From IMG/VR virus record IMGVR_UViG_3300009154_000042, positions 18,136 through 82,135 of that record: DNA of 64,000 nt, one strand, 5' to 3'. Shown here piece by piece: positions 1 through 64,000 of this stretch; position 1 is the stretch's first letter, and every line of letters begins with the position of its first letter. The notes under the pieces are model-generated. The model made no database searches, was not told where the DNA came from, and saw nothing but the letters and a program-made list of their open reading frames with translations. The position numbers and the translations under genes are program-made. Source of the stretch: a virus.

Positions 1-3000
1 TGTCGGTAAAACAGGTATATAATTCAGTTTCAAACTCGTTTAGTAATGTATACTATTACTGGGTAAAGAACAAAAATATTCTTCCTGACAACGTTCATAA
101 TAGGAAACTTACTGCATTTAGTGTTGCATCACAAATAGTTGATCCTGTTGGTTCAGGGATTAAATCAATAGCAATTCTAGGTCCAACATCGGCCATGATA
201 TCAAATATCAAGCCTGCTCTTATGTCAAATAATGTTAATCTTAATATTACATTTGATTATACCAGAAATTCTGCAAATAGGCACACCGAATGGCTATTAT
301 TGCAAGAAAATGATCCTAATAGTAAGCCAAACGCATTATTAGAAAAAAAATTGATAGATAGCTTAATAGGGCATGATGAAATAGGAAATGCAGTGCCGTT
401 TCCTAACTTGCCAGAAAAGGTTAGATATGGACTGGGAATTAGACCACAGCAGAGTCTCTTCAAATATCCACTAGAAGCAATGCGCAATATCATGGAATTC
501 AGTAATACAATATTGTCATCTTTATTGATTACCGATAAAATTAACTTTGGGAATCTGGAATCAAAAGATCAGATTCCATCAACAGCATCTTATGATTTAC
601 TAGTTGAAGACATTTACGCACTTGAGCTTGTAAACGTCAAGAGTATAAAATCAGCAGATATTAGACCAATAATTGATTTAAATGGTAAAATTTCATCAGT
701 TGTAATTGTTGATCCTGGATCAGATTATAGAGTATCACCGACGCTTGTGATTACAGGTGACGGAACGGGAGCAGAGATCATTGTTCCTGAAAAGGATGGA
801 ATAGATGAAACTGGTGGTGTTGTTCGTGTATCTATAATAAATCCTGGTAGTCAATACACTTATGCAACGATTACAGTTAGACCCTTTACCGTAGTGGTGC
901 AGACTGATTCCACTGTTAACGGCAAGTGGGCAGTATATGAGTGGGATGTTGAGAGACAGCGTTGGAACAAGTCCAGAACACAGGAATATGACACTACTCA
1001 GTACTGGAAATATATAGATTGGATGAGTCCTAATTATAATTCCCGAAAGGAAATATCTGCAAAAATATCCTCGGCATTTGCACTCGATGCATGGGAGTCG
1101 TTGGACATCGGCAGTTACATTAAAGTTGAAAATGGCGGTGACGGAAGATATTTGATACTTGAAAGAACCGCTGGCACTGGCGGCACATTCGATGATAATT
1201 GGAATATTGTGTACTCTCAAAATGGCACTATACAATTCCTTGAACCACTATGGAACCTATCGGGATCATTATATGCATGGGATCAACGTGCTGGATTTGA
1301 CCAAACTCAATTCGATCAATCACCTTCTAAAGAAATTTTTTATGCTGTTACAGCATTAAAAGATGATATATTCGTAGGAAATTTAAAGATATATTGGAAT
1401 CAGCTTTTCTTCAAAGCTGTTCGATATGCAATGACTGAGCAGAAAAATTTAGACTGGGCATTCAAAACTACGTTTATTTCAGTAATAAATAATTTGGGTA
1501 GTTTAGATCAGCGTCATTCCTACAAATTACAAAATAGTAAAAATTATGAAAATTTCTTAAAAGAAATTAAACCATATCATACAAAAATTAGAAAATTTGT
1601 AGAGGCATATACCAGTACGGAATTTACTCAAAGTTTCACCACTGACTTTGATTTACCAGTGTATTACAATACTTTGACATTTAATTTTACTAATGTTGAT
1701 TTTGGAAATAAGAAACTATTACAGTATCCTTGGAAATCATGGTTTGAAAATCACACTCATGGCATAGAGTCAATAACTGTATTTGATGGTGGATCTGGTT
1801 ATAATGCAGTGCCAACTATTTCAATAATAGCCGCCGCAAATGATACTGGATATGGCGCAACTGCAATTGCATATGTTGCGCTAGGAAAAATAACCGATAT
1901 CATTGTGACAAATCCTGGAAATGGATACACTGTTGCGCCTACTGTTGTTATCAACGGAGGAGGAAATGGTGCTCTAACTCCTGCAAGGGTGTATGCTAGA
2001 CTAGGCAAAAGTCCAGTTAGAACAAACACTGTTGCCTTAAAGTTTGATAGGGTGACTGGTCAACGAGAAATTGGCACATCAACATGGACCGACTCGTTTG
2101 TTGCTATTGATAACCAAGTCTCATTTGATTTAACATGGGTACCTATTTTAAACAAAGCAGATATAGACCTATATGTCAACGATACTTTACAGCTTTATGA
2201 TAGTTATACAATAGAATATCGAAAAGAAAAATTTAATAATAGCTATACAAAATCATATGCTGTTCTTAAATTACAGTATATTCCTAATAAATTTGATAGA
2301 ATTAGAATTAGTTATTTAAAAAATCTGTCGTTTTACACAGCTGTAGATCGAATTGAATACTATTATCAACCAACCGCTGGTATGCCTGGAAAAGATCCCG
2401 AGCAGTTGATGTCGGGAGTGACCTATGATGGTTTATCAATTGAAACTTTGCCATTTGATTTTTCAAATGGTTGGGATATGTTGCCATTTGGGACTACGTC
2501 ATGGGATAATTATTCTTTAGAATCTGGTTATATTTCATATTCAACAAATTCTACGAGTACACAGACATTTGTTCTTACCGATACTATAATCAGTACTGGA
2601 ACAAGAGTTAATGTTTACCTAAATAAGACTAGAATTGACGGCACGGGATCTGCAATAGTTCCTACGATTATTGGAATAGGATCAGGAGCAATTGACAATA
2701 TAGAAGTCACTGTGTCAGGTTCAGGTTATGTATCTTCATTGACAACAGTGACAATATCTTCGCCTAATTCTATCAGTGGAACTGCTGCAACCGCCACTGC
2801 AATACTGAATGTGTTAGGCCAAATTACTGGTATAGAATTACAAAATAGCGGCAGAGGATACACTTCTACTCCAGTAGTTACAATCACTGGACCATCCACG
2901 ATACAAGCATACGCAAGAGCAGTGATAAAATCTGAGTTCACAACAACTGTTTCGGCTACCACTCAGACTGTGATCACCATTCCTTCTTCGGCTTTCCTGA

Positions 3001-5147
3001 CAACGAGTACGCTAATTGAATTCAGGCACTCTGATAGTGATGGAACATTGCAAATATACGATATTGAAAGAAGCTTGGACTCCGTTATTAATGGCGGCAA
3101 TATGGCATACACTACCGCTCTAGGATTAACTCCTAGTGAAATAATATTAGATGGTGGCTCAACATCAACTAGATTTATGACAGGAATGATCGATGATGGT
3201 TTCTTAAATTCTTATAATAGTCCTGCTCCGGAAGAGTGTGTTCCTGGTCAGATTATGGAATCAGTTGGTATCAGTCTTTATACACAATCTCCTTTGGTAC
3301 AACCTAACATCGTTAATAAATTGTATACAGTGAACGGATCCACTTCCACTTATAGTCTAGGTCTAAAACCTACTAATATTGATTCTGTAATTGCAGTGTT
3401 TAATAATAGAAAATTGAACAAAAATGAATATGTGATAGATTTTACCAATAATACTTTTAGGTTCACTTCGACAACTCCTGGATTAGGTGCTCTTAGCTTG
3501 ACATCGATTCATGCAGGAACTATATCTTTAATAGATTATAATGTTGAGACTTTTTCTGCGCCAGGTGGCAAATATTCGCCTCCAGTACTATTTGATGCAA
3601 TAGGCAGTGCTGGATCAAGTACATATGTTACAATTAATGGAATTCCGGCAATATTTGGAGTTGATTATAGCTTAGTGGATAACTTAAATAATCCAGAATT
3701 TACTTTCTTCAGTGCAGGAACAATACAGTCATATCTGTTCAGTGCGCCGATAAAAGCGATTAGCGAGATAACTGAACAAGTATATGTGGCATATACAGCT
3801 ACCACTGTAATTTCACTTACTAATCCTCCGGGCAAATTGGCTCCATATCATAGTCAGGTAATTGTTACTAACAATGGTCTTCGATTGAATCCTCCTGTAA
3901 CAAGTTATTACCAAGTGATGAATGGACAATTGGTTTATAATATTAGCGAATCATATACATTTAAGAGTAGAACTATTGCATTAAATGATCTTGAAGTTTA
4001 TATAAACGGAGATATTTCCACGGTTGCTGGAATTTGGAAATTAAATCAAAACAAAAACACTATTAAATTTGCCGAAAATTCATTGATTGATGGAGATGTG
4101 ATTGCGATAGTTGTGAAAAAAAATCATGATTATCTTGTACAGGATGACAAGTTAATTCTAACATATTCAACTCAGCCTTATGATGAGTTTAGAATCACTA
4201 CCTTTACCAACCATGATCCTAATTTTATCCGAACAGAACGATTTATTGGACACGCAACCGGTGAATATAGATTACAACGACCTGTGTTGAATTCCGCATA
4301 TGTGTGGGTAAGTGTTAATGGGAAACCAATGGCTCTGGGAGTTGATTATACAGTTGATGCGGATGGATATACCGTTGTAATTAACAATAGGATCGCTCAG
4401 ACGCAGGACATTAGTGTTGTGATTACTAGTTTTGCTGATCTTGTGAATACTCTTTCTGGTTACAGAATATTCAGGGATCTCTTAGGACGAACTCATTATA
4501 AGGCTCTTAGAGGAAAAAATACAGCAGTCTTGGCAGAGAACTTGTATTCAACGTCTACATATATAGCCGTGTCATATACGCATTCATTATCTCCGCCAAA
4601 TAAATTAGAAAATAGACCTGGAGTAATTTTGGTAGATGGCGAAAGAATTGAATTCTTTGAGATCAATGAGAATCGATTAACACAGATTAGAAGAGGAACT
4701 TTAGGAACCTCGCCAAGAAGGGTCCATAAGGCAGGAACTGAAGTAATAGATCAAGGAACAGCGCAAACATTAGGTTTTACTGATGTGACTCAGACATTTT
4801 CCACTTCTACAACTCTGTCAACTAATTATTATCTTAGTAACTTCTATTTTGATGATACTGCTTCTTATACCGATCAAGTAGAAGTTCGATATCAGGGACG
4901 CTTGTTGTTGAAGCCAGGACAATCAACGATAAAACATGACTTTGATAAATCATATGACTCATCTGAGTTGTCGGACATTGTTCTAACATCTCAGTATGAT
5001 ATTTCCACGACCACTAATATATTGACATTGAACTTTGTTCCGGTAATTGGAGCAAGATTGGATGTGACTAAGAGAACATCAAAACAGTGGTACATTGGCA
5101 ATGTTTTACAAGAAGGCAGTGATGAAATAATTGATTTGGTCATATAA
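1..5147 (+). CDS. Very large virion (tail/baseplate-type) protein, 5'-truncated
   Basis: The frame is open from position 3 of the window without a stop, so the gene starts upstream; the first in-frame ATG at 195 is probably internal. About 1,714 residues are visible. The protein is rich in Ser/Thr/Gly/Asn and beta-prone. A glycine-rich repeat with the pattern I-x-N-P-G-x-G-Y-x-x-x-P-x-V-x-I recurs several times in the first 970 residues, for example IIVTNPGNGYTVAPTVVING. Later segments contain PEECVPGQIMES and GYRIFRDLLGRTHYKALRG, which resemble large structural proteins of marine T4-like phages. It lies just upstream of the fibre genes, which suggests a baseplate or tail component. The exact role is inferred and cannot be fixed from sequence alone. 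Confidence 0.75.
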   Translation, partial: SVKQVYNSVSNSFSNVYYYWVKNKNILPDNVHNRKLTAFSVASQIVDPVGSGIKSIAILGPTSAMISNIKPALMSNNVNLNITFDYTRNSANRHTEWLLLQENDPNSKPNALLEKKLIDSLIGHDEIGNAVPFPNLPEKVRYGLGIRPQQSLFKYPLEAMRNIMEFSNTILSSLLITDKINFGNLESKDQIPSTASYDLLVEDIYALELVNVKSIKSADIRPIIDLNGKISSVVIVDPGSDYRVSPTLVITGDGTGAEIIVPEKDGIDETGGVVRVSIINPGSQYTYATITVRPFTVVVQTDSTVNGKWAVYEWDVERQRWNKSRTQEYDTTQYWKYIDWMSPNYNSRKEISAKISSAFALDAWESLDIGSYIKVENGGDGRYLILERTAGTGGTFDDNWNIVYSQNGTIQFLEPLWNLSGSLYAWDQRAGFDQTQFDQSPSKEIFYAVTALKDDIFVGNLKIYWNQLFFKAVRYAMTEQKNLDWAFKTTFISVINNLGSLDQRHSYKLQNSKNYENFLKEIKPYHTKIRKFVEAYTSTEFTQSFTTDFDLPVYYNTLTFNFTNVDFGNKKLLQYPWKSWFENHTHGIESITVFDGGSGYNAVPTISIIAAANDTGYGATAIAYVALGKITDIIVTNPGNGYTVAPTVVINGGGNGALTPARVYARLGKSPVRTNTVALKFDRVTGQREIGTSTWTDSFVAIDNQVSFDLTWVPILNKADIDLYVNDTLQLYDSYTIEYRKEKFNNSYTKSYAVLKLQYIPNKFDRIRISYLKNLSFYTAVDRIEYYYQPTAGMPGKDPEQLMSGVTYDGLSIETLPFDFSNGWDMLPFGTTSWDNYSLESGYISYSTNSTSTQTFVLTDTIISTGTRVNVYLNKTRIDGTGSAIVPTIIGIGSGAIDNIEVTVSGSGYVSSLTTVTISSPNSISGTAATATAILNVLGQITGIELQNSGRGYTSTPVVTITGPSTIQAYARAVIKSEFTTTVSATTQTVITIPSSAFLTTSTLIEFRHSDSDGTLQIYDIERSLDSVINGGNMAYTTALGLTPSEIILDGGSTSTRFMTGMIDDGFLNSYNSPAPEECVPGQIMESVGISLYTQSPLVQPNIVNKLYTVNGSTSTYSLGLKPTNIDSVIAVFNNRKLNKNEYVIDFTNNTFRFTSTTPGLGALSLTSIHAGTISLIDYNVETFSAPGGKYSPPVLFDAIGSAGSSTYVTINGIPAIFGVDYSLVDNLNNPEFTFFSAGTIQSYLFSAPIKAISEITEQVYVAYTATTVISLTNPPGKLAPYHSQVIVTNNGLRLNPPVTSYYQVMNGQLVYNISESYTFKSRTIALNDLEVYINGDISTVAGIWKLNQNKNTIKFAENSLIDGDVIAIVVKKNHDYLVQDDKLILTYSTQPYDEFRITTFTNHDPNFIRTERFIGHATGEYRLQRPVLNSAYVWVSVNGKPMALGVDYTVDADGYTVVINNRIAQTQDISVVITSFADLVNTLSGYRIFRDLLGRTHYKALRGKNTAVLAENLYSTSTYIAVSYTHSLSPPNKLENRPGVILVDGERIEFFEINENRLTQIRRGTLGTSPRRVHKAGTEVIDQGTAQTLGFTDVTQTFSTSTTLSTNYYLSNFYFDDTASYTDQVEVRYQGRLLLKPGQSTIKHDFDKSYDSSELSDIVLTSQYDISTTTNILTLNFVPVIGARLDVTKRTSKQWYIGNVLQEGSDEIIDLVI

Positions 5148-5207
5148 GTATAAGATCGCATGATCTACAAAACGTTAAAGAATACTCATCTTCCTTATTA
5201 TTGATTG

Positions 5208-5215
5208 GATAAATA
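5208..5215 (+). promoter_or_regulatory. Late promoter octamer GATAAATA, 5 nt before ATG
   Basis: GATAAATA matches the T4 late consensus TATAAATA at 7 of 8 positions and ends 5 nt before the ATG at 5221. No Shine-Dalgarno sequence is present. With T4 spacing, transcription would start at the A of the ATG. Confidence 0.5.
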
Positions 5216-5220
5216 TAATT

Positions 5221-5871
5221 ATGAAAAACGAACATAATAAAACAACGCCGGTAGTCGTAGAAACTGCTCCAAATGAATCAGGAGCATGGAGTGTTCAGGG
5301 ACATATTAAGATTTTTGATCCCAAGACTAATGAGGTTTACATTAATAAAAGAAATGCCATCCATTACGAAAATTTCTCAATTGGACTGGCCCAGGCAATG
5401 AGTAATCAAGGCCGAGGATTTATTTCAGAAATGTGTTTTGGAAATGGCGGTAGTAGAATTGATCCTACTGGTATTATAACTTATTTGACTCCCAATGTTG
5501 TTGGAACATCTTCTAGTTTATACAATCAAACATATATAAAAAATATTGACACAAACAATGTTTTAAATTTGGATCCCGCTAGAAATTTCATGGAATATAG
5601 ACATATTTCTGGAACAGCTTATACTGATATTTTAGTAAGTTGTCTATTAGACTACGGTGAGCCATCTGGCCAACAGGCGTTTGACAATACAACTGATATG
5701 AATAGTTCTTTTGTTTTTGATGAACTGGGTCTTAGAGCATATAGTCCCGAAGAAGACGGTACTGGAATGCTATTGACTCATGTTATTTTTCATCCTGTGC
5801 AAAAAAGCCTAAATCGCCTTGTTCAAATTGATTACACTGTGCGAATTCAAAGTCTGTCTAACGGAGCATAA
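5221..5871 (+). CDS. Virion structural protein, probable tail/baseplate component
   Basis: A 216-residue protein between the giant virion protein and the fibre paralogues. It has no signal peptide or membrane segment. Beta-rich segments such as GHIKIFDPKTNEVYINKRNA are followed by a Gly-rich centre (FGNGGSRIDPTG). I do not recognise a named family; the role is inferred from position inside the tail-fibre block. The start is preceded by a late octamer and no ribosome binding site. It may be an adaptor between baseplate and fibres. Confidence 0.65.
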   Translation: MKNEHNKTTPVVVETAPNESGAWSVQGHIKIFDPKTNEVYINKRNAIHYENFSIGLAQAMSNQGRGFISEMCFGNGGSRIDPTGIITYLTPNVVGTSSSLYNQTYIKNIDTNNVLNLDPARNFMEYRHISGTAYTDILVSCLLDYGEPSGQQAFDNTTDMNSSFVFDELGLRAYSPEEDGTGMLLTHVIFHPVQKSLNRLVQIDYTVRIQSLSNGA

Positions 5872-5873
5872 TA

Positions 5874-7493
5874 ATGTCATATACCATTTATTATTCAGAT
5901 CCCGTAAAGGCTAGCAATCCAATATTGATCAATGACGGTACTAAAAATATTCAAGCAACTAGTCTTGAACTCATTGGTAGAAATTATCCTGGATATGGAC
6001 AAGCAATTGCAACAAATCTAGTACATTTATTAGAAAATTTTTCAAGTTCTAGTCCTCCAAATAATCCAATTGAAGGACAAATTTGGTTTGATACCAGTGA
6101 TCCTACTAATAAGAAATTAAGAGTAAATGACGGAAGTGCAACCGGTTCAAATTGGTCGCCTGTAAATGGTGTTTATCAACAGTCCACACAGCCATCAAGT
6201 GTTAAAATTGGTGATATTTGGGTAGATACCGCTAATCAACAAATGAAAATCTATAATGGAAGAGAATTTGTTTTAGTTGGTCCAAATGTTTCATCAAATA
6301 CAATTACTGGAAGTTATCCAGAAACTGTAACCGATATTACTGGAAATCCTCATGAAATTATAATTAATTATGTTGACGGTAATGCTATTAGTGTTATATC
6401 ACAAGACACTTTTGTTCCATATGTTACTATAGACGGATTTAGTTTAATTGAATCTGGTGTAAACTTATCAGAAACTTCTATATTAAATGGAAATGCAAAA
6501 TCCTCATACAATCTGGCAGTAACTTCTCCATCAATTGAAAATGTTTCTGCAAATTCTTTTTTAAGAAATGATATACCTCAGAAAATATCAAGACGCCTTG
6601 ATATCACTGTTGATTCTGAACAAGGAGGTACAGCACTAGGAATAGGCACAAATCCCACTTTTACCTTGAGTAGAAGAAATCAATATGATGCTGTATTTTC
6701 AAATGAAGAGACTCAGGGAAGATTCTCATTTGAGGTCACCGGTGCAGGAGCTGCAACACTTGTAATTGATGGTTCTACTAAGACTGTGCAAGTCAATGCC
6801 CCAAGTATTGATAGTAGCAGTACCGCCCTCAGTGTTTATGGATCTATTAGTGCAACCTATAATGGATCTTTTCAAAAAATTGTAACAAATTCAACTGCAA
6901 GTGATTCTATTATTATAGCTGGAGGCGCTAGGGTTGGTGGAAATCTTACGGTAATTGGATCAATAGTAGGAAGAGTGTCATCTGCCACGTCATTGACTAG
7001 TCCGTCGGTTTTTGCAGTTAATGGTGACATGACTGCTCCATCAGTGTCGTTCTCAGGTGCAGGCAATCCTGTTTTATTAACAGTGACCGCGTCTAACTCG
7101 CTAATTATAGGAAAACCTATCACGACGGTCACTAGTACTACTGATATGATATTGATTTTTAGCACTGGTACTCAAACTTTAAATAGTCAAACAAAAAGTG
7201 CTTTCTTGCGAGATATCAATTATAATAATACCGGTACAGTGACATCTACTCCATTTGGCAGTCTGGTTCCAGTAGGAACAATGATGCCATATGCAGGAAG
7301 CACATCAACAAATGCTCCAGCTGGATGGTTATGGTGTGATGGTAGCCTGATACCAACCGCCACTGTATACTCTGCACTGAGAACAGTAATAAATGGTCGA
7401 TATGGCAATACCGGTGGTGTACCAAAATTGCCAAATTTAACCGGATTGATTGCACCAAGTGCAGTCGCAATTAACTATATTGTGAAGTATTAA
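5874..7493 (+). CDS. Tail fibre/collar protein, fibre paralogue 1
   Basis: 539 residues. Residues 1-75 form the module shared by four consecutive genes, with I-G-R-N, L-L-E-N-F and EGQIWFDTSDP; a second shorter copy, G-D-I-W-V-D-T, follows near residue 112. The middle is repetitive and beta-rich. The last 75 residues resemble a phage tail collar domain, with PAGWLWCDGSLIP and VPKLPNLTG. Such fibres sit at the baseplate and contact the host surface. GGAG lies 7 nt before the ATG, and the gene starts 2 nt after its upstream neighbour, so translation is probably coupled. Confidence 0.8.
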   Translation: MSYTIYYSDPVKASNPILINDGTKNIQATSLELIGRNYPGYGQAIATNLVHLLENFSSSSPPNNPIEGQIWFDTSDPTNKKLRVNDGSATGSNWSPVNGVYQQSTQPSSVKIGDIWVDTANQQMKIYNGREFVLVGPNVSSNTITGSYPETVTDITGNPHEIIINYVDGNAISVISQDTFVPYVTIDGFSLIESGVNLSETSILNGNAKSSYNLAVTSPSIENVSANSFLRNDIPQKISRRLDITVDSEQGGTALGIGTNPTFTLSRRNQYDAVFSNEETQGRFSFEVTGAGAATLVIDGSTKTVQVNAPSIDSSSTALSVYGSISATYNGSFQKIVTNSTASDSIIIAGGARVGGNLTVIGSIVGRVSSATSLTSPSVFAVNGDMTAPSVSFSGAGNPVLLTVTASNSLIIGKPITTVTSTTDMILIFSTGTQTLNSQTKSAFLRDINYNNTGTVTSTPFGSLVPVGTMMPYAGSTSTNAPAGWLWCDGSLIPTATVYSALRTVINGRYGNTGGVPKLPNLTGLIAPSAVAINYIVKY

Positions 7494-7496
7494 CCT

Positions 7497-9377
7497 ATGG
7501 CATATGTATTAAAACTATCTAACGGCAAAGTTCTATTAACTCTTTCTGATCAAAAAAGGGATAGTGTCACTACTAGTTTAACATTGATTGGAAAAAATGT
7601 CAATGCATATGGTACTGACATTAATGATAACTTTATTAGATTGATGGAGAATTTTGCAAACACCTCAGAACCTACAAGTCCACTTGTGGGTCAAATTTGG
7701 TTTAATACAGAAGATCAAAAAATATATGTTTATAATAATTCACAATTTTTTAAACCTATTGGAAGTCCCACTATACAAGCAACTGCGCCTGAGGGACTTG
7801 CCGAAGGTGACTTTTGGATAGATTCGGTTAGACAACAGTTGCATTTTTGGGATGGCACACGATTTACTCTAGTTGGTCCAGGATATAATTCCGCCACTGG
7901 AAAATCTGGAATAATGGTAGAGGATATTCTTGACAATTTATCTAGAACTCGAACCGTTGCCAACCTTTATTCAAACGATAAATTAATTGCTTTGATAACT
8001 AGTTCAACATTTTCTCTGAGTACAAGTTTAGCAACTACTATGGGTATTGCTAGCGTAGTTCCTGGAATTAATCTTTCATCAGATGTTATACTAAACGGCA
8101 CATCTGCTAATTCAAATGGGTTAGGCAGTGTTGATGCGGGTGATTTTATAGCTTCATCTACTTCGTCTCTGCAACTACTCTATGGTCCAATTGATATATT
8201 CAACAACGAAGGACTGTCAATTGGCACGAACAATGATTTTCAGTTTACAGCAGAGGGATCGTCTCCTAAAGTTGCCACCATGGCAATTAGTTCTAATGAT
8301 GATTTCAATCTACTAGCTGGACCAGGAAGTTGTTTATATTATAGAAATGATTCAGGAAATCTAGGTGTCTTTACTACGAATCCTATCTATAAATTACATG
8401 TAAATGGTAATGTGGGTATACAGGGAAATCTTCATGTCACTGGAAACTCAACTTATGTTACAACTACTGATCTCAGGGTCGATGATAAAGCTATAGAACT
8501 TGCATATGTGGCACCACCAGGATTGCCAAGTAACAATCTCGCAGATGGCGGTGGTATTATATTACATGGAGACACTGATAAGACTTTTCTTTGGAATTCC
8601 GCAAATGGTACATTTGGATCATGGACGTCATCAGAAAGTCTTGAACTTGTTGCTGGCAAATCATTTAGAATTAATAATAAAATTGTCCTGAGTGAAACTT
8701 CCCTTGGAATAGGAGTAACAGATGCGCCTGGATTAGTTAATCTTGGACAACTTCAACAGTTGGGTGTAGGACAAGTTTATATATCAGCTTCTGCAATTGG
8801 TACTATTAATTATGTACCATTGATACTAGGTAGAAATTCAGATGGTGTCAAGTTTGATGGAAATAAATTAAGTAATGTTGCTACTCCAACAGGAACGGAT
8901 TCTTCAGATCACGTTGCAACTAAAGAATATGTTGATAGTGCAGTTACTTTAGCAAGAGTGGGACAGTACACGCTGAATATTGATGTAACCGGTTATGCTA
9001 ATAGTTCAGAAGATCCTAATCTGAATACTTTTGTTATTAATATGTTGAGAAGGCTTTTGCCACCGGATGGATCAAATATACCTAATAATGCAATCGCTAG
9101 AATTCTAGTGACTAGATATAACACGACATCACTGACAGCCGCGAGTAATGCTATTGGATTTACTCCTGCAGGAGTTGTTCAGTATGGTACCAATAATGAG
9201 ATACAGGCAATTGCATATAGTACGGGATATGTTGCAAATGTAACTTTCCCAGGTGCTCAGTTAGTAGTTAATCGCGCAATAAAGCGATATGTTGTTTCCG
9301 GAAATGCATGGCAAACTTATCCTGTTAATATCGGCGGATCAAATACATTATGGGTGGATGACCTGAATCCATGGTAA
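7497..9377 (+). CDS. Tail fibre protein, fibre paralogue 2
   Basis: 626 residues. The N-terminus carries the shared module (I-G-K-N, L-M-E-N-F, VGQIWFNTEDQ, then G-D-F-W-I-D-S). The centre has short beta repeats such as VNGNVGIQGNLHVTGNSTYV, which resemble the shaft of trimeric fibres. A conserved-looking segment, DHVATKEYVDSAV, occurs near residue 475 and is common in phage fibre proteins. The C-terminal 140 residues differ from the neighbouring paralogues and may bind a different receptor. The gene begins 3 nt after paralogue 1. Confidence 0.75.
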   Translation: MAYVLKLSNGKVLLTLSDQKRDSVTTSLTLIGKNVNAYGTDINDNFIRLMENFANTSEPTSPLVGQIWFNTEDQKIYVYNNSQFFKPIGSPTIQATAPEGLAEGDFWIDSVRQQLHFWDGTRFTLVGPGYNSATGKSGIMVEDILDNLSRTRTVANLYSNDKLIALITSSTFSLSTSLATTMGIASVVPGINLSSDVILNGTSANSNGLGSVDAGDFIASSTSSLQLLYGPIDIFNNEGLSIGTNNDFQFTAEGSSPKVATMAISSNDDFNLLAGPGSCLYYRNDSGNLGVFTTNPIYKLHVNGNVGIQGNLHVTGNSTYVTTTDLRVDDKAIELAYVAPPGLPSNNLADGGGIILHGDTDKTFLWNSANGTFGSWTSSESLELVAGKSFRINNKIVLSETSLGIGVTDAPGLVNLGQLQQLGVGQVYISASAIGTINYVPLILGRNSDGVKFDGNKLSNVATPTGTDSSDHVATKEYVDSAVTLARVGQYTLNIDVTGYANSSEDPNLNTFVINMLRRLLPPDGSNIPNNAIARILVTRYNTTSLTAASNAIGFTPAGVVQYGTNNEIQAIAYSTGYVANVTFPGAQLVVNRAIKRYVVSGNAWQTYPVNIGGSNTLWVDDLNPW

Positions 9378-9387
9378 GGGGAAATAA

Positions 9388-11967
9388 ATGTCTTACGTTA
9401 TAAACAAGAGTAATAATGAATTATTCTTAATTTTAAATGATAATATCATTGATAAGAATAATGCATCTATATCACTGGTTGGTAGAAATGTATCCAACTT
9501 TGGCGATGCTCAGAATGAAAATTTTCTCCATATGTTGGAAAACTTTGCCAGGTCTAGTGCAGTTGGTGGTCAACCTAGAAGTCCCATAACGGGACAAATA
9601 TGGTTTGATACTAATAGTAATATATGTAGACCCCTGGCATACGATGGCAGGGTGTGGAGACCACTTGCTGTTTCCATATATAGTCCATCAGCTAGAGATA
9701 CACTCACCAACGCAACCTCAAGTCCTGCAATTCCATTTGCAGCATCTCAACCTGGTGATTTTTGGGTAAATAGTGTTACCAAACAGATGTACTTGGTAAC
9801 TAGTACTGCATCCGATGTTTCGTTGATTGGCCCTGAATTGGTAGAAGGCTTTGCTACTACCAAAATGTCTTCGCGTTCAATGAATGATAATTCAGGCACT
9901 GCTCGGCCAGTAATTCAAACAATCATCAATGGCGAAGTAATTAGCATCCAGAGCAATGTCACTTTCGTGCAAACCTCCACTAATGCAGTCGCTGGTTTTC
10001 CTATAATTTATCGCGGCGTGACTTATAAAAATTATAGTTCTTCTACTAGGTATTCCACGCTATCAACTGACGTTGTCCTTCATGGATTACACGAGCAGTT
10101 AGATCGATCATATCCTCGTAGAAATATCGATGAGCATATACAAGGTGATTGGAGTGTAGATACTGGAAACTTTTTCTATTTTGGATCTTCACAAGAATCT
10201 AGTATAAGCTGGAAGTCGTCCGCAAATTCATTGACATTAAAAACAACATCAGATATTTCGTTTAAAACAACTACTACTTCTTTGATTTTTAATGGTGCAA
10301 CATTAATACCTTCGGTGTCTTCAATAATAGATTTGGGATCAAATGATTATTTGTACAATTCTGTCTATACAAAACGCATTGATAGTGGAGCAACAACCGG
10401 TACTGTCGGCGGAGATTGGAAAATTGACGCAGCGACTGTAATTTCGCCAAACACAGATCTTTCTAGTAATATAGGCACAGCATCTTCAAGATTTAATAAT
10501 GTTTTTGCTGCAAATCTGTCAACCGGTAACTCATCAAATCAAGGCACATTAACAGGTGCTTGGCAACTTAGTGCTAATTCTACATTTTCGCCACTTTCAA
10601 ATTTGAGTAATAATCTTGGACTGTCAAATAAGAAATTTAATACGGCGTATGTTTCAACAATTTCTGGAATCACATCAATTATAGGATCTCCCGTTTTAAC
10701 TGGCCATTTACTGCCATCTGTTACTGGAATCTATGAATTAGGTAATACAGATTATCAATGGTTAAAGATGTACGCAACCTATGTTAGATCGAATAACTTA
10801 ATTTCAACCACTGGAACTATTGGAACATTTACTGCCACTAATGCTACTATTGGCGTTTTAACTGCTACAAGTGTCAATGCCGTTAATATTACTGCCACTG
10901 GATCAATCAATGCTCCTGCCGTGTATATAAATGGATATTCTGCATTAACAGCAACTTATGTATTGAATACAGCATCTTCTGTGGTACTTGGAGGAATCAA
11001 AGTTGGCAATGGCATTAGTGTGTCATCTAGTGGAACTATTTCAGTAGTTACGTATAATCAAAGTTTAAACACTTCAAATTCGGTCACATTTAACAATATA
11101 TCGGTCAATGATATAACAACTGGTGGCATATTTACGGCACCGACAGGAACAATTTCTAATTTCAATGCAAATACCGCAACCATTGGTGGCAACTTAACTG
11201 TAAATTCTGCAGGAATTGTAAATGCTACTATAAATTCTCTTAATTCTCCTTCTGCAACAATTACTAGACTTTCTGGAGGAAATTCAACATTTAATAATGT
11301 TACCGCGACCGTTGCAACAATTAGTACTCTAACCGTATCTACTTTGATAGACAGGTTTTCAACATCTATCAATAAAATTGATACTGATAGTTTTATGATT
11401 GCCAATTCTGATTCAAATCTTGCAACTCAGCGAGCAATAGTTAGTTACATTGCTCGCCTATTATCTCAGTTGCCATCTATTCCTCCTGTTCCAACGGGAG
11501 CAGTATTTTATGTTGCCATGCAGGCATTGCCAAACGGCTATGTGATTTGTAATGGAGGATCTTATTCTACCACTGATAGTCGATATCTTAATTTGTTCAA
11601 TGCTATAGGATATACATACGGTGGCTCTGGTAACACATTTAGAGTTCCAGATCTGAGGGGACAATTCATAAGAGGACATGATGCAGGTAAAGGAGTTGAT
11701 TCTGGCCGAGCGTTCGGATCTGCACAATCTGATGATATTGTATCACATAGTCATTATATGTTTGCCGACGGTAATAGTGCATATAATAATATGTCATCTT
11801 ATCCAGAAGCTGCACCTTCTGCTAACACTTCTGGAGGATCATCTGGATCAAGTTATAATATTGGTACAAATGGAGTTAGTGACGCAACTGAGGGCAGAAC
11901 AAGCGCAGTCGGTGGCAATGAGACTAGGCCTAAGAACGTTGCGCTTATGCCAATTATAAAACTTTAA
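9388..11967 (+). CDS. Tail fibre protein with C-terminal collar domain, fibre paralogue 3
   Basis: 859 residues, the longest of the four. The shared N-terminal module is present (L-V-G-R-N, M-L-E-N-F, TGQIWFDTNS). A long repetitive shaft contains segments such as GGIKVGNGISVSSSGTISV, similar to the virion protein at 51,945-52,892. The C-terminus is a typical tail-collar domain with GYVICNGGSY, FRVPDLRGQFIRGHD, G-R-x-F-G-S-x-Q and H-S-H. In the T4 gp12 family, His residues of this kind can bind metal. An AGGGG ribosome binding site lies a few nt before the start. Confidence 0.85.
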   Translation: MSYVINKSNNELFLILNDNIIDKNNASISLVGRNVSNFGDAQNENFLHMLENFARSSAVGGQPRSPITGQIWFDTNSNICRPLAYDGRVWRPLAVSIYSPSARDTLTNATSSPAIPFAASQPGDFWVNSVTKQMYLVTSTASDVSLIGPELVEGFATTKMSSRSMNDNSGTARPVIQTIINGEVISIQSNVTFVQTSTNAVAGFPIIYRGVTYKNYSSSTRYSTLSTDVVLHGLHEQLDRSYPRRNIDEHIQGDWSVDTGNFFYFGSSQESSISWKSSANSLTLKTTSDISFKTTTTSLIFNGATLIPSVSSIIDLGSNDYLYNSVYTKRIDSGATTGTVGGDWKIDAATVISPNTDLSSNIGTASSRFNNVFAANLSTGNSSNQGTLTGAWQLSANSTFSPLSNLSNNLGLSNKKFNTAYVSTISGITSIIGSPVLTGHLLPSVTGIYELGNTDYQWLKMYATYVRSNNLISTTGTIGTFTATNATIGVLTATSVNAVNITATGSINAPAVYINGYSALTATYVLNTASSVVLGGIKVGNGISVSSSGTISVVTYNQSLNTSNSVTFNNISVNDITTGGIFTAPTGTISNFNANTATIGGNLTVNSAGIVNATINSLNSPSATITRLSGGNSTFNNVTATVATISTLTVSTLIDRFSTSINKIDTDSFMIANSDSNLATQRAIVSYIARLLSQLPSIPPVPTGAVFYVAMQALPNGYVICNGGSYSTTDSRYLNLFNAIGYTYGGSGNTFRVPDLRGQFIRGHDAGKGVDSGRAFGSAQSDDIVSHSHYMFADGNSAYNNMSSYPEAAPSANTSGGSSGSSYNIGTNGVSDATEGRTSAVGGNETRPKNVALMPIIKL

Positions 11968-11974
11968 ATAAATA
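11967..11974 (+). promoter_or_regulatory. Late promoter octamer AATAAATA, 5 nt before ATG
   Basis: The octamer overlaps the last base of the preceding stop codon and ends exactly 5 nt before the ATG at 11980. No Shine-Dalgarno sequence is present. Same geometry as at 5208, 50261 and 57423. Confidence 0.45.
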
Positions 11975-11979
11975 GTAAT

Positions 11980-14355
11980 ATGTCATATACACTATACAAA
12001 TCAAATGGATCAAAATTTTTAATCATACAAGATGGTACAGTGGATACTACCACTGATCTCACATTTGTTGGTAAAAATTATACCGGTTATGGTACACAAG
12101 TTAATGAAAATTTTGTTAAATTATTAGAAAATTTTGCAAATAATAAATCACCAAAGGTACCAGTAGTAGGACAGCTTTGGTTTGATACATCTGATAAGCG
12201 TCTAAAGCTGTATGATGGTTCCAGATTCAAGTTTATGGGCGTCATTAATTATGGCGCCACTGCGCCAGTGAGAATGAATGCAGGTGATCTGCATTTTGAT
12301 ACAGACAACTCACTGTATGCATATAATGGTACAACCTGGATAAAAATTGGTCCGACTACGATACCTAATTTTCAAAGTAGTGAAGGTGGTGGACTTCCTA
12401 CCACTACTATACTAGGCAACGACAGTTTGCCTTATAATATTGTAAAGATAGCTGTTTCTGGTACAACTGCAACAGTTATATCAAATGGTCCAATCTTTCA
12501 GCCTAGGGGCGATCAGGACATCACGGCATCATTTCCGAGAATTTATCCTGGCATAACTCTTCGAGGCGCCGATCCTATCACTGGAGTAAGTTCTACGTCC
12601 ACTAATGGCGGCAAGTATTTACTTTGGGGTACCGCTGCATCATCGTTATCCTTGGTAAATGCAAATGGAACAATTTCATCGGCGTCAAATTTTGTAAAAG
12701 CTCTTGATCTTCAAAATGGAGTTTCTTATCAAATAACATCCCTCAATGATACCGGAATAACTGTTGGCAATCAAAGAGTTATTCAAATGCATGTTACTTC
12801 TTCAACGGTTGGAAATGTAAGTGTAATTGGCGGATCGAGACTGTTGTTAAATGTCAATGGAATTGCAGGAACTTATACTAATGTTATTAGTCTTGAAGGA
12901 TCTTCTTCTCTTGGTATTCTACCTAACGCAAGTTATCCAGTTGCACTTGGATCGACTGCTACTGGTCGAAGATTCAGTAATTTATATGTAAACACGGTCA
13001 CGGCTGCATTTTTAACAAGCACAAATATTTTTTCGACGGTAATAACTGCTACGACTTTTAATGTAGCGACCATTTCAGCAAGTAGTAGTATTCAAATCAA
13101 CGGCTCAAATGTTTGGACGGCCGCTAGTTTAACCAATAATAATCAACTTTCTAATGGAGCAAATTATTTAACATCCTCTACTTTGGGAACTTATGGCGTT
13201 ACTTCAATCACAGGAACTGCTAACGAGGTAACAGCAAGCCCATCAAAGGGAGCTGTCACGATTGGTCTTCCTAACTCTGTTCGAATTACTAATAGTCTGA
13301 CTGCCGCAACAGTTTACGGTAATACAGTATATTCAAATGGATTCGAATGCTTGACATCAGATACATTGAATATTCCTGCTTCTGGAATTCAAGCAGTTTT
13401 GGGAACGACAAATGAAACTGATGTGACTGTTGTGAATTCTGGGACAATACGAGTTGGTTTGGTCAGTGCGGTAAGTGGATTAACTTCTCTATCTGCAAAT
13501 GCATTGTATGACAGTGCCGATAGAGTATTGACTACTGCTACAATTACTACGGCTACTAACTTAGGACTAAAATTTACTATAACTGGAGCGACCGCATCAT
13601 TGGGCGGTACATTAACTGTTGTAAGTGGCGGAACAGGTCTAACTAGTTATAGTATAGGTGACTTGTTATATGCTAGTGCACCGACTACCATTGGTAAATT
13701 GGCATCAGTTGCTTCAGGTAATGTTGTTATTTCAAATGGCGTTAATACTTTGCCTACTTGGGGCAAAGTGGGATTAACCACACATACTACTGGAACACTC
13801 GGTGTTGGTAATGGTGGTTCAGGCGCAGCGACATTTACTGCTGGATATTTAAAAGCTAGTGGAACAACTGCATTTACTACAACTGCTACCATTCCTGGGG
13901 CTGATGTAAGTGGTAATATATCAGGCAATTCTGCGGATATTACAGGTTATAAACCGTTGCGAAATATTACCAGTGGTTATACAGGTGGCAGTAAAGTTTC
14001 TGTAAGTAGTACTGCTCCGACTAGTCCAACGCAGGGTGATATGTGGCTTGATATATCAGGAGGCACTGGATATAGTCAATCACTAGGAACCGCTGGATGG
14101 ACAAAATTACCAAATGGTATCTTAATACAATGGGGATCTGCTAGTGCTCTTGCCAACGATTCAAGTGGTCCATTTAATTTTCCAACAGCGTTTACGGGCG
14201 CTGTATATCGCATTTATGGAACTTGTTCTACTGGAAACAGCGGCGCGACCAACGGTAATAAAGTTGGGGCAACAATAGTGAGCACTACCCAATATCGGGT
14301 TTATAGCGATGATAATGCAGAAACAGTTGACTGGCTTGCAATAGGAACTTATTAA
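11980..14355 (+). CDS. Tail fibre protein, fibre paralogue 4, gp53-like C-terminus
   Basis: 791 residues. The shared module is at residues 1-75 (FVGKN, LLENFANN, VGQLWFDTSDK), followed by G-D-L-H-F-D-T. The shaft is Ser/Thr/Gly-rich with many T-A-x-T and N-G repeats. The last 120 residues contain TQGDMWLDISG and LPNGILIQWGSA, a tip type seen in tail fibres (gp53-like C-terminal domains). The next gene encodes a tail assembly chaperone, as expected downstream of the host-recognition fibre, so this is the best candidate for the receptor-binding protein. Confidence 0.8.
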   Translation: MSYTLYKSNGSKFLIIQDGTVDTTTDLTFVGKNYTGYGTQVNENFVKLLENFANNKSPKVPVVGQLWFDTSDKRLKLYDGSRFKFMGVINYGATAPVRMNAGDLHFDTDNSLYAYNGTTWIKIGPTTIPNFQSSEGGGLPTTTILGNDSLPYNIVKIAVSGTTATVISNGPIFQPRGDQDITASFPRIYPGITLRGADPITGVSSTSTNGGKYLLWGTAASSLSLVNANGTISSASNFVKALDLQNGVSYQITSLNDTGITVGNQRVIQMHVTSSTVGNVSVIGGSRLLLNVNGIAGTYTNVISLEGSSSLGILPNASYPVALGSTATGRRFSNLYVNTVTAAFLTSTNIFSTVITATTFNVATISASSSIQINGSNVWTAASLTNNNQLSNGANYLTSSTLGTYGVTSITGTANEVTASPSKGAVTIGLPNSVRITNSLTAATVYGNTVYSNGFECLTSDTLNIPASGIQAVLGTTNETDVTVVNSGTIRVGLVSAVSGLTSLSANALYDSADRVLTTATITTATNLGLKFTITGATASLGGTLTVVSGGTGLTSYSIGDLLYASAPTTIGKLASVASGNVVISNGVNTLPTWGKVGLTTHTTGTLGVGNGGSGAATFTAGYLKASGTTAFTTTATIPGADVSGNISGNSADITGYKPLRNITSGYTGGSKVSVSSTAPTSPTQGDMWLDISGGTGYSQSLGTAGWTKLPNGILIQWGSASALANDSSGPFNFPTAFTGAVYRIYGTCSTGNSGATNGNKVGATIVSTTQYRVYSDDNAETVDWLAIGTY

Positions 14356-14356
14356 T

Positions 14357-14731
14357 ATGACAATTTATTACAGCCCATCGACAAGCGGATTTTATGATAC
14401 CCGGGTTGGTTATGGCAATCTTCCTAATGATATAGTAGAAATTGAGTATTCAACTTATATTGATGCTCTAAATCAGCAATCATTGGGAAATAAACAAATT
14501 ATATTTGAAAATAATACAATAAAAGTTGTGGAATATATGCTTGATTTAACGTGGGGAAATATTAGATTGCTGAGGAATAAAAAATTGTCTCGTTCTGACT
14601 GGACTCAAAGCAAAGATGTTCCAGATAATATTTCTTCTCAATGGGCAGTATATAGACAAGCTCTTAGAGATATTCCTCAGATTCAAACAGATCCAAATAA
14701 CATTATTTGGCCAACTCCTCCTGGAGAATAA
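14357..14731 (+). CDS. Phage tail fibre assembly chaperone
   Basis: 124 residues. The C-terminal half matches the phage tail assembly chaperone family: L-R-N-x-x-L-x-x-S-D-W-T-Q followed by WAVYRQALRDIPQ and ending in W-P-T-P-P. Members of this family help fold or trimerise the fibre encoded just upstream. The gene begins 1 nt after the stop of fibre paralogue 4, so production of fibre and chaperone is probably coupled. Length and motif position are typical for the family. Confidence 0.85.
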   Translation: MTIYYSPSTSGFYDTRVGYGNLPNDIVEIEYSTYIDALNQQSLGNKQIIFENNTIKVVEYMLDLTWGNIRLLRNKKLSRSDWTQSKDVPDNISSQWAVYRQALRDIPQIQTDPNNIIWPTPPGE

Positions 14732-14733
14732 TC

Positions 14734-15282
14734 GTGGCAGCAGTTTCTAAAATATGGAATGGTTCTTCTTGGATTAATCCATTTTTTCTCTATCCAAAAG
14801 TATGGAATGGCACTGATTGGGTATATGGATTGCCTAAGATATGGGCAATTGCACAAGCTACTGATAGTAAAATTGTTGCAGTTGGCGTAAATTATACCTT
14901 TATTCAAGGCGGTGGCGGAATTCCTGGACCTGGGGGAGGTGTTCCTCCCCAAACTATTACTACCTGTGGTTATTTAAAAGACAATTACGGTAATATTAAT
15001 AGCACTGCATCGGCATTGTACACAGGATGGGAACCATTAACAATTGATCAAATTACTTACTTAGAAAGAGTAAATGACAACACTGGTGGTATTATAATAC
15101 AAACAATTACATTAATTATTAATGGTGCACCAAACTCTGGATGGACTACAATGACAATCAACGGTACTTCATATTCTAGAGCAAGCGCCGCATATACCAC
15201 CGGCGGCACCTGGGTGTGGACTCCTACATCAAATCCGTTTGGAACAACACCCGGCTCTCAAATTACAGTAACGTGGGCATAA
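14734..15282 (+). CDS. Small virion-like protein with WNG repeats, GTG start
   Basis: 182 residues when the GTG at 14734 is used. GGAGA lies 6 nt upstream, inside the end of the previous gene; a TTG at 14707 is in frame but has no good ribosome site. The N-terminus has two W-N-G-[ST]-x-W motifs (KIWNGSSWINP and KVWNGTDWVYG), often seen in phage tail-tip or baseplate proteins. A Gly-rich stretch follows. The function is unknown; the position suggests a fibre-associated structural protein. It is the last gene before the convergent terminator. Confidence 0.65.
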   Translation: MAAVSKIWNGSSWINPFFLYPKVWNGTDWVYGLPKIWAIAQATDSKIVAVGVNYTFIQGGGGIPGPGGGVPPQTITTCGYLKDNYGNINSTASALYTGWEPLTIDQITYLERVNDNTGGIIIQTITLIINGAPNSGWTTMTINGTSYSRASAAYTTGGTWVWTPTSNPFGTTPGSQITVTWA

Positions 15283-15288
15283 GATAAT

Positions 15289-15319
15289 AGAAAAGCCCTA
15301 GTTAGGCTAGGGCTTTTCT
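15289..15319. terminator. Bidirectional intrinsic terminator
   Basis: A perfect 13-bp inverted repeat (AGAAAAGCCCTAG / CTAGGGCTTTTCT) with a 5-nt loop lies between converging genes. The arms end in A-rich and T-rich stretches, so the structure can act as a terminator in both directions. Confidence 0.9.
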
Positions 15320-15327
15320 AATTGAGC

Positions 15328-15936
15328 TTAAATAGTTTCAACAGCGTCTTTAGTAGCTGTTTTCTTACTTTTGGGCGGATCCACTTCGTCGGCCGCCTTT
15401 CTCAACTTCGCTGCTTCTTTATAGAGTGCATCAGCACGACTACGCATTTCGGCAGGAGTCAAAGTTATACTAGATGTTTCAAATGTTTCATCAGATGCCG
15501 CATCTTTGACAACGGTTTCATTCGAGTCTACTAGTGTTGGAATAGTTGCATTTGAACCATCCTTGATAGCTAACTCATTGAGCGAAACTCCTTTTTGTTG
15601 AGCAATAATGTTATTAAGTTCATCAAGTGGTATTGATGTTTTATTATCTGGAGTAATCAATACGCCATTGGTAGGAACTTTTTTCATTAATCCATTGGAG
15701 TGAACATAGTGCAGCATGTTTGAACCATCTGGAAACCGACGAACAGACATAACATCCGCAAGTTCATCGGCTTGTTGTCCGGTTTCTGAATCAATCAGAC
15801 TCATTAATGAGTCGTGATAAGAGTCCATGAGCGCCTGTGTTCCTATAACTAGAGCAGAGTGCGGATCGCCTGGTATTGTACGATAGGCAATTACAATCTT
15901 TGCTCCGTTGTTTTTCATTTTACCAACGTGTTTCAT
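15328..15936 (-). CDS. Conserved phage protein of unknown function
   Basis: 202 residues, starting MKHVGKMKNNGAKIVIAYRT. The first 130 residues look globular; the rest is Lys/Ala/Glu-rich and probably helical or disordered, ending in a basic tail. It resembles conserved uncharacterised proteins of marine T4-like phages that I recall only by pattern. A ribosome site (AAGGAGAA) precedes the ATG, and the gene follows the 78-residue gene by 11 nt, so the two are probably co-translated. No enzyme motif is visible. Confidence 0.7.
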   Translation of the reverse strand: MKHVGKMKNNGAKIVIAYRTIPGDPHSALVIGTQALMDSYHDSLMSLIDSETGQQADELADVMSVRRFPDGSNMLHYVHSNGLMKKVPTNGVLITPDNKTSIPLDELNNIIAQQKGVSLNELAIKDGSNATIPTLVDSNETVVKDAASDETFETSSITLTPAEMRSRADALYKEAAKLRKAADEVDPPKSKKTATKDAVETI

Positions 15937-15947
15937 GTTGGTTCTCC

Positions 15948-16184
15948 TTAGGCTGCTGGCGCAGTTGTATCTTCGTTTTCCTGAGGTGGAGCAACAGCGT
16001 TTAGGAAATCGTTGAGCTTATTAAATGCGGTGCCAATAGCTGCCATTTCAGCAGCACGAAATGCACCACGAGTGGCAGCAACATCAATAATTGAACGAAG
16101 GTTACCTAGATCCTGAATGGTTAGTTCTGGAGTTGTAGTTGTAGCATCGGTTGCGGCTACATCAGTTGTATTTTGATCAGACAT
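15948..16184 (-). CDS. Small conserved phage protein
   Basis: 78 residues. The core TIQDLGNLRSIIDVAATRG and AAEMAAIGTAFNKLNDFL is strongly helical, flanked by Thr/Asp/Ala-rich disordered ends. The pattern resembles a short conserved protein of marine T4-like phages whose function I do not know. AGGAGA precedes the ATG. It lies in one transcription unit with the 202-residue gene downstream. Confidence 0.65.
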   Translation of the reverse strand: MSDQNTTDVAATDATTTTPELTIQDLGNLRSIIDVAATRGAFRAAEMAAIGTAFNKLNDFLNAVAPPQENEDTTAPAA

Positions 16185-16198
16185 TTATATCTCCTGTG

Positions 16199-16474
16199 TT
16201 ATTTGTCTAAGTATGGACACGATAGACTCAATATAGTTAGTTCTTTTGGATCTTCGATCCCCAATTCTTGAATTTCAACTAACTTATTATTTGAATCTAT
16301 TCGTAAATTTTTAACAATAGCATATCTGCTATCTAAATTTTGGTAGATCCAGATATCAACTGGATCTACCCTAGATACTTTCAGTGTCATTTTTGCAAAA
16401 TGCAGTGGAATATATGACAGTCTTCTTGTACCTGTTATATTATATGCATTTGCATTATCACGTATTAACGCCAT
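16199..16474 (-). CDS. Hypothetical protein
   Basis: 91 residues, beta-rich, with no recognised domain. The start lies 13 nt from a perfect T4-type late octamer, which predicts late expression and perhaps a structural or assembly role. It is probably the first gene of a three-gene late unit running to 15,328. Confidence 0.6.
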   Translation of the reverse strand: MALIRDNANAYNITGTRRLSYIPLHFAKMTLKVSRVDPVDIWIYQNLDSRYAIVKNLRIDSNNKLVEIQELGIEDPKELTILSLSCPYLDK

Positions 16475-16486
16475 TATATATCTACT

Positions 16487-17698
16487 TTATTTATAATATG
16501 CATATTGCCCGAATGGCGGAACTATGTTTTCACTTCCGTGAATTACAAAGATAGATTCACAATAATTCTCATCGCCCCAGCTTCCGCAAGGATATCCATC
16601 TGTGAACATTATGAATCGCTTCGGTTCAATATCGTTGTCTTTCATGAACTTGAAGTTAGCATCAAAGTCAGTGCCACCACCACCCTTGACTTTGTAAGTC
16701 AGAATGTCAGAGGCATTGTCTCCGGTGAACTCTGCATAGTTATAAACTTTGGTATCAAAGCACCACAGATTTAACTTAAAATCTGTATATTCGTCCATGA
16801 TTCCCTTGACCTCAGAAATAAAATCAGTTGCCTGTCGATCACTGATAGAACCACTCATGTCAATTGCGCAACTTACATCAATAGTTTCTTCGTTAATCAT
16901 TCCAGGAAGAACCGCTCCGCACATCTGACTTTTACGGTTTACACGCGAAAAGCTAAAATTGCTTTTAAGAATACTTTGAATATTCATATGAAGTAGTTCA
17001 CGCCAGTCGATTTTTGGCTCGGTAAACTCGTTTATCAGTCTTGCAACACTAGCTGGAACACTATCTGCGCCCGCCGCATGGGCTGCACTAATCATTGCTT
17101 CTTTTATTTCGTCACGGATTTTCTTTCGATCTTCTTCCGAAATTGAAGGACCATCGTTATCTCCGTCACCGCCAAGGTGCTCATCTAAAAGATCACCAAG
17201 GCTACTAATGTCAATTTTAGTAGCTTTTTCGTAAATGTCTTCATAGATTTGTTCAAATGACCATCCACGATACTTGTTATCTTGAAACACGCTTATAAAT
17301 TTTGGAAATTCGCCTATCTTTTCGTCTTTGCAGATTTGATTAACTGCATAATCCATTGCAATGTTTGCAAGCTTTCTGTCACGGCTCTCACGGCGTCCCA
17401 TATGATCAAATACATTATGAAGTACTTCGTGTGCAAAACCAAAGCTACATTCTTTGGAACTAAGCTTGTTAACAAATCCTACATTGTAATAAAAATGACG
17501 ACCATCTGTTGCTAAAGTAGATAGCCAGTCAGATGCATCAACGATTTTTAATCGAGTTGCCATGTTTCCAAAAAATGGATGACGGAGAAGTAGTCCAATT
17601 CGTGCAGTGACTAACTTTTCCACCGCCGAGTGCTGCTCTTCGCGAGAATATTCTTTCTTTTCTGGCTTCTTGATTTTTTCTTGCTTCATAACAGACAT
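16487..17698 (-). CDS. VWA-like protein with N-terminal metallopeptidase motif (DUF2201-type)
   Basis: 403 residues. An HExxH zinc motif (FAHEVLHNVFDHM) is near residue 90 in the N-terminal putative metallopeptidase region. The C-terminal part is a VWA-like domain with the MIDAS-type sequence D-M-S-G-S (CAIDMSGSISD) and a later G-G-G-T-D-F. Proteins of this kind work with MoxR AAA ATPases, and a MoxR gene lies directly upstream. The pair is thought to remodel or load metals on target proteins; the phage target is unknown. AGGAG precedes the start, and its own sigma-70 promoter lies at 17,724-17,751. Confidence 0.85.
   Translation of the reverse strand: MSVMKQEKIKKPEKKEYSREEQHSAVEKLVTARIGLLLRHPFFGNMATRLKIVDASDWLSTLATDGRHFYYNVGFVNKLSSKECSFGFAHEVLHNVFDHMGRRESRDRKLANIAMDYAVNQICKDEKIGEFPKFISVFQDNKYRGWSFEQIYEDIYEKATKIDISSLGDLLDEHLGGDGDNDGPSISEEDRKKIRDEIKEAMISAAHAAGADSVPASVARLINEFTEPKIDWRELLHMNIQSILKSNFSFSRVNRKSQMCGAVLPGMINEETIDVSCAIDMSGSISDRQATDFISEVKGIMDEYTDFKLNLWCFDTKVYNYAEFTGDNASDILTYKVKGGGGTDFDANFKFMKDNDIEPKRFIMFTDGYPCGSWGDENYCESIFVIHGSENIVPPFGQYAYYK
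16488..16495 (-). promoter_or_regulatory. Late promoter octamer TATAAATA
   Basis: A perfect match to the T4 late consensus, 13 nt before the start at 16,474. It overlaps the stop codon of the VWA gene. Confidence 0.6.
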
Positions 17699-17723
17699 TG
17701 CAGACTCCTATTGTTATTCAACC

Positions 17724-17751
17724 ATTATACACTAACATATTGAAATGTCAA
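17724..17751 (-). promoter_or_regulatory. Sigma-70 promoter for the VWA gene
   Basis: TTGACA and TATAAT, both perfect, separated by 16 bp and 25 bp upstream of the start at 17,698. Confidence 0.8.
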
Positions 17752-17771
17752 GGGGCCCATACGAGCCCCTT
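17750..17771 (-). terminator. Hairpin after moxR, possible terminator
   Basis: A 7-bp GC-rich stem (AAGGGGC / GCCCCTT) with an 8-nt loop lies just past the moxR stop. No T-run follows on the minus strand. It touches the -35 box of the VWA promoter. Termination or mRNA processing is possible. Confidence 0.4.
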
Positions 17772-17778
17772 AACGGTA

Positions 17779-18858
17779 TTATTCCATTGACGAGATGATG
17801 TACTTGCCGTACCTTTCATGAAACTCATCAAAACTCGTGAGTTTCGCAGCATCAAAAGGCAGATTGTACTGAGTGAGTGCAACCTTTGCACCCATGACAT
17901 TAAGCTCAGTAGGAAAATTGTTCATCATGAACTTGAAAAAGTTGTCTGCTTGGTTATTCCAGTCTTTTTCATTTCGCTCACTTGCTGCTAATAGTTCATA
18001 GCACATACTGATGGTCAATGAGTACATCGCGGAGATTTCTTTTACCTTCAGCTCGGTAACTTCGCCACTAAGAATCGATTCCGGCCTCGGTAATTTGCTA
18101 GCAATCTTGCGATGTGCCATAAACTTGACAGCAAGTCCGTCACCGATAGCGCCTGATACCAAGTCCGTGAGAGTGTTCTCTGGCAGATCATCGTCTTCTA
18201 GGAGTTCAGCAACAAACGACCAAGAGCGAGGAGTGGCAAATGAGCGACTAGAACTACGAGGATCGAAGTCGTACAGATCCTGCTTTGCAAATCCAATGTA
18301 ACCGATTACCTGTTCATGAACATTGTTAGCAATTGCCCATTCTTGCCAATCACCGTGGTTTACCTTAATTTCAAGGTGAAGGAATCGGTTGGCAAGTGGC
18401 GCAGGCATTCGATAAGTAACGCCCTTGTCACTTTCACGATTGCCAGCGGCAATGATACTAACACCCTTGGGCAGATGATATGTACCGACTCGACGATTTA
18501 GAATCAACTGATATGCGGCTGCCTGTGTTGCAGGCGCAGCAGAGTTGAGTTCGTCAAGAAAAAGAATAGCAGTGGAATTAGGATCGCTAGGCAATTCAAT
18601 AGGCGGTGCCCATGTCATTGCGCCCTTGTCTGGATTATAAAAGGGAATGCCCTTGATGTCAGTTGGTTCCCACAAAGAAAGTCGAACGTCAATGACTTCT
18701 CGGCCATTTTCAGCACCGACCTGATGAACGATATCTGACTTGCCAATGCCAGGAGGTCCCCACATGAATACAGGACGATTTACCTTAAAACACTTACGGA
18801 TTGCAGCCTTGGCCTCGTTTGGACTTTGGGTGCGATTAACACTGGATACATCTGCCAT
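17779..18858 (-). CDS. MoxR-type AAA+ ATPase
   Basis: 359 residues. Walker A is GPPGIGKSD near residue 35, Walker B is AILFLDELNSA, sensor 1 is IIAAGN, and the arginine finger region is PLANRFLH. This order and spacing fit the MoxR branch of AAA+ proteins. MoxR ATPases act as chaperones that use ATP to remodel partners, and the adjacent VWA/metallopeptidase gene is the expected partner. The gene has its own consensus sigma-70 promoter, so early expression is likely. The target in the infected cell is not evident. Confidence 0.88.
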   Translation of the reverse strand: MADVSSVNRTQSPNEAKAAIRKCFKVNRPVFMWGPPGIGKSDIVHQVGAENGREVIDVRLSLWEPTDIKGIPFYNPDKGAMTWAPPIELPSDPNSTAILFLDELNSAAPATQAAAYQLILNRRVGTYHLPKGVSIIAAGNRESDKGVTYRMPAPLANRFLHLEIKVNHGDWQEWAIANNVHEQVIGYIGFAKQDLYDFDPRSSSRSFATPRSWSFVAELLEDDDLPENTLTDLVSGAIGDGLAVKFMAHRKIASKLPRPESILSGEVTELKVKEISAMYSLTISMCYELLAASERNEKDWNNQADNFFKFMMNNFPTELNVMGAKVALTQYNLPFDAAKLTSFDEFHERYGKYIISSME

Positions 18859-18906
18859 TTTAAACCTCTATGAATTATTGTGAATGCAGCGTCTTGCTGT
18901 GATATA

Positions 18907-18935
18907 ATTCTAGCTGATTAAGTGCGCAGTGTCAA
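18907..18935 (-). promoter_or_regulatory. Sigma-70 promoter for moxR
   Basis: TTGACA, 17 bp, TAGAAT; the -10 box ends 49 bp before the ATG at 18,858. Confidence 0.75.
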
Positions 18936-18940
18936 TAGGT

Positions 18941-19333
18941 TTATTTTTCTTGTTCAGCCATTGCTCTGGCAATTCCATACTTTTGTATATCGCCGTTGAA
19001 TAATATTAATTGAACGGCCATTTTTTCTTTAAAAACCACTATTGAATTTTTATCAATATAATATGGACTATCAATGAATTTATCCAACCATATCATGACT
19101 TGATTGGTAATTGTAGTTTCTTTGCAAAAATCAATGCTGTAGGATTTCAAATCCAATTCGTTTACAAGAAGTTGATATCCCTCTTCCGTAAGTCGTAAGC
19201 CACCTGATGATTTTTTTCTGGGATTTTGCCAAATGTAATTATATAACTTATCAAAAGACTCGGAGGGCTCGTTTTTTTCATTGATCACCAACTGAGTGAG
19301 GTGTCGCTTGATGTCCATATTATTGCTTTTCAC
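18941..19333 (-). CDS. Conserved phage protein of unknown function
   Basis: 130 residues. Two recognisable stretches, GGLRLTEEGYQLL and DKFIDSPYYIDKNS, resemble an uncharacterised family found in many T4-like phages, where the second stretch precedes F-x-E-K-x-A-x-x-L-x-L. No catalytic motif is visible. The start overlaps the previous gene by 14 bp, so it is in the operon that begins at 19,601. Confidence 0.65.
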   Translation of the reverse strand: MKSNNMDIKRHLTQLVINEKNEPSESFDKLYNYIWQNPRKKSSGGLRLTEEGYQLLVNELDLKSYSIDFCKETTITNQVMIWLDKFIDSPYYIDKNSIVVFKEKMAVQLILFNGDIQKYGIARAMAEQEK

Positions 19334-19601
19334 CGTTTATCAATTTATAAACGGAAAAATCCGAGCAATTAAACATTTTGTTCAATTTCTCAGATAAATT
19401 AAATGCATGTCCTTGATTTGAAAAGGATACTTTTTTATATTTTGTTCCTGATTGATGAGCAATCATACTTGTAGTTTTTAAATTTACCGGTTTACCTTTG
19501 TAAAATACTGCCCAAATAGCGTCAGCTTCCAATACTTGCTCAGTCTTATAAGTTTTTTTATTTGTAATTTCTAAAACTACATTAGGTTTTGGTCTAGACA
19601 T
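19320..19601 (-). CDS. Conserved phage protein of unknown function
   Basis: 93 residues with the conserved-looking stretches IWAVFYKGKPVNLKT and YKKVSFSNQGHAFNLSEKLN. The pattern resembles a short uncharacterised protein family of marine T4-like phages. No function can be given. A late octamer lies 32 nt upstream. Confidence 0.65.
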   Translation of the reverse strand: MSRPKPNVVLEITNKKTYKTEQVLEADAIWAVFYKGKPVNLKTTSMIAHQSGTKYKKVSFSNQGHAFNLSEKLNKMFNCSDFSVYKLINGEKQ

Positions 19602-19633
19602 GGTTGCATATATCTCACTCGGTTATATGCTAT

Positions 19634-19641
19634 TATTTATT
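19634..19641 (-). promoter_or_regulatory. Late promoter octamer AATAAATA
   Basis: 7 of 8 matches to TATAAATA, 32 nt before the start at 19,601, in a short non-coding gap. Confidence 0.4.
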
Positions 19642-19647
19642 CAAAAT

Positions 19648-19872
19648 TTATAAATTGCCGCCGTCCATTTTGACAGTGACCTCTGTTTGTACAGACGATC
19701 TTAGTGCAATTACATCTAATTCTCCTGCTAAACGAGTCATTACTACTGCCAATGATTCTTCGAGCATATTTGCTTCATTTATCGGCAAATTTAGTGTTTT
19801 TTGACCGCTTTTTCGCGCAATTCTAGCTTTTTCCAAGAACATTTCGATAGGTAGAGTATTAAGACTATTCAT
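19648..19872 (-). CDS. Small conserved phage protein
   Basis: 74 residues: a helical centre (LPIEMFLEKARIARKSGQKT, then VVMTRLAGELD) and a short C-terminal strand ending MDGGNL. No motif for an enzyme or DNA-binding domain is visible. The start overlaps the end of the upstream gene by 8 bp, indicating translational coupling. Confidence 0.6.
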   Translation of the reverse strand: MNSLNTLPIEMFLEKARIARKSGQKTLNLPINEANMLEESLAVVMTRLAGELDVIALRSSVQTEVTVKMDGGNL

Positions 19873-20353
19873 TGTTTGTTTCTCTGTTTAATGAATTTAT
19901 CATATTTTTTGCCTCTTCCTCAGTCTTAAACGGACCAATATATGGATATCTAGAAACTGTGATCAGTTTTGGACAAAATGATCTGATCCAGATTTTGGAA
20001 AATTTAACAGCATAGTATCCTGCGCAAAAAAAACATTTACTTCTACTAGTTTTTGTAAAAATAGGAAGTTTCTTCTTGACATCCCAAAGAGGATTAGTGG
20101 GTATACCTTTAGTGGGATATCCATATATTTCATTTTCCGGAGACAAAGTCTGAGATTCTTGTTGGATTGTTTCGTCTGGTATTACTATACCAAATCGTTC
20201 TTTAATCTCATTTAATGTATCCACTTGAAATGTCTGACCACTACTGACCAGTCTGTAACCACTATTTTCTCTGTTGAGGGTTGCTATTTTATTCCTGCCG
20301 TCATTTACTAGCCATGATTTGTTAGGAATGAGTACTTTTGCAGTAATATTCAT
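19865..20353 (-). CDS. Conserved phage protein of unknown function
   Basis: 162 residues. The C-terminal half has the conserved-looking stretches YPTKGIPTNPLWDVKKKLPI, KCFFCAGYYAVKF and RSFCPKLITVSRYPYIGPFK. The three cysteines in that region could bind metal, but the spacing is not a known zinc motif. It starts inside the stop region of the exonuclease gene (4-bp overlap), so it is probably translated with it and may act in DNA metabolism; that is inference from context only. Confidence 0.6.
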   Translation of the reverse strand: MNITAKVLIPNKSWLVNDGRNKIATLNRENSGYRLVSSGQTFQVDTLNEIKERFGIVIPDETIQQESQTLSPENEIYGYPTKGIPTNPLWDVKKKLPIFTKTSRSKCFFCAGYYAVKFSKIWIRSFCPKLITVSRYPYIGPFKTEEEAKNMINSLNRETNNE

Positions 20354-21336
20354 TTATGATACCTTGCTGTTAATGGATCAGCATAGCTTTGAATTTGCTC
20401 GCTGATTTTTATTAAATCATGTTGGGCACAAAACTTTATTAATCTTATGCCTACCTGGCTGATATTTTTTTCTTTATTGAGTTCGTCAGCGACCGTATCT
20501 AGAATTTTCTGTTTGATATCAGATGGCTGAGCCTTGAGATCACACAAAATAACATTTCGATTATAATCTTCCAGAACTCGGTGCTCTTTGCCCTCATGAT
20601 CTACCCATCGTTGTAACATAATATTGTTCCATGCCCACCCTTTAGAATTGCGATCAGCGAATGCTTCCTCTAGGCCTACCTTATTCTTGGTGCCTTTTTT
20701 GCGAACGCCTGGATACGCACTGAATACATTGTCGGAAGTATCACCTCTCATGCACTTTTCAAATAGCATCCACTCGGGATCTGGAGCTGGTTTAATCTCT
20801 CCAGTTTTTTTATCTTTGATGGGCTTATTTTTTTCATCAAAATATCCCTCATGGGTGATAGTCACTCCCATGATACCGTTGTATTGCCTGACATTGGGTG
20901 CAATTAATTGTGCGAAGTCGCCATCAGTTGAAATAATAACATGATTATCATCAGGATGAGTTGAAATCCATCCTGCGATTAAGTCATCGGCTTCTAGATT
21001 AGAATGCTGCAACACGGTACAATTAGTCTTTTCTTTTAGAAATTCCTTAAATGTATCAAAAGTTTCCCAAAATAACTGGTCTTCTTCCGCCTCTCTTGGA
21101 GTAAGTGCATCACGAGCGGCACTTCGGTTTCGTTTGTATGGTTCATACACATCCTTTCGCCAGCTTCTGCCCTCGAGGCAAAATATGACATGTTTACCCT
21201 CAAACTGTCTCCATGCCTTTCTTACTGAATCAAACATGATGTGGAGACACATGCCTACCCTTTCATCAGCAGATCCCCGAACTACATGCCGTGACCGAAA
21301 AAATGTGTTTGCAGCATCTACTATGATATAAGTCAT
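20350..21336 (-). CDS. 5'-3' exonuclease (FEN/RNase H-like, PIN fold)
   Basis: 328 residues. The N-terminus has YIIVDAANTFFR with the first catalytic Asp, followed by YEPYKRNRS in the helical-arch region, then LEADDLIAGW and IISTDGDFAQLI, which supply the acidic metal-binding residues, and RGDTSDNVFSAYPGVRKKG in the helix-hairpin-helix region. These are the hallmarks of the phage T4 RNase H / T5 exonuclease family, which removes RNA primers and flaps during lagging-strand replication. The length is close to T4 RNase H (about 305 residues). Confidence 0.88.
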   Translation of the reverse strand: MTYIIVDAANTFFRSRHVVRGSADERVGMCLHIMFDSVRKAWRQFEGKHVIFCLEGRSWRKDVYEPYKRNRSAARDALTPREAEEDQLFWETFDTFKEFLKEKTNCTVLQHSNLEADDLIAGWISTHPDDNHVIISTDGDFAQLIAPNVRQYNGIMGVTITHEGYFDEKNKPIKDKKTGEIKPAPDPEWMLFEKCMRGDTSDNVFSAYPGVRKKGTKNKVGLEEAFADRNSKGWAWNNIMLQRWVDHEGKEHRVLEDYNRNVILCDLKAQPSDIKQKILDTVADELNKEKNISQVGIRLIKFCAQHDLIKISEQIQSYADPLTARYHK

Positions 21337-21713
21337 TAACTAACCTCTGATTTTCCGTTGCCTAAATTATTTACATTGATGTATCCACTAAAACGTCGAT
21401 CCATCATTACGCCTTCTTCGTTGCCAATTTCTCTACAAAGATCTTGGAACCATGAATCTACTAATTCTTCATCGGCTATTCCTGTATATCCATGACTTCG
21501 TAACATTACTATGAAATGCTCGTTCCAGTCAATATCAAAAAATCCATTTCTAGGGTTATCTGGATTAACATGCGTTTCTAAAACCGACACCCAAGGTTCA
21601 CCATTAGCAGTTGCCGCGGTTTTTGGATCAACTGGTTCTGATGTAACAGAATACTCTTTTGCTGTTTTATGAATCGAATTTCTTAATAACCAATTTTTAA
21701 TTAATTTAAACAT
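21336..21713 (-). CDS. Conserved phage protein of unknown function
   Basis: 125 residues. Recognisable stretches are GEPWVSVLETHVNPDNP, GFFDIDWNEHFIVMLRSHGY and DSWFQDLCREIG. They resemble an uncharacterised family from marine T4-like phages. The stop overlaps the ATG of the exonuclease by one base, so the pair is translationally coupled; a role in replication is only a guess. Confidence 0.6.
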   Translation of the reverse strand: MFKLIKNWLLRNSIHKTAKEYSVTSEPVDPKTAATANGEPWVSVLETHVNPDNPRNGFFDIDWNEHFIVMLRSHGYTGIADEELVDSWFQDLCREIGNEEGVMMDRRFSGYINVNNLGNGKSEVS

Positions 21714-21719
21714 AATAAA

Positions 21720-22001
21720 TCACTCATATATATTTGACCATTTTTTCAATTTTTCAATTTTCTTTAAACAAGCATCGTTTACTTCTTCTGCTGATACAGT
21801 ATTGGATGCAATTAATAAATTGATCATGCACTGGAGGTCACCCAGCTCTTCCGCAAGGTGTTCCCTATTATCCTTACTACTTGATGGATGATAGCTTTCA
21901 AACCCAAATCTTCGAATTTTGCAAACTGCTTGTACGACTTCAACACATTCTTCTTGAAGAATGTTTAAAATCTCATCAATTTTCGTGTCTACGCCGATCA
22001 T
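21720..22001 (-). CDS. MazG-like NTP pyrophosphohydrolase-type protein
   Basis: 93 residues, almost all one MazG-type helical domain: LQEECVEVVQAVCK (E-E-x-x-E-type motif) and EELGDLQCMINLLI (E-L-G-D, second metal-binding helix). MazG-family enzymes hydrolyse nucleoside triphosphates, including (d)NTPs and alarmones. A second MazG-like gene is at 47,910-48,347. The substrate is not predictable. Confidence 0.75.
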   Translation of the reverse strand: MIGVDTKIDEILNILQEECVEVVQAVCKIRRFGFESYHPSSSKDNREHLAEELGDLQCMINLLIASNTVSAEEVNDACLKKIEKLKKWSNIYE

Positions 22002-22011
22002 TATAAATGCC

Positions 22012-22374
22012 TTATACTATTGAGTTGTTTTCTACCAGGGCAATTGTTGTTTTTAACTGGCTCTTTGCACGGTTGAAATTTTCAACGGCAATACTGACCG
22101 CATTATTGTTTTTTGCCAACTCTGTTATTTTTTGTTCTTCTGCCATTTGTTTAGCTACATAATTAAGAAGAGCATCAGTATGTGCAGAAAGCTGAATATC
22201 ATAATGTTTTTCAGGAATGGCAGTCCACGATCCATTTTCGAGTGCTTCCATTTTATTGATCGCACTATTATATCTTACATTCGGAAGAAAAGACACTGGT
22301 GAAAAATTATAACTGGAAGATTGTTTGTCATTAACGTGTATATGTGGACTATTTGAATATAAGTTAGTGTACAT
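22012..22374 (-). CDS. Hypothetical protein
   Basis: 120 residues. The N-terminal third is polar (Asn/Ser-rich); the C-terminal two thirds are helical with a probable coiled coil (residues 60-115). A middle segment, YNSAINKMEALENGSWTAIP, resembles short linker motifs in phage structural proteins. Function unknown. The next gene upstream is separated by 21 bp. Confidence 0.5.
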   Translation of the reverse strand: MYTNLYSNSPHIHVNDKQSSSYNFSPVSFLPNVRYNSAINKMEALENGSWTAIPEKHYDIQLSAHTDALLNYVAKQMAEEQKITELAKNNNAVSIAVENFNRAKSQLKTTIALVENNSIV

Positions 22375-22395
22375 GTATTACCCATTCAACAAGTG

Positions 22396-22614
22396 TCATG
22401 AAAAAGTTTTTACACCTTTAAATCTTGCCAAGTCAGCTTCCCATTGATTCTTTGCATCCTTGCCTTGGATGAATCGCTGATACTGCTTGAATGAAAAACT
22501 TTTGTAATTAAACAAATCCTGTTCATTGAACTTGTATCCAAAATCACGACAAAATGTGCGATACTGCTCAAGTGACTTGAAGATATTGTTAACAGTTTGA
22601 TTAGTAATTGGCAT
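22396..22614 (-). CDS. Small hypothetical protein in the glycosyltransferase operon
   Basis: 72 residues, basic and aromatic-rich (FKSLEQYRTFCRDFGYKFNE and FKQYQRFIQGKDAKNQWEAD). The ATG shares one base with the stop of the glycosyltransferase gene upstream, so it is co-translated. It could be an accessory subunit for DNA glycosylation, but no domain is recognised. Confidence 0.55.
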   Translation of the reverse strand: MPITNQTVNNIFKSLEQYRTFCRDFGYKFNEQDLFNYKSFSFKQYQRFIQGKDAKNQWEADLARFKGVKTFS

Positions 22615-23600
22615 TATATTTCCTCTTGTGTGTTTGTTGTTGGATTGTTATTGGTAATATTATTTTCGACACACCACTCATCATAATTGGTGATTAGCTT
22701 CATGCCGTAATTGTCATATTTTTCTGGTAAAATTAGATTTGATTTTAATATTAAGTTATTTTTTTTAAATGAGCTATAATCTACATGGTGATGCCATCTT
22801 CCGTACCTGAATACAACTGTTGCAACGTCGGGATGCAAATCAACTAACATCTGTGATTTTGCAATTGTTCCTGCAACATTATATCTTTCTTTAATTTCAA
22901 GATTTTCACTAGTAATTGCTACTCCGCTTTCATCCAGGCCTATTTCTTTGTGATAAAATTCAGCAGTGTTGCCACCAGACACCGTTTGTGTTGCAGCTTT
23001 GCCTTGTAAAAATGCATTAAACTGAATAGTACAATCACCGTCTTTTAGGACTCGTAAGCAAATATCTGTATCTTCGTTGTATCGTCCACGCCAACGATGC
23101 TTACAGTCATTTTTGATAAGCAATGTTGAATAAATGCGGCAATTCTTTGAGTATGGAGGATATTTTTGATTTGGTGCAATAAAGAATCTATACTGAAAAC
23201 CTGCAATTGGCACATTTTCGTACCTATCAACAAAGTCTTCTGCTGCTCGGAATATTGCACCAGATTCTACACGAATTCTTTCATTCTTGTACAAGCGATA
23301 AAAATCTGCAATATTATCATCTAGGACCCAGTGACGTTCTGCTCCTAGAGCAATTGAGTGATCCCAGCACCAATTTCTAGCCCGCCCTGGACCATCTCCA
23401 TGATTACTAAAAGGAGCAATCAATAAAGTCACATATTCACGAATGCCAAAGATATCTAATGCAGATTCATAAAGTTCTTCATCCTGTGGCTCAATTGCAA
23501 TATAATGAGGAACTCTCATGCGAGACAACGACCTTGAAGTCAACATTGACTCATGGCGACCTTTACTTATAATATATACGGGATATCTTGGATTTGTCAT
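22614..23600 (-). CDS. TET-associated-type (TAGT) glycosyltransferase
   Basis: 328 residues. The N-terminus YPVYIISKGRH, then PHYIAIEPQDEELY, NHGDGPGRARNWCWDHSI and RHWVLDDNI with a D-D-N in the sugar-nucleotide site, follow the pattern of the TAGT family, a GT-A-like fold. Later EDTDICLRVLKDG is a second acidic motif. In the family, TAGT enzymes are predicted or shown to glycosylate modified pyrimidines of phage DNA. Here the gene is in one overlapping series with the sliding clamp, a second glycosyltransferase-like gene and a small conserved protein. No TET or hydroxymethylase is seen in the window, so the acceptor base is unknown. Confidence 0.75.
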   Translation of the reverse strand: MTNPRYPVYIISKGRHESMLTSRSLSRMRVPHYIAIEPQDEELYESALDIFGIREYVTLLIAPFSNHGDGPGRARNWCWDHSIALGAERHWVLDDNIADFYRLYKNERIRVESGAIFRAAEDFVDRYENVPIAGFQYRFFIAPNQKYPPYSKNCRIYSTLLIKNDCKHRWRGRYNEDTDICLRVLKDGDCTIQFNAFLQGKAATQTVSGGNTAEFYHKEIGLDESGVAITSENLEIKERYNVAGTIAKSQMLVDLHPDVATVVFRYGRWHHHVDYSSFKKNNLILKSNLILPEKYDNYGMKLITNYDEWCVENNITNNNPTTNTQEEI

Positions 23601-24664
23601 CTAAAGCCTTTTTCAACCGTCAAAAATTTGTGTTTATAGTATTCTAACATTTCCAGTCTCTTGGACTCATTTGGCTTATCATACATGATAAGCGGGGTTA
23701 AATCAACATCAAATGAAATTTGAACATCAGAAATATTACACATTTCATTTATGATTGGTAAACAATTGTTATGCAATGATTCTATAAATCGATAAATTGA
23801 AAAACAGTGTTGATCATATGATGGAAGAACAAGTGTAAATTTTGATTTCTTAATATAGTCCAGATATGTGTCTCTATCAACCAGACTATCTTCGCCAGTT
23901 ACATAGTTCTTGCAAAAAATATTTGTATTTGAAAAATAGGGAGACATTTGATCTACATAATCTAGTGCATAGTCTCTTTTGCTATTTTCAAGTACAGAGT
24001 ATCCAAATGTTAGATCATATATCTTTTCTTCCTTGACTTCAAAAAGATCATTTTTATTGTTGAAGTGAAACTGAAGACTGTCTAGTCTTTTAGTATTATA
24101 CTCTTTTATATCATATCCATGATATAAATGGTAGTTATTACTATTAGGAGCATAATCCTCGTGAACAAGATCTAATGACATTTCATTTGGATCAAATGCT
24201 AATTCATGTAACGGAATATCATATGTCCTATGTGCCTTCAATAAAGCCAGTAAGTTTGTCAATATAACACCACATGATTGCCATTTTAGCTGTCCCCTGT
24301 CGAGTGGAAATACTCCATTTCTTTTACTTCCGCGAGTGAGATTTGACCTCCAGAGATCGACGCCTCCGATGATATACAAATTTTTATATTCACTCAGAGG
24401 TGATATATCTATGCTATCATAAACTTCTTTCCAATTTGACATATTGATCGCATTTTTTTCATAAAATTCACCAAAAATATTTAAATTTTTATTAATATGA
24501 ATATTTGCGTAGCTGGAAATAAACTTACTAGTTTTATCTGTTTTTTTACATGACAAGTAGTCAACGTTAGTACCATTGCTGCGAAGAATACTCATATGAG
24601 CAACCACAGACTTGCCTTCCCTGCCTGTTATAGGCCTAGTTGTAAAAAAAAGACTGGAACTCAC
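23597..24664 (-). CDS. GT-B-like glycosyltransferase, putative
   Basis: 355 residues. The C-terminal part, KKSKFTLVLPSYDQHCFSIY then RFIESLHNNCLPII, resembles the acceptor/donor cleft of exostosin-like or phage GT-B glycosyltransferases (S-x-x-x-L-x-P-x-Y-D and R-x-x-E-x-L). The N-terminal 120 residues include NLYIIGGVDLW, a possible Rossmann strand. It overlaps the TAGT gene by 4 bp and is itself overlapped by the upstream gene, so it likely works on the same DNA or sugar product. Specificity is unknown and the family call is tentative. Confidence 0.55.
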   Translation of the reverse strand: MSSSLFFTTRPITGREGKSVVAHMSILRSNGTNVDYLSCKKTDKTSKFISSYANIHINKNLNIFGEFYEKNAINMSNWKEVYDSIDISPLSEYKNLYIIGGVDLWRSNLTRGSKRNGVFPLDRGQLKWQSCGVILTNLLALLKAHRTYDIPLHELAFDPNEMSLDLVHEDYAPNSNNYHLYHGYDIKEYNTKRLDSLQFHFNNKNDLFEVKEEKIYDLTFGYSVLENSKRDYALDYVDQMSPYFSNTNIFCKNYVTGEDSLVDRDTYLDYIKKSKFTLVLPSYDQHCFSIYRFIESLHNNCLPIINEMCNISDVQISFDVDLTPLIMYDKPNESKRLEMLEYYKHKFLTVEKGFR

Positions 24665-25008
24665 TCTTCAATCCATCGCTTAAGGAAATTCGCAGACCTA
24701 TCAAGCTTTGGATACCAAATGCTTTTAGTCTTTTTAGAAAGATTTTGATCTACTAGCTTTGCAAATGCGTTATAGTCATCTTCGTTCCTAAAGCTGACAT
24801 AAATTTTCATATATGGAGCATTGTCTTCCTGAACAAATTCAGGCATTCCCTTCCAATGTTTTTTCCATTCAGCTTCATCATCTTCGTCCCATCCTTCGAA
24901 TAGTGTATCTGCGGTGTTTTCTGGTTCCTCTAACGGAACTACTTTTCCAATACAATTTTCGTATTCAGTTGATTCTTCAACTGTAATTTTTGATGATTTG
25001 TCTGTCAT
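24661..25008 (-). CDS. Small conserved phage protein with KTKSIWYP motif
   Basis: 115 residues: an acidic N-terminal half, then APYMKIYVSFRNEDDYNAFA and KKTKSIWYPKLDR. Short proteins with a K-T-K-S-I-W-Y-P signature occur next to base-modification and ParB-like genes in diverse phages, as far as I recall. It sits between the clamp gene (4-nt gap) and the glycosyltransferases (4-bp overlap). The linkage supports a role in DNA modification, but no activity can be assigned. Confidence 0.6.
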   Translation of the reverse strand: MTDKSSKITVEESTEYENCIGKVVPLEEPENTADTLFEGWDEDDEAEWKKHWKGMPEFVQEDNAPYMKIYVSFRNEDDYNAFAKLVDQNLSKKTKSIWYPKLDRSANFLKRWIEE

Positions 25009-25012
25009 TGTA

Positions 25013-25747
25013 TTATTTTGCCTCCGCTGGAAGAAGGTATCGGTAGTCTGCTATTCCGCTGTCAACTGTAATTTCAACAGCGCCGCCATCAGAGAACTTG
25101 ATAACTTTATTACCTGGTAGATCCATGATTGCCATAAAAACTTTTACAGGCCAGTTCCAAGATTTGGTCAAAACTCCATTTACATTACTTTGAAATACAA
25201 AATTTCCGTTATTTGTACCGACATCGCCAAAATAAAATCTCAAATCACCCTTATCAGTGCGAGCAACAAAGTTCAGTTCTTCATTGTTTGCTGATGCTTG
25301 TTTCTTCATTTTCTGAATACTAGTGATGGCAGGCACAAGTTCAACATTCCATGTTGCGCCCTTGAATATAACTGTTTTTATCTTGTCTTCGATTACTGAT
25401 TTTGCCATGAGCCGATAATCGTTGACGAAATCGCCAACTTCTGTTTCAAAGTGAATGCTTATAGGAACATTCTTTTCTTCGCCCTTATCTTCACGAATGA
25501 CGTTTATTTTTGCCTTATTATCGTATTCATCAAAACTTAAAATTGTCTTTAACTTTGAAAGATTTGGCATACCAAATGTTCCTTGAAGTTCAGCAATAGG
25601 AACTTTGGACACTCCAGAAACAATAACTTTTCTATCTTCTGAATATGCAGAAATCTTGGTCTCGGTAGTTGAACTTTCTACTTTTATAAGTTCAATTATG
25701 CCTAGGCTGTATGTATGTTGAATGAGATCTTGTAGAAAATTTTTCAT
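25013..25747 (-). CDS. 45: DNA polymerase sliding clamp, gp45-like
   Basis: 244 residues, slightly longer than T4 gp45 (228). Pattern similarity to gp45 extends through the whole chain: an N-terminal MKNFLQDLIQ, a central strand series with VGDFVNDYRLMAKSV, and a C-terminal KVIKFSDGGAVEITVDS strand. The clamp holds the polymerase on DNA and, in T4-type phages, also activates late transcription, which fits the late octamers in this window. Its own sigma-70 promoter lies just upstream, and the DNA modification genes follow in the same direction. Confidence 0.85.
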   Translation of the reverse strand: MKNFLQDLIQHTYSLGIIELIKVESSTTETKISAYSEDRKVIVSGVSKVPIAELQGTFGMPNLSKLKTILSFDEYDNKAKINVIREDKGEEKNVPISIHFETEVGDFVNDYRLMAKSVIEDKIKTVIFKGATWNVELVPAITSIQKMKKQASANNEELNFVARTDKGDLRFYFGDVGTNNGNFVFQSNVNGVLTKSWNWPVKVFMAIMDLPGNKVIKFSDGGAVEITVDSGIADYRYLLPAEAK

Positions 25748-25769
25748 TTTTATTATCCTTATTTCATTA

Positions 25770-25798
25770 ATTATACCGTAAATTTATTAAAAAGTCAA
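25770..25798 (-). promoter_or_regulatory. Sigma-70 promoter for the clamp operon
   Basis: TTGACT, 17 bp, TATAAT, with the -10 box ending 22 bp before the clamp ATG. It lies between polymerase and clamp, so the clamp and glycosyltransferase genes can be expressed separately from the polymerase. Confidence 0.85.
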
Positions 25799-25803
25799 TA
25801 AAT

Positions 25804-28482
25804 TTATTCAAACGAGAATAAATCATTGATTGAACTGTTTGTGTTTATATCTGACTTTAAGTCCCAATTTAAGACTCCTAATAGATTTTCCAATTTTTGA
25901 TCAACCAACGTCTCGATCATGCCGTTGTTATCAAATGGTAATTCTTTGAACCATTCTGGCAATCTTAACTGGTCAACAGGATATGATATTGATGTAAGTC
26001 TAAGTGGATTTTCTTTTAATTTACACACAACAATTTTAGATCCATCTACGATTTTTTGGCTGTAATTATCTCCATTTAATTTTCTAAGATAATTATAATT
26101 CAATGAGGCACGTGCATGTCCTGGCATATTAGCTCTACCGGTCTTGCTGTTTGCTTCTAGAGATTCATAGTGCGCAAGTTTGTTAACAGACTTAGGCGAA
26201 CCCATTGTCCAGCTTGGTTGATCATACATCCAAACTTTGAATTCTATTATTTCTTTGACTATGCTATTTTTGTCTGAACCTGCGAGTAACATTTCAAGGA
26301 TTTTCATTAGAAATTCTTGAACATATTTCGGTGTATCCGCTCTTTTTAGGTCAAGACCCATTGCCTTGACTTTGCCGTCCTTGCCATCTTTGTCCTGTCG
26401 TTTGCCTTCTTTATCGTAATACCTAACAGCATATCGTTTCTTGGTAATAAAAAGAGCACGATCTGCAACAATCTCTCGTCCAGCTTTTATAACTTCACCT
26501 CTTGTTTTTGGACAATGAAATTGTTCGAGCATCATTTGTGGAAATGTAACGTTTACTTCTTCTGATATTTGATCATACAGTTGTATTACAGTGTCTTTGT
26601 TCCAAACAATTGATCCATTTTCAACTTCTTTTTTTAGGGTTGGCCATGCGGTAAAATACCCAGAATCAGTGTCACCGTATATTATACTAGTGCCAGCATG
26701 ATCATACGAACCTGTGATAAATTCATTTATTTTTGCCGCCATATGTCGCGTGATTCTTCGACCAGATAGAGTTGTACTTTGGCCAATTCTTTTGTCAAAA
26801 AATCTGCAACCCGCATTGAGAATTGCACCATAGAGAGAATTTAGGTTAATCTTTTTCACCAACTGGCGTTTATCCCAATATTCTTCTTCAATTGGATTTT
26901 CAGCTTTGATTGCGTCTTTTAGTTTGGCCTGCATTTCTTTTCGTTCTGCATACCAACGCTTTAGTAGGCCTGGAATAATACCTTCTTTTTCATAGGTAAA
27001 TATTGTACCGTTTGCGCTAAGAATCCACTGTTTGTTACTTTTGAAAATTAATTGATATATTTCTGCACCGTTTGTTATAACAGTGCTTCCATTTTCCCAG
27101 TCAATTATAATGTCATGCATGGTATCTTGGTTCATGACAAATTCATACTCGTTGCTGCCAAATTTACCTTCCCATGCCGCAGCAAAGCTCATGCCTTTGG
27201 CCATTTTTGCTTCAATTTCTGAAGTAGTATAATCCTGACGCAATTGGCCGATGATAGTTTCTGGACCCATATTCAATGCGCGAATCGCTGATGGATACAG
27301 CGAGTTAATATCCATTGATCCAATCCACTCATGTAGTCCTTTTTTAGGAACAGCTACATAAGCTCCTGCTGCTTGAGTGTCATCTCGGTCATTTTTACGA
27401 GATCGACTTGGAACTATTAGACCATATCGATGCGCCTCATTTATAATTGCCTGTTCAGTGACAGCCACTGCGCCCATAGTTGTTTGAAGAAGAACGGTAT
27501 TTTCATGCGCAATTGAACATGCTAAGTCTATGAATTTTAACTTTTTATCCAGTTTATCCAATAGTGCAGTATCTTGGCGGTTATATTCGATGAACGTTCT
27601 AAAATCATTATTATAAAGTTGATCAAGTGTGCCTTCATATACTGTTTTATTTTCACCAATTTCTGCCTCGCCTATTGCATCTAGTCGATATGAATGACGT
27701 TCTTCGTATGTGTATTTTTTATACAGTGATAGGCTGTCAAGGTGGACTCTGCCAACAAAATCATATGTTACGGCAGATTTTCCAAACTTCTCATATTCTC
27801 TTTTTTTTGGATATTGATTCCATAGGCATAATCTTTTTGTTGCTTCTTTGCCTAATGTCTTGCTTATTCTATTTACGGTATACGGAATATCAAACCCTTC
27901 AGAATTCCATCCGCTAATAACATCAGCATCATCAATTAAGTTAAGAAATGTGTCTAACATTTCAGCTTCAGAGTCAAATAGAAATGTATTGGGAATATCT
28001 TTTATTAATTCATTTGCTGCATCCATTGTCAGCGTCTTTGGAGGAAGCGCAAGGCATACAAGCGTGTCTAGCCATTGTAGATGTACTGATATAGCGGTGA
28101 TGGGCATGAATGCGTCTTCGGGACTTGCGTATCCTCTTTCTGGATCAAAGTCTACCTCAATATCGTAAAAGGCCACATTTAGTTTTGGCTCATCTTTTCC
28201 TAGATAGTTTTCTTCGAGGCATCGAAAAACAGCGTTCATGTCGCTTTCGTAGAGTTTATGACTGCCGTGAATCTTTTGTTCTTTGATGAACTCTTTCCAC
28301 GTTTTGCATTGTACTTTTGCTAATGGTTCATCAAAAATACTTTTATATTTTCCCTTTTGATCTGGATAATAAAAAACATATTTTGCAGGATAATCACGAT
28401 AAACTCTGCCTATTTTTGGATCACGTTCAACAACATGTATGGTATCGTTGTCTCTGTTCCAAATTGCATCAACATAGCTCAT
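25804..28482 (-). CDS. 43: Family-B replicative DNA polymerase, gp43-like
   Basis: 892 residues, the usual size for T4 gp43 (898). Exonuclease motifs are FYDIEVDFDP (Exo I), SGWNSEGFDIPY (Exo II) and Y-N-R-Q-D-T-A (Exo III). Polymerase motifs are SMDINSLYPSAI (motif A), KINLNSLYGAI (motif B) and IIYGDTDSGYF (motif C). All catalytic aspartates are present, so proofreading and synthesis should both be intact. The last residues (NDLFSFE) form a hydrophobic tail that may bind the sliding clamp. AGGAGA precedes the ATG, which overlaps the stop of a 41-residue upstream gene (ATGA). Confidence 0.95.
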   Translation of the reverse strand: MSYVDAIWNRDNDTIHVVERDPKIGRVYRDYPAKYVFYYPDQKGKYKSIFDEPLAKVQCKTWKEFIKEQKIHGSHKLYESDMNAVFRCLEENYLGKDEPKLNVAFYDIEVDFDPERGYASPEDAFMPITAISVHLQWLDTLVCLALPPKTLTMDAANELIKDIPNTFLFDSEAEMLDTFLNLIDDADVISGWNSEGFDIPYTVNRISKTLGKEATKRLCLWNQYPKKREYEKFGKSAVTYDFVGRVHLDSLSLYKKYTYEERHSYRLDAIGEAEIGENKTVYEGTLDQLYNNDFRTFIEYNRQDTALLDKLDKKLKFIDLACSIAHENTVLLQTTMGAVAVTEQAIINEAHRYGLIVPSRSRKNDRDDTQAAGAYVAVPKKGLHEWIGSMDINSLYPSAIRALNMGPETIIGQLRQDYTTSEIEAKMAKGMSFAAAWEGKFGSNEYEFVMNQDTMHDIIIDWENGSTVITNGAEIYQLIFKSNKQWILSANGTIFTYEKEGIIPGLLKRWYAERKEMQAKLKDAIKAENPIEEEYWDKRQLVKKINLNSLYGAILNAGCRFFDKRIGQSTTLSGRRITRHMAAKINEFITGSYDHAGTSIIYGDTDSGYFTAWPTLKKEVENGSIVWNKDTVIQLYDQISEEVNVTFPQMMLEQFHCPKTRGEVIKAGREIVADRALFITKKRYAVRYYDKEGKRQDKDGKDGKVKAMGLDLKRADTPKYVQEFLMKILEMLLAGSDKNSIVKEIIEFKVWMYDQPSWTMGSPKSVNKLAHYESLEANSKTGRANMPGHARASLNYNYLRKLNGDNYSQKIVDGSKIVVCKLKENPLRLTSISYPVDQLRLPEWFKELPFDNNGMIETLVDQKLENLLGVLNWDLKSDINTNSSINDLFSFE

Positions 28483-28604
28483 TCGGATTCTCCTCGAATG
28501 TCAGCAACATTTTCGTCTAATTGTTCTTGAAGTTTGCACCGCGTTGAGCAGTAATCTATGTCTATGCAAGATTCGCACAGAAATTCTCTTTGTTCTTTTA
28601 TCAT
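28479..28604 (-). CDS. 41-residue Cys-rich protein coupled to DNA polymerase
   Basis: A short reading frame that ends in the ATGA overlap with the polymerase start. The translation has four cysteines in the order C-x2-C-x5-C-x3-C within CESCIDIDYCSTRC, flanked by charged residues, which looks like a small zinc-binding knuckle. GAAAGAA upstream of the ATG is a weak ribosome site. It may regulate polymerase translation or bind nucleic acid. It could also be a translated leader; the cysteine pattern is the main argument for a real protein. Confidence 0.55.
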   Translation of the reverse strand: MIKEQREFLCESCIDIDYCSTRCKLQEQLDENVADIRGESE

Positions 28605-28616
28605 TATAGTTCTTTC

Positions 28617-28636
28617 TTTCCGCTTGTGGCCGGAAA
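28617..28636 (-). terminator. Weak hairpin upstream of the polymerase unit
   Basis: A 6-bp stem (TTTCCG / CGGAAA) with an 8-nt loop lies in the gap between the DsbA-like gene and the 41-residue gene. No T-tract follows. Termination or attenuation before the polymerase is possible but weakly supported. Confidence 0.25.
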
Positions 28637-28686
28637 ACCATCTTCATAATGATTTATGGCTCATCACACCACGGCTCAAATATTAA

Positions 28687-28956
28687 TTAAATTTGATCTC
28701 GGTTATCATGCCCGGTTATGCTAACAATCGATTCAAGTGTATCAAAGTCAGTGTAGACATCACTCCAGTTGCCATTTTGTGCAACTTTTATAGCTCGCTT
28801 GATTAGTGCAGGCTTAATTTCTAATTCTTCAGCTACTGCCTTGATCGTGTCTTTTAAACCATTGGTTAGGTCTTCGATTTCCTGTAAAACGGTAACGCCT
28901 TCCGAAATTAACTGCTTAAGCTTTGCTTGCTCTGCATTACCAAAAACTTTACTCAT
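28687..28956 (-). CDS. DsbA-like dsDNA-binding transcription protein, putative
   Basis: 89 residues, the same length as T4 DsbA. The centre, GLKDTIKAVAEELEIKPALI followed by KRAIKVAQNG, resembles the T4 DsbA helices that bind double-stranded DNA near late promoters. The N-terminal half is helical, and the C-terminus is acidic. GGAG precedes the ATG, and a consensus sigma-70 promoter lies 20 bp upstream. The many late octamers and the gp45 clamp make a late-transcription accessory protein plausible. The call rests on length and a short pattern. Confidence 0.55.
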   Translation of the reverse strand: MSKVFGNAEQAKLKQLISEGVTVLQEIEDLTNGLKDTIKAVAEELEIKPALIKRAIKVAQNGNWSDVYTDFDTLESIVSITGHDNRDQI

Positions 28957-28976
28957 TATTTTTCTCCTTGACCAAC

Positions 28977-29005
28977 ATTATATGTGATTTATTGTTGAAA
29001 GTCAA
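28977..29005 (-). promoter_or_regulatory. Sigma-70 promoter for dsbA-like and polymerase genes
   Basis: TTGACT, 17 bp, TATAAT, 20 bp before the ATG at 28,956. The -35 box overlaps the stop of the Dps-like gene. Confidence 0.85.
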
Positions 29006-29448
29006 GAATTTGATCGCTTTATACTTGCTCTTAGCATCCAAGAATGTGTTCTATGAGCGTCCATTCTTTCAGCAAGGAAATTGGAGAATCCATGTTCGCC
29101 TTCTTGCTCAGCCAAGTCGTAAACTACCTTTAGTATTTTGACCATATGATCACTATCATTTAGTAGCACCTTTACCATTGTAATTTGATCTGGAATACCA
29201 TTCTCGTCTTCTATTTGACTTAGAACGCTAAATTTTGAAAAGCTACCGGGAACATATGCGTCCAGTGATCTGATTTTTTCTGCAAAATTATCAATATGAT
29301 CTAAAACTTCCTCATAGATTTTTCCAAATAATTCATGATATTCAAAAAAGTCCGAGCTTTCAATATTCCAGTGATAATTGTGTGCTTTTAAATAAAACGC
29401 AAATTCTGATGAAAATGCAACCTTTGCTGCTTCTGTGAGATCACTCAT
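29002..29448 (-). CDS. Dps/ferritin-like protein
   Basis: 148 residues. AHNYHWNIESSDFFEYHELF followed by GKIYEEVLDHIDNFAEKIR matches the ferroxidase helix pair of Dps proteins: the His of H-W-N, then H-x11-D-x3-D-type residues. Length is close to bacterial Dps (about 150-165 residues). Dps proteins oxidise and store iron as a shell and can protect DNA; phage versions may buffer iron or peroxide during infection. The ATG overlaps the end of the next upstream gene by 4 bp, linking it to the accessory chain. The Suf-like genes and a superoxide dismutase are elsewhere in the window. Confidence 0.75.
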   Translation of the reverse strand: MSDLTEAAKVAFSSEFAFYLKAHNYHWNIESSDFFEYHELFGKIYEEVLDHIDNFAEKIRSLDAYVPGSFSKFSVLSQIEDENGIPDQITMVKVLLNDSDHMVKILKVVYDLAEQEGEHGFSNFLAERMDAHRTHSWMLRASIKRSNS

Positions 29449-30575
29449 CTTTTTAATTTCCTATTTAAATTTCCCATTAGTTGATCCTCATAAGTAAGTT
29501 CTTGTTCAAACAGCTTTGCAGCAAGAGAATCATGTGTCCATTCGTTTACAGGTTCTTCATAAACAGGACGTATTGTGTGTGCATATGAACCGTATTCATT
29601 GTCTTTTTTGTCTAAAATTGTTCTAGCACGTTGTCTAGATTTAGCGCGACCAACAACTTTACCAGTAGGCTTACATACTACTTCATATCCAATCGGAGTT
29701 GAATCTGCTTCATAAACAGGATCAATTGGTTTGCCAGAATCATCACGTACTTCATCATCGGTTACTCTCAAATGATCTAATGTGACTTGAATTCTGTGAT
29801 CAAGTTCTTTTACTTTTTCCTCATCTCCCAACTTTATTGCACGTTCACGAAACTGCGCAAGTTTTGCTAGTTGTGGATCACTGCGCATGAGATGCTGTGC
29901 CTGCATATGATTAATTCCAGTAATAGATGCAATTAATGCAGCAGTGCCTAGGAGAGCTTTGCCCCATCCCTCGTTGATGCCTAAATTATGCTTGGCCTGC
30001 TCAATTGCTTCTTCTCTAGACGATGCTTCATCTGCGGGAATTCTTACAATTTTATTATCAATATGAACTTGCCATTCGTCGCCAATTCTCAAAACTTTAG
30101 TGGCGGATTTAGCTTCCATTGTGTATATTTCTCCACTTGCATGTTGACTTAGCATATAGTCTTTAGCAGTGATTAACATACTCTTTGATATTGAAATCTT
30201 TTCTTCCACCCATTCAGGAAGATTTTCATTGGTTTTTAGAATTTCCAATAATTCTTTAATAGCATGTACCATTGTGATGAGGTTATTTTTAACCATTCCA
30301 ACTTCGTCGTTGTATTCGCCACCGCCGCTGAAGTTTTCACTGGGTCTGTAATCTCCCATTCCAACGCCAGCCATCCTGTCTTGAAATTCTTTTAAGTTTT
30401 TGTTTAGGCGCCGATTCAGGTCTTCAAAATACTCTGTATTTTTATGTTTTGTTTCTCCGCGCTTCATTGCTGCTTTCTTGTCTTTATGCGTTCCAGCACC
30501 ACTTTTCTGCATTGAACCTGCAACTGGATTTCTTGGCTTAACTGTGGGAACTTTGACTTTATTTGTTTTGCTCAT
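29445..30575 (-). CDS. Modular accessory protein, possible capsid cargo
   Basis: 376 residues in distinct pieces. Residues 10-50 are very basic (NPVAGSMQKSGAGTHKDKKA). A helical middle follows, then GDEWQVHIDNKIVRIPADEA. A further module has PIGYEVVCKPTGKVVGRAKS and DKKDNEYGSYAHTIRPV, which I recall as a repeated segment in marine phage accessory proteins. A moderately hydrophobic stretch near residue 205 (ALLGTAALIASITG) could be a membrane or buried helix. No enzyme motif is present. It is the downstream end of the overlapping chain that contains the capsid-targeting-like N-termini. Confidence 0.55.
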   Translation of the reverse strand: MSKTNKVKVPTVKPRNPVAGSMQKSGAGTHKDKKAAMKRGETKHKNTEYFEDLNRRLNKNLKEFQDRMAGVGMGDYRPSENFSGGGEYNDEVGMVKNNLITMVHAIKELLEILKTNENLPEWVEEKISISKSMLITAKDYMLSQHASGEIYTMEAKSATKVLRIGDEWQVHIDNKIVRIPADEASSREEAIEQAKHNLGINEGWGKALLGTAALIASITGINHMQAQHLMRSDPQLAKLAQFRERAIKLGDEEKVKELDHRIQVTLDHLRVTDDEVRDDSGKPIDPVYEADSTPIGYEVVCKPTGKVVGRAKSRQRARTILDKKDNEYGSYAHTIRPVYEEPVNEWTHDSLAAKLFEQELTYEDQLMGNLNRKLKR

Positions 30576-32053
30576 CTTTTTAACACCTTGGATTTTTTAT
30601 TTTTTGATTTAGGTGCACCAACTGTACCGCCAAATAACCAGCCGCCGCCTTGTGCGGGCGCACTAGCAACTGATCCTGCCGAAGTGCCGCCTGAACTTGC
30701 GGATTCTTTAGCCATTATTGGATTCTGTTGAAATCGTGGATTAATCTCATCATTCTCCTCGACTGTAGAATCTTTTTCTGATGCGCCTATAGTTAAACCT
30801 GGTCCAGCCATTCTTTTCATATCATTTTTGCTTAATGTTCTGGTATCTGGAACCATGATAAAAACTGAATTTCCATGTGAATCGTTATGATCCTGATGAA
30901 GACCATATCTCATGTTTGGAATCAATCCTAATTTTTTCATTTCATTATGTGTTATATTAAAGTTATATCTAGTAGATTCGCCAGTTGTGTCTCGGTCATG
31001 AATAACTCTAAATCCTAGTTTTCTTAATTCATGGCTATTTTTACTATAATCGTGTGGTTTTGCCATGAGTAAAACAGGTTTGCCGCCCATTAAATCTACT
31101 TTGAGATAACCACCAGACTCTTTATCATAATATTCTCGTGTGAATTGAGTATTAAGAACTATATTGAAATTTTTAAAATCATCAATATTTGCAGATCGTT
31201 CATTTGATCTATGAATTTGGTCAAATGCATTCTCTCTGGCTTCGCCTTGAGAATTTCCTATTCCATAATAAACTAATGATTTATTTTTTCGGTGTTGTGC
31301 AACTGCTACGAATTTTTTACCATTGCCAGTAATTTTTCCCATGGCAACTGGTTCTTTAGACATTTTTACAATCCATGTTGCATAATTTTCAATATCATAT
31401 TCAGGAACATTTTTTGAAATATCTTCATTGGTCTCTTCATCATGGTCGTCATTATGACCACTTTTAGCTACTAATTTGCCAGTTGTGAGATTCTTAGATT
31501 GCAACTCTTGAGGAACATGTTCTAATTCGCCTTTTAATATTTTTCGTGCTCTTGCTATGCCATCAACTATTTTTTCTAGGCCATCTTCGTCCGCTTGATA
31601 TTTGATACCAATTCCGCCCTTGGCTTCCCATGCAGAAATATTGCTGCCACGATCATCAATTAGTATATTAGGAGTGCCATCTTTTTGAACAGCATACTTT
31701 GCTTTATTTGGCGTTATTATAATAGATGCTGGTGCTGGACTTAGGTGCTTTTTAATCCAGATTTTTTTCTGATATTCTGAATTTTCATGATCACCACGCA
31801 GCGGACTAGAACATATATGATAGCTTCCATATAGTTTGGTAACCATTTTGATAAGTTGATCCGCACTTGCAAATTTTGGCAATCTAGCAAAGAAATCTGT
31901 ACCAATCATTTTATCCAAGGTTGGATCAGTTTTTGCCGGTGGAATATCTCGATAATTGCCTGATTTGATACCGGCCAGTTTGGCGTATTCGGCAAAAAAG
32001 TCTGCCAATACGCCGTCCATGTCCACATATACTTCTGGTCGTTTTTCTTTCAT
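30572..32053 (-). CDS. 5'(3')-deoxyribonucleotidase-like HAD protein with long C-terminal extension
   Basis: 493 residues. Residues 1-185 form a HAD phosphatase: VYVDMDGVLADFFAEY holds the nucleophile Asp and the D-x-D-G-V pattern, HICSSPLRGD is motif II, and NILIDDRGSNISAWEAKGG is motif IV. This fits the NT5C-like 5'(3')-deoxyribonucleotidase group (usually about 190 residues), which dephosphorylates deoxynucleotides. The other 300 residues are an unrecognised extension (MGKITGNGKKFVAVAQH) ending in an Ala/Ser/Gly-rich segment and a Lys-rich tail. The fusion is unusual; the chain overlaps both neighbours by 4 bp. Confidence 0.7.
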   Translation of the reverse strand: MKEKRPEVYVDMDGVLADFFAEYAKLAGIKSGNYRDIPPAKTDPTLDKMIGTDFFARLPKFASADQLIKMVTKLYGSYHICSSPLRGDHENSEYQKKIWIKKHLSPAPASIIITPNKAKYAVQKDGTPNILIDDRGSNISAWEAKGGIGIKYQADEDGLEKIVDGIARARKILKGELEHVPQELQSKNLTTGKLVAKSGHNDDHDEETNEDISKNVPEYDIENYATWIVKMSKEPVAMGKITGNGKKFVAVAQHRKNKSLVYYGIGNSQGEARENAFDQIHRSNERSANIDDFKNFNIVLNTQFTREYYDKESGGYLKVDLMGGKPVLLMAKPHDYSKNSHELRKLGFRVIHDRDTTGESTRYNFNITHNEMKKLGLIPNMRYGLHQDHNDSHGNSVFIMVPDTRTLSKNDMKRMAGPGLTIGASEKDSTVEENDEINPRFQQNPIMAKESASSGGTSAGSVASAPAQGGGWLFGGTVGAPKSKNKKSKVLKR

Positions 32054-32451
32054 GATTTCTTCTTTTTAGTTGAGTTGGAGTTTTTCATCCAGTCAGCAAC
32101 TGGACTAACGGTGTTGGTATTACTTAATTCTTCACTGCGATTGCTAGTAAATCTTCTAACTTGTCCTGCTCCTACCATTTTTGCAGCAGCATTGATGATT
32201 TCTAATTCTGCATCAGTATAAGTTGCAAGTAGTGGGTCGCCTGCAATTGCGCCAGCTGCTTGTGTTGGAAATTCAGGAGCCCCTGCAAGTGCTAGCCCGA
32301 ATCTATATTGTTCATAAGGACTGCCGTTTTGTTTATTTATGCTTATGCCTGGCATACTAATACCGCCCTTTAGTGCTGCTGCCTGACTGGCATCCAGTTT
32401 TTTAGAATCTGAATGGTGATCGGTTTCGTTTATGAATTCTCGTGCTCTCAT
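32050..32451 (-). CDS. Probable internal head protein with capsid-targeting-like N-terminus
   Basis: 133 residues beginning MRAREFINET. This resembles the T4 internal protein targeting peptide MKTYQEFIAE (basic start, E-F-I, then x-E at the cleavage site). A middle segment, YEQYRFGLALAGAPEFPT, recurs in proteins of marine T4-like phages that I recall only by pattern. The C-terminus is Lys-rich. I infer that the protein is packaged in the prohead and cut after Glu-9. Function inside the host is unknown. It overlaps its neighbours by 4 bp. Confidence 0.6.
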   Translation of the reverse strand: MRAREFINETDHHSDSKKLDASQAAALKGGISMPGISINKQNGSPYEQYRFGLALAGAPEFPTQAAGAIAGDPLLATYTDAELEIINAAAKMVGAGQVRRFTSNRSEELSNTNTVSPVADWMKNSNSTKKKKS

Positions 32452-32726
32452 TTATTTTTTCCAAACCATAATTGAAACCATTCTGGATCTCCTGGTTTTA
32501 TATTGTTATTGCGTTCAAACTGACGTTTTTCTAGACCAGACATAGAAATTTCAGCATTATTTATTTTGAGTTGGGTAGCTCTGTATTCTTCTAGTCGTGC
32601 TTCTGATCCCAGACCTCCAAGGTAGCTGGCTATTTTAAGTTCTTGAATCGGATCATCTGGTGATAGATGTGCATCATCTTCCGAATCTTGTAAAATATTT
32701 TCAGAAGTTATTCGATATTGTTTCAT
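32448..32726 (-). CDS. Small accessory protein in the cargo chain
   Basis: 92 residues, MKQYRITSENI at the start and KPGDPEWFQLWFGKNK at the end. The ending resembles short C-terminal motifs of other phage accessory proteins. The middle is helical and acidic. There is no catalytic motif. The gene overlaps its neighbours by 4 bp and may be packaged or may act as an adaptor; this is inference from context. Confidence 0.5.
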   Translation of the reverse strand: MKQYRITSENILQDSEDDAHLSPDDPIQELKIASYLGGLGSEARLEEYRATQLKINNAEISMSGLEKRQFERNNNIKPGDPEWFQLWFGKNK

Positions 32727-34045
32727 TTTTGTTCCAATATTTTTATTAACCTTCTGAGTTCATTTTCATAAGATTCATCAACTGGCACACAATTTGGAAC
32801 AGTTCTGCCATTTTTTTCTTTAGTTCCAACTGGATGATATCCTTTCCAACAAGGATTTGTATTGCGCAAAGTTTTCTTCTTTGCTTCTTTTACTTCTGAA
32901 TCTTTGCTTTCTTCGGCTACTTTGACACAGTTGCGTACTTGGCCGCCACTTCTGCCAGTTTTAGTACCTTTAGCTTGATAGCCAGGCCAACATTTAGTAA
33001 CGCCGTTTGAATCTTTTTGGCCCTTCTTAATTTCATTAAGATTGCCATGTGTTTTGCACATGCCACATTCCGGGCAAGTCATTTCCATTTCAACAGATTC
33101 ATTGTGCTTCTTTTTGCCTGCACAATGCGCCTTTTGACTAAATCCTTTTGGGTGAGAGCAGTTGATTGATTTTTTATACTTGGCACTCCATGATTCATTA
33201 TATTTGTCGTGCTTGTCTCTGATTGTATCAAGTTCTTCTTCACTAGCGCCATCACGGCCTGCTTTTGCTAATGCCATCATACCTTGCTTGCCATATTTTT
33301 CATATCCCTTGGCTGCCCGGCTCATTCTTTTTTCGCTTTCCTCCATGTTATGTGGTTTTTTGCCTTTCTTCTTCATATTAATTGCAATGGCAGCTTGTTG
33401 TGCTGGATTAGCTGCTTCTTTTAACGCAGTTATTTTCAGTTCTGCATTAATGATCATGTCACGCATTTCTTCAATGCTTTCGCAGTGCCAGCGACGAAGT
33501 GACTTGTTGATTGGACTATTAGGATCACGCTTTGTCTTGGCACTCGCATGAGCTTTCTTCATGCCCTTCATTCTAGCACAAAATGATTTACGGCGTTTTG
33601 CTGCCTTTGATCCCTTTTTTAATTTGCTTGGTTTGGTGGTTACCGCTGTGCTTAACTTAGAACCGGGATTTTCTCTACGATATGCCTTTACTGCTTTTTT
33701 ACTCATGCCTGGAGTTCTATCTTTTCGATTGGCTTTTTGCCAATCTTCATAGATTGATTCGCCAAAATACTTCTTGTCCATTTCCTCATATGCATGACGA
33801 ATTTGCTCAATATTCATTTCAAGTTCTTTCATGTGATGTGCAATTATTCGCCATTCTTCAGGACTAGCAGTTTGTGCTCGTTTAGCTAACTCTGATAGCA
33901 TCCATCTAGCTTGCTTTATTCTGTATGACAATTTTGCAGGATTTATTCCCAGATGACCTGTGATCATTGGATCATCTGGATTTTCTGAATTATGCTCTAT
34001 TGCCTCATCAGTGTCAGTGAAAAAAGTAAACTCGTTGGATCTCAT
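32723..34045 (-). CDS. Lys/Cys-rich modular protein with DUF6321-like region
   Basis: About 440 residues from the ATG at 34,045 (AAGGAAG upstream; a TTG at 34,051 is also in frame). The N-terminus is MRSNEFTFFTD. Residues 115-190 (SKKAVKAYRRENPGSKLSTA and RKSFCARMKGMKKA) resemble DUF6321. Then come INCSHPKGFSQKAHCAGKKK, a CxxC pair (CPECGMC), and two copies of a C-W-x-G-Y-x-x-x-G-T-K-...-N-C-V unit. Several Glu-Ser or Glu-Ala junctions separate the modules. The protein is very basic and could bind DNA or be cut by the prohead protease. Function unknown. Confidence 0.6.
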   Translation of the reverse strand: MRSNEFTFFTDTDEAIEHNSENPDDPMITGHLGINPAKLSYRIKQARWMLSELAKRAQTASPEEWRIIAHHMKELEMNIEQIRHAYEEMDKKYFGESIYEDWQKANRKDRTPGMSKKAVKAYRRENPGSKLSTAVTTKPSKLKKGSKAAKRRKSFCARMKGMKKAHASAKTKRDPNSPINKSLRRWHCESIEEMRDMIINAELKITALKEAANPAQQAAIAINMKKKGKKPHNMEESEKRMSRAAKGYEKYGKQGMMALAKAGRDGASEEELDTIRDKHDKYNESWSAKYKKSINCSHPKGFSQKAHCAGKKKHNESVEMEMTCPECGMCKTHGNLNEIKKGQKDSNGVTKCWPGYQAKGTKTGRSGGQVRNCVKVAEESKDSEVKEAKKKTLRNTNPCWKGYHPVGTKEKNGRTVPNCVPVDESYENELRRLIKILEQK

Positions 34046-34060
34046 ATACAAATACTTCCT

Positions 34061-34612
34061 TTATAAAGGTATATTAGTACTTATCATTTCCATAAGAAAT
34101 TTTACACGATTGTCATCCATAGTATCTGGAATCATCTTACGAAATGCTGCAAAATTGTCATCTAGTGCAGCTTTCCTAGCAGCAGTACCACTTACGCCCT
34201 CTATGCCATCGCTATCAGGATCACGATTGCCGATCGACAATAGTTCAATTGAGTCGTAGTTGTAGTCAACGCCGTTTTGTTTCTCGATAACACTGCCCAA
34301 TGTGTCAATACGATCACCACCTGCAACGAATACTAAATTCTTGTATTTCTCATTTAGAAATTTAGCAGCCTCTACAGGAGTGCGAACAGTATCGTTGCAC
34401 TCGATAAAGTTAATACCGGGAAATATTTCACACAGAAACTCAATCTTAACATCAATTGTCAGCGGATTTTTCTTCTTGTCGTGTGTCTTGCTTACAAAGA
34501 TTGCGTAGTCGGCATTTTCCGACGCAGCATAATTCTTAATCAGCTGAAACATCATTCCGTGCGCAATCGTAGGAGGCTGAAAGCGACCAAATGCAAATAC
34601 TATGCTAGACAT
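34061..34612 (-). CDS. Cytidylyltransferase/NMNAT-like nucleotidyltransferase
   Basis: 183 residues. FGRFQPPTIAHG near residue 8 is the G-R-F-x-P-P-T-x-x-H variant of the nucleotidyltransferase alpha/beta-phosphodiesterase motif; VSGTAARKAALDDNFAAFRK is the C-terminal S-G-T-x-x-R-x-A region that binds the triphosphate. Related proteins form pantetheine-phosphate, nicotinamide-nucleotide or cytidylyl products; several T4-like phages carry this type without known substrate. It overlaps the next gene by 13 bp and is followed by two other nucleotidyltransferases. Confidence 0.75.
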   Translation of the reverse strand: MSSIVFAFGRFQPPTIAHGMMFQLIKNYAASENADYAIFVSKTHDKKKNPLTIDVKIEFLCEIFPGINFIECNDTVRTPVEAAKFLNEKYKNLVFVAGGDRIDTLGSVIEKQNGVDYNYDSIELLSIGNRDPDSDGIEGVSGTAARKAALDDNFAAFRKMIPDTMDDNRVKFLMEMISTNIPL

Positions 34613-35469
34613 AAGATTACCTTTGACAATGCCTTTTCCTTGTTAGCACCTTTAGGTGTGCCAACTTCACCTGACTTAACTGTGACCATACTCTTGAACA
34701 AGCCCATAATACGCTTTGCACTACGAGGATTTACAATAGTATTCTTTACATCTAATAGCAGTTGATCAAAGCTCTTGTCAAGATCGTAATTATCTAATAG
34801 TGTGACTACATCATTCCAATTCTGACTGGTCCACATAACGTCATGCTCTATTTCTTCATACGTGCCTGGTTTGTAATGAACCAGGCGTAACTCCAGTTTA
34901 GAACTGCTTAACGTGAATTCATATTCACGGTCACGCCAAGGCAACATGTAACCGGCAAGATCATTTAACTTTGAAAAAATTTCAACATATGGCGTTTCAA
35001 TGGCCTCAACCTTAACAAGACCTAGCACAAGACCCTGTTTTTCAGCAGGCATATCAAGAAACTGCCTCTTAAACTCCATTTCTTCTTCAGTTAGTGCAAC
35101 GATAGTATCAATCTGCACAGAATATCCTAGTGTCTTGTTATGAAAACGAACAGATACAAGTTCACCAGTGTTGCTTGTACGCTTGCCGCGATGCTTTTCT
35201 GAAGTGAACGGTACAATCACATCCTCAGGAAATTCCTGAAGATACTTAACTAGATTCTGTTTAAGTACTTGCTTAGTAAGACTTGTATGAATATGAACAA
35301 TCAAATCGATGTCACCAAACGTAGTCTTAGTAAGGTCGGAGTTATAGCTGCCGGATGTAACCATATCAACAAAGCCAGGAAAATCTCCCATTACTTCACG
35401 AAACTCGTCAACAAACTGTGCAAAGTCTGCACGGTTACGAACACGCTCTGCACCAGTTACACCGCTCAT
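34600..35469 (-). CDS. Pol-beta-type nucleotidyltransferase 1
   Basis: 289 residues. DMVTSGSYNSDLTKTTFGDI then DLIVHI gives the G-S-Y and D-x-D of a polymerase-beta nucleotidyltransferase; GYSVQIDTIVAL supplies the third acidic residue. The fold transfers nucleotides to proteins, RNA or small molecules. It overlaps the second enzyme of the same superfamily by 4 bp, and the two differ strongly in sequence. A substrate cannot be predicted. Confidence 0.75.
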   Translation of the reverse strand: MSGVTGAERVRNRADFAQFVDEFREVMGDFPGFVDMVTSGSYNSDLTKTTFGDIDLIVHIHTSLTKQVLKQNLVKYLQEFPEDVIVPFTSEKHRGKRTSNTGELVSVRFHNKTLGYSVQIDTIVALTEEEMEFKRQFLDMPAEKQGLVLGLVKVEAIETPYVEIFSKLNDLAGYMLPWRDREYEFTLSSSKLELRLVHYKPGTYEEIEHDVMWTSQNWNDVVTLLDNYDLDKSFDQLLLDVKNTIVNPRSAKRIMGLFKSMVTVKSGEVGTPKGANKEKALSKVILCLA

Positions 35470-36407
35470 ATAAACTCTTTCAGCTTAGAAGTCTCAGGCA
35501 GGAATTTGCCAGTCAACCCTAGTTCATCTTTGTAGTTCAGCCAATGATATGTTAAGTTGTCAGGAATGTCAACCCTTGTTGAATCCAGAATCTTAAAGTA
35601 AGTACAAAGCAAGCGATACATTTGATCGGGATCAAGATTTTCAGCAAGCAACATGTAGAGCTTGTAATAATCCTCTGCATCGTCTTCGGTAATTTTAAAT
35701 CCAAGATGTGAGCCAAGCACAGCTAATGCACCTGCTGGTGATACTGCCACTAACTCGCCTGTGTGCTTATCCTTAACGCCTGCGACATGCCCAAATGATA
35801 ATCCTGCTATTTGAAACGCACTTAACATCAACTGTGTACGATGCAGACCTTTAACATTTGAATCTTCAGGATATGCAGCCGAGTAGTAGGAAAACTTCAG
35901 CCATTCAAGATTACCTACCATCCAGTCAATTTGTACACCTGTTCCTAAACTGGAGTTATTTTCATCAACCTGTGGATACAGTGTAAAGATGTTACCATCT
36001 GTTACCTTCTTCCCGTCGCAGAAGATATGTTCAGCATGATCGTTAATGTACTTGGTCAACAACTTAAGAAACGCTTTAATGCGCAGTTGGTTATCATTAC
36101 TAGATCGGGCCCGTTTCTTGAGTAGAATAAATTCATTCTCAAATTCTGCGGCAGCTAATCCCCACTCTTCTAAAGACTCATATACATCATTCAGATTGAG
36201 AATATCGTCAATGCTAACGCCAAGATCAATATCACCACTTACAGCTTTCTTGCCGACAGAACCTAGGGCAATGAAGTGATCTGTATTAAAAATGTCTTTT
36301 TTAGCTGGAAATAAATTAGATAATTCAGCAAAATATGCTGTTAAAGTCGGAGTAATGTGTTCACGCTTGATGCTGCTTGTTTTATCAGCAAATACGTTTC
36401 CGCCCAT
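35466..36407 (-). CDS. Pol-beta-type nucleotidyltransferase 2
   Basis: 313 residues. The start MGGNVFADKTSSIKREHI is typical of an uncharacterised phage nucleotidyltransferase group. FIALGSVGKKAVSGDIDLGV holds the G-S and D-x-D catalytic site; GVQIDWMVGN is the likely third acidic position. The C-terminal 150 residues are helical. The stop overlaps the next gene by 4 bp, and the start overlaps the fusion protein upstream by 23 bp. This tight pairing suggests a joint reaction. Confidence 0.75.
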   Translation of the reverse strand: MGGNVFADKTSSIKREHITPTLTAYFAELSNLFPAKKDIFNTDHFIALGSVGKKAVSGDIDLGVSIDDILNLNDVYESLEEWGLAAAEFENEFILLKKRARSSNDNQLRIKAFLKLLTKYINDHAEHIFCDGKKVTDGNIFTLYPQVDENNSSLGTGVQIDWMVGNLEWLKFSYYSAAYPEDSNVKGLHRTQLMLSAFQIAGLSFGHVAGVKDKHTGELVAVSPAGALAVLGSHLGFKITEDDAEDYYKLYMLLAENLDPDQMYRLLCTYFKILDSTRVDIPDNLTYHWLNYKDELGLTGKFLPETSKLKEFI

Positions 36408-37719
36408 TTGATTTACTTTCTTCTAGTGGTTGAAAAGATAGATACTCAGGATACTCTTTATTAAAATGACGCATTACAATACCAGCAACCGCATTAGCCT
36501 CATTCTCTTCAGGCGATCCTGTGGTAGGATCGATGTCAATGTGTTGTTCATGTTGTTTTGCATGTGCCAATTCATGTGCCAATGTTCTTAGTATATCAAC
36601 TGGCTGTCTATTTGCAATGGCTAATTCTAATGTGTATGAATCATTATGAAATCTGCCCATGGTAGGCTGATCACCCGAAGATAATGTCTTTTTAAGAACA
36701 ATAGTTGGCATATTATCTAGATTAACAATTTTTTTAGCAAATGGCAAGAACTTTTTTAAGATTTCTTTGAAATCAGCAACATTAATTGATTCAGAAATTC
36801 CATTTTTTTCGTGAGATGCTTGGCCCATTCCTATATCTGCCAAATCCATTATGTCTTTTTTAGGAACAAGATAAACATCTATCGTTTTTCGGTTCTCTAA
36901 ACTTATGGCTTTTTTCATGCGGTTGAGCCCATCGGCAACCGTAAGATGACCATCATCATTCTGTAACACTAATAACGGATAGTTAGTATCTGCATTAGCC
37001 ATTCTCTTACGCTGCTCTGGATTATCTTCCCACCAGTCTAAGTCATGCTGTAGTTTGCTTAGTGGAAAGTCTTTTTTGAAGTATACAGGATTGCTCTTAG
37101 CAAAATCCAATACACTTTCTACGCTCCAAGTATTGCCTTCTTCGTCGCCAAACTTGCTGCCTCGAAAATAATCTTTTTGTTTTGGATGTTTATCATCTGC
37201 AAAGTTTTCATCAATTTTGTCATTCAAAAATGTATCCGCTAAAGCTTTACAGGCTTTTCTAAGATTTTCACTATTTGTTTCTTGTAGCGTAAATTGCCGA
37301 GTGTCGTGTTCATGTTGCGTAGGATCCATATATCCACAGTAAACTTTGTGAACAGGACTTTTGTTAATTAAATCAGTGCAACTTTCTCCAACACGGTCAT
37401 CCATGTGATCTGAGCACGGACTTAGTGTGGTGATAATAATACTGCCTTTGGGAATTTCACCATATTTTTTTGTATAAGCCATCATTGCCGCCCGCTCGGC
37501 GTGGATTCTTCGACCATCTTTTCCGGGAAAGTTTAACCTTGCAACAAGGTTATTGTCAGGATCTAGAACGGCAGCAGCGACCATTCCATAATAGTCAGGA
37601 TCTTTGTCCTGTCCTTGAATAACCATTTCAGCCAATTTTGTTAAAATTCTGTCAAGTTTATCGAGATTTTTAATTTCCCAATCGGCCTGATCTTCGACAA
37701 AGAATTCTAGTAATTTCAT
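36385..37719 (-). CDS. Deaminase / ParB-like / zinc metallopeptidase fusion, probable capsid cargo
   Basis: 444 residues in three parts. It begins MKLLEFFVED, like the T4 capsid-targeting peptide. Residues 45-150 are a deaminase with RRIHAERAAM (catalytic H-A-E) and TTLSPCSDHMDDRVGESC (P-C-x11-C zinc ligands), closest in pattern to the RibD pyrimidine deaminase. Residues 185-310 are ParB-like (LTVADGLNRMKKAI). Residues 350-430 hold RTLAHELAHAKQHEQ (HExxH) with E-E-N-E-A-N-A-V-A-G further on, a gluzincin-like metallopeptidase. The arrangement recalls multidomain effectors. Substrates are unknown. All catalytic motifs look intact. Confidence 0.75.
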   Translation of the reverse strand: MKLLEFFVEDQADWEIKNLDKLDRILTKLAEMVIQGQDKDPDYYGMVAAAVLDPDNNLVARLNFPGKDGRRIHAERAAMMAYTKKYGEIPKGSIIITTLSPCSDHMDDRVGESCTDLINKSPVHKVYCGYMDPTQHEHDTRQFTLQETNSENLRKACKALADTFLNDKIDENFADDKHPKQKDYFRGSKFGDEEGNTWSVESVLDFAKSNPVYFKKDFPLSKLQHDLDWWEDNPEQRKRMANADTNYPLLVLQNDDGHLTVADGLNRMKKAISLENRKTIDVYLVPKKDIMDLADIGMGQASHEKNGISESINVADFKEILKKFLPFAKKIVNLDNMPTIVLKKTLSSGDQPTMGRFHNDSYTLELAIANRQPVDILRTLAHELAHAKQHEQHIDIDPTTGSPEENEANAVAGIVMRHFNKEYPEYLSFQPLEESKSNGRKRIC

Positions 37720-37720
37720 A

Positions 37721-38110
37721 TTACTTGCCTAAGTCGTATTCGTCTCCGACTACATCCTTGTGAAAGTGTTCAGCTAACCGTTTACATAAATCAATTCGAA
37801 ATTTTTTATTAAATATTTCTTTTGGATTTCCCGGAATATCATTTTCTTCGTAATATTTGATACATCCAGAGTTTACCATAGGTTTCCAAACTTTGTAATC
37901 GTGAAGATCGTGCTCATCATCAAGTGTTTTTTTAAGCTCTCTGGCGATTGGCATAAAGTATTTTTTATATAAGTCATCGTCATCGATAATAAACCAAAAA
38001 ATCTCATCGGATAGTCGGTTTTCTTCTTCTTTATCCATTTTATTAGGATCTTTTTTTGTTTCTTTATTGGCGTCATGGGAGATATTGCCAAAAAATTCAC
38101 AGAGTTTCAT
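37721..38110 (-). CDS. Putative internal head protein, MKLCEFF start
   Basis: 129 residues, MKLCEFFGNISHD. The start resembles the capsid-targeting sequence, though the Glu of the cleavage site is replaced by Asn. The rest is helical, charged and Asp/Glu/Lys-rich, with IDDDDLYKKYFMPIARELKK in the middle. It ends 1 nt before the fusion protein begins. It is the first gene after a late octamer (24 nt upstream) and a GAGGT ribosome site, as expected for a late virion protein. Confidence 0.6.
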   Translation of the reverse strand: MKLCEFFGNISHDANKETKKDPNKMDKEEENRLSDEIFWFIIDDDDLYKKYFMPIARELKKTLDDEHDLHDYKVWKPMVNSGCIKYYEENDIPGNPKEIFNKKFRIDLCKRLAEHFHKDVVGDEYDLGK

Positions 38111-38134
38111 AAAATTAACCTCGATTGATTTATA

Positions 38135-38142
38135 TATTTATG
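38135..38142 (-). promoter_or_regulatory. Late promoter octamer CATAAATA
   Basis: 7 of 8 matches to TATAAATA, 24 nt before the start at 38,110, with GAGGT in the predicted leader. It is the likely late promoter for the whole overlapping accessory chain below 38,110. Confidence 0.5.
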
Positions 38143-38146
38143 TGAA

Positions 38147-38614
38147 TTAATAATTCAATCGTACCGATTGTAATGTGCCCTGTCGTATATCAAGTCGTAC
38201 TCTGCACCATGCATAGTCTCCTGTAAAAATAACAGCAGAAGTATAAGTTGGACGGCTAACTGCGCCACTAAATCCGCCACTAACTCCAGCACTGCCAGTT
38301 GTTTCCAGGCCAGTGTAAGTGATTCTGGTAGCCGTTAAATCAGTCCAGTCATTTTCTCCTGGATTAGGAGTTGTCGTAACTTGGATCATACATGAACCCT
38401 TGAATGATCCTTCAATGGTATAGGCAACATTATGCAATCTGCTGCCTAACCGAAAATATCCAGTACTACGAATGGGAGTACTGAATAGAGTGAGTGTGGT
38501 AGGAGGTCTTTGTCCATTTACCATTTGCGGCATGGTTATACTGCATTGGGTATTGTGACTATTTCTAGTCAACCATGGATTATAAAACTCAAATGCTTGA
38601 CTTATTGATGGCAT
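38147..38614 (-). CDS. Virion structural protein, putative
   Basis: 155 residues, beta-rich, Ser/Thr/Gly-rich. YFRLGSRLHNVAYTIEGSFK and SAVIFTGDYAWCRVRLDIRQ suggest a compact sandwich, as in phage head-decoration or fibre-tip proteins. No family is recognised with confidence. It overlaps the upstream gene by 13 bp. Confidence 0.5.
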   Translation of the reverse strand: MPSISQAFEFYNPWLTRNSHNTQCSITMPQMVNGQRPPTTLTLFSTPIRSTGYFRLGSRLHNVAYTIEGSFKGSCMIQVTTTPNPGENDWTDLTATRITYTGLETTGSAGVSGGFSGAVSRPTYTSAVIFTGDYAWCRVRLDIRQGTLQSVRLNY

Positions 38615-39309
38615 ATATCGTCCTCAGATACACTATTTATTAGTGTACTTCGGACAATATAGTGCTCTGTCTTTAATAAATTTTTACCTAAGTATAGTTG
38701 AATAAATGCCAAGGATTTATCATTTTCTATATCAAATGTTATGTAAGTTCGCCATCTCTTGATTCCTTGAAACCACTCTTTTGTGTAGTAAGGAATATCT
38801 ATGCTATCTTCATAGTTGATTAACCAGTTGTGCATTTTCAATCGGTCATCCACTGGCATTAATTGATTTAGATAAACTCTATACTGAAATTTACCACCTG
38901 GAAGTTTATTGCATAATTTAATATGCTTTTTTTCAAATAACTTGATCAATTCTTCATTACCGGTAGGCTCGGTGATCTCTGTTATCCAAGATGATATAGC
39001 CGTGATGATTTTTTGATGAGTGTCATTATCTGCCGAATAAAACATGATATAACTGCCCTCACACCGTACTTTAATTGATTTATCGTTGAGAATATCTTCA
39101 CTGTCATTGATAAACTTTAGTAGTTCCGCACGAGCATGTACACTGATATCATATCGTTTGTGAATCTCCATTACACTGGTTGGATCACAGTATTTTTTTG
39201 TCGATGCCAACCCAAGTACTCTAATCAAGTATATATTTTTAACTAATGCTTCTACTTTATACGGATATTTTCCGTAATACAGCTTTTTAGTCTTCTGATA
39301 CTTCATCAA
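38602..39309 (-). CDS. Conserved phage protein of unknown function
   Basis: 235 residues. The N-terminus KLYYGKYPYKVEALVKN resembles an uncharacterised family with a Y-Y-x-K-Y-P-Y-K motif seen in diverse phages. There are no visible catalytic residues or transmembrane segments. The ATG lies 23 bp inside the ClpA gene, so translation is coupled to ClpA; a shared role with the Clp system is possible but unproven. Confidence 0.55.
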   Translation of the reverse strand: MMKYQKTKKLYYGKYPYKVEALVKNIYLIRVLGLASTKKYCDPTSVMEIHKRYDISVHARAELLKFINDSEDILNDKSIKVRCEGSYIMFYSADNDTHQKIITAISSWITEITEPTGNEELIKLFEKKHIKLCNKLPGGKFQYRVYLNQLMPVDDRLKMHNWLINYEDSIDIPYYTKEWFQGIKRWRTYITFDIENDKSLAFIQLYLGKNLLKTEHYIVRSTLINSVSEDDICHQ

Positions 39310-41566
39310 TTTGTTCCTTTACTTTAGGAGTTTTCTTCGCAAGTACATCAATAAAATTAAATTCAAAGTCGTCATCTTTTGCAGTGATTTCCACTACTCC
39401 ACCGTTTACTAGTTTACCAAACAGTATTTCTTTGCTCAGTGGCTTTTTGATAAACTCATCAATTGTACGACCAAGAGGTCTTGCGCCCATTTTGCTATTG
39501 AATCCCTTCTTGATGAGTAATTCTACAGCATCCGGAGTTGGCTTGACAAACACATTCTTGTCCTTGATCTGTGCATTTAGGCTGTCAATAAATTTCTTGA
39601 CAATTTTGATCATGACTATGTGATCTAACTTGCCAAATTCAACAATGCCATCTAGACGATTGCGGAATTCTGGTTTAAAGAAGCCATTAACTGCGTTTGT
39701 TATTTCTCCAGTTCGATCTTGATTGCCAAATCCTACACCATTTTTCTCGGCATCACTTGCTCCTAGATTTGAGGTAAGAATAATTGTGCAATTTCTACCG
39801 TCTGCCTTTTTGCCATTGGATCCTGTTACGATGCCACTGTCCATTAGACCAAGTAATATATTACTTACACTAGGATGTGCCTTCTCAATTTCATCAAACA
39901 GTAGTACGCAGTTAGGATGCTCCTGTAGTTTGGTTATCAATTGTCCAGCATTATCTTCAAATCCTGCATATCCTGGAGGAGCGCCGATAAACTTAGCAAC
40001 GGAGTGTGATTCTTGAAACTCACTCATGTCAAACCGTATAAGTTGTACGTTCAACGATTCCGCAAGTGCTTTTGCCGTTTCAGTTTTGCCGCATCCAGTT
40101 GGACCAACAAACAAAAAGCTACCTATTGGCTTATCATGTGCTTTTAATCCAGCTTGTGCAATAAAAATCTTATCTAATAGAATATCAATTGCATTGTCTT
40201 GTCCATACACTCTTGTGCGCATGTTCTTCTCAAGATTCTTGAGATTCTTGTTTTCTTTGGCAGCAATTTGTTCAACAGGCAAATTTGCCTGCTTTGCAAC
40301 TTCAAAAACAATTTCATCGTGATCGACTATTCCACCAGTCTCGTCTCTGATTTTAAATCTAGCACATGCACTATCAATCAAGTCAATTGCCTTGTCTGGA
40401 AGATGCCGACCAGTTAGATATTTGGAACTATATGTCACGGCATCGGTGATTGCTTGATTTGTGATTTTAACGTCATGATGCTTTTCATAAAATTTCTTAA
40501 GTCCTTTGATGATTTTAATTGCCATTGTTTCGGATGGCTCATCAATAATGACTCGTTGAAATCTACGCATTAATGCACGATCTTTTTCAAAGTGCTTTCG
40601 GAATTCCTCCCACGTAGTTGATGCAATTACTTTGAGTGTTCCATTACTCAGTGCTGGCTTAATCATGTTACTCATATCATTGGGACCACCACCAACTGCA
40701 CCCGCTCCGCTCATCATGTGTGCCTCATCAATGAACACAATGCAGTTCTTTCGCTTTTCCAGTGCATTAATAACTGCCTTGAGACGCTCTTCAAAGTCAC
40801 CTCGATATTTTGAACCTGCAAGCATTGCACTGATATCTAGGTTATAAATTGTATGATTTTTTATATAGTTTGGAACAGTGCCTTCGACGATTTTACGAGC
40901 CAATCCTTCGGCGATTGCAGTTTTACCAACACCGGGTTCACCAATCATCATGACACTGGACTTTTGACGCCTTGCCAGTACAAGTAGAATGTCATCAATT
41001 TCTTTTTCTCGACCAATTACTGGATCAATTTGCTTTTCAAGTACTTTGGCATTAAGATTTGTGCAAAACTGTACCAGAACTTTTTCAATTTGACTTAGGC
41101 TTGAATCCTCGTCAGTTTCGTTTGGTGTATCAAATGAGCTTTTATTCAGATAGCTGATAAATGCATCTTGATCTATATTTGCCAGTTTGATGAAATGTAC
41201 GGCATGACTTTTCTTTTCTGAAAATATTGCAAGAAAACAATCTCTTGGCTCAATTACCGTCCGACCAGCAAACAAAACTTGAGTGAATGCACGATTAAGA
41301 ACACGTTCAACGCTATTGGTCTTTCGTGGTCTTCCTTCAAGCTTTTCGACCTTGATGTCTCCAAGGTCGTTTTTAATATACTCATTCAAATTGTTTTTTA
41401 GAGAATTCGTATCTACGCCAAAATCAATCAACAACTCATTAAATTTATTGTCGGTTACTATACTATGAAGCAAATGTTCTAACGTGACGTATTCGTGTTT
41501 ATTTTTGGTTGCATTTTTAATTGCTCGTTCAAAAATTGCAGCCAAATCTGGCGTTGGTTCTAACAT
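39287..41566 (-). CDS. clpA: ClpA-type AAA+ unfoldase
   Basis: 759 residues, the size of bacterial ClpA (758). Residues 1-150 are the helical N-domain. The first AAA module has [15 protein letters not shown] and [15 protein letters not shown]; the second has [29 protein letters not shown] and PEFRNRLD. There is no long middle coiled coil, which excludes ClpB. The segment [15 protein letters not shown] is in the place of the I-G-[LF] loop that docks ClpA or ClpX on ClpP. A ClpP gene is at 59,850, so the phage appears to encode both halves of the protease. DnaJ-like gene next door. Confidence 0.9.
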
Positions 41567-41577
41567 TTAAACTCCTT

Positions 41578-42411
41578 TTAGTTTATGTTAATGGTTTTTA
41601 GAAGATTCTTTTGATCTTCAGTCAATTTTGGTACGGTAATTTTTACTTTTACTAATAGTCTTCCTCTTTGAGAGGGATTATTAAAATTAGGCATACCGTG
41701 TCCTGATATTCCTAGGATAGTTTCATTTTGTACGCCGGAGGGAATAGTTGTTTCAAGGATCTTATTATCGATTCCTTCGACAGTTATGGTGCATCCAGTC
41801 ATTGCATCAATGCAGTTAATCTCAACTTCCTGAATAAGATCATCGCCAGACCGTTTAAACTTTGCATGATTTTCAATATGCACAGTTAGGAGTATATCTC
41901 CCCTAGGCGCATTAGGAACTCGATCATCTCCTATTCCTGAAAGTTTGAGAGTTAATCCCTCATGAACTCCTCTTGGAATTTTTACATTAATTTCCTGCTC
42001 TTTGCCACTTGGCAAGGTCACATTTGCAAATAATTCTTTGCCGTTAAACGCATCTTCCAGTGAAATTGAAGTTTGTAATTGAATATTTTGATTAGTTGGA
42101 CCACGTCTGTGAAAACCAAACATATCGCCGAATGGATTTCCATTTCCAAAAAACTGCTCAAACCCACCTGGTCCACCAAACTCAAAGTGAAATCCTCCGG
42201 GTCCTTGATGAAACTGTGATTGGGGAGAGTCATATTCTGTTCTTTTTTGAGGATCTCCTAGAACAGAATATGCTTCTTGAATTTTTTGAAATTGTTCAGC
42301 ATCACCGCCTCGATCTGGATGATGCTTCATTGCCAGTGAGCGAAAAGATTGTTTAATTTCTTGCTCACTGGCATTTTTACTTACGCCTAAAATTTCATAA
42401 TAATCTGTCAT
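41578..42411 (-). CDS. DnaJ/CbpA-like co-chaperone without zinc finger
   Basis: 277 residues. The J domain is at residues 1-60 (MTDYYEILGVSKNASEQEIK, with H-P-D in MKHHPDRGGD). It is followed by a Gly/Phe-rich linker (residues 65-110) and a C-terminal client-binding region with two beta domains and IPRGVHEGLTLKLSGIGDDR. The cysteine-rich zinc finger of true DnaJ is missing, so the CbpA subtype is the best fit. J-proteins stimulate DnaK; this may recruit host DnaK for replication or virion assembly. The gene has a consensus sigma-70 promoter and stands next to ClpA. Confidence 0.88.
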   Translation of the reverse strand: MTDYYEILGVSKNASEQEIKQSFRSLAMKHHPDRGGDAEQFQKIQEAYSVLGDPQKRTEYDSPQSQFHQGPGGFHFEFGGPGGFEQFFGNGNPFGDMFGFHRRGPTNQNIQLQTSISLEDAFNGKELFANVTLPSGKEQEINVKIPRGVHEGLTLKLSGIGDDRVPNAPRGDILLTVHIENHAKFKRSGDDLIQEVEINCIDAMTGCTITVEGIDNKILETTIPSGVQNETILGISGHGMPNFNNPSQRGRLLVKVKITVPKLTEDQKNLLKTININ

Positions 42412-42439
42412 TTTTAAAATCCGTTATAATGTAATATTA

Positions 42440-42468
42440 ATTATACAGATTTTTACTAGCAATGTCAA
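42440..42468 (-). promoter_or_regulatory. Sigma-70 promoter for the dnaJ/clpA operon
   Basis: TTGACA, 17 bp, TATAAT, both hexamers perfect; 28 bp before the ATG at 42,411. Confidence 0.85.
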
Positions 42469-42469
42469 A

Positions 42470-42865
42470 TTAAGAATTAATCAAAAATCCAGTATCAAGT
42501 AGCTCTAATTCATTTTCTCTATCAATGTATTTGTATTCTACTTTAGTAGGTTCAAATGGCTCAATTGCTGCAAATACATCCTGAATATTTAAAGCACTAC
42601 ACGTATATACATCTAGCTGCATCATTGCAGGCTCGCATTCGTCCCATACATGCATTGCAATATGGCTAGTTTCAATAATAGTCACGGCGGTCAGTCCGCG
42701 ATTACCGACCATGTCAGAATATACAGCGTAGGGGCCCATTAAAATTTTCATATCGATTTGACCTACTAGATTTTTCATCCAGTCTTGAATCGCTTCGGCA
42801 CATTGTGGTGGATTATTTAACTCTGCTCTGACGATAAGATGCTTGTGTTCAAGTACTTTACCCAT
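42470..42865 (-). CDS. SpeD-like pyruvoyl decarboxylase (AdoMetDC family)
   Basis: 131 residues from the ATG at 42,865, chosen because AGGGAAGG lies 6 nt upstream; an upstream ATG at 42,901 adds 12 residues but lacks a ribosome site. The core TIIETSHIAMHVWDECEP and LDVYTCS correspond to the processing and catalytic region of SpeD. Usual SpeD proteins have E-S-H at the autocleavage site; here it reads T-S-H, with the Glu one residue earlier. The essential Cys of the D-x-x-T-C motif is kept. Some phage SpeD relatives are reported to decarboxylate ornithine or arginine rather than S-adenosylmethionine, so the substrate is open. Confidence 0.75.
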   Translation of the reverse strand: MGKVLEHKHLIVRAELNNPPQCAEAIQDWMKNLVGQIDMKILMGPYAVYSDMVGNRGLTAVTIIETSHIAMHVWDECEPAMMQLDVYTCSALNIQDVFAAIEPFEPTKVEYKYIDRENELELLDTGFLINS

Positions 42866-42925
42866 TTCATACCTTCCCTGTTTAAATGGTGATATCCGCA
42901 TGGATAGAAATCGTCCGCGGTGTTT

Positions 42926-42933
42926 TATTTATT
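42926..42933 (-). promoter_or_regulatory. Late promoter octamer AATAAATA
   Basis: 7 of 8 matches to TATAAATA; 60 nt before the preferred speD start and 24 nt before the alternative ATG at 42,901. Confidence 0.4.
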
Positions 42934-42955
42934 CTTTTTTATAGATAAATTTAAT

Positions 42956-43732
42956 TTACCAAGTGTTTTTTGTAATTATAACAGCTTTTTCACCATTTCT
43001 GATCAAGAAATGGTCTTCTATTTTATGAATTTCATAGTTGCCTAAATACTTATTCAGGTATAATACTTGATTTTGACTCTGTTCGTCAAGTTGAATAGCA
43101 CCTGAAAGTTCATTTTTTAATATGGCATATTCTCCAATTGCAACTACATTTGCTGTCAATAGTCCAGCATATGGTTTGTTAAAAGAGATATTCCTATTTT
43201 CGTCAATTTCAACGGAATCAATTGCTCCTTGGTTGAAAAACTCGCCAATTTCAGAAACATCAGAATCTTTAGTTGCGGTGTTATATTTTTCCGGTGTTAA
43301 CGGTACATATTTGGCAAATGTTTCTCTGTCAAAATCGTGACCAACTGCGTCCTTGTACCAACGAAATCGCCAGTTATCAATATCACATAGTTCTGATATT
43401 CCATTTAGTAATTCTGATACATACTTGGCAGCATCATCATTTCTTTCTATTTCTACAAAAACGCTATATGCACCGTTTTTCTCTTCTCCTGAGCTTATGT
43501 CAGAGTCCAATACGAATGCATATCCCTTTTCAATGAACTCCATCAAATCAATTGCAGGTTCTTTGTTAAATGCATGAAACTTTAAAACAATAGTGTCTTC
43601 GTCGTTTCCCATTTTACTCTGATATTGATCTACCGTAAAAATTCGATTGATCGCATCACTGAGGTCTCCTGCATGAAGGCCTTCGGATAAATTAGGAACT
43701 TTGTTCTGGGAGTTCATTTGAGACTGGTTCAT
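42956..43732 (-). CDS. Hypothetical protein
   Basis: 258 residues from the ATG at 43,732, which has AGGAAG 9 nt upstream; the open frame extends to 43,807, but that would overlap the upstream gene by more than 100 bp. The first 25 residues are Gln/Asn-rich. The centre has mixed alpha/beta elements (YSVFVEIERNDDAAKYVSEL), and the C-terminal 90 residues form strands, ending EKAVIITKNTW. No family is recognised. It overlaps the previous gene by 41 bp, so the two may act together. Confidence 0.55.
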   Translation of the reverse strand: MNQSQMNSQNKVPNLSEGLHAGDLSDAINRIFTVDQYQSKMGNDEDTIVLKFHAFNKEPAIDLMEFIEKGYAFVLDSDISSGEEKNGAYSVFVEIERNDDAAKYVSELLNGISELCDIDNWRFRWYKDAVGHDFDRETFAKYVPLTPEKYNTATKDSDVSEIGEFFNQGAIDSVEIDENRNISFNKPYAGLLTANVVAIGEYAILKNELSGAIQLDEQSQNQVLYLNKYLGNYEIHKIEDHFLIRNGEKAVIITKNTW

Positions 43733-44237
43733 TGGGTAGAGCTTCCTGTGCTGCTTCATTTGGATTGATTGCTTCATTTTTGTCAATATCGATATGATCT
43801 TTGACATACTCGCTTTGTTGGCGTTTTTGGCCCTGGTATATGTCTTGCATTAATTTCTTTGGTATAGTTAATTTTACTAACCATATAGGCTGAGTGTCTA
43901 TTTTGCCTTTTTTTGTTCCTGGACGAAAATCGTTGTGTGTATATATTTTTCTGGGAACCATAAGATTAGATTTTTGATAAGAGATTTTACATCCATAATC
44001 TAGAAGTCGTTCTCCTCCAACTGGATCTGGCATATTTTTTTCTGGCCACATGAAAGTGCATGACACTGTGTGCCTATGTACCTCTGGTCCCATCATCAAT
44101 TCACCATCTTCCCAGTTTTTAAAAACATATATATCAAGATCGTCCAAGACTCTTTCAAAGTCCTTTAGGATCTTGAATGCATTGTCATTTGTGGTCAATG
44201 CTTCGATTGTTTTGATAATATCTACTATGTCATGCAT
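43692..44237 (-). CDS. Conserved phage protein, possibly structural
   Basis: 181 residues. Conserved-looking stretches are VFKNWEDGELMMGPEVHRHT and FMWPEKNMPDPVGGERLL. They resemble an uncharacterised family of marine T4-like phages; a structural role is suggested by the late octamer with perfect consensus 23 nt before the ATG. The C-terminal 45 residues are Asn/Glu/Pro-rich and probably disordered. Confidence 0.6.
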   Translation of the reverse strand: MHDIVDIIKTIEALTTNDNAFKILKDFERVLDDLDIYVFKNWEDGELMMGPEVHRHTVSCTFMWPEKNMPDPVGGERLLDYGCKISYQKSNLMVPRKIYTHNDFRPGTKKGKIDTQPIWLVKLTIPKKLMQDIYQGQKRQQSEYVKDHIDIDKNEAINPNEAAQEALPNEPVSNELPEQSS

Positions 44238-44260
44238 GGCGTTTCTCTTTTTTGTATCAA

Positions 44261-44268
44261 TATTTATA
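44261..44268 (-). promoter_or_regulatory. Late promoter octamer TATAAATA
   Basis: A perfect T4 late consensus, 23 nt before the start at 44,237. Confidence 0.65.
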
Positions 44269-44288
44269 TAATTTCAAAAAAATGGTGT

Positions 44289-44318
44289 TTGGTTAGGTTT
44301 TTTAGAAATTCAGATAAT
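44289..44318 (+). promoter_or_regulatory. Possible phoH promoter
   Basis: TTGGTT, 18 bp, GATAAT on the plus strand, 36 bp before the TTG start of phoH. Weak matches; the only candidate seen in this gap. Confidence 0.3.
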
Positions 44319-44353
44319 TAAGTGTGCAGGTCGAAAACTTTAGGAGATACAAT

Positions 44354-45106
44354 TTGTCTAGACTAAAGAAACGCAATGGTACTTATAATAACCAGACAAA
44401 TTCGCAGCGCGATGAGTCACCTAATCTCATCGAAATTAAAAACTATATTAAGAAAAAACAGAATGTTCAAATTATTCCTCGTAACACTAGTCAGGAAAAT
44501 TATTTAGAACTTTTGAGAAATCCCCGAAAATATATTATCTTTGCTATCGGTCCTGCCGGTACGGGTAAAACTATGCTCGGAGTACAGCATGCCATCAAGC
44601 AATTCAAAGAGGGGGTGGTTGACAAAATAGTCATTACACGGCCTGCTGTATCAGTTGACGAAGAACATGGATTCTTGCCAGGAACATTAGAACAAAAAAT
44701 GGAACCTTGGACAAGGCCTATATTTGATGTTTTTAAAGAATACTATCATCCAAAAGAAATTACTGCCATGTTAGAAAGTGGAGTGGTGGAAATAAGTCCA
44801 CTTGCTTATATGCGCGGCAGAACATTTAAGGATGCATACATAGTAGCGGATGAAATGCAGAATGCTACTCCTAGCCAAATGAAAATGTTACTTACTCGTA
44901 TTGGCGAAAACAGTCGAATGATTGTTACTGGAGATTTGCAGCAGGCAGACAGGCCTACTACTAATGGTCTTTTAGATTTTATCGAAAGAATCAAAGGACA
45001 TTCCGGTCATAAAATGATCGATATCGCAAGATTTGAAACTAAAGATATTGAACGTCATCCTGCGGTAAAAGAAATATTATCAATCTATAAGGAGCTTGAT
45101 GACTGA
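44354..45106 (+). CDS. phoH: PhoH-family ATPase, TTG start
   Basis: 250 residues from the TTG at 44,354, which has AGGAGA 6 nt upstream; an in-frame GTG at 44,324 lacks a ribosome site. Walker A is IGPAGTGKTMLG near residue 70, followed by DKIVITRPAVSVDEEHGFLP and the Walker B segment AYIVADEMQNATP, then MIVTGDLQQAD. These are the core motifs of PhoH. The family is widespread in marine phages and includes ATPase/nuclease-like proteins; the function in phage is not settled. It is one of two plus-strand genes in a minus-strand region and ends in its own terminator. Confidence 0.9.
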   Translation: MSRLKKRNGTYNNQTNSQRDESPNLIEIKNYIKKKQNVQIIPRNTSQENYLELLRNPRKYIIFAIGPAGTGKTMLGVQHAIKQFKEGVVDKIVITRPAVSVDEEHGFLPGTLEQKMEPWTRPIFDVFKEYYHPKEITAMLESGVVEISPLAYMRGRTFKDAYIVADEMQNATPSQMKMLLTRIGENSRMIVTGDLQQADRPTTNGLLDFIERIKGHSGHKMIDIARFETKDIERHPAVKEILSIYKELDD

Positions 45107-45133
45107 TAAATTATAACCCCTAGCCGATATATG

Positions 45134-45177
45134 AAACCCGCGTAACAATCGACCTGCAAATCAAGTTACGCGGGTTT
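45134..45177. terminator. Bidirectional terminator hairpin after phoH
   Basis: A perfect 13-bp stem (AAACCCGCGTAAC / GTTACGCGGGTTT) with an 18-nt loop between converging phoH and the clamp-loader gene. The loop contains TCGACCTGCA, the reverse complement of TGCAGGTCGA in the phoH leader. Confidence 0.85.
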
Positions 45178-45180
45178 TCA

Positions 45181-46101
45181 TTATTGAAGTCTGGCTAGTT
45201 TTACTAAAGTTGCTGCTAGATTCAATTCTGGATCGGCAATAATTGTATGATCTACTAGTCCCTGTTTAATAATTAACAGAGCCTGGTCTTTAGTTTCATC
45301 GTCTTTGCCAAAAAGATCAAGATTATCATACATCCATCTGTAGATTTCTCCCATCTCTTCTGGTCGTGCAGTTCCACAAAGCAATTTACGGGCCGCCTGT
45401 ATTTTTCCAGCTTTGAATAATTCAACCATTTCAATTTTATAATCACTTACGCCACTGTCACTATTATTTGCAACAATCAACTTTTTATTGCGAGTGTTTT
45501 GTTGAACAAAATTTATACACTTGCGAAGATCGGGATATGTTGCTTTGACATATGTATCTAGGGAATCAATATCAAAATCTACCTCTTCGGTGATGAGAAT
45601 AGTGGCAACCCTAGCAGTGAATTCCGTTTGATCAATGCTACTAAAATGCATTTGTTGACATCTGCTATGAATCGCAGGTATGATCATATGAGGAGAATTG
45701 CATGTTAAAATGAATCTACTTGTATCTGAAAATTCTTCCATAACTCCTCTCAGTGAGGCCTGTGCAGGAGGAGTGAGATAATCAGCCTCATCTAGGAGCA
45801 CGACTTTGAATTTGCCAAATGGAATTGTGCTAATAAAAGAACTTATACGATCTCTCACCTCGTCAATTCCGCGTTGACGACTAGCGTTTATTTCCATGAT
45901 GTCATAGGGCTCGACGCCTAATTCATTTAAGAGAAGTTTTGCGAGTGTAGTCTTACCAATGCCTGGACTGCCACTGAGAAGTAGATGCGGAATAGATCCT
46001 TCTTTGATCCATGCTAGAATCTGTTTCTTCTGATTTTCGTCTCGGAAAACATAACCATCTACTGTATTTGGTCTATATTTTTCTACCCAAAGTTGATTCA
46101 T
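45181..46101 (-). CDS. 44: Clamp loader large subunit, gp44-like
   Basis: 306 residues, close to T4 gp44 (319). Walker A is LSGSPGIGKTTLAKLLL, Walker B is VVLLDEADYLTPPAQ, and the S-R-C motif is IHSRCQQMHF. The chain has the AAA+ core and C-terminal collar domain of replication-factor-C-like subunits. It loads the gp45 clamp onto primer ends using ATP. The partner subunit gp62 is not recognised in this window, and the gene is 18 kb from gp43/gp45, unlike the compact T4 order. Confidence 0.9.
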   Translation of the reverse strand: MNQLWVEKYRPNTVDGYVFRDENQKKQILAWIKEGSIPHLLLSGSPGIGKTTLAKLLLNELGVEPYDIMEINASRQRGIDEVRDRISSFISTIPFGKFKVVLLDEADYLTPPAQASLRGVMEEFSDTSRFILTCNSPHMIIPAIHSRCQQMHFSSIDQTEFTARVATILITEEVDFDIDSLDTYVKATYPDLRKCINFVQQNTRNKKLIVANNSDSGVSDYKIEMVELFKAGKIQAARKLLCGTARPEEMGEIYRWMYDNLDLFGKDDETKDQALLIIKQGLVDHTIIADPELNLAATLVKLARLQ

Positions 46102-46526
46102 GTGTAATCCTTCTTTAATGCTGCAAAAGTTTTAATTTTTTCAATAAGTTTATCATATTCATCGTAAGTTAGGGCAGACAATTCTGGAAATTGCTTTTCT
46201 AAGTATGCATCCCTATGATCTAATTTATATCTAATTGCTTGTGATTCACATAAATGTGGATCGCCTTCAAAATCGGTATATGGAGTCCTTGTTGTTCTTT
46301 CATTTATACTAAAGCTTAAATATTCTTTTTGAATAACAATTCTTCCATCACCTTTACACTGATTACAAGTATGTCGTTGTGTATAGTATTCACGCTTATG
46401 ATAATCACCAAGTTCTTCCGTAGTATATGTGCCAATGCCCTTGCATCGATCACATGTAGTGACTTCATTTTTGCAATTAAAATATCCTGAAATCGACGGT
46501 GGCAACTTGTCGATAGGCATTGACAT
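46098..46526 (-). CDS. DnaJ-type zinc-finger protein without J domain
   Basis: 142 residues. Two C-x2-C-K-G-x-G motifs are present: TTCDRCKGIGTYT and HTCNQCKGDGRI. They are 24 residues apart and would make one zinc site of the DnaJ cysteine-rich kind. No J domain is present. The rest is charged and helical. It overlaps the clamp loader by 4 bp. The J-protein at 41,578 lacks this finger, so the two could in principle form a split co-chaperone; that is speculative. Confidence 0.7.
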   Translation of the reverse strand: MSMPIDKLPPSISGYFNCKNEVTTCDRCKGIGTYTTEELGDYHKREYYTQRHTCNQCKGDGRIVIQKEYLSFSINERTTRTPYTDFEGDPHLCESQAIRYKLDHRDAYLEKQFPELSALTYDEYDKLIEKIKTFAALKKDYT

Positions 46527-46774
46527 TAAAAAATCTCTACATGTGTTGAATGATCAGGTTTATTTCTACCTTCTCTGTACCTCTTAATAGTAGTGGTAAT
46601 TTTAATGTTACCATTTTCAAGACGCTCATATGTCTTTGATTCTTCTTGTAGCAGTGTAGTAGGTTGACTATGCGCGCCATGTGTGGGCCTCGCGGTTATA
46701 ATAAGAGGCGGTGCGTCCGAAATATTGTTAGATGAAATGTGGTAATTGAAATCGTCGTCTAGTGGTTTATTCAT
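46526..46774 (-). CDS. Hypothetical protein under a ribosome-site hairpin
   Basis: 82 residues from the ATG at 46,774, preceded by AAGGAG 6 nt upstream; the open frame reaches 46,816 but that part lies in the hairpin. Contains PLIITARPTHGAHSQPTT and IKITTTIKRYREGR; no recognised family. The ribosome site is part of a 17-bp stem (46,778-46,833), so translation may be controlled. Confidence 0.55.
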   Translation of the reverse strand: MNKPLDDDFNYHISSNNISDAPPLIITARPTHGAHSQPTTLLQEESKTYERLENGNIKITTTIKRYREGRNKPDHSTHVEIF

Positions 46775-46777
46775 AAA

Positions 46778-46833
46778 AAACTCCTTGATTTTTTGCAATT
46801 GTACATTAGAATACAAAAAAAATCAAGGAGTTT
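46778..46833 (-). promoter_or_regulatory. 17-bp hairpin sequestering the Shine-Dalgarno site
   Basis: The arms AAACTCCTTGATTTTTT and AAAAAATCAAGGAGTTT are perfectly complementary over 17 bp with a 22-nt loop. On the minus strand the second arm contains the AAGGAG ribosome site of the next gene, and a T-run follows directly. It could be a thermometer-like switch or an AU-rich terminator. Confidence 0.65.
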
Positions 46834-46834
46834 A

Positions 46835-47035
46835 TTAAGGGTTTAGTACAAAATTAAAAAATTTGGTGTTATTTAATATTTCACTTCGTTCTGATTCGGA
46901 TACCAGAAACAAATGAGATTCTTCATGATATTCATTAAATGGACAAGTCCAAGTTCCTTGCCTTTGAGGATTTTCATTAGGAGTATACTTGTGAAGTATT
47001 TTGCATTTAGTGCAAAAACTTGGACCTAACCCCAT
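46835..47035 (-). CDS. Small zinc-ribbon-like protein
   Basis: 66 residues with PSFCTKCKILHKYTPN near the start and GTWTCPFNEYH later, giving a C-x2-C pair and a third Cys, with His residues nearby as possible ligands. No other motif. It overlaps the nuclease-like gene by 10 bp and ends next to the hairpin of the following gene. The function is unknown; nucleic-acid binding is possible. Confidence 0.5.
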   Translation of the reverse strand: MGLGPSFCTKCKILHKYTPNENPQRQGTWTCPFNEYHEESHLFLVSESERSEILNNTKFFNFVLNP

Positions 47036-47886
47036 GATCGATCTCTTTTATTTGTTTTACAATTCTCTTCGTCTAATTTTTCACTGTAAGTTTTATATAA
47101 CATCTCCATCCAGACCTGTAATTCTGAAACAGTTGAATTATTAAGCAATTCAATTAGTCTTTTTTTTCGCTTTTCTAATTGATCGAGTCGTTGATTTTCT
47201 GACAGAATGCGAACTTTTCTTTCATATTCTAGCTCTGTCTTAGGTAAAACTAATCCTGGATTCGGCATTAGTCCCGGTTTAGATAAAATAATTTTTTTAT
47301 ATAGCTTGTTATCTTTTACTCTTAAAAGATCTGCAAAATTCTTTATGCCATTTTTTTCTAAGTCTATTTTATTAACTTGTATGATATTATGGGTTTCTTG
47401 AAATTTATAAAGTTTTTCTCGTAACCTTAACGCATAGTCTTCAGTCATTTGCCGAGATGTTAAATCATACGCTAACTCAGTCATATCTAGTGGCATGTAT
47501 CTTTCTATAATTTCACCTAGCGGTGATTTAATAGAGATTCTTGGAATAATCCATTTTTTAGTCTGCCCACCGACCCATTTTGCTCCTAAGTTTTTAACTT
47601 TTCTTATAGCTGCCTCATGTCCCCTCGGAATTGATATCGCAATATCATTTGATCCCAGCATATATTTTTTTATTGCTATATCTGGATGATATACACACTC
47701 TACAAAAATATCGTAATCGAGTAAGTAAAAATCACAACGATGGAGTGAATTTTCAGAATACCGTTTTTGCGGCTCGTATTTAATATTATTCGGCAATAAT
47801 ATTCTATTAACAAATTCGGCTTCAAATTTACTGTTGTATTCTACGCCGTCGTTTGCAATAGTTTTAACTCCGAAGGGATTGGGCAT
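47026..47886 (-). CDS. PD-(D/E)XK-like nuclease with DUF5710-like insert
   Basis: 286 residues. KFEAEFVNRILLPNNIKYEP, HRCDFYLLDYDIFVECVYH give an E, a D and an E-x-V in the order of PD-(D/E)XK nucleases (first 70 residues), though the Lys of the motif is replaced. It is followed by GHEAAIRKVKNLGAKWVGGQ then TKKWIIP, which resembles DUF5710. The C-terminal half is helical, with a basic patch. Phage nucleases of this fold act in recombination or DNA degradation. The missing catalytic Lys makes activity uncertain. Confidence 0.5.
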   Translation of the reverse strand: MPNPFGVKTIANDGVEYNSKFEAEFVNRILLPNNIKYEPQKRYSENSLHRCDFYLLDYDIFVECVYHPDIAIKKYMLGSNDIAISIPRGHEAAIRKVKNLGAKWVGGQTKKWIIPRISIKSPLGEIIERYMPLDMTELAYDLTSRQMTEDYALRLREKLYKFQETHNIIQVNKIDLEKNGIKNFADLLRVKDNKLYKKIILSKPGLMPNPGLVLPKTELEYERKVRILSENQRLDQLEKRKKRLIELLNNSTVSELQVWMEMLYKTYSEKLDEENCKTNKRDRSWG

Positions 47887-47909
47887 TATAGTAAACCTTT
47901 ATTTTTAAC

Positions 47910-48347
47910 TTATAAATCGCCGTCTTTTCGATTCTCACTATAATGTGCATCAAATTTGCCGCCAGGATAACGAGCTTCTAGTTTACGAACATTTTCGGCA
48001 ATAACATCATTAGGATCTAATCCTAATGCATTACAAGCATTTGTCCAATACCAGATTACATCGCCTAATTCACGCTTCATATGAAACAATGCGTCTTCGT
48101 CCAATTGCTTGCCTTGAAAGAAAATTTTCTTTGGAATTTCACAGAATTCTCCTGTTTCAGCAGCCATTCCAATTGCAGAAGTTAGTAGCAATGGCACATT
48201 AACGTCTGGACCATAACTCTGCGTCTTTGGATCAAATCCACTGTCTACTAGATCAAGTCTATCCATAAATGTGGTCAAATCTTTGCTAGGATCGCTGCAA
48301 ACTGCTAAAACGAATTCTTTATACTTGTTTAAATCAATTTTACTCAA
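47910..48347 (-). CDS. mazG: MazG-family nucleotide pyrophosphohydrolase
   Basis: 145 residues. The metal-binding helices read IGMAAETGEFCEIPKK and MKRELGDVIWYWTN, the E-x-x-E and E-x-x-D pair of MazG. The C-terminus has ENVRKLEARYPGGKF, a frequent MazG ending. The family hydrolyses NTPs to NMP and pyrophosphate; marine phage MazG has been proposed to change host nucleotide alarmone or dNTP pools. A smaller relative is at 21,720. Confidence 0.85.
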   Translation of the reverse strand: MSKIDLNKYKEFVLAVCSDPSKDLTTFMDRLDLVDSGFDPKTQSYGPDVNVPLLLTSAIGMAAETGEFCEIPKKIFFQGKQLDEDALFHMKRELGDVIWYWTNACNALGLDPNDVIAENVRKLEARYPGGKFDAHYSENRKDGDL

Positions 48348-48356
48348 TGTTGCCTC

Positions 48357-48743
48357 TTATATAAAATCTTCTGGGCGATGTTGTACGCCAGGTGATGTGT
48401 CAATTTCGTCGCCAAATATAACATCAGAGTTTGGTTTCTCAGATTGCCATCCTAAAATACTTTCTGCTTCTACCATTCGAATCTCAGTAACTCCGTTGCC
48501 TTCGTTTAGTTTAAATCCTCGTGTCCAGCGACCATGTTCTACTAGAATCCAGTCGCCGATTTTATATTCATCTTCATTCATGCGTCCTTTTGCGTGAACT
48601 TTTGCCCAACGGGGATAAATTCCTCGAGTTGATCCATCATCATCTTTAATGATAATACCACCTTTGGATTTCTGTTCACCAAAATACATGTCTGTGACAA
48701 TTACACGATCAAGAACGGGAGTGAGTTTTCCATTAACTATCAT
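48357..48743 (-). CDS. GroES-like co-chaperonin
   Basis: 128 residues. TPVLDRVIVTD, then GEQKSKGGIIIKDD in the mobile loop (III in place of the GroEL-binding I-V-L), YKIGDWILVEHGRWTRGF and IRMVEAESILGW align with the order of GroES strands. A 25-residue C-terminal extension is additional. T4 gp31 and related phage co-chaperonins replace host GroES for capsid protein folding; this could do the same. It lies beside the MazG gene with no separate promoter visible. Confidence 0.8.
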   Translation of the reverse strand: MIVNGKLTPVLDRVIVTDMYFGEQKSKGGIIIKDDDGSTRGIYPRWAKVHAKGRMNEDEYKIGDWILVEHGRWTRGFKLNEGNGVTEIRMVEAESILGWQSEKPNSDVIFGDEIDTSPGVQHRPEDFI

Positions 48744-48751
48744 TGGTAACC

Positions 48752-48955
48752 TTACTGTTTTGGAGTTTGTTGATTGTAGTGATCGTTGACAATATCTTCA
48801 CGTTTGCGAATGATAGTACCGCCTGGTCCCAATTCATCTCCACGAGCGTTCATTCTGACATTTCCAACTGCTGGCATAGTTTCATTTCTTGCAGCCAATG
48901 ATTCCATGTCAACTGTTTTACCTTGCATTGTTTTATAAATTTTGCGTTCGGCCAT
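48752..48955 (-). CDS. Small conserved phage protein
   Basis: 67 residues with TMQGKTVDMESLAARNE, PAVGNVRMNARGDELGPGGT and IIRKREDIV. The central part, R-x-N-A-R-G-D-E-L-G-P-G-G, is highly conserved-looking and resembles short uncharacterised proteins of T4-like marine phages. Basic and probably partly disordered. Function unknown. Confidence 0.65.
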   Translation of the reverse strand: MAERKIYKTMQGKTVDMESLAARNETMPAVGNVRMNARGDELGPGGTIIRKREDIVNDHYNQQTPKQ

Positions 48956-48967
48956 TTCATCTTTTCC

Positions 48968-49489
48968 TTATTTTAAAAATTCTTTGATGTCTAAATCATA
49001 TTTTAAACTATCAATTTTGTGTACGTCTAAAAGATATAGACAGTAGCTTGCAACACTACTTCCTCTTCCTACGCCCCATACCACATTGTTGGAGCGCATT
49101 GTGTCTACTAAGTATTTAAGATATTTCAAAACATCAATGAGATTATGATGAATGAACATGGATAGTTCCATCTCAACACGGTCAATTTCTGTTCTAGTTT
49201 TGCATTTTGATATTAGAAAATTTTGAATATCAAATGACTTGTATTTCTCTGGCATGAACCAATTTTGCTGTTTACTGGCGTCAAACTCTGTTATGTCAAC
49301 ATCGGATGTTGTGAATACCTTTAAATGGGAAAATCTATCAGCATTGCTTTTACATGCTGAATTGAATTGATTTACTAGGCAGGGATCCTCAATATTTAAT
49401 TGTGACAAATCATTGATAGTATCGGTATAAAGTCCTTTTAGGATGTCAGTATCGTCAACAATAATTTCGCCAAATTTATTTGATTTCAT
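48968..49489 (-). CDS. Truncated DNA polymerase III alpha-like protein
   Basis: 173 residues. The last 70 residues, RVEMELSMFIHHN then NVVWGVGRGSSVASYCLYLL and KYDLDIKEFLK, resemble the palm entry of bacterial DnaE (pattern G-R-G-S-x-x-x-S and R-Y-x-L-x-F-E-R-F-L). The catalytic aspartates of DnaE lie just after this segment, but the protein stops there, so polymerase activity is not expected. A sigma-70 promoter lies directly upstream. It may be a decoy or regulator of a polymerase, or a relic. Confidence 0.6.
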   Translation of the reverse strand: MKSNKFGEIIVDDTDILKGLYTDTINDLSQLNIEDPCLVNQFNSACKSNADRFSHLKVFTTSDVDITEFDASKQQNWFMPEKYKSFDIQNFLISKCKTRTEIDRVEMELSMFIHHNLIDVLKYLKYLVDTMRSNNVVWGVGRGSSVASYCLYLLDVHKIDSLKYDLDIKEFLK

Positions 49490-49495
49490 TAGTTA

Positions 49496-49524
49496 ATCAT
49501 AGCAGAAAACACTACTCATGTCAA
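49496..49524 (-). promoter_or_regulatory. Sigma-70 promoter for the DnaE-like gene
   Basis: TTGACA, 17 bp, TATGAT. The -35 box overlaps the stop of the upstream gene, and the -10 box ends 6 bp before the ATG at 49,489, so the mRNA may be almost leaderless. Confidence 0.7.
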
Positions 49525-49763
49525 CCAACATTGATTAATCCGTCTAAGTCTTTATTTTGCTTTTCAAATAATCGCTTATTTGCATCAGCTTGTCTTTTTG
49601 TGATTTCTGCTCTAATTGCCTCGATAATGACAACTATTTGATGAGCAGCTCCGCTATTGCCCATTCTCATTGCAATGGTATATTTTTTGTTAAGATCGGT
49701 GAGCTTGTTATCTAGCTCCGTGTCTTTCAATGGTGAAAGGTCTTCTAATAAAGGATTAAACAT
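49521..49763 (-). CDS. Small conserved phage protein, putative virion component
   Basis: 80 residues, helical: MFNPLLEDLSPLKDTELDNK and TDLNKKYTIAMRMGNSGA are the recognisable parts. It resembles an uncharacterised family in marine T4-like phages. The stop of the previous virion gene is directly adjacent, so it is in the late virion block. Confidence 0.6.
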   Translation of the reverse strand: MFNPLLEDLSPLKDTELDNKLTDLNKKYTIAMRMGNSGAAHQIVVIIEAIRAEITKRQADANKRLFEKQNKDLDGLINVG

Positions 49764-50255
49764 TTAGATATTTCCAACAAAATACCACTTAGAGGTATCG
49801 TATATAAGGGGAGAATACCTAGATGATATTATCGTGCCTGTACTTGAAATATTTCCACTTGTAGTTATTGAAAACACTTGATTTGCACTTAGTGCCCTGA
49901 TATATATTAGTTGGCCATTGGTTCCGTTTGTAATAGTTGATATTGAATCGGTGGGATTTAGAGAATAAACAGCGTATAGTGAGCTAGTATTATTTACAGC
50001 TATGGTATTATTTGTGATTGGTATTGAGGTTGAACTACTTTGTATGTTTCCTAATACTAAATTAGTTAATGTTGATAGTGTGATTTGATTATTAGATTGT
50101 ATACTTTGAATATCTGTGATTTCAGTTGCTGCTACATTAAGTGCTGATCGTATTAGACTATAATTATCACGAAATCCCTGTGTGTCATTATCTTGACCCT
50201 GAATAGGAAAGACAATGTTTATACTTGTGCTATAAGTTGTGATTGTTGAAGACAT
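49764..50255 (-). CDS. Virion structural protein, FPxxGQDN family member 1
   Basis: 163 residues. The N-terminal 55 residues, INIVFPIQGQDNDTQGFRDN then ALNVAATEITDIQ, also occur in the 315-residue protein at 51,945-52,892. The rest is Ser/Thr/Asn-rich and beta-prone, like a fibre or decoration domain. The start has no ribosome site but a late octamer ends 5 nt before it. Probable attachment module shared by several virion proteins. Confidence 0.65.
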   Translation of the reverse strand: MSSTITTYSTSINIVFPIQGQDNDTQGFRDNYSLIRSALNVAATEITDIQSIQSNNQITLSTLTNLVLGNIQSSSTSIPITNNTIAVNNTSSLYAVYSLNPTDSISTITNGTNGQLIYIRALSANQVFSITTSGNISSTGTIISSRYSPLIYDTSKWYFVGNI

Positions 50256-50260
50256 GATGT

Positions 50261-50268
50261 TATTTATC
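50261..50268 (-). promoter_or_regulatory. Late promoter octamer GATAAATA, 5 nt before ATG
   Basis: 7 of 8 matches to TATAAATA; exactly 5 nt lie between the octamer and the ATG at 50,255, with no Shine-Dalgarno sequence. Confidence 0.5.
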
Positions 50269-50282
50269 TCAATTTTTAACAG

Positions 50283-51941
50283 TTATCGTTTTATTTTGGA
50301 ACGAGGATACATTACACCTGTGCTAGGTCTAGTTTTTCTATTTGTTGAAGGATAAACATTTCCTGAACTGGGCCTTTCAATGTAGTAATAGAGATATCGA
50401 TTATTTGATGCATCTCCTAGACTAAAATATGGCGAAGTATTAATTGTACCCGTTGAATCTATTTGTGATTTTTTAGAATATTGAACAACATAGTCAAGTG
50501 CTTCGGACTGAGTTATTCGTGGATAAATTTCAGCTAAACACGCAATATATCCAGATACTTGCGGCGCAGACATACTAGTTCCACTGACAGCTCCTAAACT
50601 ATAACTTGAATTTCTAGGATCGTTAGCCAATGTTATACCAAATTCAGTTGCTGCGGCAGAATTGTAAACTGAGCTGATGATGTTGACTCCTGGTGCCCAA
50701 ATATCAACACGGCTTCCGTAATTACTAAAATTACCTTTAAATTCTTGTTTTTCTACTCCAATTGCACCTACGCAGATTACTCCTTCGGAGGATCCAGGGC
50801 TGGATCCTCTAGAATGATAAATTGTTGTTGTTCCGCTTGGAAATATTGCGACTATATTATTATTGTAGTTTGAATCAGATGGTGTTACTATATTCCAATA
50901 ACTATTCCCGGCAGACGCAACAACAATTACACCATCATTAATTGCGTCGATTACGTCAGCATTTAGCGCAGGATAGTAAGATGGAGTTCTAAGCAAAGAT
51001 GTTCCCAGTGGAACTGGAACGCCATTTGCTTCTAAAATTGATTTTCTATTAAAGTCAATTCCGGTAACTGATGTGGTTGTTCCAAGATAAGTGACTGAGG
51101 TCACACTAGTAAGTGGTATACTATTAAACGAATATCCCCAGCTATGATTGGTCACGGTTGGATTACGAAGGCCGGTAACAGGATTAATTGGTTTATTTTT
51201 ATGAAATGCTCTTAAATAATCAAAAATATACAGTTGCCAATTTGTTGGACTATTGGCTGCGGTATAATTAAATTCCATGTTAAAAATATTTGCATCTCTG
51301 GCCCATCCTTGAGTATTACCGGCAACTGTTCCAGCAACATGTGTTCCATGATTATTTAAAATAATGCTATAGCTGTAGCTGCCAGTTGTAACGATGCCTA
51401 CAATGTTACTAAGAGAAAACCAATTATATTGAATTACCCTAGATCCTCCAGTGCCGTTAATATTAACTGCAAATTCCGGATGATTTACATTAATGTGTGC
51501 ATCTACAATAACAACATCAACATTTTTTCCACTGTACGGAACAGATATAGTTGCAGTGGTCTGTGTAAAAGTGCCATTAGTGCCCCAGTCTGAAATTGAA
51601 TTACCAGATGCCACCCTGAGTAATCCCCAGTTTTTGTCATTAGAGTCAATAACAGCTGATTTTTCAAAATTTCCAGTTTGAGTCCAATGTGGAACAACTT
51701 CTATGCCTAGTTCGGACGGCAATAGCTCTACTGCAAGTACTCTAGGATCTTGTCGTATAGATTCAGCTTCCTCACCGGTTAATAAGTAGTGTGTATTTCT
51801 ACTCAATGGCCTGCGTTGAACCAAATCCACTTCTCTATCTGGTATAAACTCAGGTCCGCCAATAGTTTCCATGTCATTGTAAAATTCTTCAGAATCTGAA
51901 AAATTCTTTAATGTTACAATGTATTCTTTTAATTCTGACAT
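50283..51941 (-). CDS. Subtilisin-like serine protease (S8), virion-associated
   Basis: 552 residues. The catalytic triad is complete: Asp in VDVVIVDAHINVNHPEF, His in NNHGTHVAGTVAG, Ser in SGTSMSAPQVSGY, and the oxyanion Asn in VIVVASAGNSYW. Residues 1-85 resemble an inhibitor-like pro-domain (KEYIVTLKNFSDSEEFYNDM). It ends in a basic tail rich in Arg/Lys/Ser/Thr-Pro. It stands between virion genes. It may process virion proteins or be carried on the tail to cleave host surface proteins. No secretion signal is seen. Confidence 0.9.
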   Translation of the reverse strand: MSELKEYIVTLKNFSDSEEFYNDMETIGGPEFIPDREVDLVQRRPLSRNTHYLLTGEEAESIRQDPRVLAVELLPSELGIEVVPHWTQTGNFEKSAVIDSNDKNWGLLRVASGNSISDWGTNGTFTQTTATISVPYSGKNVDVVIVDAHINVNHPEFAVNINGTGGSRVIQYNWFSLSNIVGIVTTGSYSYSIILNNHGTHVAGTVAGNTQGWARDANIFNMEFNYTAANSPTNWQLYIFDYLRAFHKNKPINPVTGLRNPTVTNHSWGYSFNSIPLTSVTSVTYLGTTTSVTGIDFNRKSILEANGVPVPLGTSLLRTPSYYPALNADVIDAINDGVIVVASAGNSYWNIVTPSDSNYNNNIVAIFPSGTTTIYHSRGSSPGSSEGVICVGAIGVEKQEFKGNFSNYGSRVDIWAPGVNIISSVYNSAAATEFGITLANDPRNSSYSLGAVSGTSMSAPQVSGYIACLAEIYPRITQSEALDYVVQYSKKSQIDSTGTINTSPYFSLGDASNNRYLYYYIERPSSGNVYPSTNRKTRPSTGVMYPRSKIKR

Positions 51942-51944
51942 AAA

Positions 51945-52892
51945 TTATGCTTCTAGTTGCACGATGACTAACGACACTGTAACAGCAACGGTGGAATTAC
52001 TTTGGTTAGTTACTGAAATTGGTATGGACGTAGTTGGCGATGTCTCATCATTAAATCCAAATACTCCTGGAGATACGAGTATTGGAGCAGTTGATGTTGT
52101 TATAAATTCTGCAATAACTCCGCTACTCGGCAATGGGTCGGTATTTATTGATCTTGTGGAGTCTGATGATCTTGCAGCATCACTGGAATATAATCTAATC
52201 CAACTTGAAGTAGACGCAGTTATTTTATAAAGTATGTATCCTTTTTCACCTGCTATAAAGGTGGTTGCAGTAGAACCCGGTGATAACACTGAAGTAGCGG
52301 TTGATACTGTCTTTCTACTAGTTAATCCTAATCCTCCGCCGCCAGCCGCACTGATGGTTCCGTCTGCTGTTATAGAGATGCCTGTCCCTATTTTTACTCC
52401 GCCTAGGGAGTTTGATGTTGCAGTAGTAAGTATATAATTTCCAGGAGGAACACTGATCATTCCTTCTGCATCTACTGATATTCCTGATCCTATTTTGACA
52501 CCTCCTAGAACACTAGCAGTTGCACGAGGCAGATTGTAGACATATGTTGCACTTAGAGTTCCGTTTCCGGTAATTGATAATCCCGAACCGACTCTAACTC
52601 CACCTAGAGAGTTTGATGTTGCAGTAGTAAGTGTGTAATTTCCAGCAGAAACACTAATTACGCCGTTATTGTTTACATTGATTCCTGAGCCAATTTTTAC
52701 AATACCAGCTGTTATTGTAGAGGCAATTGATATTCCAGCCGGAAAACTTTGTAAATTTGTTATCTCATTGGCGGCAATGTTTAGTGCCTGTGTTATGTAT
52801 CCAAAATTATCCCTAAATCCTTGGCTAGGATTGTCTTTTCCCTGAGCAGGAAAATTGGTATTAATATTCACAGTGCTTATATTGCTGGCCAT
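51945..52892 (-). CDS. Virion fibre-like protein, FPxxGQDN family member 2
   Basis: 315 residues. The N-terminal module INTNFPAQGKDNPSQGFRDN matches that of the 163-residue protein at 49,764. Residues 60-190 have repeated units with LGGVKIGSGISVDAEGMISV, and the C-terminal 115 residues form a beta-rich tip (FITTSTAPILVSPGVFGFND). Repeats at DNA level are noted separately. It is likely a short fibre or decoration protein. The start has AAGGG upstream and a late octamer 23 nt before the ATG. Confidence 0.7.
   Translation of the reverse strand: MASNISTVNINTNFPAQGKDNPSQGFRDNFGYITQALNIAANEITNLQSFPAGISIASTITAGIVKIGSGINVNNNGVISVSAGNYTLTTATSNSLGGVRVGSGLSITGNGTLSATYVYNLPRATASVLGGVKIGSGISVDAEGMISVPPGNYILTTATSNSLGGVKIGTGISITADGTISAAGGGGLGLTSRKTVSTATSVLSPGSTATTFIAGEKGYILYKITASTSSWIRLYSSDAARSSDSTRSINTDPLPSSGVIAEFITTSTAPILVSPGVFGFNDETSPTTSIPISVTNQSNSTVAVTVSLVIVQLEA
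52402..52645. repeat. 43-bp direct repeat, offset 201 bp
   Basis: 52,402-52,444 and 52,603-52,645 differ at three of 43 positions. They encode two copies of the fibre repeat with LTTATSNSLGGV, a possible site for repeat expansion or recombination. Confidence 0.85.
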
Positions 52893-52915
52893 AGTTTAAA
52901 CCCTTGTTTATATAA

Positions 52916-52923
52916 TATTTATT
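52916..52923 (-). promoter_or_regulatory. Late promoter octamer AATAAATA
   Basis: 7 of 8 matches to TATAAATA, 23 nt before the start at 52,892, with AAGGG in the leader. Confidence 0.5.
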
Positions 52924-55276
52924 ATCTTTCAGTTGGATAAAATAGCCAACCACTTTGATCGGAATCCAACGGAGTCTCTACAATTATTCTGTCTGTGTCA
53001 AAATTGAATTGTAGAAAGTCAAATTTACTACTTTTTATTCTGGAAATTATTTTTGCCGAATTTCCTGGTAACGCATAGCATAACACCACTGCCTTGATAA
53101 ACCCTAGAGGCACACCGTTAGATTTAAGGGTATTCATATACCTGGGTCTAAGGGCCTCGTCGGTCGATATATTTTCGTCAGAAATCATAATTGATTCTAA
53201 TTGAAATTGTATGTTTCCAAGAGAATTCACGGTCGATGGGCTGTATGTTCCTATCATTTGGTCATCAATTATGTCAATATATACTAGTTCATAAATGATA
53301 TTGCCTAGGTCATCGGTTGCATTAACACTTTTAACCTCTCCAAAGTAAAACTTTTTTCTATAGAAATAAGAATTTAAGGCAGGAGAATAATCATCCAGAC
53401 TAAGTTTCTGTATGCCAGTTTCAAGTAACATTTTTATTTCTTTTTGTGATCCAAATTCTAAATCGTTTGGTCTATAAAGAAGAGACGGATCAAATATAGT
53501 AGAATCATTTATAAATTCTTCATAAATTGCTCTTTTATTAACTGGCATAAATGGTTTTACAAACATTCTAGTGTATTCAGTTCTTGAATTTTCTAAAATA
53601 GTTATACTAAACTCTTGATCAATTAGATTAGATCGGTAAACATCAGATGCTCGGACAGTAAACTTCCAATTTTTATCAACAGTAGTAGTGCCTCCATCCA
53701 TCATGAGTGATGATAGTGAATTAGTAGAACTGAAGTCAAATATAGTTTGAGAATTGTAATTAATTTTGCCTTGAATATTACCATCTGGCAACAGTGTTAG
53801 ACCAGAAGGCAAATTACCTCCAATTAATGAATATTGAATGGAATACTCTGAATTGACATTTTTGGCAATAACCGATAACTCGCTTATCTGGCCAGGCATT
53901 AAAGTGCCTAGTGATCCAGTACTAACAAATTGAATATAACTATCAATGTCTCCTTTTATTCTTAGTAAAAATATCTGAGGAGTGACACTAGATGACGACG
54001 ATGCGGTATCAGTTTTATTGAGGTCTACCGTAAACTTATAATCTATACTGTATGATGGCTGATATGGTATTTGTCCATATAGAACGCCACTGCTAGTGTC
54101 AAGTGATATGCCTGGAGGATGAACGCTCAGTGAACCTACAAAAATCATTAGATTATTGGGAATAGTTCCAAAAAGAGGTTTATCAATATTGATAAATCCT
54201 TCTGTGTCTCCTGTTTTAACAACTCCAGTTATTTGATAAGTTGTTGAATTAAATCCATCAACATACAAATTTAGTTGAACGGCCATTCCCACAATGGGAA
54301 AGATTACAGTGTTATTAAAATATATAGAAGTTGATCCCTGGAGATTTTTAGTAGAATTTTTACTATCTGTAATCAACCTGATTTCTGGATTGACTGTTCT
54401 TTCCCAATTCCAGACAAGTGGACCAGAATATGGATAGGGATCATACTCGTTCAATTCTATCACAAGTGGTTTATTTGCTCGGACAGTTCCTAAATTTGCA
54501 GTTTTTGACAATCTTCCGCCATATGGATCAAGCCATATTGGCTGAGGAATCAGTCCTTCGCCTAGATTAGCAGGATCTACTACTTCAATACCGAATAGTC
54601 TATCTATTCCTTGAACTCCGTCGGTCACCGTTACTTGAAATTGATACAGTCTATTGACAGCTTTTGGAATAAATGCAGTAGTAACATTGCTTACCATTGC
54701 ATGATCATAGGGATATTGATCGTATCGCTCATCATCGTACCCACCGGATTCACTTACTTCCCAGTCTAATTGAAGTTGATCTGCAACAATTCCGTATATT
54801 CTTCCTGATGATGTCAATGTCAGGCCAGGAGGTAATGTTCCTTTGCCATCTGCTATATAATATTTTAAAGAATTTCCGCCAGTGAGTAATATATTTTCTG
54901 CACGAAGTTGAAAATCCACATATTCTAAGTTTATCGTGTAATATTCGCCGTTAAGGCCTACTGGCAATAGTCCATTAGTTGTTATCCAATTTGGTAAATT
55001 TGATCCAGTAACTAATAAGGAGAACGATCGGTCTTTTATTCCATGTGTATTTGAGGCGCGGGTCACAAATGTTGATAATGTTTCAACAGAAACAGAAACG
55101 GGTGTACCTGATATGATTCCAGTGGATGAATTTAGATATATACCCTGTGGGACTTCTCCAGAAATTATTGAATATGAAATACCCGTCCCAGTTGCAAAGA
55201 CAGCAGTAGACGTACTCCTTAGTTGAGTAAGTGTGCCTAAAAACCCTGACGGGGTGATCCATACTGGAGAGGTCAT
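52922..55276 (-). CDS. Large virion protein with putative Ig (He_PIG) domains
   Basis: 784 residues. At least four units with the P-x-G-[LI]-x-L-x-x-x-x-G-x-[IL]-x-G pattern of putative Ig (He_PIG-like) domains are visible, for example EVPQGIYLNSSTGIISGTP, LPPGLTLTSSGRIYGIV, HPPGISLDTSSGVLYGQIP and LPSGLTLLPDGNIQGKI. These domains are common in phage tail and baseplate proteins. The C-terminal 220 residues (SLLYRPNDLEFGSQKEIKML) form a different domain. It is part of the second virion block. AGGAAA precedes the ATG. Confidence 0.75.
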   Translation of the reverse strand: MTSPVWITPSGFLGTLTQLRSTSTAVFATGTGISYSIISGEVPQGIYLNSSTGIISGTPVSVSVETLSTFVTRASNTHGIKDRSFSLLVTGSNLPNWITTNGLLPVGLNGEYYTINLEYVDFQLRAENILLTGGNSLKYYIADGKGTLPPGLTLTSSGRIYGIVADQLQLDWEVSESGGYDDERYDQYPYDHAMVSNVTTAFIPKAVNRLYQFQVTVTDGVQGIDRLFGIEVVDPANLGEGLIPQPIWLDPYGGRLSKTANLGTVRANKPLVIELNEYDPYPYSGPLVWNWERTVNPEIRLITDSKNSTKNLQGSTSIYFNNTVIFPIVGMAVQLNLYVDGFNSTTYQITGVVKTGDTEGFINIDKPLFGTIPNNLMIFVGSLSVHPPGISLDTSSGVLYGQIPYQPSYSIDYKFTVDLNKTDTASSSSSVTPQIFLLRIKGDIDSYIQFVSTGSLGTLMPGQISELSVIAKNVNSEYSIQYSLIGGNLPSGLTLLPDGNIQGKINYNSQTIFDFSSTNSLSSLMMDGGTTTVDKNWKFTVRASDVYRSNLIDQEFSITILENSRTEYTRMFVKPFMPVNKRAIYEEFINDSTIFDPSLLYRPNDLEFGSQKEIKMLLETGIQKLSLDDYSPALNSYFYRKKFYFGEVKSVNATDDLGNIIYELVYIDIIDDQMIGTYSPSTVNSLGNIQFQLESIMISDENISTDEALRPRYMNTLKSNGVPLGFIKAVVLCYALPGNSAKIISRIKSSKFDFLQFNFDTDRIIVETPLDSDQSGWLFYPTER

Positions 55277-55299
55277 TCATGTTTCCTATAGCTGTGTGC

Positions 55300-55307
55300 T
55301 ATTTATT
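55300..55307 (-). promoter_or_regulatory. Late promoter octamer AATAAATA
   Basis: 7 of 8 matches to TATAAATA, 23 nt before the start at 55,276; AGGAAA lies in the leader. Confidence 0.55.
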
Positions 55308-55313
55308 CAAATT

Positions 55314-56135
55314 TTAATCAAAAAGCTGTTCAATTTCTTGTACTAAATCAGGATCACTTGTAGATCCTATTATTTTGCCACGGTGTTTGCCAATTAACAT
55401 TTCTCTAGCAGCAATCTCACTCATGCCGCGTGTCTGTAAGTAATAGATTTTTTCTGCGTCTAAGTAATCGGTACTTGTTATGCAATTTATTCTGGCAGAT
55501 TCGGTTACATTATATGATTCAGGAATACTATGACATTTGCCGCCTGGTTCAGTAATTAAATTTGCCAAGTCCATGCTAATTTGTGTGTGTCTTGAATGTT
55601 CCGCGACACTCGACATGCAATGAACAACTGTTTGGCTTTTTGATCCAGCCTCACATGAAATCATTTGATTACTTGCACTATAGCTACCTTGATGATCTAT
55701 CTTGGTAATTATTTCACAATCTCCTCCAGATCTACTCATAATGTATCCATAGGAATTAAAGGTAGCCAAATCGTCTAGAGTGACTTCAAAAATATGCTTA
55801 TTAAGCTTTCCACCTTTGATAAACATTCCCATATTTAATGTTGCGCCATCCCTCAGAATGATATCATATATAAAGACCTGTTGAAGTTTATCAAAAGCAT
55901 CATTTATAATAGTAAGATCCAATGAAGCACCTTCTCTGACATCAATTTTGATATGTTTTGCCAACAACTCACGTTCATTAGGAGATTGGCGCAATACCAT
56001 ATATTCTGTCTTGTTCGGTCCAAGTTCTAATAAACTTGCATCTACTATTTTAAATTCTTTATCAAAATACTGATCTGGAGTAAACGCCCAATCAGGATCG
56101 CCTTTTTTTGCCTTAAGAAAGCTCTGAATACCCAT
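55314..56135 (-). CDS. SufD/SufB-like Fe-S assembly scaffold protein
   Basis: 273 residues, shorter than bacterial SufD (about 420). The beta-helix region includes KIDVREGASLDLTI and LRDGATLNMGMFIKGGKLN. The C-terminus, LDAEKIYYLQTRGMSEIAAR, matches the characteristic end of SufB/SufD. In SufB the segment just before this is H-E-A-x-x-S; here it is N-C-I-T-S, so the His/Glu pair is not kept. SufB/D form the scaffold of Fe-S cluster assembly with SufC. It overlaps the SufC-like gene by 23 bp. It may alter host Fe-S biogenesis. Confidence 0.75.
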   Translation of the reverse strand: MGIQSFLKAKKGDPDWAFTPDQYFDKEFKIVDASLLELGPNKTEYMVLRQSPNERELLAKHIKIDVREGASLDLTIINDAFDKLQQVFIYDIILRDGATLNMGMFIKGGKLNKHIFEVTLDDLATFNSYGYIMSRSGGDCEIITKIDHQGSYSASNQMISCEAGSKSQTVVHCMSSVAEHSRHTQISMDLANLITEPGGKCHSIPESYNVTESARINCITSTDYLDAEKIYYLQTRGMSEIAAREMLIGKHRGKIIGSTSDPDLVQEIEQLFD

Positions 56136-56835
56136 TTTCTACGATCCTCTTACATAATTCGCCATCGCCAGACATGGTAATTTTTCCCGAGGTCATTACA
56201 TGAATATGCGTGGGGTTTATTAAACTTAAAAATAATTGATTTCTTGTAATGATCAATGCACTGCATTTATTAATTGCGATTGCTTCGTTGACTACATTTG
56301 CAAATAATTTGACCTCATTTTCTGAAAGGCCGTCATCAATTTCGTCTAAAATGATTAATTTTGGATCTGACATTAACATATGAACTATTTCATTGTATTT
56401 GAAATGAGATAATAACATTGGACCATCGATGTTAATTTTATCACCATGTGATTCCGTTAATCCCATCATCTGGCAACATGCTAAATATCCAGCTTGCATC
56501 TTGTCTATGTCTTGTAAAGATGCCTTGATAAAATTTTCAAATAGTTCCCAGTTGGTAAAATTCTCAAAGTCTGGTGGATTTTGAAAACCGATAAAAATCC
56601 CACGCTTGCTTCGTTCTTGTGCTGAAAGTTTATTGATTTTTTTTCTGTCAAATTTGATATTGCCACTTTCAATGACCAGACTTGGATGTCCAGTAATAAT
56701 GTGTGCCAATGCTGATTTTCCGCTATGAACTGGTCCAGTTACTACATGGATTTCTCCAGAATTTATAGATAAATTTATATCAGTTAATAATGGCTGATTT
56801 TCTGCAACTACAAATAAGTTGTTAATTTTTAACAT
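56113..56835 (-). CDS. SufC-like ABC ATPase with lost signature motifs
   Basis: 240 residues, similar in length to SufC (about 250). Walker A is GPVHSGKSALAH near residue 35, Q-loop FIGFQNPPDFENF is normal, and Walker B KLIILDEIDDGL is present with its catalytic Glu. The ABC signature, normally L-S-G-G-[EQ], reads LLSHFKYNEI, and the H-loop His is replaced by Arg (IITRNQLF). The ATPase should therefore bind ATP but may hydrolyse it poorly. It is joined to a SufD-like protein and to superoxide dismutase. Confidence 0.8.
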   Translation of the reverse strand: MLKINNLFVVAENQPLLTDINLSINSGEIHVVTGPVHSGKSALAHIITGHPSLVIESGNIKFDRKKINKLSAQERSKRGIFIGFQNPPDFENFTNWELFENFIKASLQDIDKMQAGYLACCQMMGLTESHGDKINIDGPMLLSHFKYNEIVHMLMSDPKLIILDEIDDGLSENEVKLFANVVNEAIAINKCSALIITRNQLFLSLINPTHIHVMTSGKITMSGDGELCKRIVENGYSELS

Positions 56836-56838
56836 AAT

Positions 56839-57417
56839 TTATCTTGAAATCCCTAATTCTGGCATCCTTTGCTCAATTGATTCCCAGTTAATTATCTTCC
56901 AAATATTTTTTAGATATCTTGCCTTATCTGATTGATAATCCAGTGCCCATGCATGTTCCCACCAATCTATCAAAATTACTATATCTGACCTAATTTCATG
57001 ATTTTTAATTGTTTTTATTTTTCCAGTCGTGGACAAATATACCCATCCTGAACCCTGGATAGACATCGCTTCTTCCTCAAACGTTTTCTTTAATTCATCA
57101 AAATCAGAAAAATGTTTATTAATGAAATTTGAAATTTTCTCTGTAGGCTTATTTGATCCTGAAGGTGCATGAAATTGACCAAAATATATGTTATGTAAAA
57201 ATGCACCCGCCTTGTTAAACTTCAAATCGCCTTCACTTTTGTTATACCGTTCAACATAAGATTTGTAAAGTTTGCCGTAATGATAGTCCATGGTGCTTTC
57301 TGACATTATTGGATCTAATTCATCTCGGGAATATGATAATTTTAATTGCGTTAAAATTTCACCATCTGATGATTTTGATTCTTGTAAAATAAAATCTTTT
57401 ATGAAGTTTTGAGTCAT
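56839..57417 (-). CDS. Fe/Mn-type superoxide dismutase
   Basis: 192 residues, the usual length. Metal ligands are kept: His in MDYHYGKLY, His in FLHNIYFGQF, and Asp/His in DWWEHAWALDY; the gateway Tyr is in KSYVERYN. The second-sphere Gln of Fe enzymes (position 69 of E. coli FeSOD) is Gly here, and at the Mn-type Gln position the residue is His (K-N-H-E). Metal preference is hard to predict. It removes superoxide and lies next to the Suf-like genes. A late octamer ends exactly 5 nt before the ATG. Confidence 0.88.
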   Translation of the reverse strand: MTQNFIKDFILQESKSSDGEILTQLKLSYSRDELDPIMSESTMDYHYGKLYKSYVERYNKSEGDLKFNKAGAFLHNIYFGQFHAPSGSNKPTEKISNFINKHFSDFDELKKTFEEEAMSIQGSGWVYLSTTGKIKTIKNHEIRSDIVILIDWWEHAWALDYQSDKARYLKNIWKIINWESIEQRMPELGISR

Positions 57418-57422
57418 GTATA

Positions 57423-57430
57423 TATTTATG
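57423..57430 (-). promoter_or_regulatory. Late promoter octamer CATAAATA, 5 nt before ATG
   Basis: 7 of 8 matches to TATAAATA, ending 5 nt before the SOD start at 57,417; no Shine-Dalgarno sequence between. Confidence 0.5.
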
Positions 57431-57479
57431 GGATTAAATACATGAGCGCAGTATTTTAGCGCATAAAAGGAGATTATTA

Positions 57480-57794
57480 ATGTTTGAATTTTTAAAAAAA
57501 TTGTTTGGATTTAATAAATCGGCACCTCTGTCAGAAGCAGTTGCACCGATTATTAAAGATATTGAAGATAAGTTTGCTGATAAAATTGAAGAGCTAGTTG
57601 TGCCTGTTATTGAAGGAAAGATTGCGAACGCTATAGTAAAAGTTGAAGAAGCGGTTCCCGCACTTGAACCTATTGTTGAAAAGATTGCCGAAACTGTAGA
57701 ACACGCTGTTCCCGCACTTGAACCTGTTGTTGAAGAGGTAATGAAAAAAGTGCGTAAACCTCGTGCTCCACGTAAGCCAAAAACTCCTAAGTAA
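57480..57794 (+). CDS. Acidic amphipathic-helix protein with internal duplication and basic tail
   Basis: 104 residues. MFEFLKKLFGFNKSA is an amphipathic N-terminal helix. The body consists of helical Val/Glu/Lys segments with two copies of A-V-P-A-L-E-P-[IV]-V-E, 18 residues apart, which correspond to a 54-bp duplication at DNA level. The end is very basic (KKVRKPRAPRKPKTPK). AAGGAG stands 8 nt before the ATG. It is an isolated plus-strand gene and overlaps the end of the converging UvsE gene by 8 bp. It could bind membranes or DNA; I recognise no family. Confidence 0.65.
   Translation: MFEFLKKLFGFNKSAPLSEAVAPIIKDIEDKFADKIEELVVPVIEGKIANAIVKVEEAVPALEPIVEKIAETVEHAVPALEPVVEEVMKKVRKPRAPRKPKTPK
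57654..57734 (+). repeat. Tandem repeat, period 54 bp
   Basis: 57,654-57,680 and 57,708-57,734 are nearly identical (27 bp, one difference visible) and encode the two V-P-A-L-E-P-[IV]-V-E units. Confidence 0.8.
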
Positions 57795-58800
57795 CTAGGT
57801 TGGCTAGCGCAAAACTAGCCAAGTTCTTACCCTTGCTTTCGCACATGATGTCATGTGTGTCTAGAAAACTCAGTGCCCATTGATTTACGGAATTATTCCA
57901 GAAAAAATCAGAATGGGCCCTGAGTTTACCTTTTTTAAAGCCAGTTTCTAACAGTGCGTTAAGATCGGGTCTAGTGTCCCTGCAGTGGTCAACGAGCAAG
58001 TCTTCTCTGGAAACTGAGTAATGACAAACAGGACGCACACCGCGCCAGCTATCAATAATCCTTTTAACACGATCATCAGTATTTTCAATGTATTCTCCTG
58101 TGGCTACCCAATGATGATGTATGTCTAGGACTAATGCACAATCATTGACTAATTCAAGACTGTGATCTACTCCCCACGACATTTCATCATTCTCAATCGT
58201 AATCATGTTACGTGCCTCTGCCGAGAGCCTTGGCAAAGCAGCACGAATGCCGTCCGGACCTAAGCGACCAGAAACATGAACATTAATTTTGAAGTCTTGA
58301 AAAGTTTTGCCATATCCCATCCACCTGGCAACATCTGTGTGATATTCAAACTCTTCAATACTGCTATCTACAATTCTAGGATTATCGGATGCCAAAACTG
58401 TAAACTGCCCTGGATGCATCGATAGACGCACATCATGTTTTCTTGCAATTTCTCCAATTAATGCAAGATTTTTTTCACAATAGTCTATGACATCAGGTCT
58501 TTTATAGAACCATGACCAGTCAGTGTGTGTATAAACTGGAAAAACATCACTTGTAAGACGAACCATGCGCAAGTTTGGATCTAGCGTGGCAACCTTACTA
58601 ACAAGATTCTTGATTGAGTCAATGTTTTGTACCATTATATCCCAAAGTCGTTCTTCGGCAATATCACGGGATTGCCTACTAAGCCATGCGACAGTGGTTG
58701 TACCACTGTTATACTTTTTGCATTCATCAGTAGATTTAATTCCATTAACCTGCTCTGGAAAATCAATATACTTACAAGCAAATCCGATACGTTTAGTCAT
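57787..58800 (-). CDS. uvsE: UV-damage endonuclease, UvsE/UVDE family
   Basis: 337 residues. RIGFACKYIDF near the N-terminus, RLSMHPGQFTVLASDNP, FKINVHVSGRLG, MITIENDEMSWG and LVLDIHHHWV provide the His, Glu and Asp ligands of the UVDE TIM barrel. The enzyme nicks DNA 5' of UV photoproducts and starts excision repair. Length and motif order fit bacterial homologues. The downstream end overlaps the plus-strand 104-residue gene; the start overlaps the 71-residue gene by 4 bp. Confidence 0.92.
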   Translation of the reverse strand: MTKRIGFACKYIDFPEQVNGIKSTDECKKYNSGTTTVAWLSRQSRDIAEERLWDIMVQNIDSIKNLVSKVATLDPNLRMVRLTSDVFPVYTHTDWSWFYKRPDVIDYCEKNLALIGEIARKHDVRLSMHPGQFTVLASDNPRIVDSSIEEFEYHTDVARWMGYGKTFQDFKINVHVSGRLGPDGIRAALPRLSAEARNMITIENDEMSWGVDHSLELVNDCALVLDIHHHWVATGEYIENTDDRVKRIIDSWRGVRPVCHYSVSREDLLVDHCRDTRPDLNALLETGFKKGKLRAHSDFFWNNSVNQWALSFLDTHDIMCESKGKNLASFALANLVT

Positions 58801-59012
58801 AATTTTTTAAGAATCCTAAAGATGGAATAATAGGTATTTTGTGTTTGTTGTAATGCCCAGTTTAACTGTTTTGCAGGCATTTTGTCAACTACTAAATTGA
58901 TATCTTTGTCCAAATCAAAAGGAGAGTACATTCGCATAAAGATATTGCGATTACCATCAGTCAACTTGGGAAGGATGCGTTTAATTTCAGTCCGCTTCTG
59001 CTTCGGGGTCAT
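58797..59012 (-). CDS. Small conserved phage protein
   Basis: 71 residues, helical and basic (MTPKQKRTEIKRILPKL, then VDKMPAKQLNWALQQTQNTY). It resembles short uncharacterised proteins in T4-like phages. It overlaps the uvsE start by 4 bp and so is co-translated with it. No function is visible. Confidence 0.55.
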   Translation of the reverse strand: MTPKQKRTEIKRILPKLTDGNRNIFMRMYSPFDLDKDINLVVDKMPAKQLNWALQQTQNTYYSIFRILKKL

Positions 59013-59048
59013 CTTTGAGTTACTTGCTTCTGCATAGTAAAGTAATCT

Positions 59049-59225
59049 TTAAGCAGTTTCATCGTCAGCCTTTCTTAGTGTCCAAGAGCCATCTTCATTG
59101 TCGAGCCATTCAAGAGTATCTCCCTCTTGCCAGCCTACACTTTCGAGTAAGCCGTTAGGAAAGGGAAGAACAATATCTTCTCCATCTTCTATTACTGTTA
59201 CTGTCCATGTTGTAGTATTTGTCAT
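59049..59225 (-). CDS. AbrB/MazE-like small DNA-binding protein
   Basis: 58 residues. TWTVTVIEDGEDIVLPFPNG, LLESVGWQEGDTLEW and NEDGSWTLRKAD follow the swapped-hairpin (SpoVT/AbrB, MazE-type) pattern: a strand, P-x-x-L-L-x-x-x-G-W-x-x-G-D, a second strand. The domain binds DNA as a dimer in transition-state regulators and antitoxins. No toxin gene is next to it. The ATG lies in an inverted repeat at the promoter, so the protein may repress itself. Relatives are common in cyanophages as small unknown proteins. Confidence 0.7.
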   Translation of the reverse strand: MTNTTTWTVTVIEDGEDIVLPFPNGLLESVGWQEGDTLEWLDNEDGSWTLRKADDETA

Positions 59226-59260
59226 GTTGCAAGTATAGCAACATTATTGTAGAGTGTCAA
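59224..59260 (-). promoter_or_regulatory. Palindromic sigma-70 promoter with possible autoregulatory operator
   Basis: TTGACA at 59,255-59,260, 17 bp, TATACT at 59,232-59,237. The -10 box sits in the exact middle of the inverted repeat ATGTTGC / GCAACAT (59,224-59,244). The -10 box ends 6 nt before the ATG, so the mRNA is probably leaderless. Confidence 0.7.
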
Positions 59261-59466
59261 GTGAACCTGGCCACGGTGATTATACCATAGCGATACATTT
59301 CGGTTATACATCCGATTCTTTGTGTGACCAAATTTACCAATGAGATCATTTTAGGGCTATTGCCACATATAATTGTAAGTGGAAAACTTCCCTGGTTTAA
59401 TAGGATGAAGTTTTCCACTATCATATCTACATCTTGGTGTTTAACGCCATGAAGGTCAAGCTTCAT
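59257..59466 (-). CDS. Smr-domain-like protein
   Basis: 69 residues. MKLDLHGVKHQDVDMIVENF carries the L-D-L-H-G motif of Smr (small MutS-related) domains, and FPLTIICGNSPKMISLVN the second conserved T-G-x-S-type segment, with Cys for Gly at one position. Smr domains nick or bind nucleic acids. The length is about one Smr domain. The stop lies in the -35 region of the AbrB-like gene. Confidence 0.65.
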   Translation of the reverse strand: MKLDLHGVKHQDVDMIVENFILLNQGSFPLTIICGNSPKMISLVNLVTQRIGCITEMYRYGIITVARFT

Positions 59467-59468
59467 TT

Positions 59469-59780
59469 TTATAGCTTGTTGAAATCATTTTTAATGTCAT
59501 TAATAGCCTTGCCAGCTTCTATTAATTGTTCTATTTCCGTCTGACGATATGTCAGCATTAATTTAACAGTGCGCATTACCCAAAACCACCATGCACTGGT
59601 TAGTAAGATTCCCAAACTCGCAACAATCCATTCGGAATTATAATATGAAATATCATTCCATTTATAGATAATAATTAAAATTATTAATGAGACAATTCCA
59701 CTTGATCTGATCCAAAACTGATACTCGCTATTCAGTTTTTTAAGAGTGAGGAGTATGTATTCAGGTGACATTTTTTTCAT
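59469..59780 (-). CDS. Two-helix membrane protein
   Basis: 103 residues. Two membrane segments are visible: GIVSLIILIIIY and WIVASLGILLTSAWWFWVM, each about 19 residues, separated by about 15 residues. Both ends are charged and helical. The architecture fits holin-like, superinfection-exclusion or other small phage membrane proteins, but no lysis gene is adjacent. GGAGG lies 8-9 nt before the ATG. Confidence 0.6.
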   Translation of the reverse strand: MKKMSPEYILLTLKKLNSEYQFWIRSSGIVSLIILIIIYKWNDISYYNSEWIVASLGILLTSAWWFWVMRTVKLMLTYRQTEIEQLIEAGKAINDIKNDFNKL

Positions 59781-59849
59781 ATCGCACCTCCTACTAGTTT
59801 CTCAATAGTAATTATCTTGAGTTTATATATTATTAACTTGATATAGATT

Positions 59850-60446
59850 TTAAGACCTTTTATTGACAACCTGGTCAATCAATCCATAATCAAGCGCCTC
59901 TTGGGAATTCATAAAGGTGTCACGATCCATATCTCGCTCAAATTCTTCGTATGTTTTTCCCTTTGAATTATGATTAACATAAATTTGAGTAAGCTCTTGC
60001 TTCATTTTAGTGATTTCTTTGTATTGTATCTCAATGTCACTCTGCATGCCACTTGCACCTCCTGATGGTTGGTGAATCATGTGCCGTGCATATGGCAACA
60101 TAAATCTTTTGCCAGGAGCTCCGGCTTGTGCAAGTAGAGATCCCATTGAACATGCTTGGCCCATGACATATGTTGCAACATCTGGTCCAATAAATTGCAT
60201 AGTATCATAAATGCTCATTCCCGCAGTGACAACGCCACCCGGCGAGTTAATATAAAAGTTAATATCTCTGCTACTGTCCTCGCTCTCTAGGTGAAGTAAC
60301 TGTGCAACAATTAGGTTTGCGCTATAATCATCTACGGGCCCATTAAGGAATATAATTCTGTTATTGAGAAGCCTGCTATAAATGTCAAATGCACGTTCGC
60401 CCGTGCTGGTCTTTTCAATAACCATTGGTACTAGACTGTTATTCAT
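59850..60446 (-). CDS. clpP: ClpP serine protease
   Basis: 198 residues from the ATG at 60,446 (AAGGA 6 nt upstream; an in-frame ATG is also at 60,452). [20 protein letters not shown], the catalytic Ser in [11 protein letters not shown], His in [10 protein letters not shown], and Asp in [18 protein letters not shown] are all in place. It matches ClpP (about 195 residues). ClpP forms two heptameric rings and degrades proteins unfolded by ClpA or ClpX; a phage ClpA is encoded at 39,287. No propeptide motif is obvious. Confidence 0.95.
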
Positions 60447-60455
60447 ATTCATTCC

Positions 60456-60830
60456 TTATACTAGATTTGCTAACATTTTATACTGTTCCCATGCTTTTTT
60501 GACAGCAGGATTCTCATCTTTTACTTCATTGGTAAGAATTAAATCATACCAAATCTCTCTTGACCTGCTTGCATATGCACCAAACTTTCGAGGCTGATGT
60601 ATTTGGCCATTGTCATACATTCGCTTAGTTAACTCATGAAATTCCTGTTCACGATCCTCGTATCCTGACCATTCTCGCATGGTAGTATATCCGAGCCAGA
60701 TTCCTGACCATTGCTTGTCATCATGTGGGTTAAAATCAGTTCGTGTAACGATTACCATTACATCTTCTTCATCAACTTTACCATCAATGATATCGAGAAT
60801 GCAACGGCTATATGATGTCCCAATTTTCAT
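60456..60830 (-). CDS. Conserved phage protein of unknown function
   Basis: 124 residues. IGTSYSRCILDIIDGKVDEE, VIVTRTDFNPHDDKQWSGIW and QIHQPRKFG are notable. They resemble a family in T4-like phages without known activity. The start overlaps the 414-residue gene by 4 bp, and ClpP follows 10 nt further on, so the three are probably one transcription unit. Confidence 0.6.
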   Translation of the reverse strand: MKIGTSYSRCILDIIDGKVDEEDVMVIVTRTDFNPHDDKQWSGIWLGYTTMREWSGYEDREQEFHELTKRMYDNGQIHQPRKFGAYASRSREIWYDLILTNEVKDENPAVKKAWEQYKMLANLV

Positions 60831-62071
60831 TTGTATGCCTTTAAAATCATAACTTCGGAGTTGATGCGTCCGTTCATTGTTGTGCCGATTGTTTTAATAC
60901 CGTCAAACCAGGTCTGTGTTCGCTTTTGTGTACCAATCGCTTTCAATTCTTTAATTTGAATTTCTGGCTTACGCAATGTCTTTTGAATGCTCGTCCTCTC
61001 ATCAAATCCGATAATGGTTGACCCTTTGACCGCCAGTACCTGTGCTCCTTTATCTGCATAGTACACACCGATTTTTCGAGTTTTTGTGTTAAGTACTACT
61101 ACAGTAGACGCGCCAATAATCTGAGAAGGAGGAACACTAGCAATACCGTACCGATCATCAGTTGCTTTAAACTTGATATTCTTAGTTTGATCTTCTGGAC
61201 TTTTTACCTTGATCTTACGAGGCAAACGTGTGATTTTAGCCTCGCCTGCAATTTGATCACATGCGTTAGTAATTTGTGTCAGAAAGTCGTGAAACTTCTT
61301 GATATTCTTTTTGCCATAAACCGTATAACCTTCCATCAAATCTTTGGGACAATCTGGACTTACAAGTTGAGTATATTCTTCTAGGTCCTTGATGTAAAGA
61401 CTTTTAATCAACCGTGCATGGCCTGCTTTGGTTTGTTTACCACGTAATGTTGCCGCAATCTTGTAAGATGCAGGATCAAATGTCTCGGGATCAATAATGT
61501 ATGAATCAATTGCTTCTTCGATAAACTCGGACATTTCATGCGCGACTTCTCTCATACGTTCTTGAATTGAAGGAATATAAATATTCTTCTTTTTCTTTTC
61601 AGTACTGGATTCTTTGATTACCATGCTATTGCCTCGTTCGATTGAATGAGCAATGTGCAATTTAATAAATTCTGAATGAGGCTTTACAATGCCAGAAGTG
61701 CCAGGCAAAGATTCCCAATATGCAGCATATGCAGCATTGTAGTCAGGCATTCCGTCTCGAAGAAGCTTGCAAGTAATTCCTACAGACATGCTAATACCAT
61801 ACGCCTTAGCATATTTGATATCGTTCGTAGTATATTCTTGAGTCCTCATCCATTCCCATACATCCGGTTCAAGATCGGCAGGTTGATAGTTTTCATAATA
61901 AAAATCACGCGCCTTCTGTTGATTTTTCATGTAATCACTAGGAGGCCATGTTTCCCAACCATCAAAGCTAGGTCCAATCTTTTTACCATTGCGGCGAGCA
62001 ACTGGTAATTTTGCAGTTTTCTTTTTGCGTACAGTAAGGCCTTTTGGTGCTGCTTTGGCTCTGAGTGCCAT
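60827..62071 (-). CDS. Hypothetical protein, 414 residues
   Basis: The N-terminal 40 residues are very basic (KAAPKGLTVRKKKTAKLPVA). Helical segments follow: RMREVAHEMSEFIEEAIDSY and KNIKKFHDFLTQITNACDQ. The C-terminal 130 residues have alternating strands (ASTVVVLNTKTRKIGVYYAD). I recognise no family or enzyme motif. The basic start suggests nucleic-acid contact. A consensus sigma-70 promoter lies 29 bp before the ATG, so early expression is likely. Confidence 0.6.
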   Translation of the reverse strand: MALRAKAAPKGLTVRKKKTAKLPVARRNGKKIGPSFDGWETWPPSDYMKNQQKARDFYYENYQPADLEPDVWEWMRTQEYTTNDIKYAKAYGISMSVGITCKLLRDGMPDYNAAYAAYWESLPGTSGIVKPHSEFIKLHIAHSIERGNSMVIKESSTEKKKKNIYIPSIQERMREVAHEMSEFIEEAIDSYIIDPETFDPASYKIAATLRGKQTKAGHARLIKSLYIKDLEEYTQLVSPDCPKDLMEGYTVYGKKNIKKFHDFLTQITNACDQIAGEAKITRLPRKIKVKSPEDQTKNIKFKATDDRYGIASVPPSQIIGASTVVVLNTKTRKIGVYYADKGAQVLAVKGSTIIGFDERTSIQKTLRKPEIQIKELKAIGTQKRTQTWFDGIKTIGTTMNGRINSEVMILKAYK

Positions 62072-62100
62072 GATTTGTCCTTTAAATTAAATGATTTTCT

Positions 62101-62129
62101 ATTATATTACAATCAATCTGTGATGTCAA
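62101..62129 (-). promoter_or_regulatory. Sigma-70 promoter for the 62,071 gene and clpP
   Basis: TTGACA, 17 bp, TATAAT, both perfect; the -10 box ends 29 bp before the ATG at 62,071 and the -35 box overlaps the 3' end of the upstream gene. Confidence 0.85.
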
Positions 62130-62601
62130 TAGTTGGAATTGTCCAACCTAGTTGCTTAAAGTCTTCTTTGATTTCGCCTGTTACTGTACCTTCGTCGCCT
62201 GTAAAGTACCAATCGATATAGTCACCTTCTTGGCGCATGTGCGCAATAATGCCACCTGCATATCTCCAACTACATGACCATTTTCTTTCTTTAAGAATAG
62301 ACCATAGATCTAATTTTATAAAATCATTGTTGCACAATGCGGCATACAAATCTTTTGCATAACTATCAGAATTGCGAACTTTTTCTAAAATCCACAGAGT
62401 AGAACGGAGATCATATTCTAAACTGTATTCTCTCCATTCCGATGTGCTTTCTTTAATAATTTGCCTAGTATGAATGTCTTTATACATTTGAATAATAGAA
62501 TCGTCTACTGGTAAATCCCGTTCTTGTTGATTTTTAATGTAACAATCTAATTGAAATGTATCTCTGTCCGGACTAGTACTGATATCCAGGTTCTTCGTCA
62601 T
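62113..62601 (-). CDS. Hypothetical protein
   Basis: 162 residues from the ATG at 62,601. The open frame runs to 62,790, but this lies deep in the upstream gene, so the internal start (AGAAGA upstream) is preferred. LPVDDSIIQMYKDIHTRQII and WRYAGGIIAHMRQEGDYIDW are recognisable and resemble T4-like phage proteins of unknown role. Overlap with the previous gene is 29 bp. Confidence 0.55.
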   Translation of the reverse strand: MTKNLDISTSPDRDTFQLDCYIKNQQERDLPVDDSIIQMYKDIHTRQIIKESTSEWREYSLEYDLRSTLWILEKVRNSDSYAKDLYAALCNNDFIKLDLWSILKERKWSCSWRYAGGIIAHMRQEGDYIDWYFTGDEGTVTGEIKEDFKQLGWTIPTIDITD

Positions 62602-63253
62602 AATCTTCTGGACCTTCGTAAATTTCAGTTTCATTATCTTTGAGAACTTTGATAAACGTGAATATAACATCTTCGCCCTCGACATAAAACCCACCGTCGT
62701 CTTCAAGCTCGTCTCCGTTATAAGAAATTCCGGAAAATAGATACCATCCTTCGATCTCACTATACATAATAGAAAGTTTTGATGGATCAAACGGCACTTT
62801 AAGGTCTATCTCCTTTTCAAAGAATGTGCCCTTCATGTCACTTTGACCGTAAAATACCGTTGTTTCTGGAGAAAGGTCCTCAACCATGCACTCATTGACA
62901 CAGTCAACATTGCATCCAGCTTCTTCAAGGACATCTGGAGACATCGCGCTTGACCAAATAGTTTCACCTTCAGAATTTCTAACTTCTATAAATGATTTTT
63001 CATCCATTTCTGCACCGTGCTCGTGTGCAATGTCATTGCATTCAAGCCAATTGTGTGGAGCATACGGTTGAAACTCAGTAGGAACGCTTACTGCGTGAAT
63101 ATCATATGAATACTCAAAAATATCAATTGAGTTGTTCTTGAAGTATTCATATGTCCCAGGTGAAATAGTTCCTATAACTACCTCGCCTCCGTTTCCATGT
63201 ATAGTAATAGTATGAATTTTAGAAGATTCTATTTGTGCTTCATGAGTTGTCAT
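62573..63253 (-). CDS. Acidic hypothetical protein
   Basis: 226 residues, strongly acidic, with a Glu/Asp/Tyr-rich C-terminus (GPEDYDEEPGYQY). Recognisable pieces are ISPGTYEYFKNNSIDIFEYS and APHNWLECNDIAHEHGAEMD. Four cysteines are scattered in the centre. No domain is recognised. An acidic protein of this kind could be a DNA-mimic or a regulator, but that is speculation. Confidence 0.55.
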   Translation of the reverse strand: MTTHEAQIESSKIHTITIHGNGGEVVIGTISPGTYEYFKNNSIDIFEYSYDIHAVSVPTEFQPYAPHNWLECNDIAHEHGAEMDEKSFIEVRNSEGETIWSSAMSPDVLEEAGCNVDCVNECMVEDLSPETTVFYGQSDMKGTFFEKEIDLKVPFDPSKLSIMYSEIEGWYLFSGISYNGDELEDDGGFYVEGEDVIFTFIKVLKDNETEIYEGPEDYDEEPGYQY

Positions 63254-63257
63254 TTCT

Positions 63258-63617
63258 TTACCTTTCGTTACGGTGCAAAATTAATGTCTTTAATTCTTCA
63301 AATGGAACAATTTTCCAATCAGTGTTGGATGCAATCCCTCCCCTATCTGTTACCAGAAATACATGATCTGGAAATCTAGACTTTATTACGGAAATAACTT
63401 CATCGTCATTTTTACCCTGTGCTAAAAACAATGACTTATCAATATCAAACCAATAATCAATTCCATCAATTTTTTCTATGCTCACTGAATGAACAATGTT
63501 ATTAAGATAATCAATTAATTGAGTTTTTCTAGTACTATTGGCCGTGTGATACAAGTGTATGATATAAAATACTGTGAAAACTATAATCGCGCAAGTTATA
63601 AATGCCATCAAGTCCAT
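63258..63617 (-). CDS. Single-pass membrane protein
   Basis: 119 residues. A hydrophobic N-terminal helix (MAFITCAIIVFTVFYIIHLY) is followed by a soluble domain with SIEKIDGIDYWFDIDKSLFL and NDDEVISVIKSRFPDHVFLV. Probably anchored in the inner membrane with the C-terminal domain inside the cell. Function unknown. It overlaps the edge gene by 10 bp. Confidence 0.55.
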   Translation of the reverse strand: MDLMAFITCAIIVFTVFYIIHLYHTANSTRKTQLIDYLNNIVHSVSIEKIDGIDYWFDIDKSLFLAQGKNDDEVISVIKSRFPDHVFLVTDRGGIASNTDWKIVPFEELKTLILHRNER

Positions 63618-64000
63618 AATCCGTTCCTAACTTTAATAAGTCGGATAAGCATTTCTTCATCTTCTGCTTCATATTTTGCTTCGAGGTCGTGTAGTGTATT
63701 TAAAAGCCTGCGAGATTCTTCCTTATTCTCCAGCGGATCGGTTTCAAGAACATCTATACCGCGCTTGCGCTTTTCATCACAGTATGCACTCCATCCACTT
63801 ACGTCAAATGGATCAGGACGATTAGGATATACCTCAGTCCACCAAAGGTAAAGCGCCTTGATCTCTTTTGCTTGAATTGCCTGTCGAGTAGGTGTGCCGT
63901 AGATGGGATCGTCCTTGCTGATCCATTCATCGCTGTGCGTTAGGCTTGCAGCCCAATCAAGGTGTGCAAGTCCTGCGTCACGACTGCGCCAGGTACGCCA
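63608..64000 (-). CDS. Hypothetical protein, 5'-truncated at window edge
   Basis: The minus-strand frame is open from the right edge to a TGA at 63,608, giving 130 visible residues with no start inside the window. Recognisable segments are DAGLAHLDWAASLTHSDEW near the edge and DEEMLIRLIKVRNGLWT at the end, with Trp-rich stretches (YLWWTEVYPNRPDPFD). I recall similar proteins in T4-like phages without function. It overlaps the membrane-protein gene by 10 bp. Confidence 0.6.
   Translation of the reverse strand, partial: WRTWRSRDAGLAHLDWAASLTHSDEWISKDDPIYGTPTRQAIQAKEIKALYLWWTEVYPNRPDPFDVSGWSAYCDEKRKRGIDVLETDPLENKEESRRLLNTLHDLEAKYEAEDEEMLIRLIKVRNGLWT

Follow-up and report, generated by a model that had tools for sequence, protein, structure and literature searches.

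Genes for two putative glycosyltransferases stand directly behind a sliding clamp gene in IMG/VR record IMGVR_UViG_3300009154_000042, and the locus raises the question of what these enzymes sugar and whether their place next to the clamp reflects a link between glycosylation and replication. We analysed a 64-kb stretch (the window, to which the coordinates below refer) cut from this linear 82-kb record. On its minus strand, the gene for the clamp (gp45/PCNA-like, 244 aa, 25013..25747) is the first of a transcript that continues with the genes for a 115-aa protein (KTK), a GT-B-like glycosyltransferase (GT355), a TAGT-type glycosyltransferase (TAGT) and a protein of 72 aa; the DNA polymerase gene (25804-28482) adjoins the clamp gene. 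Clamp and KTK genes are separated by 4 nt, KTK/GT355 and GT355/TAGT overlap by 4 nt each, and TAGT and the 72-aa ORF share 1 nt. These ORF coordinates bear out the gene order and the close spacing (1-4 nt, as gap or overlap) described in an earlier note on this DNA, whose interval of 22614-25747 contains the other four genes and omits the 72-aa ORF (22396..22614, minus strand) named in its own text. A consensus sigma-70 promoter, also placed ahead of the clamp by that note, is indeed found there: TTGACT-17-TATAAT (25770..25798, minus strand). Promoter-like matches occur across the region at chance level (32 found vs 30.2 +/- 5.8 expected); this one is credible because it matches the consensus at 11 of 12 positions, lies within the 56 nt that separate the polymerase and clamp genes, and has a counterpart, TTGACT-17-CATAAT, at the equivalent place upstream of the clamp gene of a related phage record, G036. 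We conclude that the block from the clamp to the 72-aa ORF is a real operon, and that KTK-GT355-TAGT forms a credible DNA-modification cassette.

To which kind of phage does this operon belong? PDB sequence searches with the clamp, KTK, GT355 and TAGT returned nothing useful, and the clamp has no sequence match in Pfam or the PDB. It does match PHROG 12062, has homologues in jumbo phages, among them a protein annotated as PCNA, and is 61% identical to the gene at the same post-polymerase place in G036. Its position, the identity to G036 and the jumbo-phage homologues support the assignment of the 244-aa protein as a putative sliding clamp. The polymerase is closest to those of jumbo phages of 350-490 kb (50% identity to Sinorhizobium phage Phosso, 44% to Agrobacterium phage Atu_ph07). 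G036, at 364 kb, is the closest long relative found, with 58% identity in the polymerase, 61% in the clamp and 55% in the clamp loader, and more than 40 further window ORFs have matches in it. Because the polymerase is nearest to those of jumbo phages and G036 measures 364 kb, the 82-kb record represents roughly one fifth of the genome of a jumbo phage, and the absence of a gene from the window therefore means little. G036 also carries a counterpart of the 72-aa protein, 57% identical and about 0.5 kb behind its clamp. The earlier note had grouped this protein with the glycosylation genes; judged by its G036 counterpart, it is instead a cotranscribed member of the clamp backbone, outside the cassette.

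The identity of TAGT (328 aa, GT-A type, 22614..23600, minus strand) as a TAGT-type glycosyltransferase is firm. It matches PF20691 with 155.7 bits (E = 2e-45), far above the curated cut-off of 27.5, and PHROG 842 with an E-value of 6e-47. Its acidic motifs, DDN (residues 94-96) and NEDTD (residues 175-179), are kept in the homologues from Ah1, PTm1, Kuja and Vibrio whose sequences we read. The TAGT of phage T6 is a remote relative, scoring 37 bits against the same profile, and BLASTP between it and the window clade gave no match. The T2/T6 relative adds glucose onto glucosylated hydroxymethylcytosine (hmC) in DNA (PMC13216743), and from this family membership we infer that DNA is the probable substrate of the window enzyme. 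GT25-type LPS enzymes were seen near some TAGT loci.

KTK (24661..25008, minus strand) consists of an acidic N-terminus, containing the sequence TLFEGW, and a C-terminal KTKSIWYP domain. Among viral contigs, KTK lies upstream of TAGT in all 78 loci where this could be tested, directly in 67 and with one intervening gene in 11. The intervening gene is GT355 in five cases (the window's own population included), methyltransferase-like in four, a second TAGT-like gene in one and an unassigned protein in one. We also considered that the motif might be common to other phage proteins, and rejected this, since a scan with KTKxIWYP showed it to be almost exclusive to TAGT loci: TAGT is adjacent in 101 of 114 loci and in the same ORF in nine, together 110 of 114. 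Fusions of KTK to the N-terminus of TAGT occur in Ah1, PTm1, 1.076.O, 1.124.O and both Kuja copies; the phages with fusions include cultured Aeromonas, Tenacibaculum and Vibrio phages, and some fusion proteins from viral contigs have two KTK copies. The invariable upstream pairing and the fusion in cultured phages argue that KTK and TAGT are parts of one predicted enzyme, whose prototype is Aeh1ORF087c. AlphaFold applied to a naturally fused KTK-KTK-TAGT gave a model too poor (pLDDT 43) to show a complex or to support a structural claim about KTK.

The third member of the cassette, GT355 (355 aa, GTG start, 23597..24664, minus strand), occupies the slot between KTK and TAGT. In Pfam it gives a weak match to RXYLT1_C (0.006) and matches neither alpha-glucosyltransferase (alpha-GT) nor beta-glucosyltransferase (beta-GT). 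Its AlphaFold model (pLDDT 80, pTM 0.82) has GT-B type enzymes as top Foldseek matches (best E 6e-5, probability 1.0, with modest TM scores of 0.33-0.48), which gives modest support for a GT-B-like glycosyltransferase. Searched with a GT355 profile, the ORFs of T6 1-40 kb, among which is alpha-GT, gave no match. The RB69 arabinosylation genes were rejected as relatives, the profile finding nothing in RB69 1-45 kb. Homologues of GT355 adjoin KTK or TAGT in 11 of 14 viral contigs, in two arrangements, one with GT355 between KTK and TAGT, the other with it upstream of the fusion. Other homologues, those of phage XG4 and record G043, share an operon with a dCMP hydroxymethylase of the gp42 type (51% and 64% identity to T6 gp42). 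Genes for a HAD phosphatase, a sugar nucleotidyltransferase-kinase and a C5-methylase-like protein are part of these operons too, as is one for another glycosyltransferase. Since these homologues share an operon with a dCMP hydroxymethylase and sugar genes, gene context supports a role of GT355 in DNA modification.

We then asked whether the order of the genes is old. The clamp gene of G036 has its promoter, and no cassette behind it; a different, 127-aa gene overlaps it by 4 nt. In that genome the clamp gene maps to 132 kb; KTK-TAGT, at 48 kb, and GT355, at 213 kb, flank it on opposite sides, each some 80 kb away. With T4-like aquatic phages the window shares 75-80% identity in TAGT and only 28-32% in the polymerase; against G036 the relation is reversed, with 42% identity for TAGT and 58% for the polymerase. 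A maximum-likelihood tree groups the window TAGT with the T4-like ones and places that of G036 elsewhere, and a clade of the two was rejected with a p-AU of 0.001, a value that is approximate given the long branch of G036. The G036 clamp without a cassette, the mismatch between TAGT and polymerase identities and the conflict in the tree together indicate that KTK-GT355-TAGT was acquired laterally and inserted behind the clamp in the lineage of the window, and by the same comparisons the adjacency of clamp and cassette appears recent and lineage-specific. Base composition gives no foreign signal for the cassette. GT355 is somewhat AT-rich (31.7% GC, compared with 37.3 +/- 3.1).

The explanation that we favour, and regard as reasonably probable, is that a laterally gained KTK-GT355-TAGT cassette uses the clamp promoter, that KTK-TAGT is one glycosyltransferase which sugars phage DNA, and that GT355 supplies a second sugar. 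The cassette would have reached a jumbo phage through lateral transfer and inserted immediately downstream of the clamp gene, whose promoter would drive its transcription. TAGT would be the GT-A catalytic part, and KTK, which other phages encode as an N-terminal domain fused to it, its small subunit. TAGT would transfer a sugar from a nucleotide-sugar onto a hydroxylated base of new phage DNA, and GT355 would add a second or alternative one. KTK probably brings TAGT to the DNA, possibly because a short motif in the flexible KTK N-terminus would bind the sliding clamp. DNA sugared in this way would be shielded from host nucleases.

The step from KTK to the clamp rests on a motif. The N-terminus of KTKs encoded separately from TAGT (split KTKs) is acidic and variable, and 15-24 residues before the KTK core it carries a short motif, [ST]LxxF[FL] (e.g. 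TLEDFF, SLADFL), resembling the clamp-binding tails of T4-family polymerases and gp55. The ends used for comparison were SLDFLF (T6 polymerase), SLFDMF (RB69 polymerase), SLDFLY (gp55) and SLEDFF (polymerase of G040). Such hydrophobic-acidic ends are clamp-binding and interchangeable, and one internal example is functional (review PMC2988020). Of 52 non-redundant split KTKs, 19 carry a pattern set beforehand from T4/RB69-family clamp-binding ends, [ST]L..[LMF][FYL] (shuffles: mean 0.3, maximum 3; background, 0.6% of windows), and 44 carry a relaxed pattern, written after the sequences had been seen (shuffles: mean 9.7, maximum 19). As KTKs are related by descent, the shuffle statistics overstate independence, and the counts describe a conserved motif and not independent origin. 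The sequence in the window, TLFEGW, is an imperfect version that matches neither pattern.

One competing explanation concerns this one step and not the scheme as a whole: KTK would be a DNA-binding or folding subunit with no clamp role, its motif serving only to dock TAGT, and the adjacency to the clamp gene would be chance. We give it nearly even chances. Most fused KTK-TAGT proteins keep KTK yet lack the motif, the adjacency is lineage-specific, and the window motif is imperfect; against this, the motif fits the published clamp-binding ends and occurs far above the shuffles. There is also a known example of a DNA glycosyltransferase tethered to a sliding clamp, the alpha-GT of T4, which co-purifies with gp45 (PMC13216743). 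It resembles the proposed KTK-TAGT in this respect, but is a GT-B enzyme of another family, and no KTK-like subunit is known for it. Under our preferred reading, then, KTK-TAGT is possibly tethered to the clamp via the putative motif, and the functional clamp link may reside in KTK rather than in gene adjacency. The earlier suggestion that the order of the genes links glycosylation to replication survives in part: the operon does combine the clamp with a TAGT-family member and a second glycosyltransferase, and a functional replisome link is plausible from the KTK motif and from published work on T4 alpha-GT and gp45, whereas the order itself, to judge from G036, is an insertion and not an old functional operon.

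Which base would receive the sugar? The earlier note, seeing no TET or hydroxymethylase gene nearby, had proposed a possibly novel acceptor and a search for such genes in the rest of the genome. Absence from an 82-kb fragment of a jumbo genome proves little, and we extended the search to relatives. There was no match to PF00303 in the 82-kb record, and hence none for an RB69-type hydroxy-dCMP synthase, nor in 35 further TAGT-linked records. G036 has a single match, which its LGLPFN motif identifies as a true thymidylate synthase, and the one gene of this family in the complete genome of Ah1 also encodes a true thymidylate synthase; 1.076.O, 1.124.O and three TAGT phages of 150-153 kb each (G038-G040) have none. 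PTm1, with a fused KTK-TAGT, is the exception, encoding an enzyme like RB69 ORF048c (38% identical). TET/JBP (PF12851), the hydroxylase to whose association the TAGT family owes its name, gave no match in 36 + 15 records, a search in which control genomes gave no true positive either. A route through a C5-methylase and an oxidase was rejected: PF00145 is absent from all searched but 1.124.O (a partial match), PF13640 occurs only in G038, and the separate oxygenase-like protein of G040 is missing from G039, so that no oxygenase is common to the relatives. Small or uncharacterised acceptor-making enzymes may be encoded in the relatives. Nonetheless, G036 and the three ~150-kb phages yielded no T4-type hydroxymethylase, no detectable TET/JBP and no C5-methylase, and because near-complete relatives are without known acceptor-making enzymes, an unusual acceptor gains support. 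Phages Aeh1 and 65 are without gene 42 (PMC2993671), and Aeh1 ORF087c (Aeh1p093), which we checked to be a fused KTK-TAGT, appears in the literature as a presumed DNA glucosyltransferase whose target base is given as unknown (PMC8056088).

These findings make possible, although on the doubtful side, a bolder version in which a clamp-tethered, two-part KTK-TAGT sugars a base made by a new route, not of the thymidylate synthase type and perhaps not TET/JBP or C5-methyl, and in which a cassette with an exchangeable slot spreads among unrelated aquatic phages. The unseen part of the genome could instead encode a dCMP hydroxymethylase or a hydroxy-dCMP synthase, as in T-even phages or RB69, and both glycosyltransferases would then sugar hmC or hydroxy-dC; we think this unlikely, as G036 and the complete Ah1 have only a true thymidylate synthase and G038-G040 no gene of the family, even though the window covers only some fifth of the genome of a jumbo phage, the GT355 homologues of XG4 and G043 adjoin a gp42-type hydroxymethylase, and PTm1 has its RB69-like enzyme. 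That the enzymes act on surface glycans of phage or host, or on protein, is improbable: many phage glycosyltransferases are assigned to surface polysaccharide (PMC7824862) and GT25-type LPS enzymes accompany some TAGT loci, but TAGT family members of known role act on DNA (PMC13216743), many KTK-TAGT pairs stand among the replication and recombination genes gp47-gp46-...-gp45-gp44, and GT355 homologues share operons with DNA-precursor enzymes.

TAGT phages without a known first glucosyltransferase are a recognised puzzle, and the favoured scheme, in which KTK-TAGT acts on phage DNA, bears on it. The solitary TAGT phages (288/753, PMC13216743) have, like the window, TAGT without alpha-GT or beta-GT, and the available part of that source makes no mention of a KTK partner, slot genes or a clamp-like motif. 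Here KTK is named as the dedicated partner of a large TAGT clade, matched by at least 545 viral contigs, suggesting a possible way for the enzyme to reach newly copied DNA, and GT355 as a second enzyme family travelling with KTK-TAGT. The beta-glucosyl-HMC-alpha-glucosyltransferase of T2/T6 shares with the window TAGT the PF20691 family, the GT-A type and acidic motifs in the same order, but differs in its profile score, in the absence of BLASTP similarity and of KTK, and in its substrate: it works on alpha-glucosyl-hmC, the product of gp42 and alpha-GT, and the window shows neither of these two enzymes. Closer are Aeh1 ORF087c and its Ah1 homologue, of the same TAGT clade (about 50% identical) and likewise equipped with the KTK domain, which they carry as part of the TAGT polypeptide where the window has a separate protein; they have neither GT355 nor a clamp neighbour. 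Cultured Ah1, Aeh1 and 1.124.O offer DNA for direct analysis of the acceptor base. The operons of Pseudoalteromonas phage XG4 and G043 hold a homologous GT-B-like enzyme, as the window does, but there it stands without TAGT, alongside the gp42-type dCMP hydroxymethylase, the sugar nucleotidyltransferase and a second glycosyltransferase.

The Tenacibaculum phage PTm1 encodes a thymidylate-synthase-family protein (L096:1444-2121) with 38% identity to RB69 ORF048c, and the same phage also carries a fused KTK-TAGT. PTm1 is a candidate case of hydroxycytosine as the acceptor. Operons that match each other are found in Pseudoalteromonas phage XG4 (L115:100-6580) and at L123:3469-9573 of G043, a record with a GT355 homologue. 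In both, two glycosyltransferases and a C5-methylase-like protein accompany a gp42-type hydroxymethylase, a HAD phosphatase and a sugar nucleotidyltransferase-kinase.

At the end of one contig, a KTK-type sequence (L342:3853-4071) has no TAGT within the 3.8 kb downstream of it; this is the only exception to the pairing of KTK with TAGT that appears genuine. In the TAGT phage record G040, KTK, a second TAGT-like protein and TAGT are preceded by a cluster (L229:6893-19971 and L230:1-6405) in which several glycosyltransferases are encoded together with a carbamoyltransferase, radical SAM-like proteins and an oxygenase-like protein.

Elsewhere in the window, reading by eye suggests a protein whose N-terminal part is deaminase-like (36385-37719), a putative subtilisin-like protease gene (50283-51941) amid structural-looking genes, and side-by-side SufD-like and SufC ATPase-like genes, predicted to act in iron-sulphur cluster assembly (55314-56835), adjoined by a probable iron superoxide dismutase-like gene (56839-57417).
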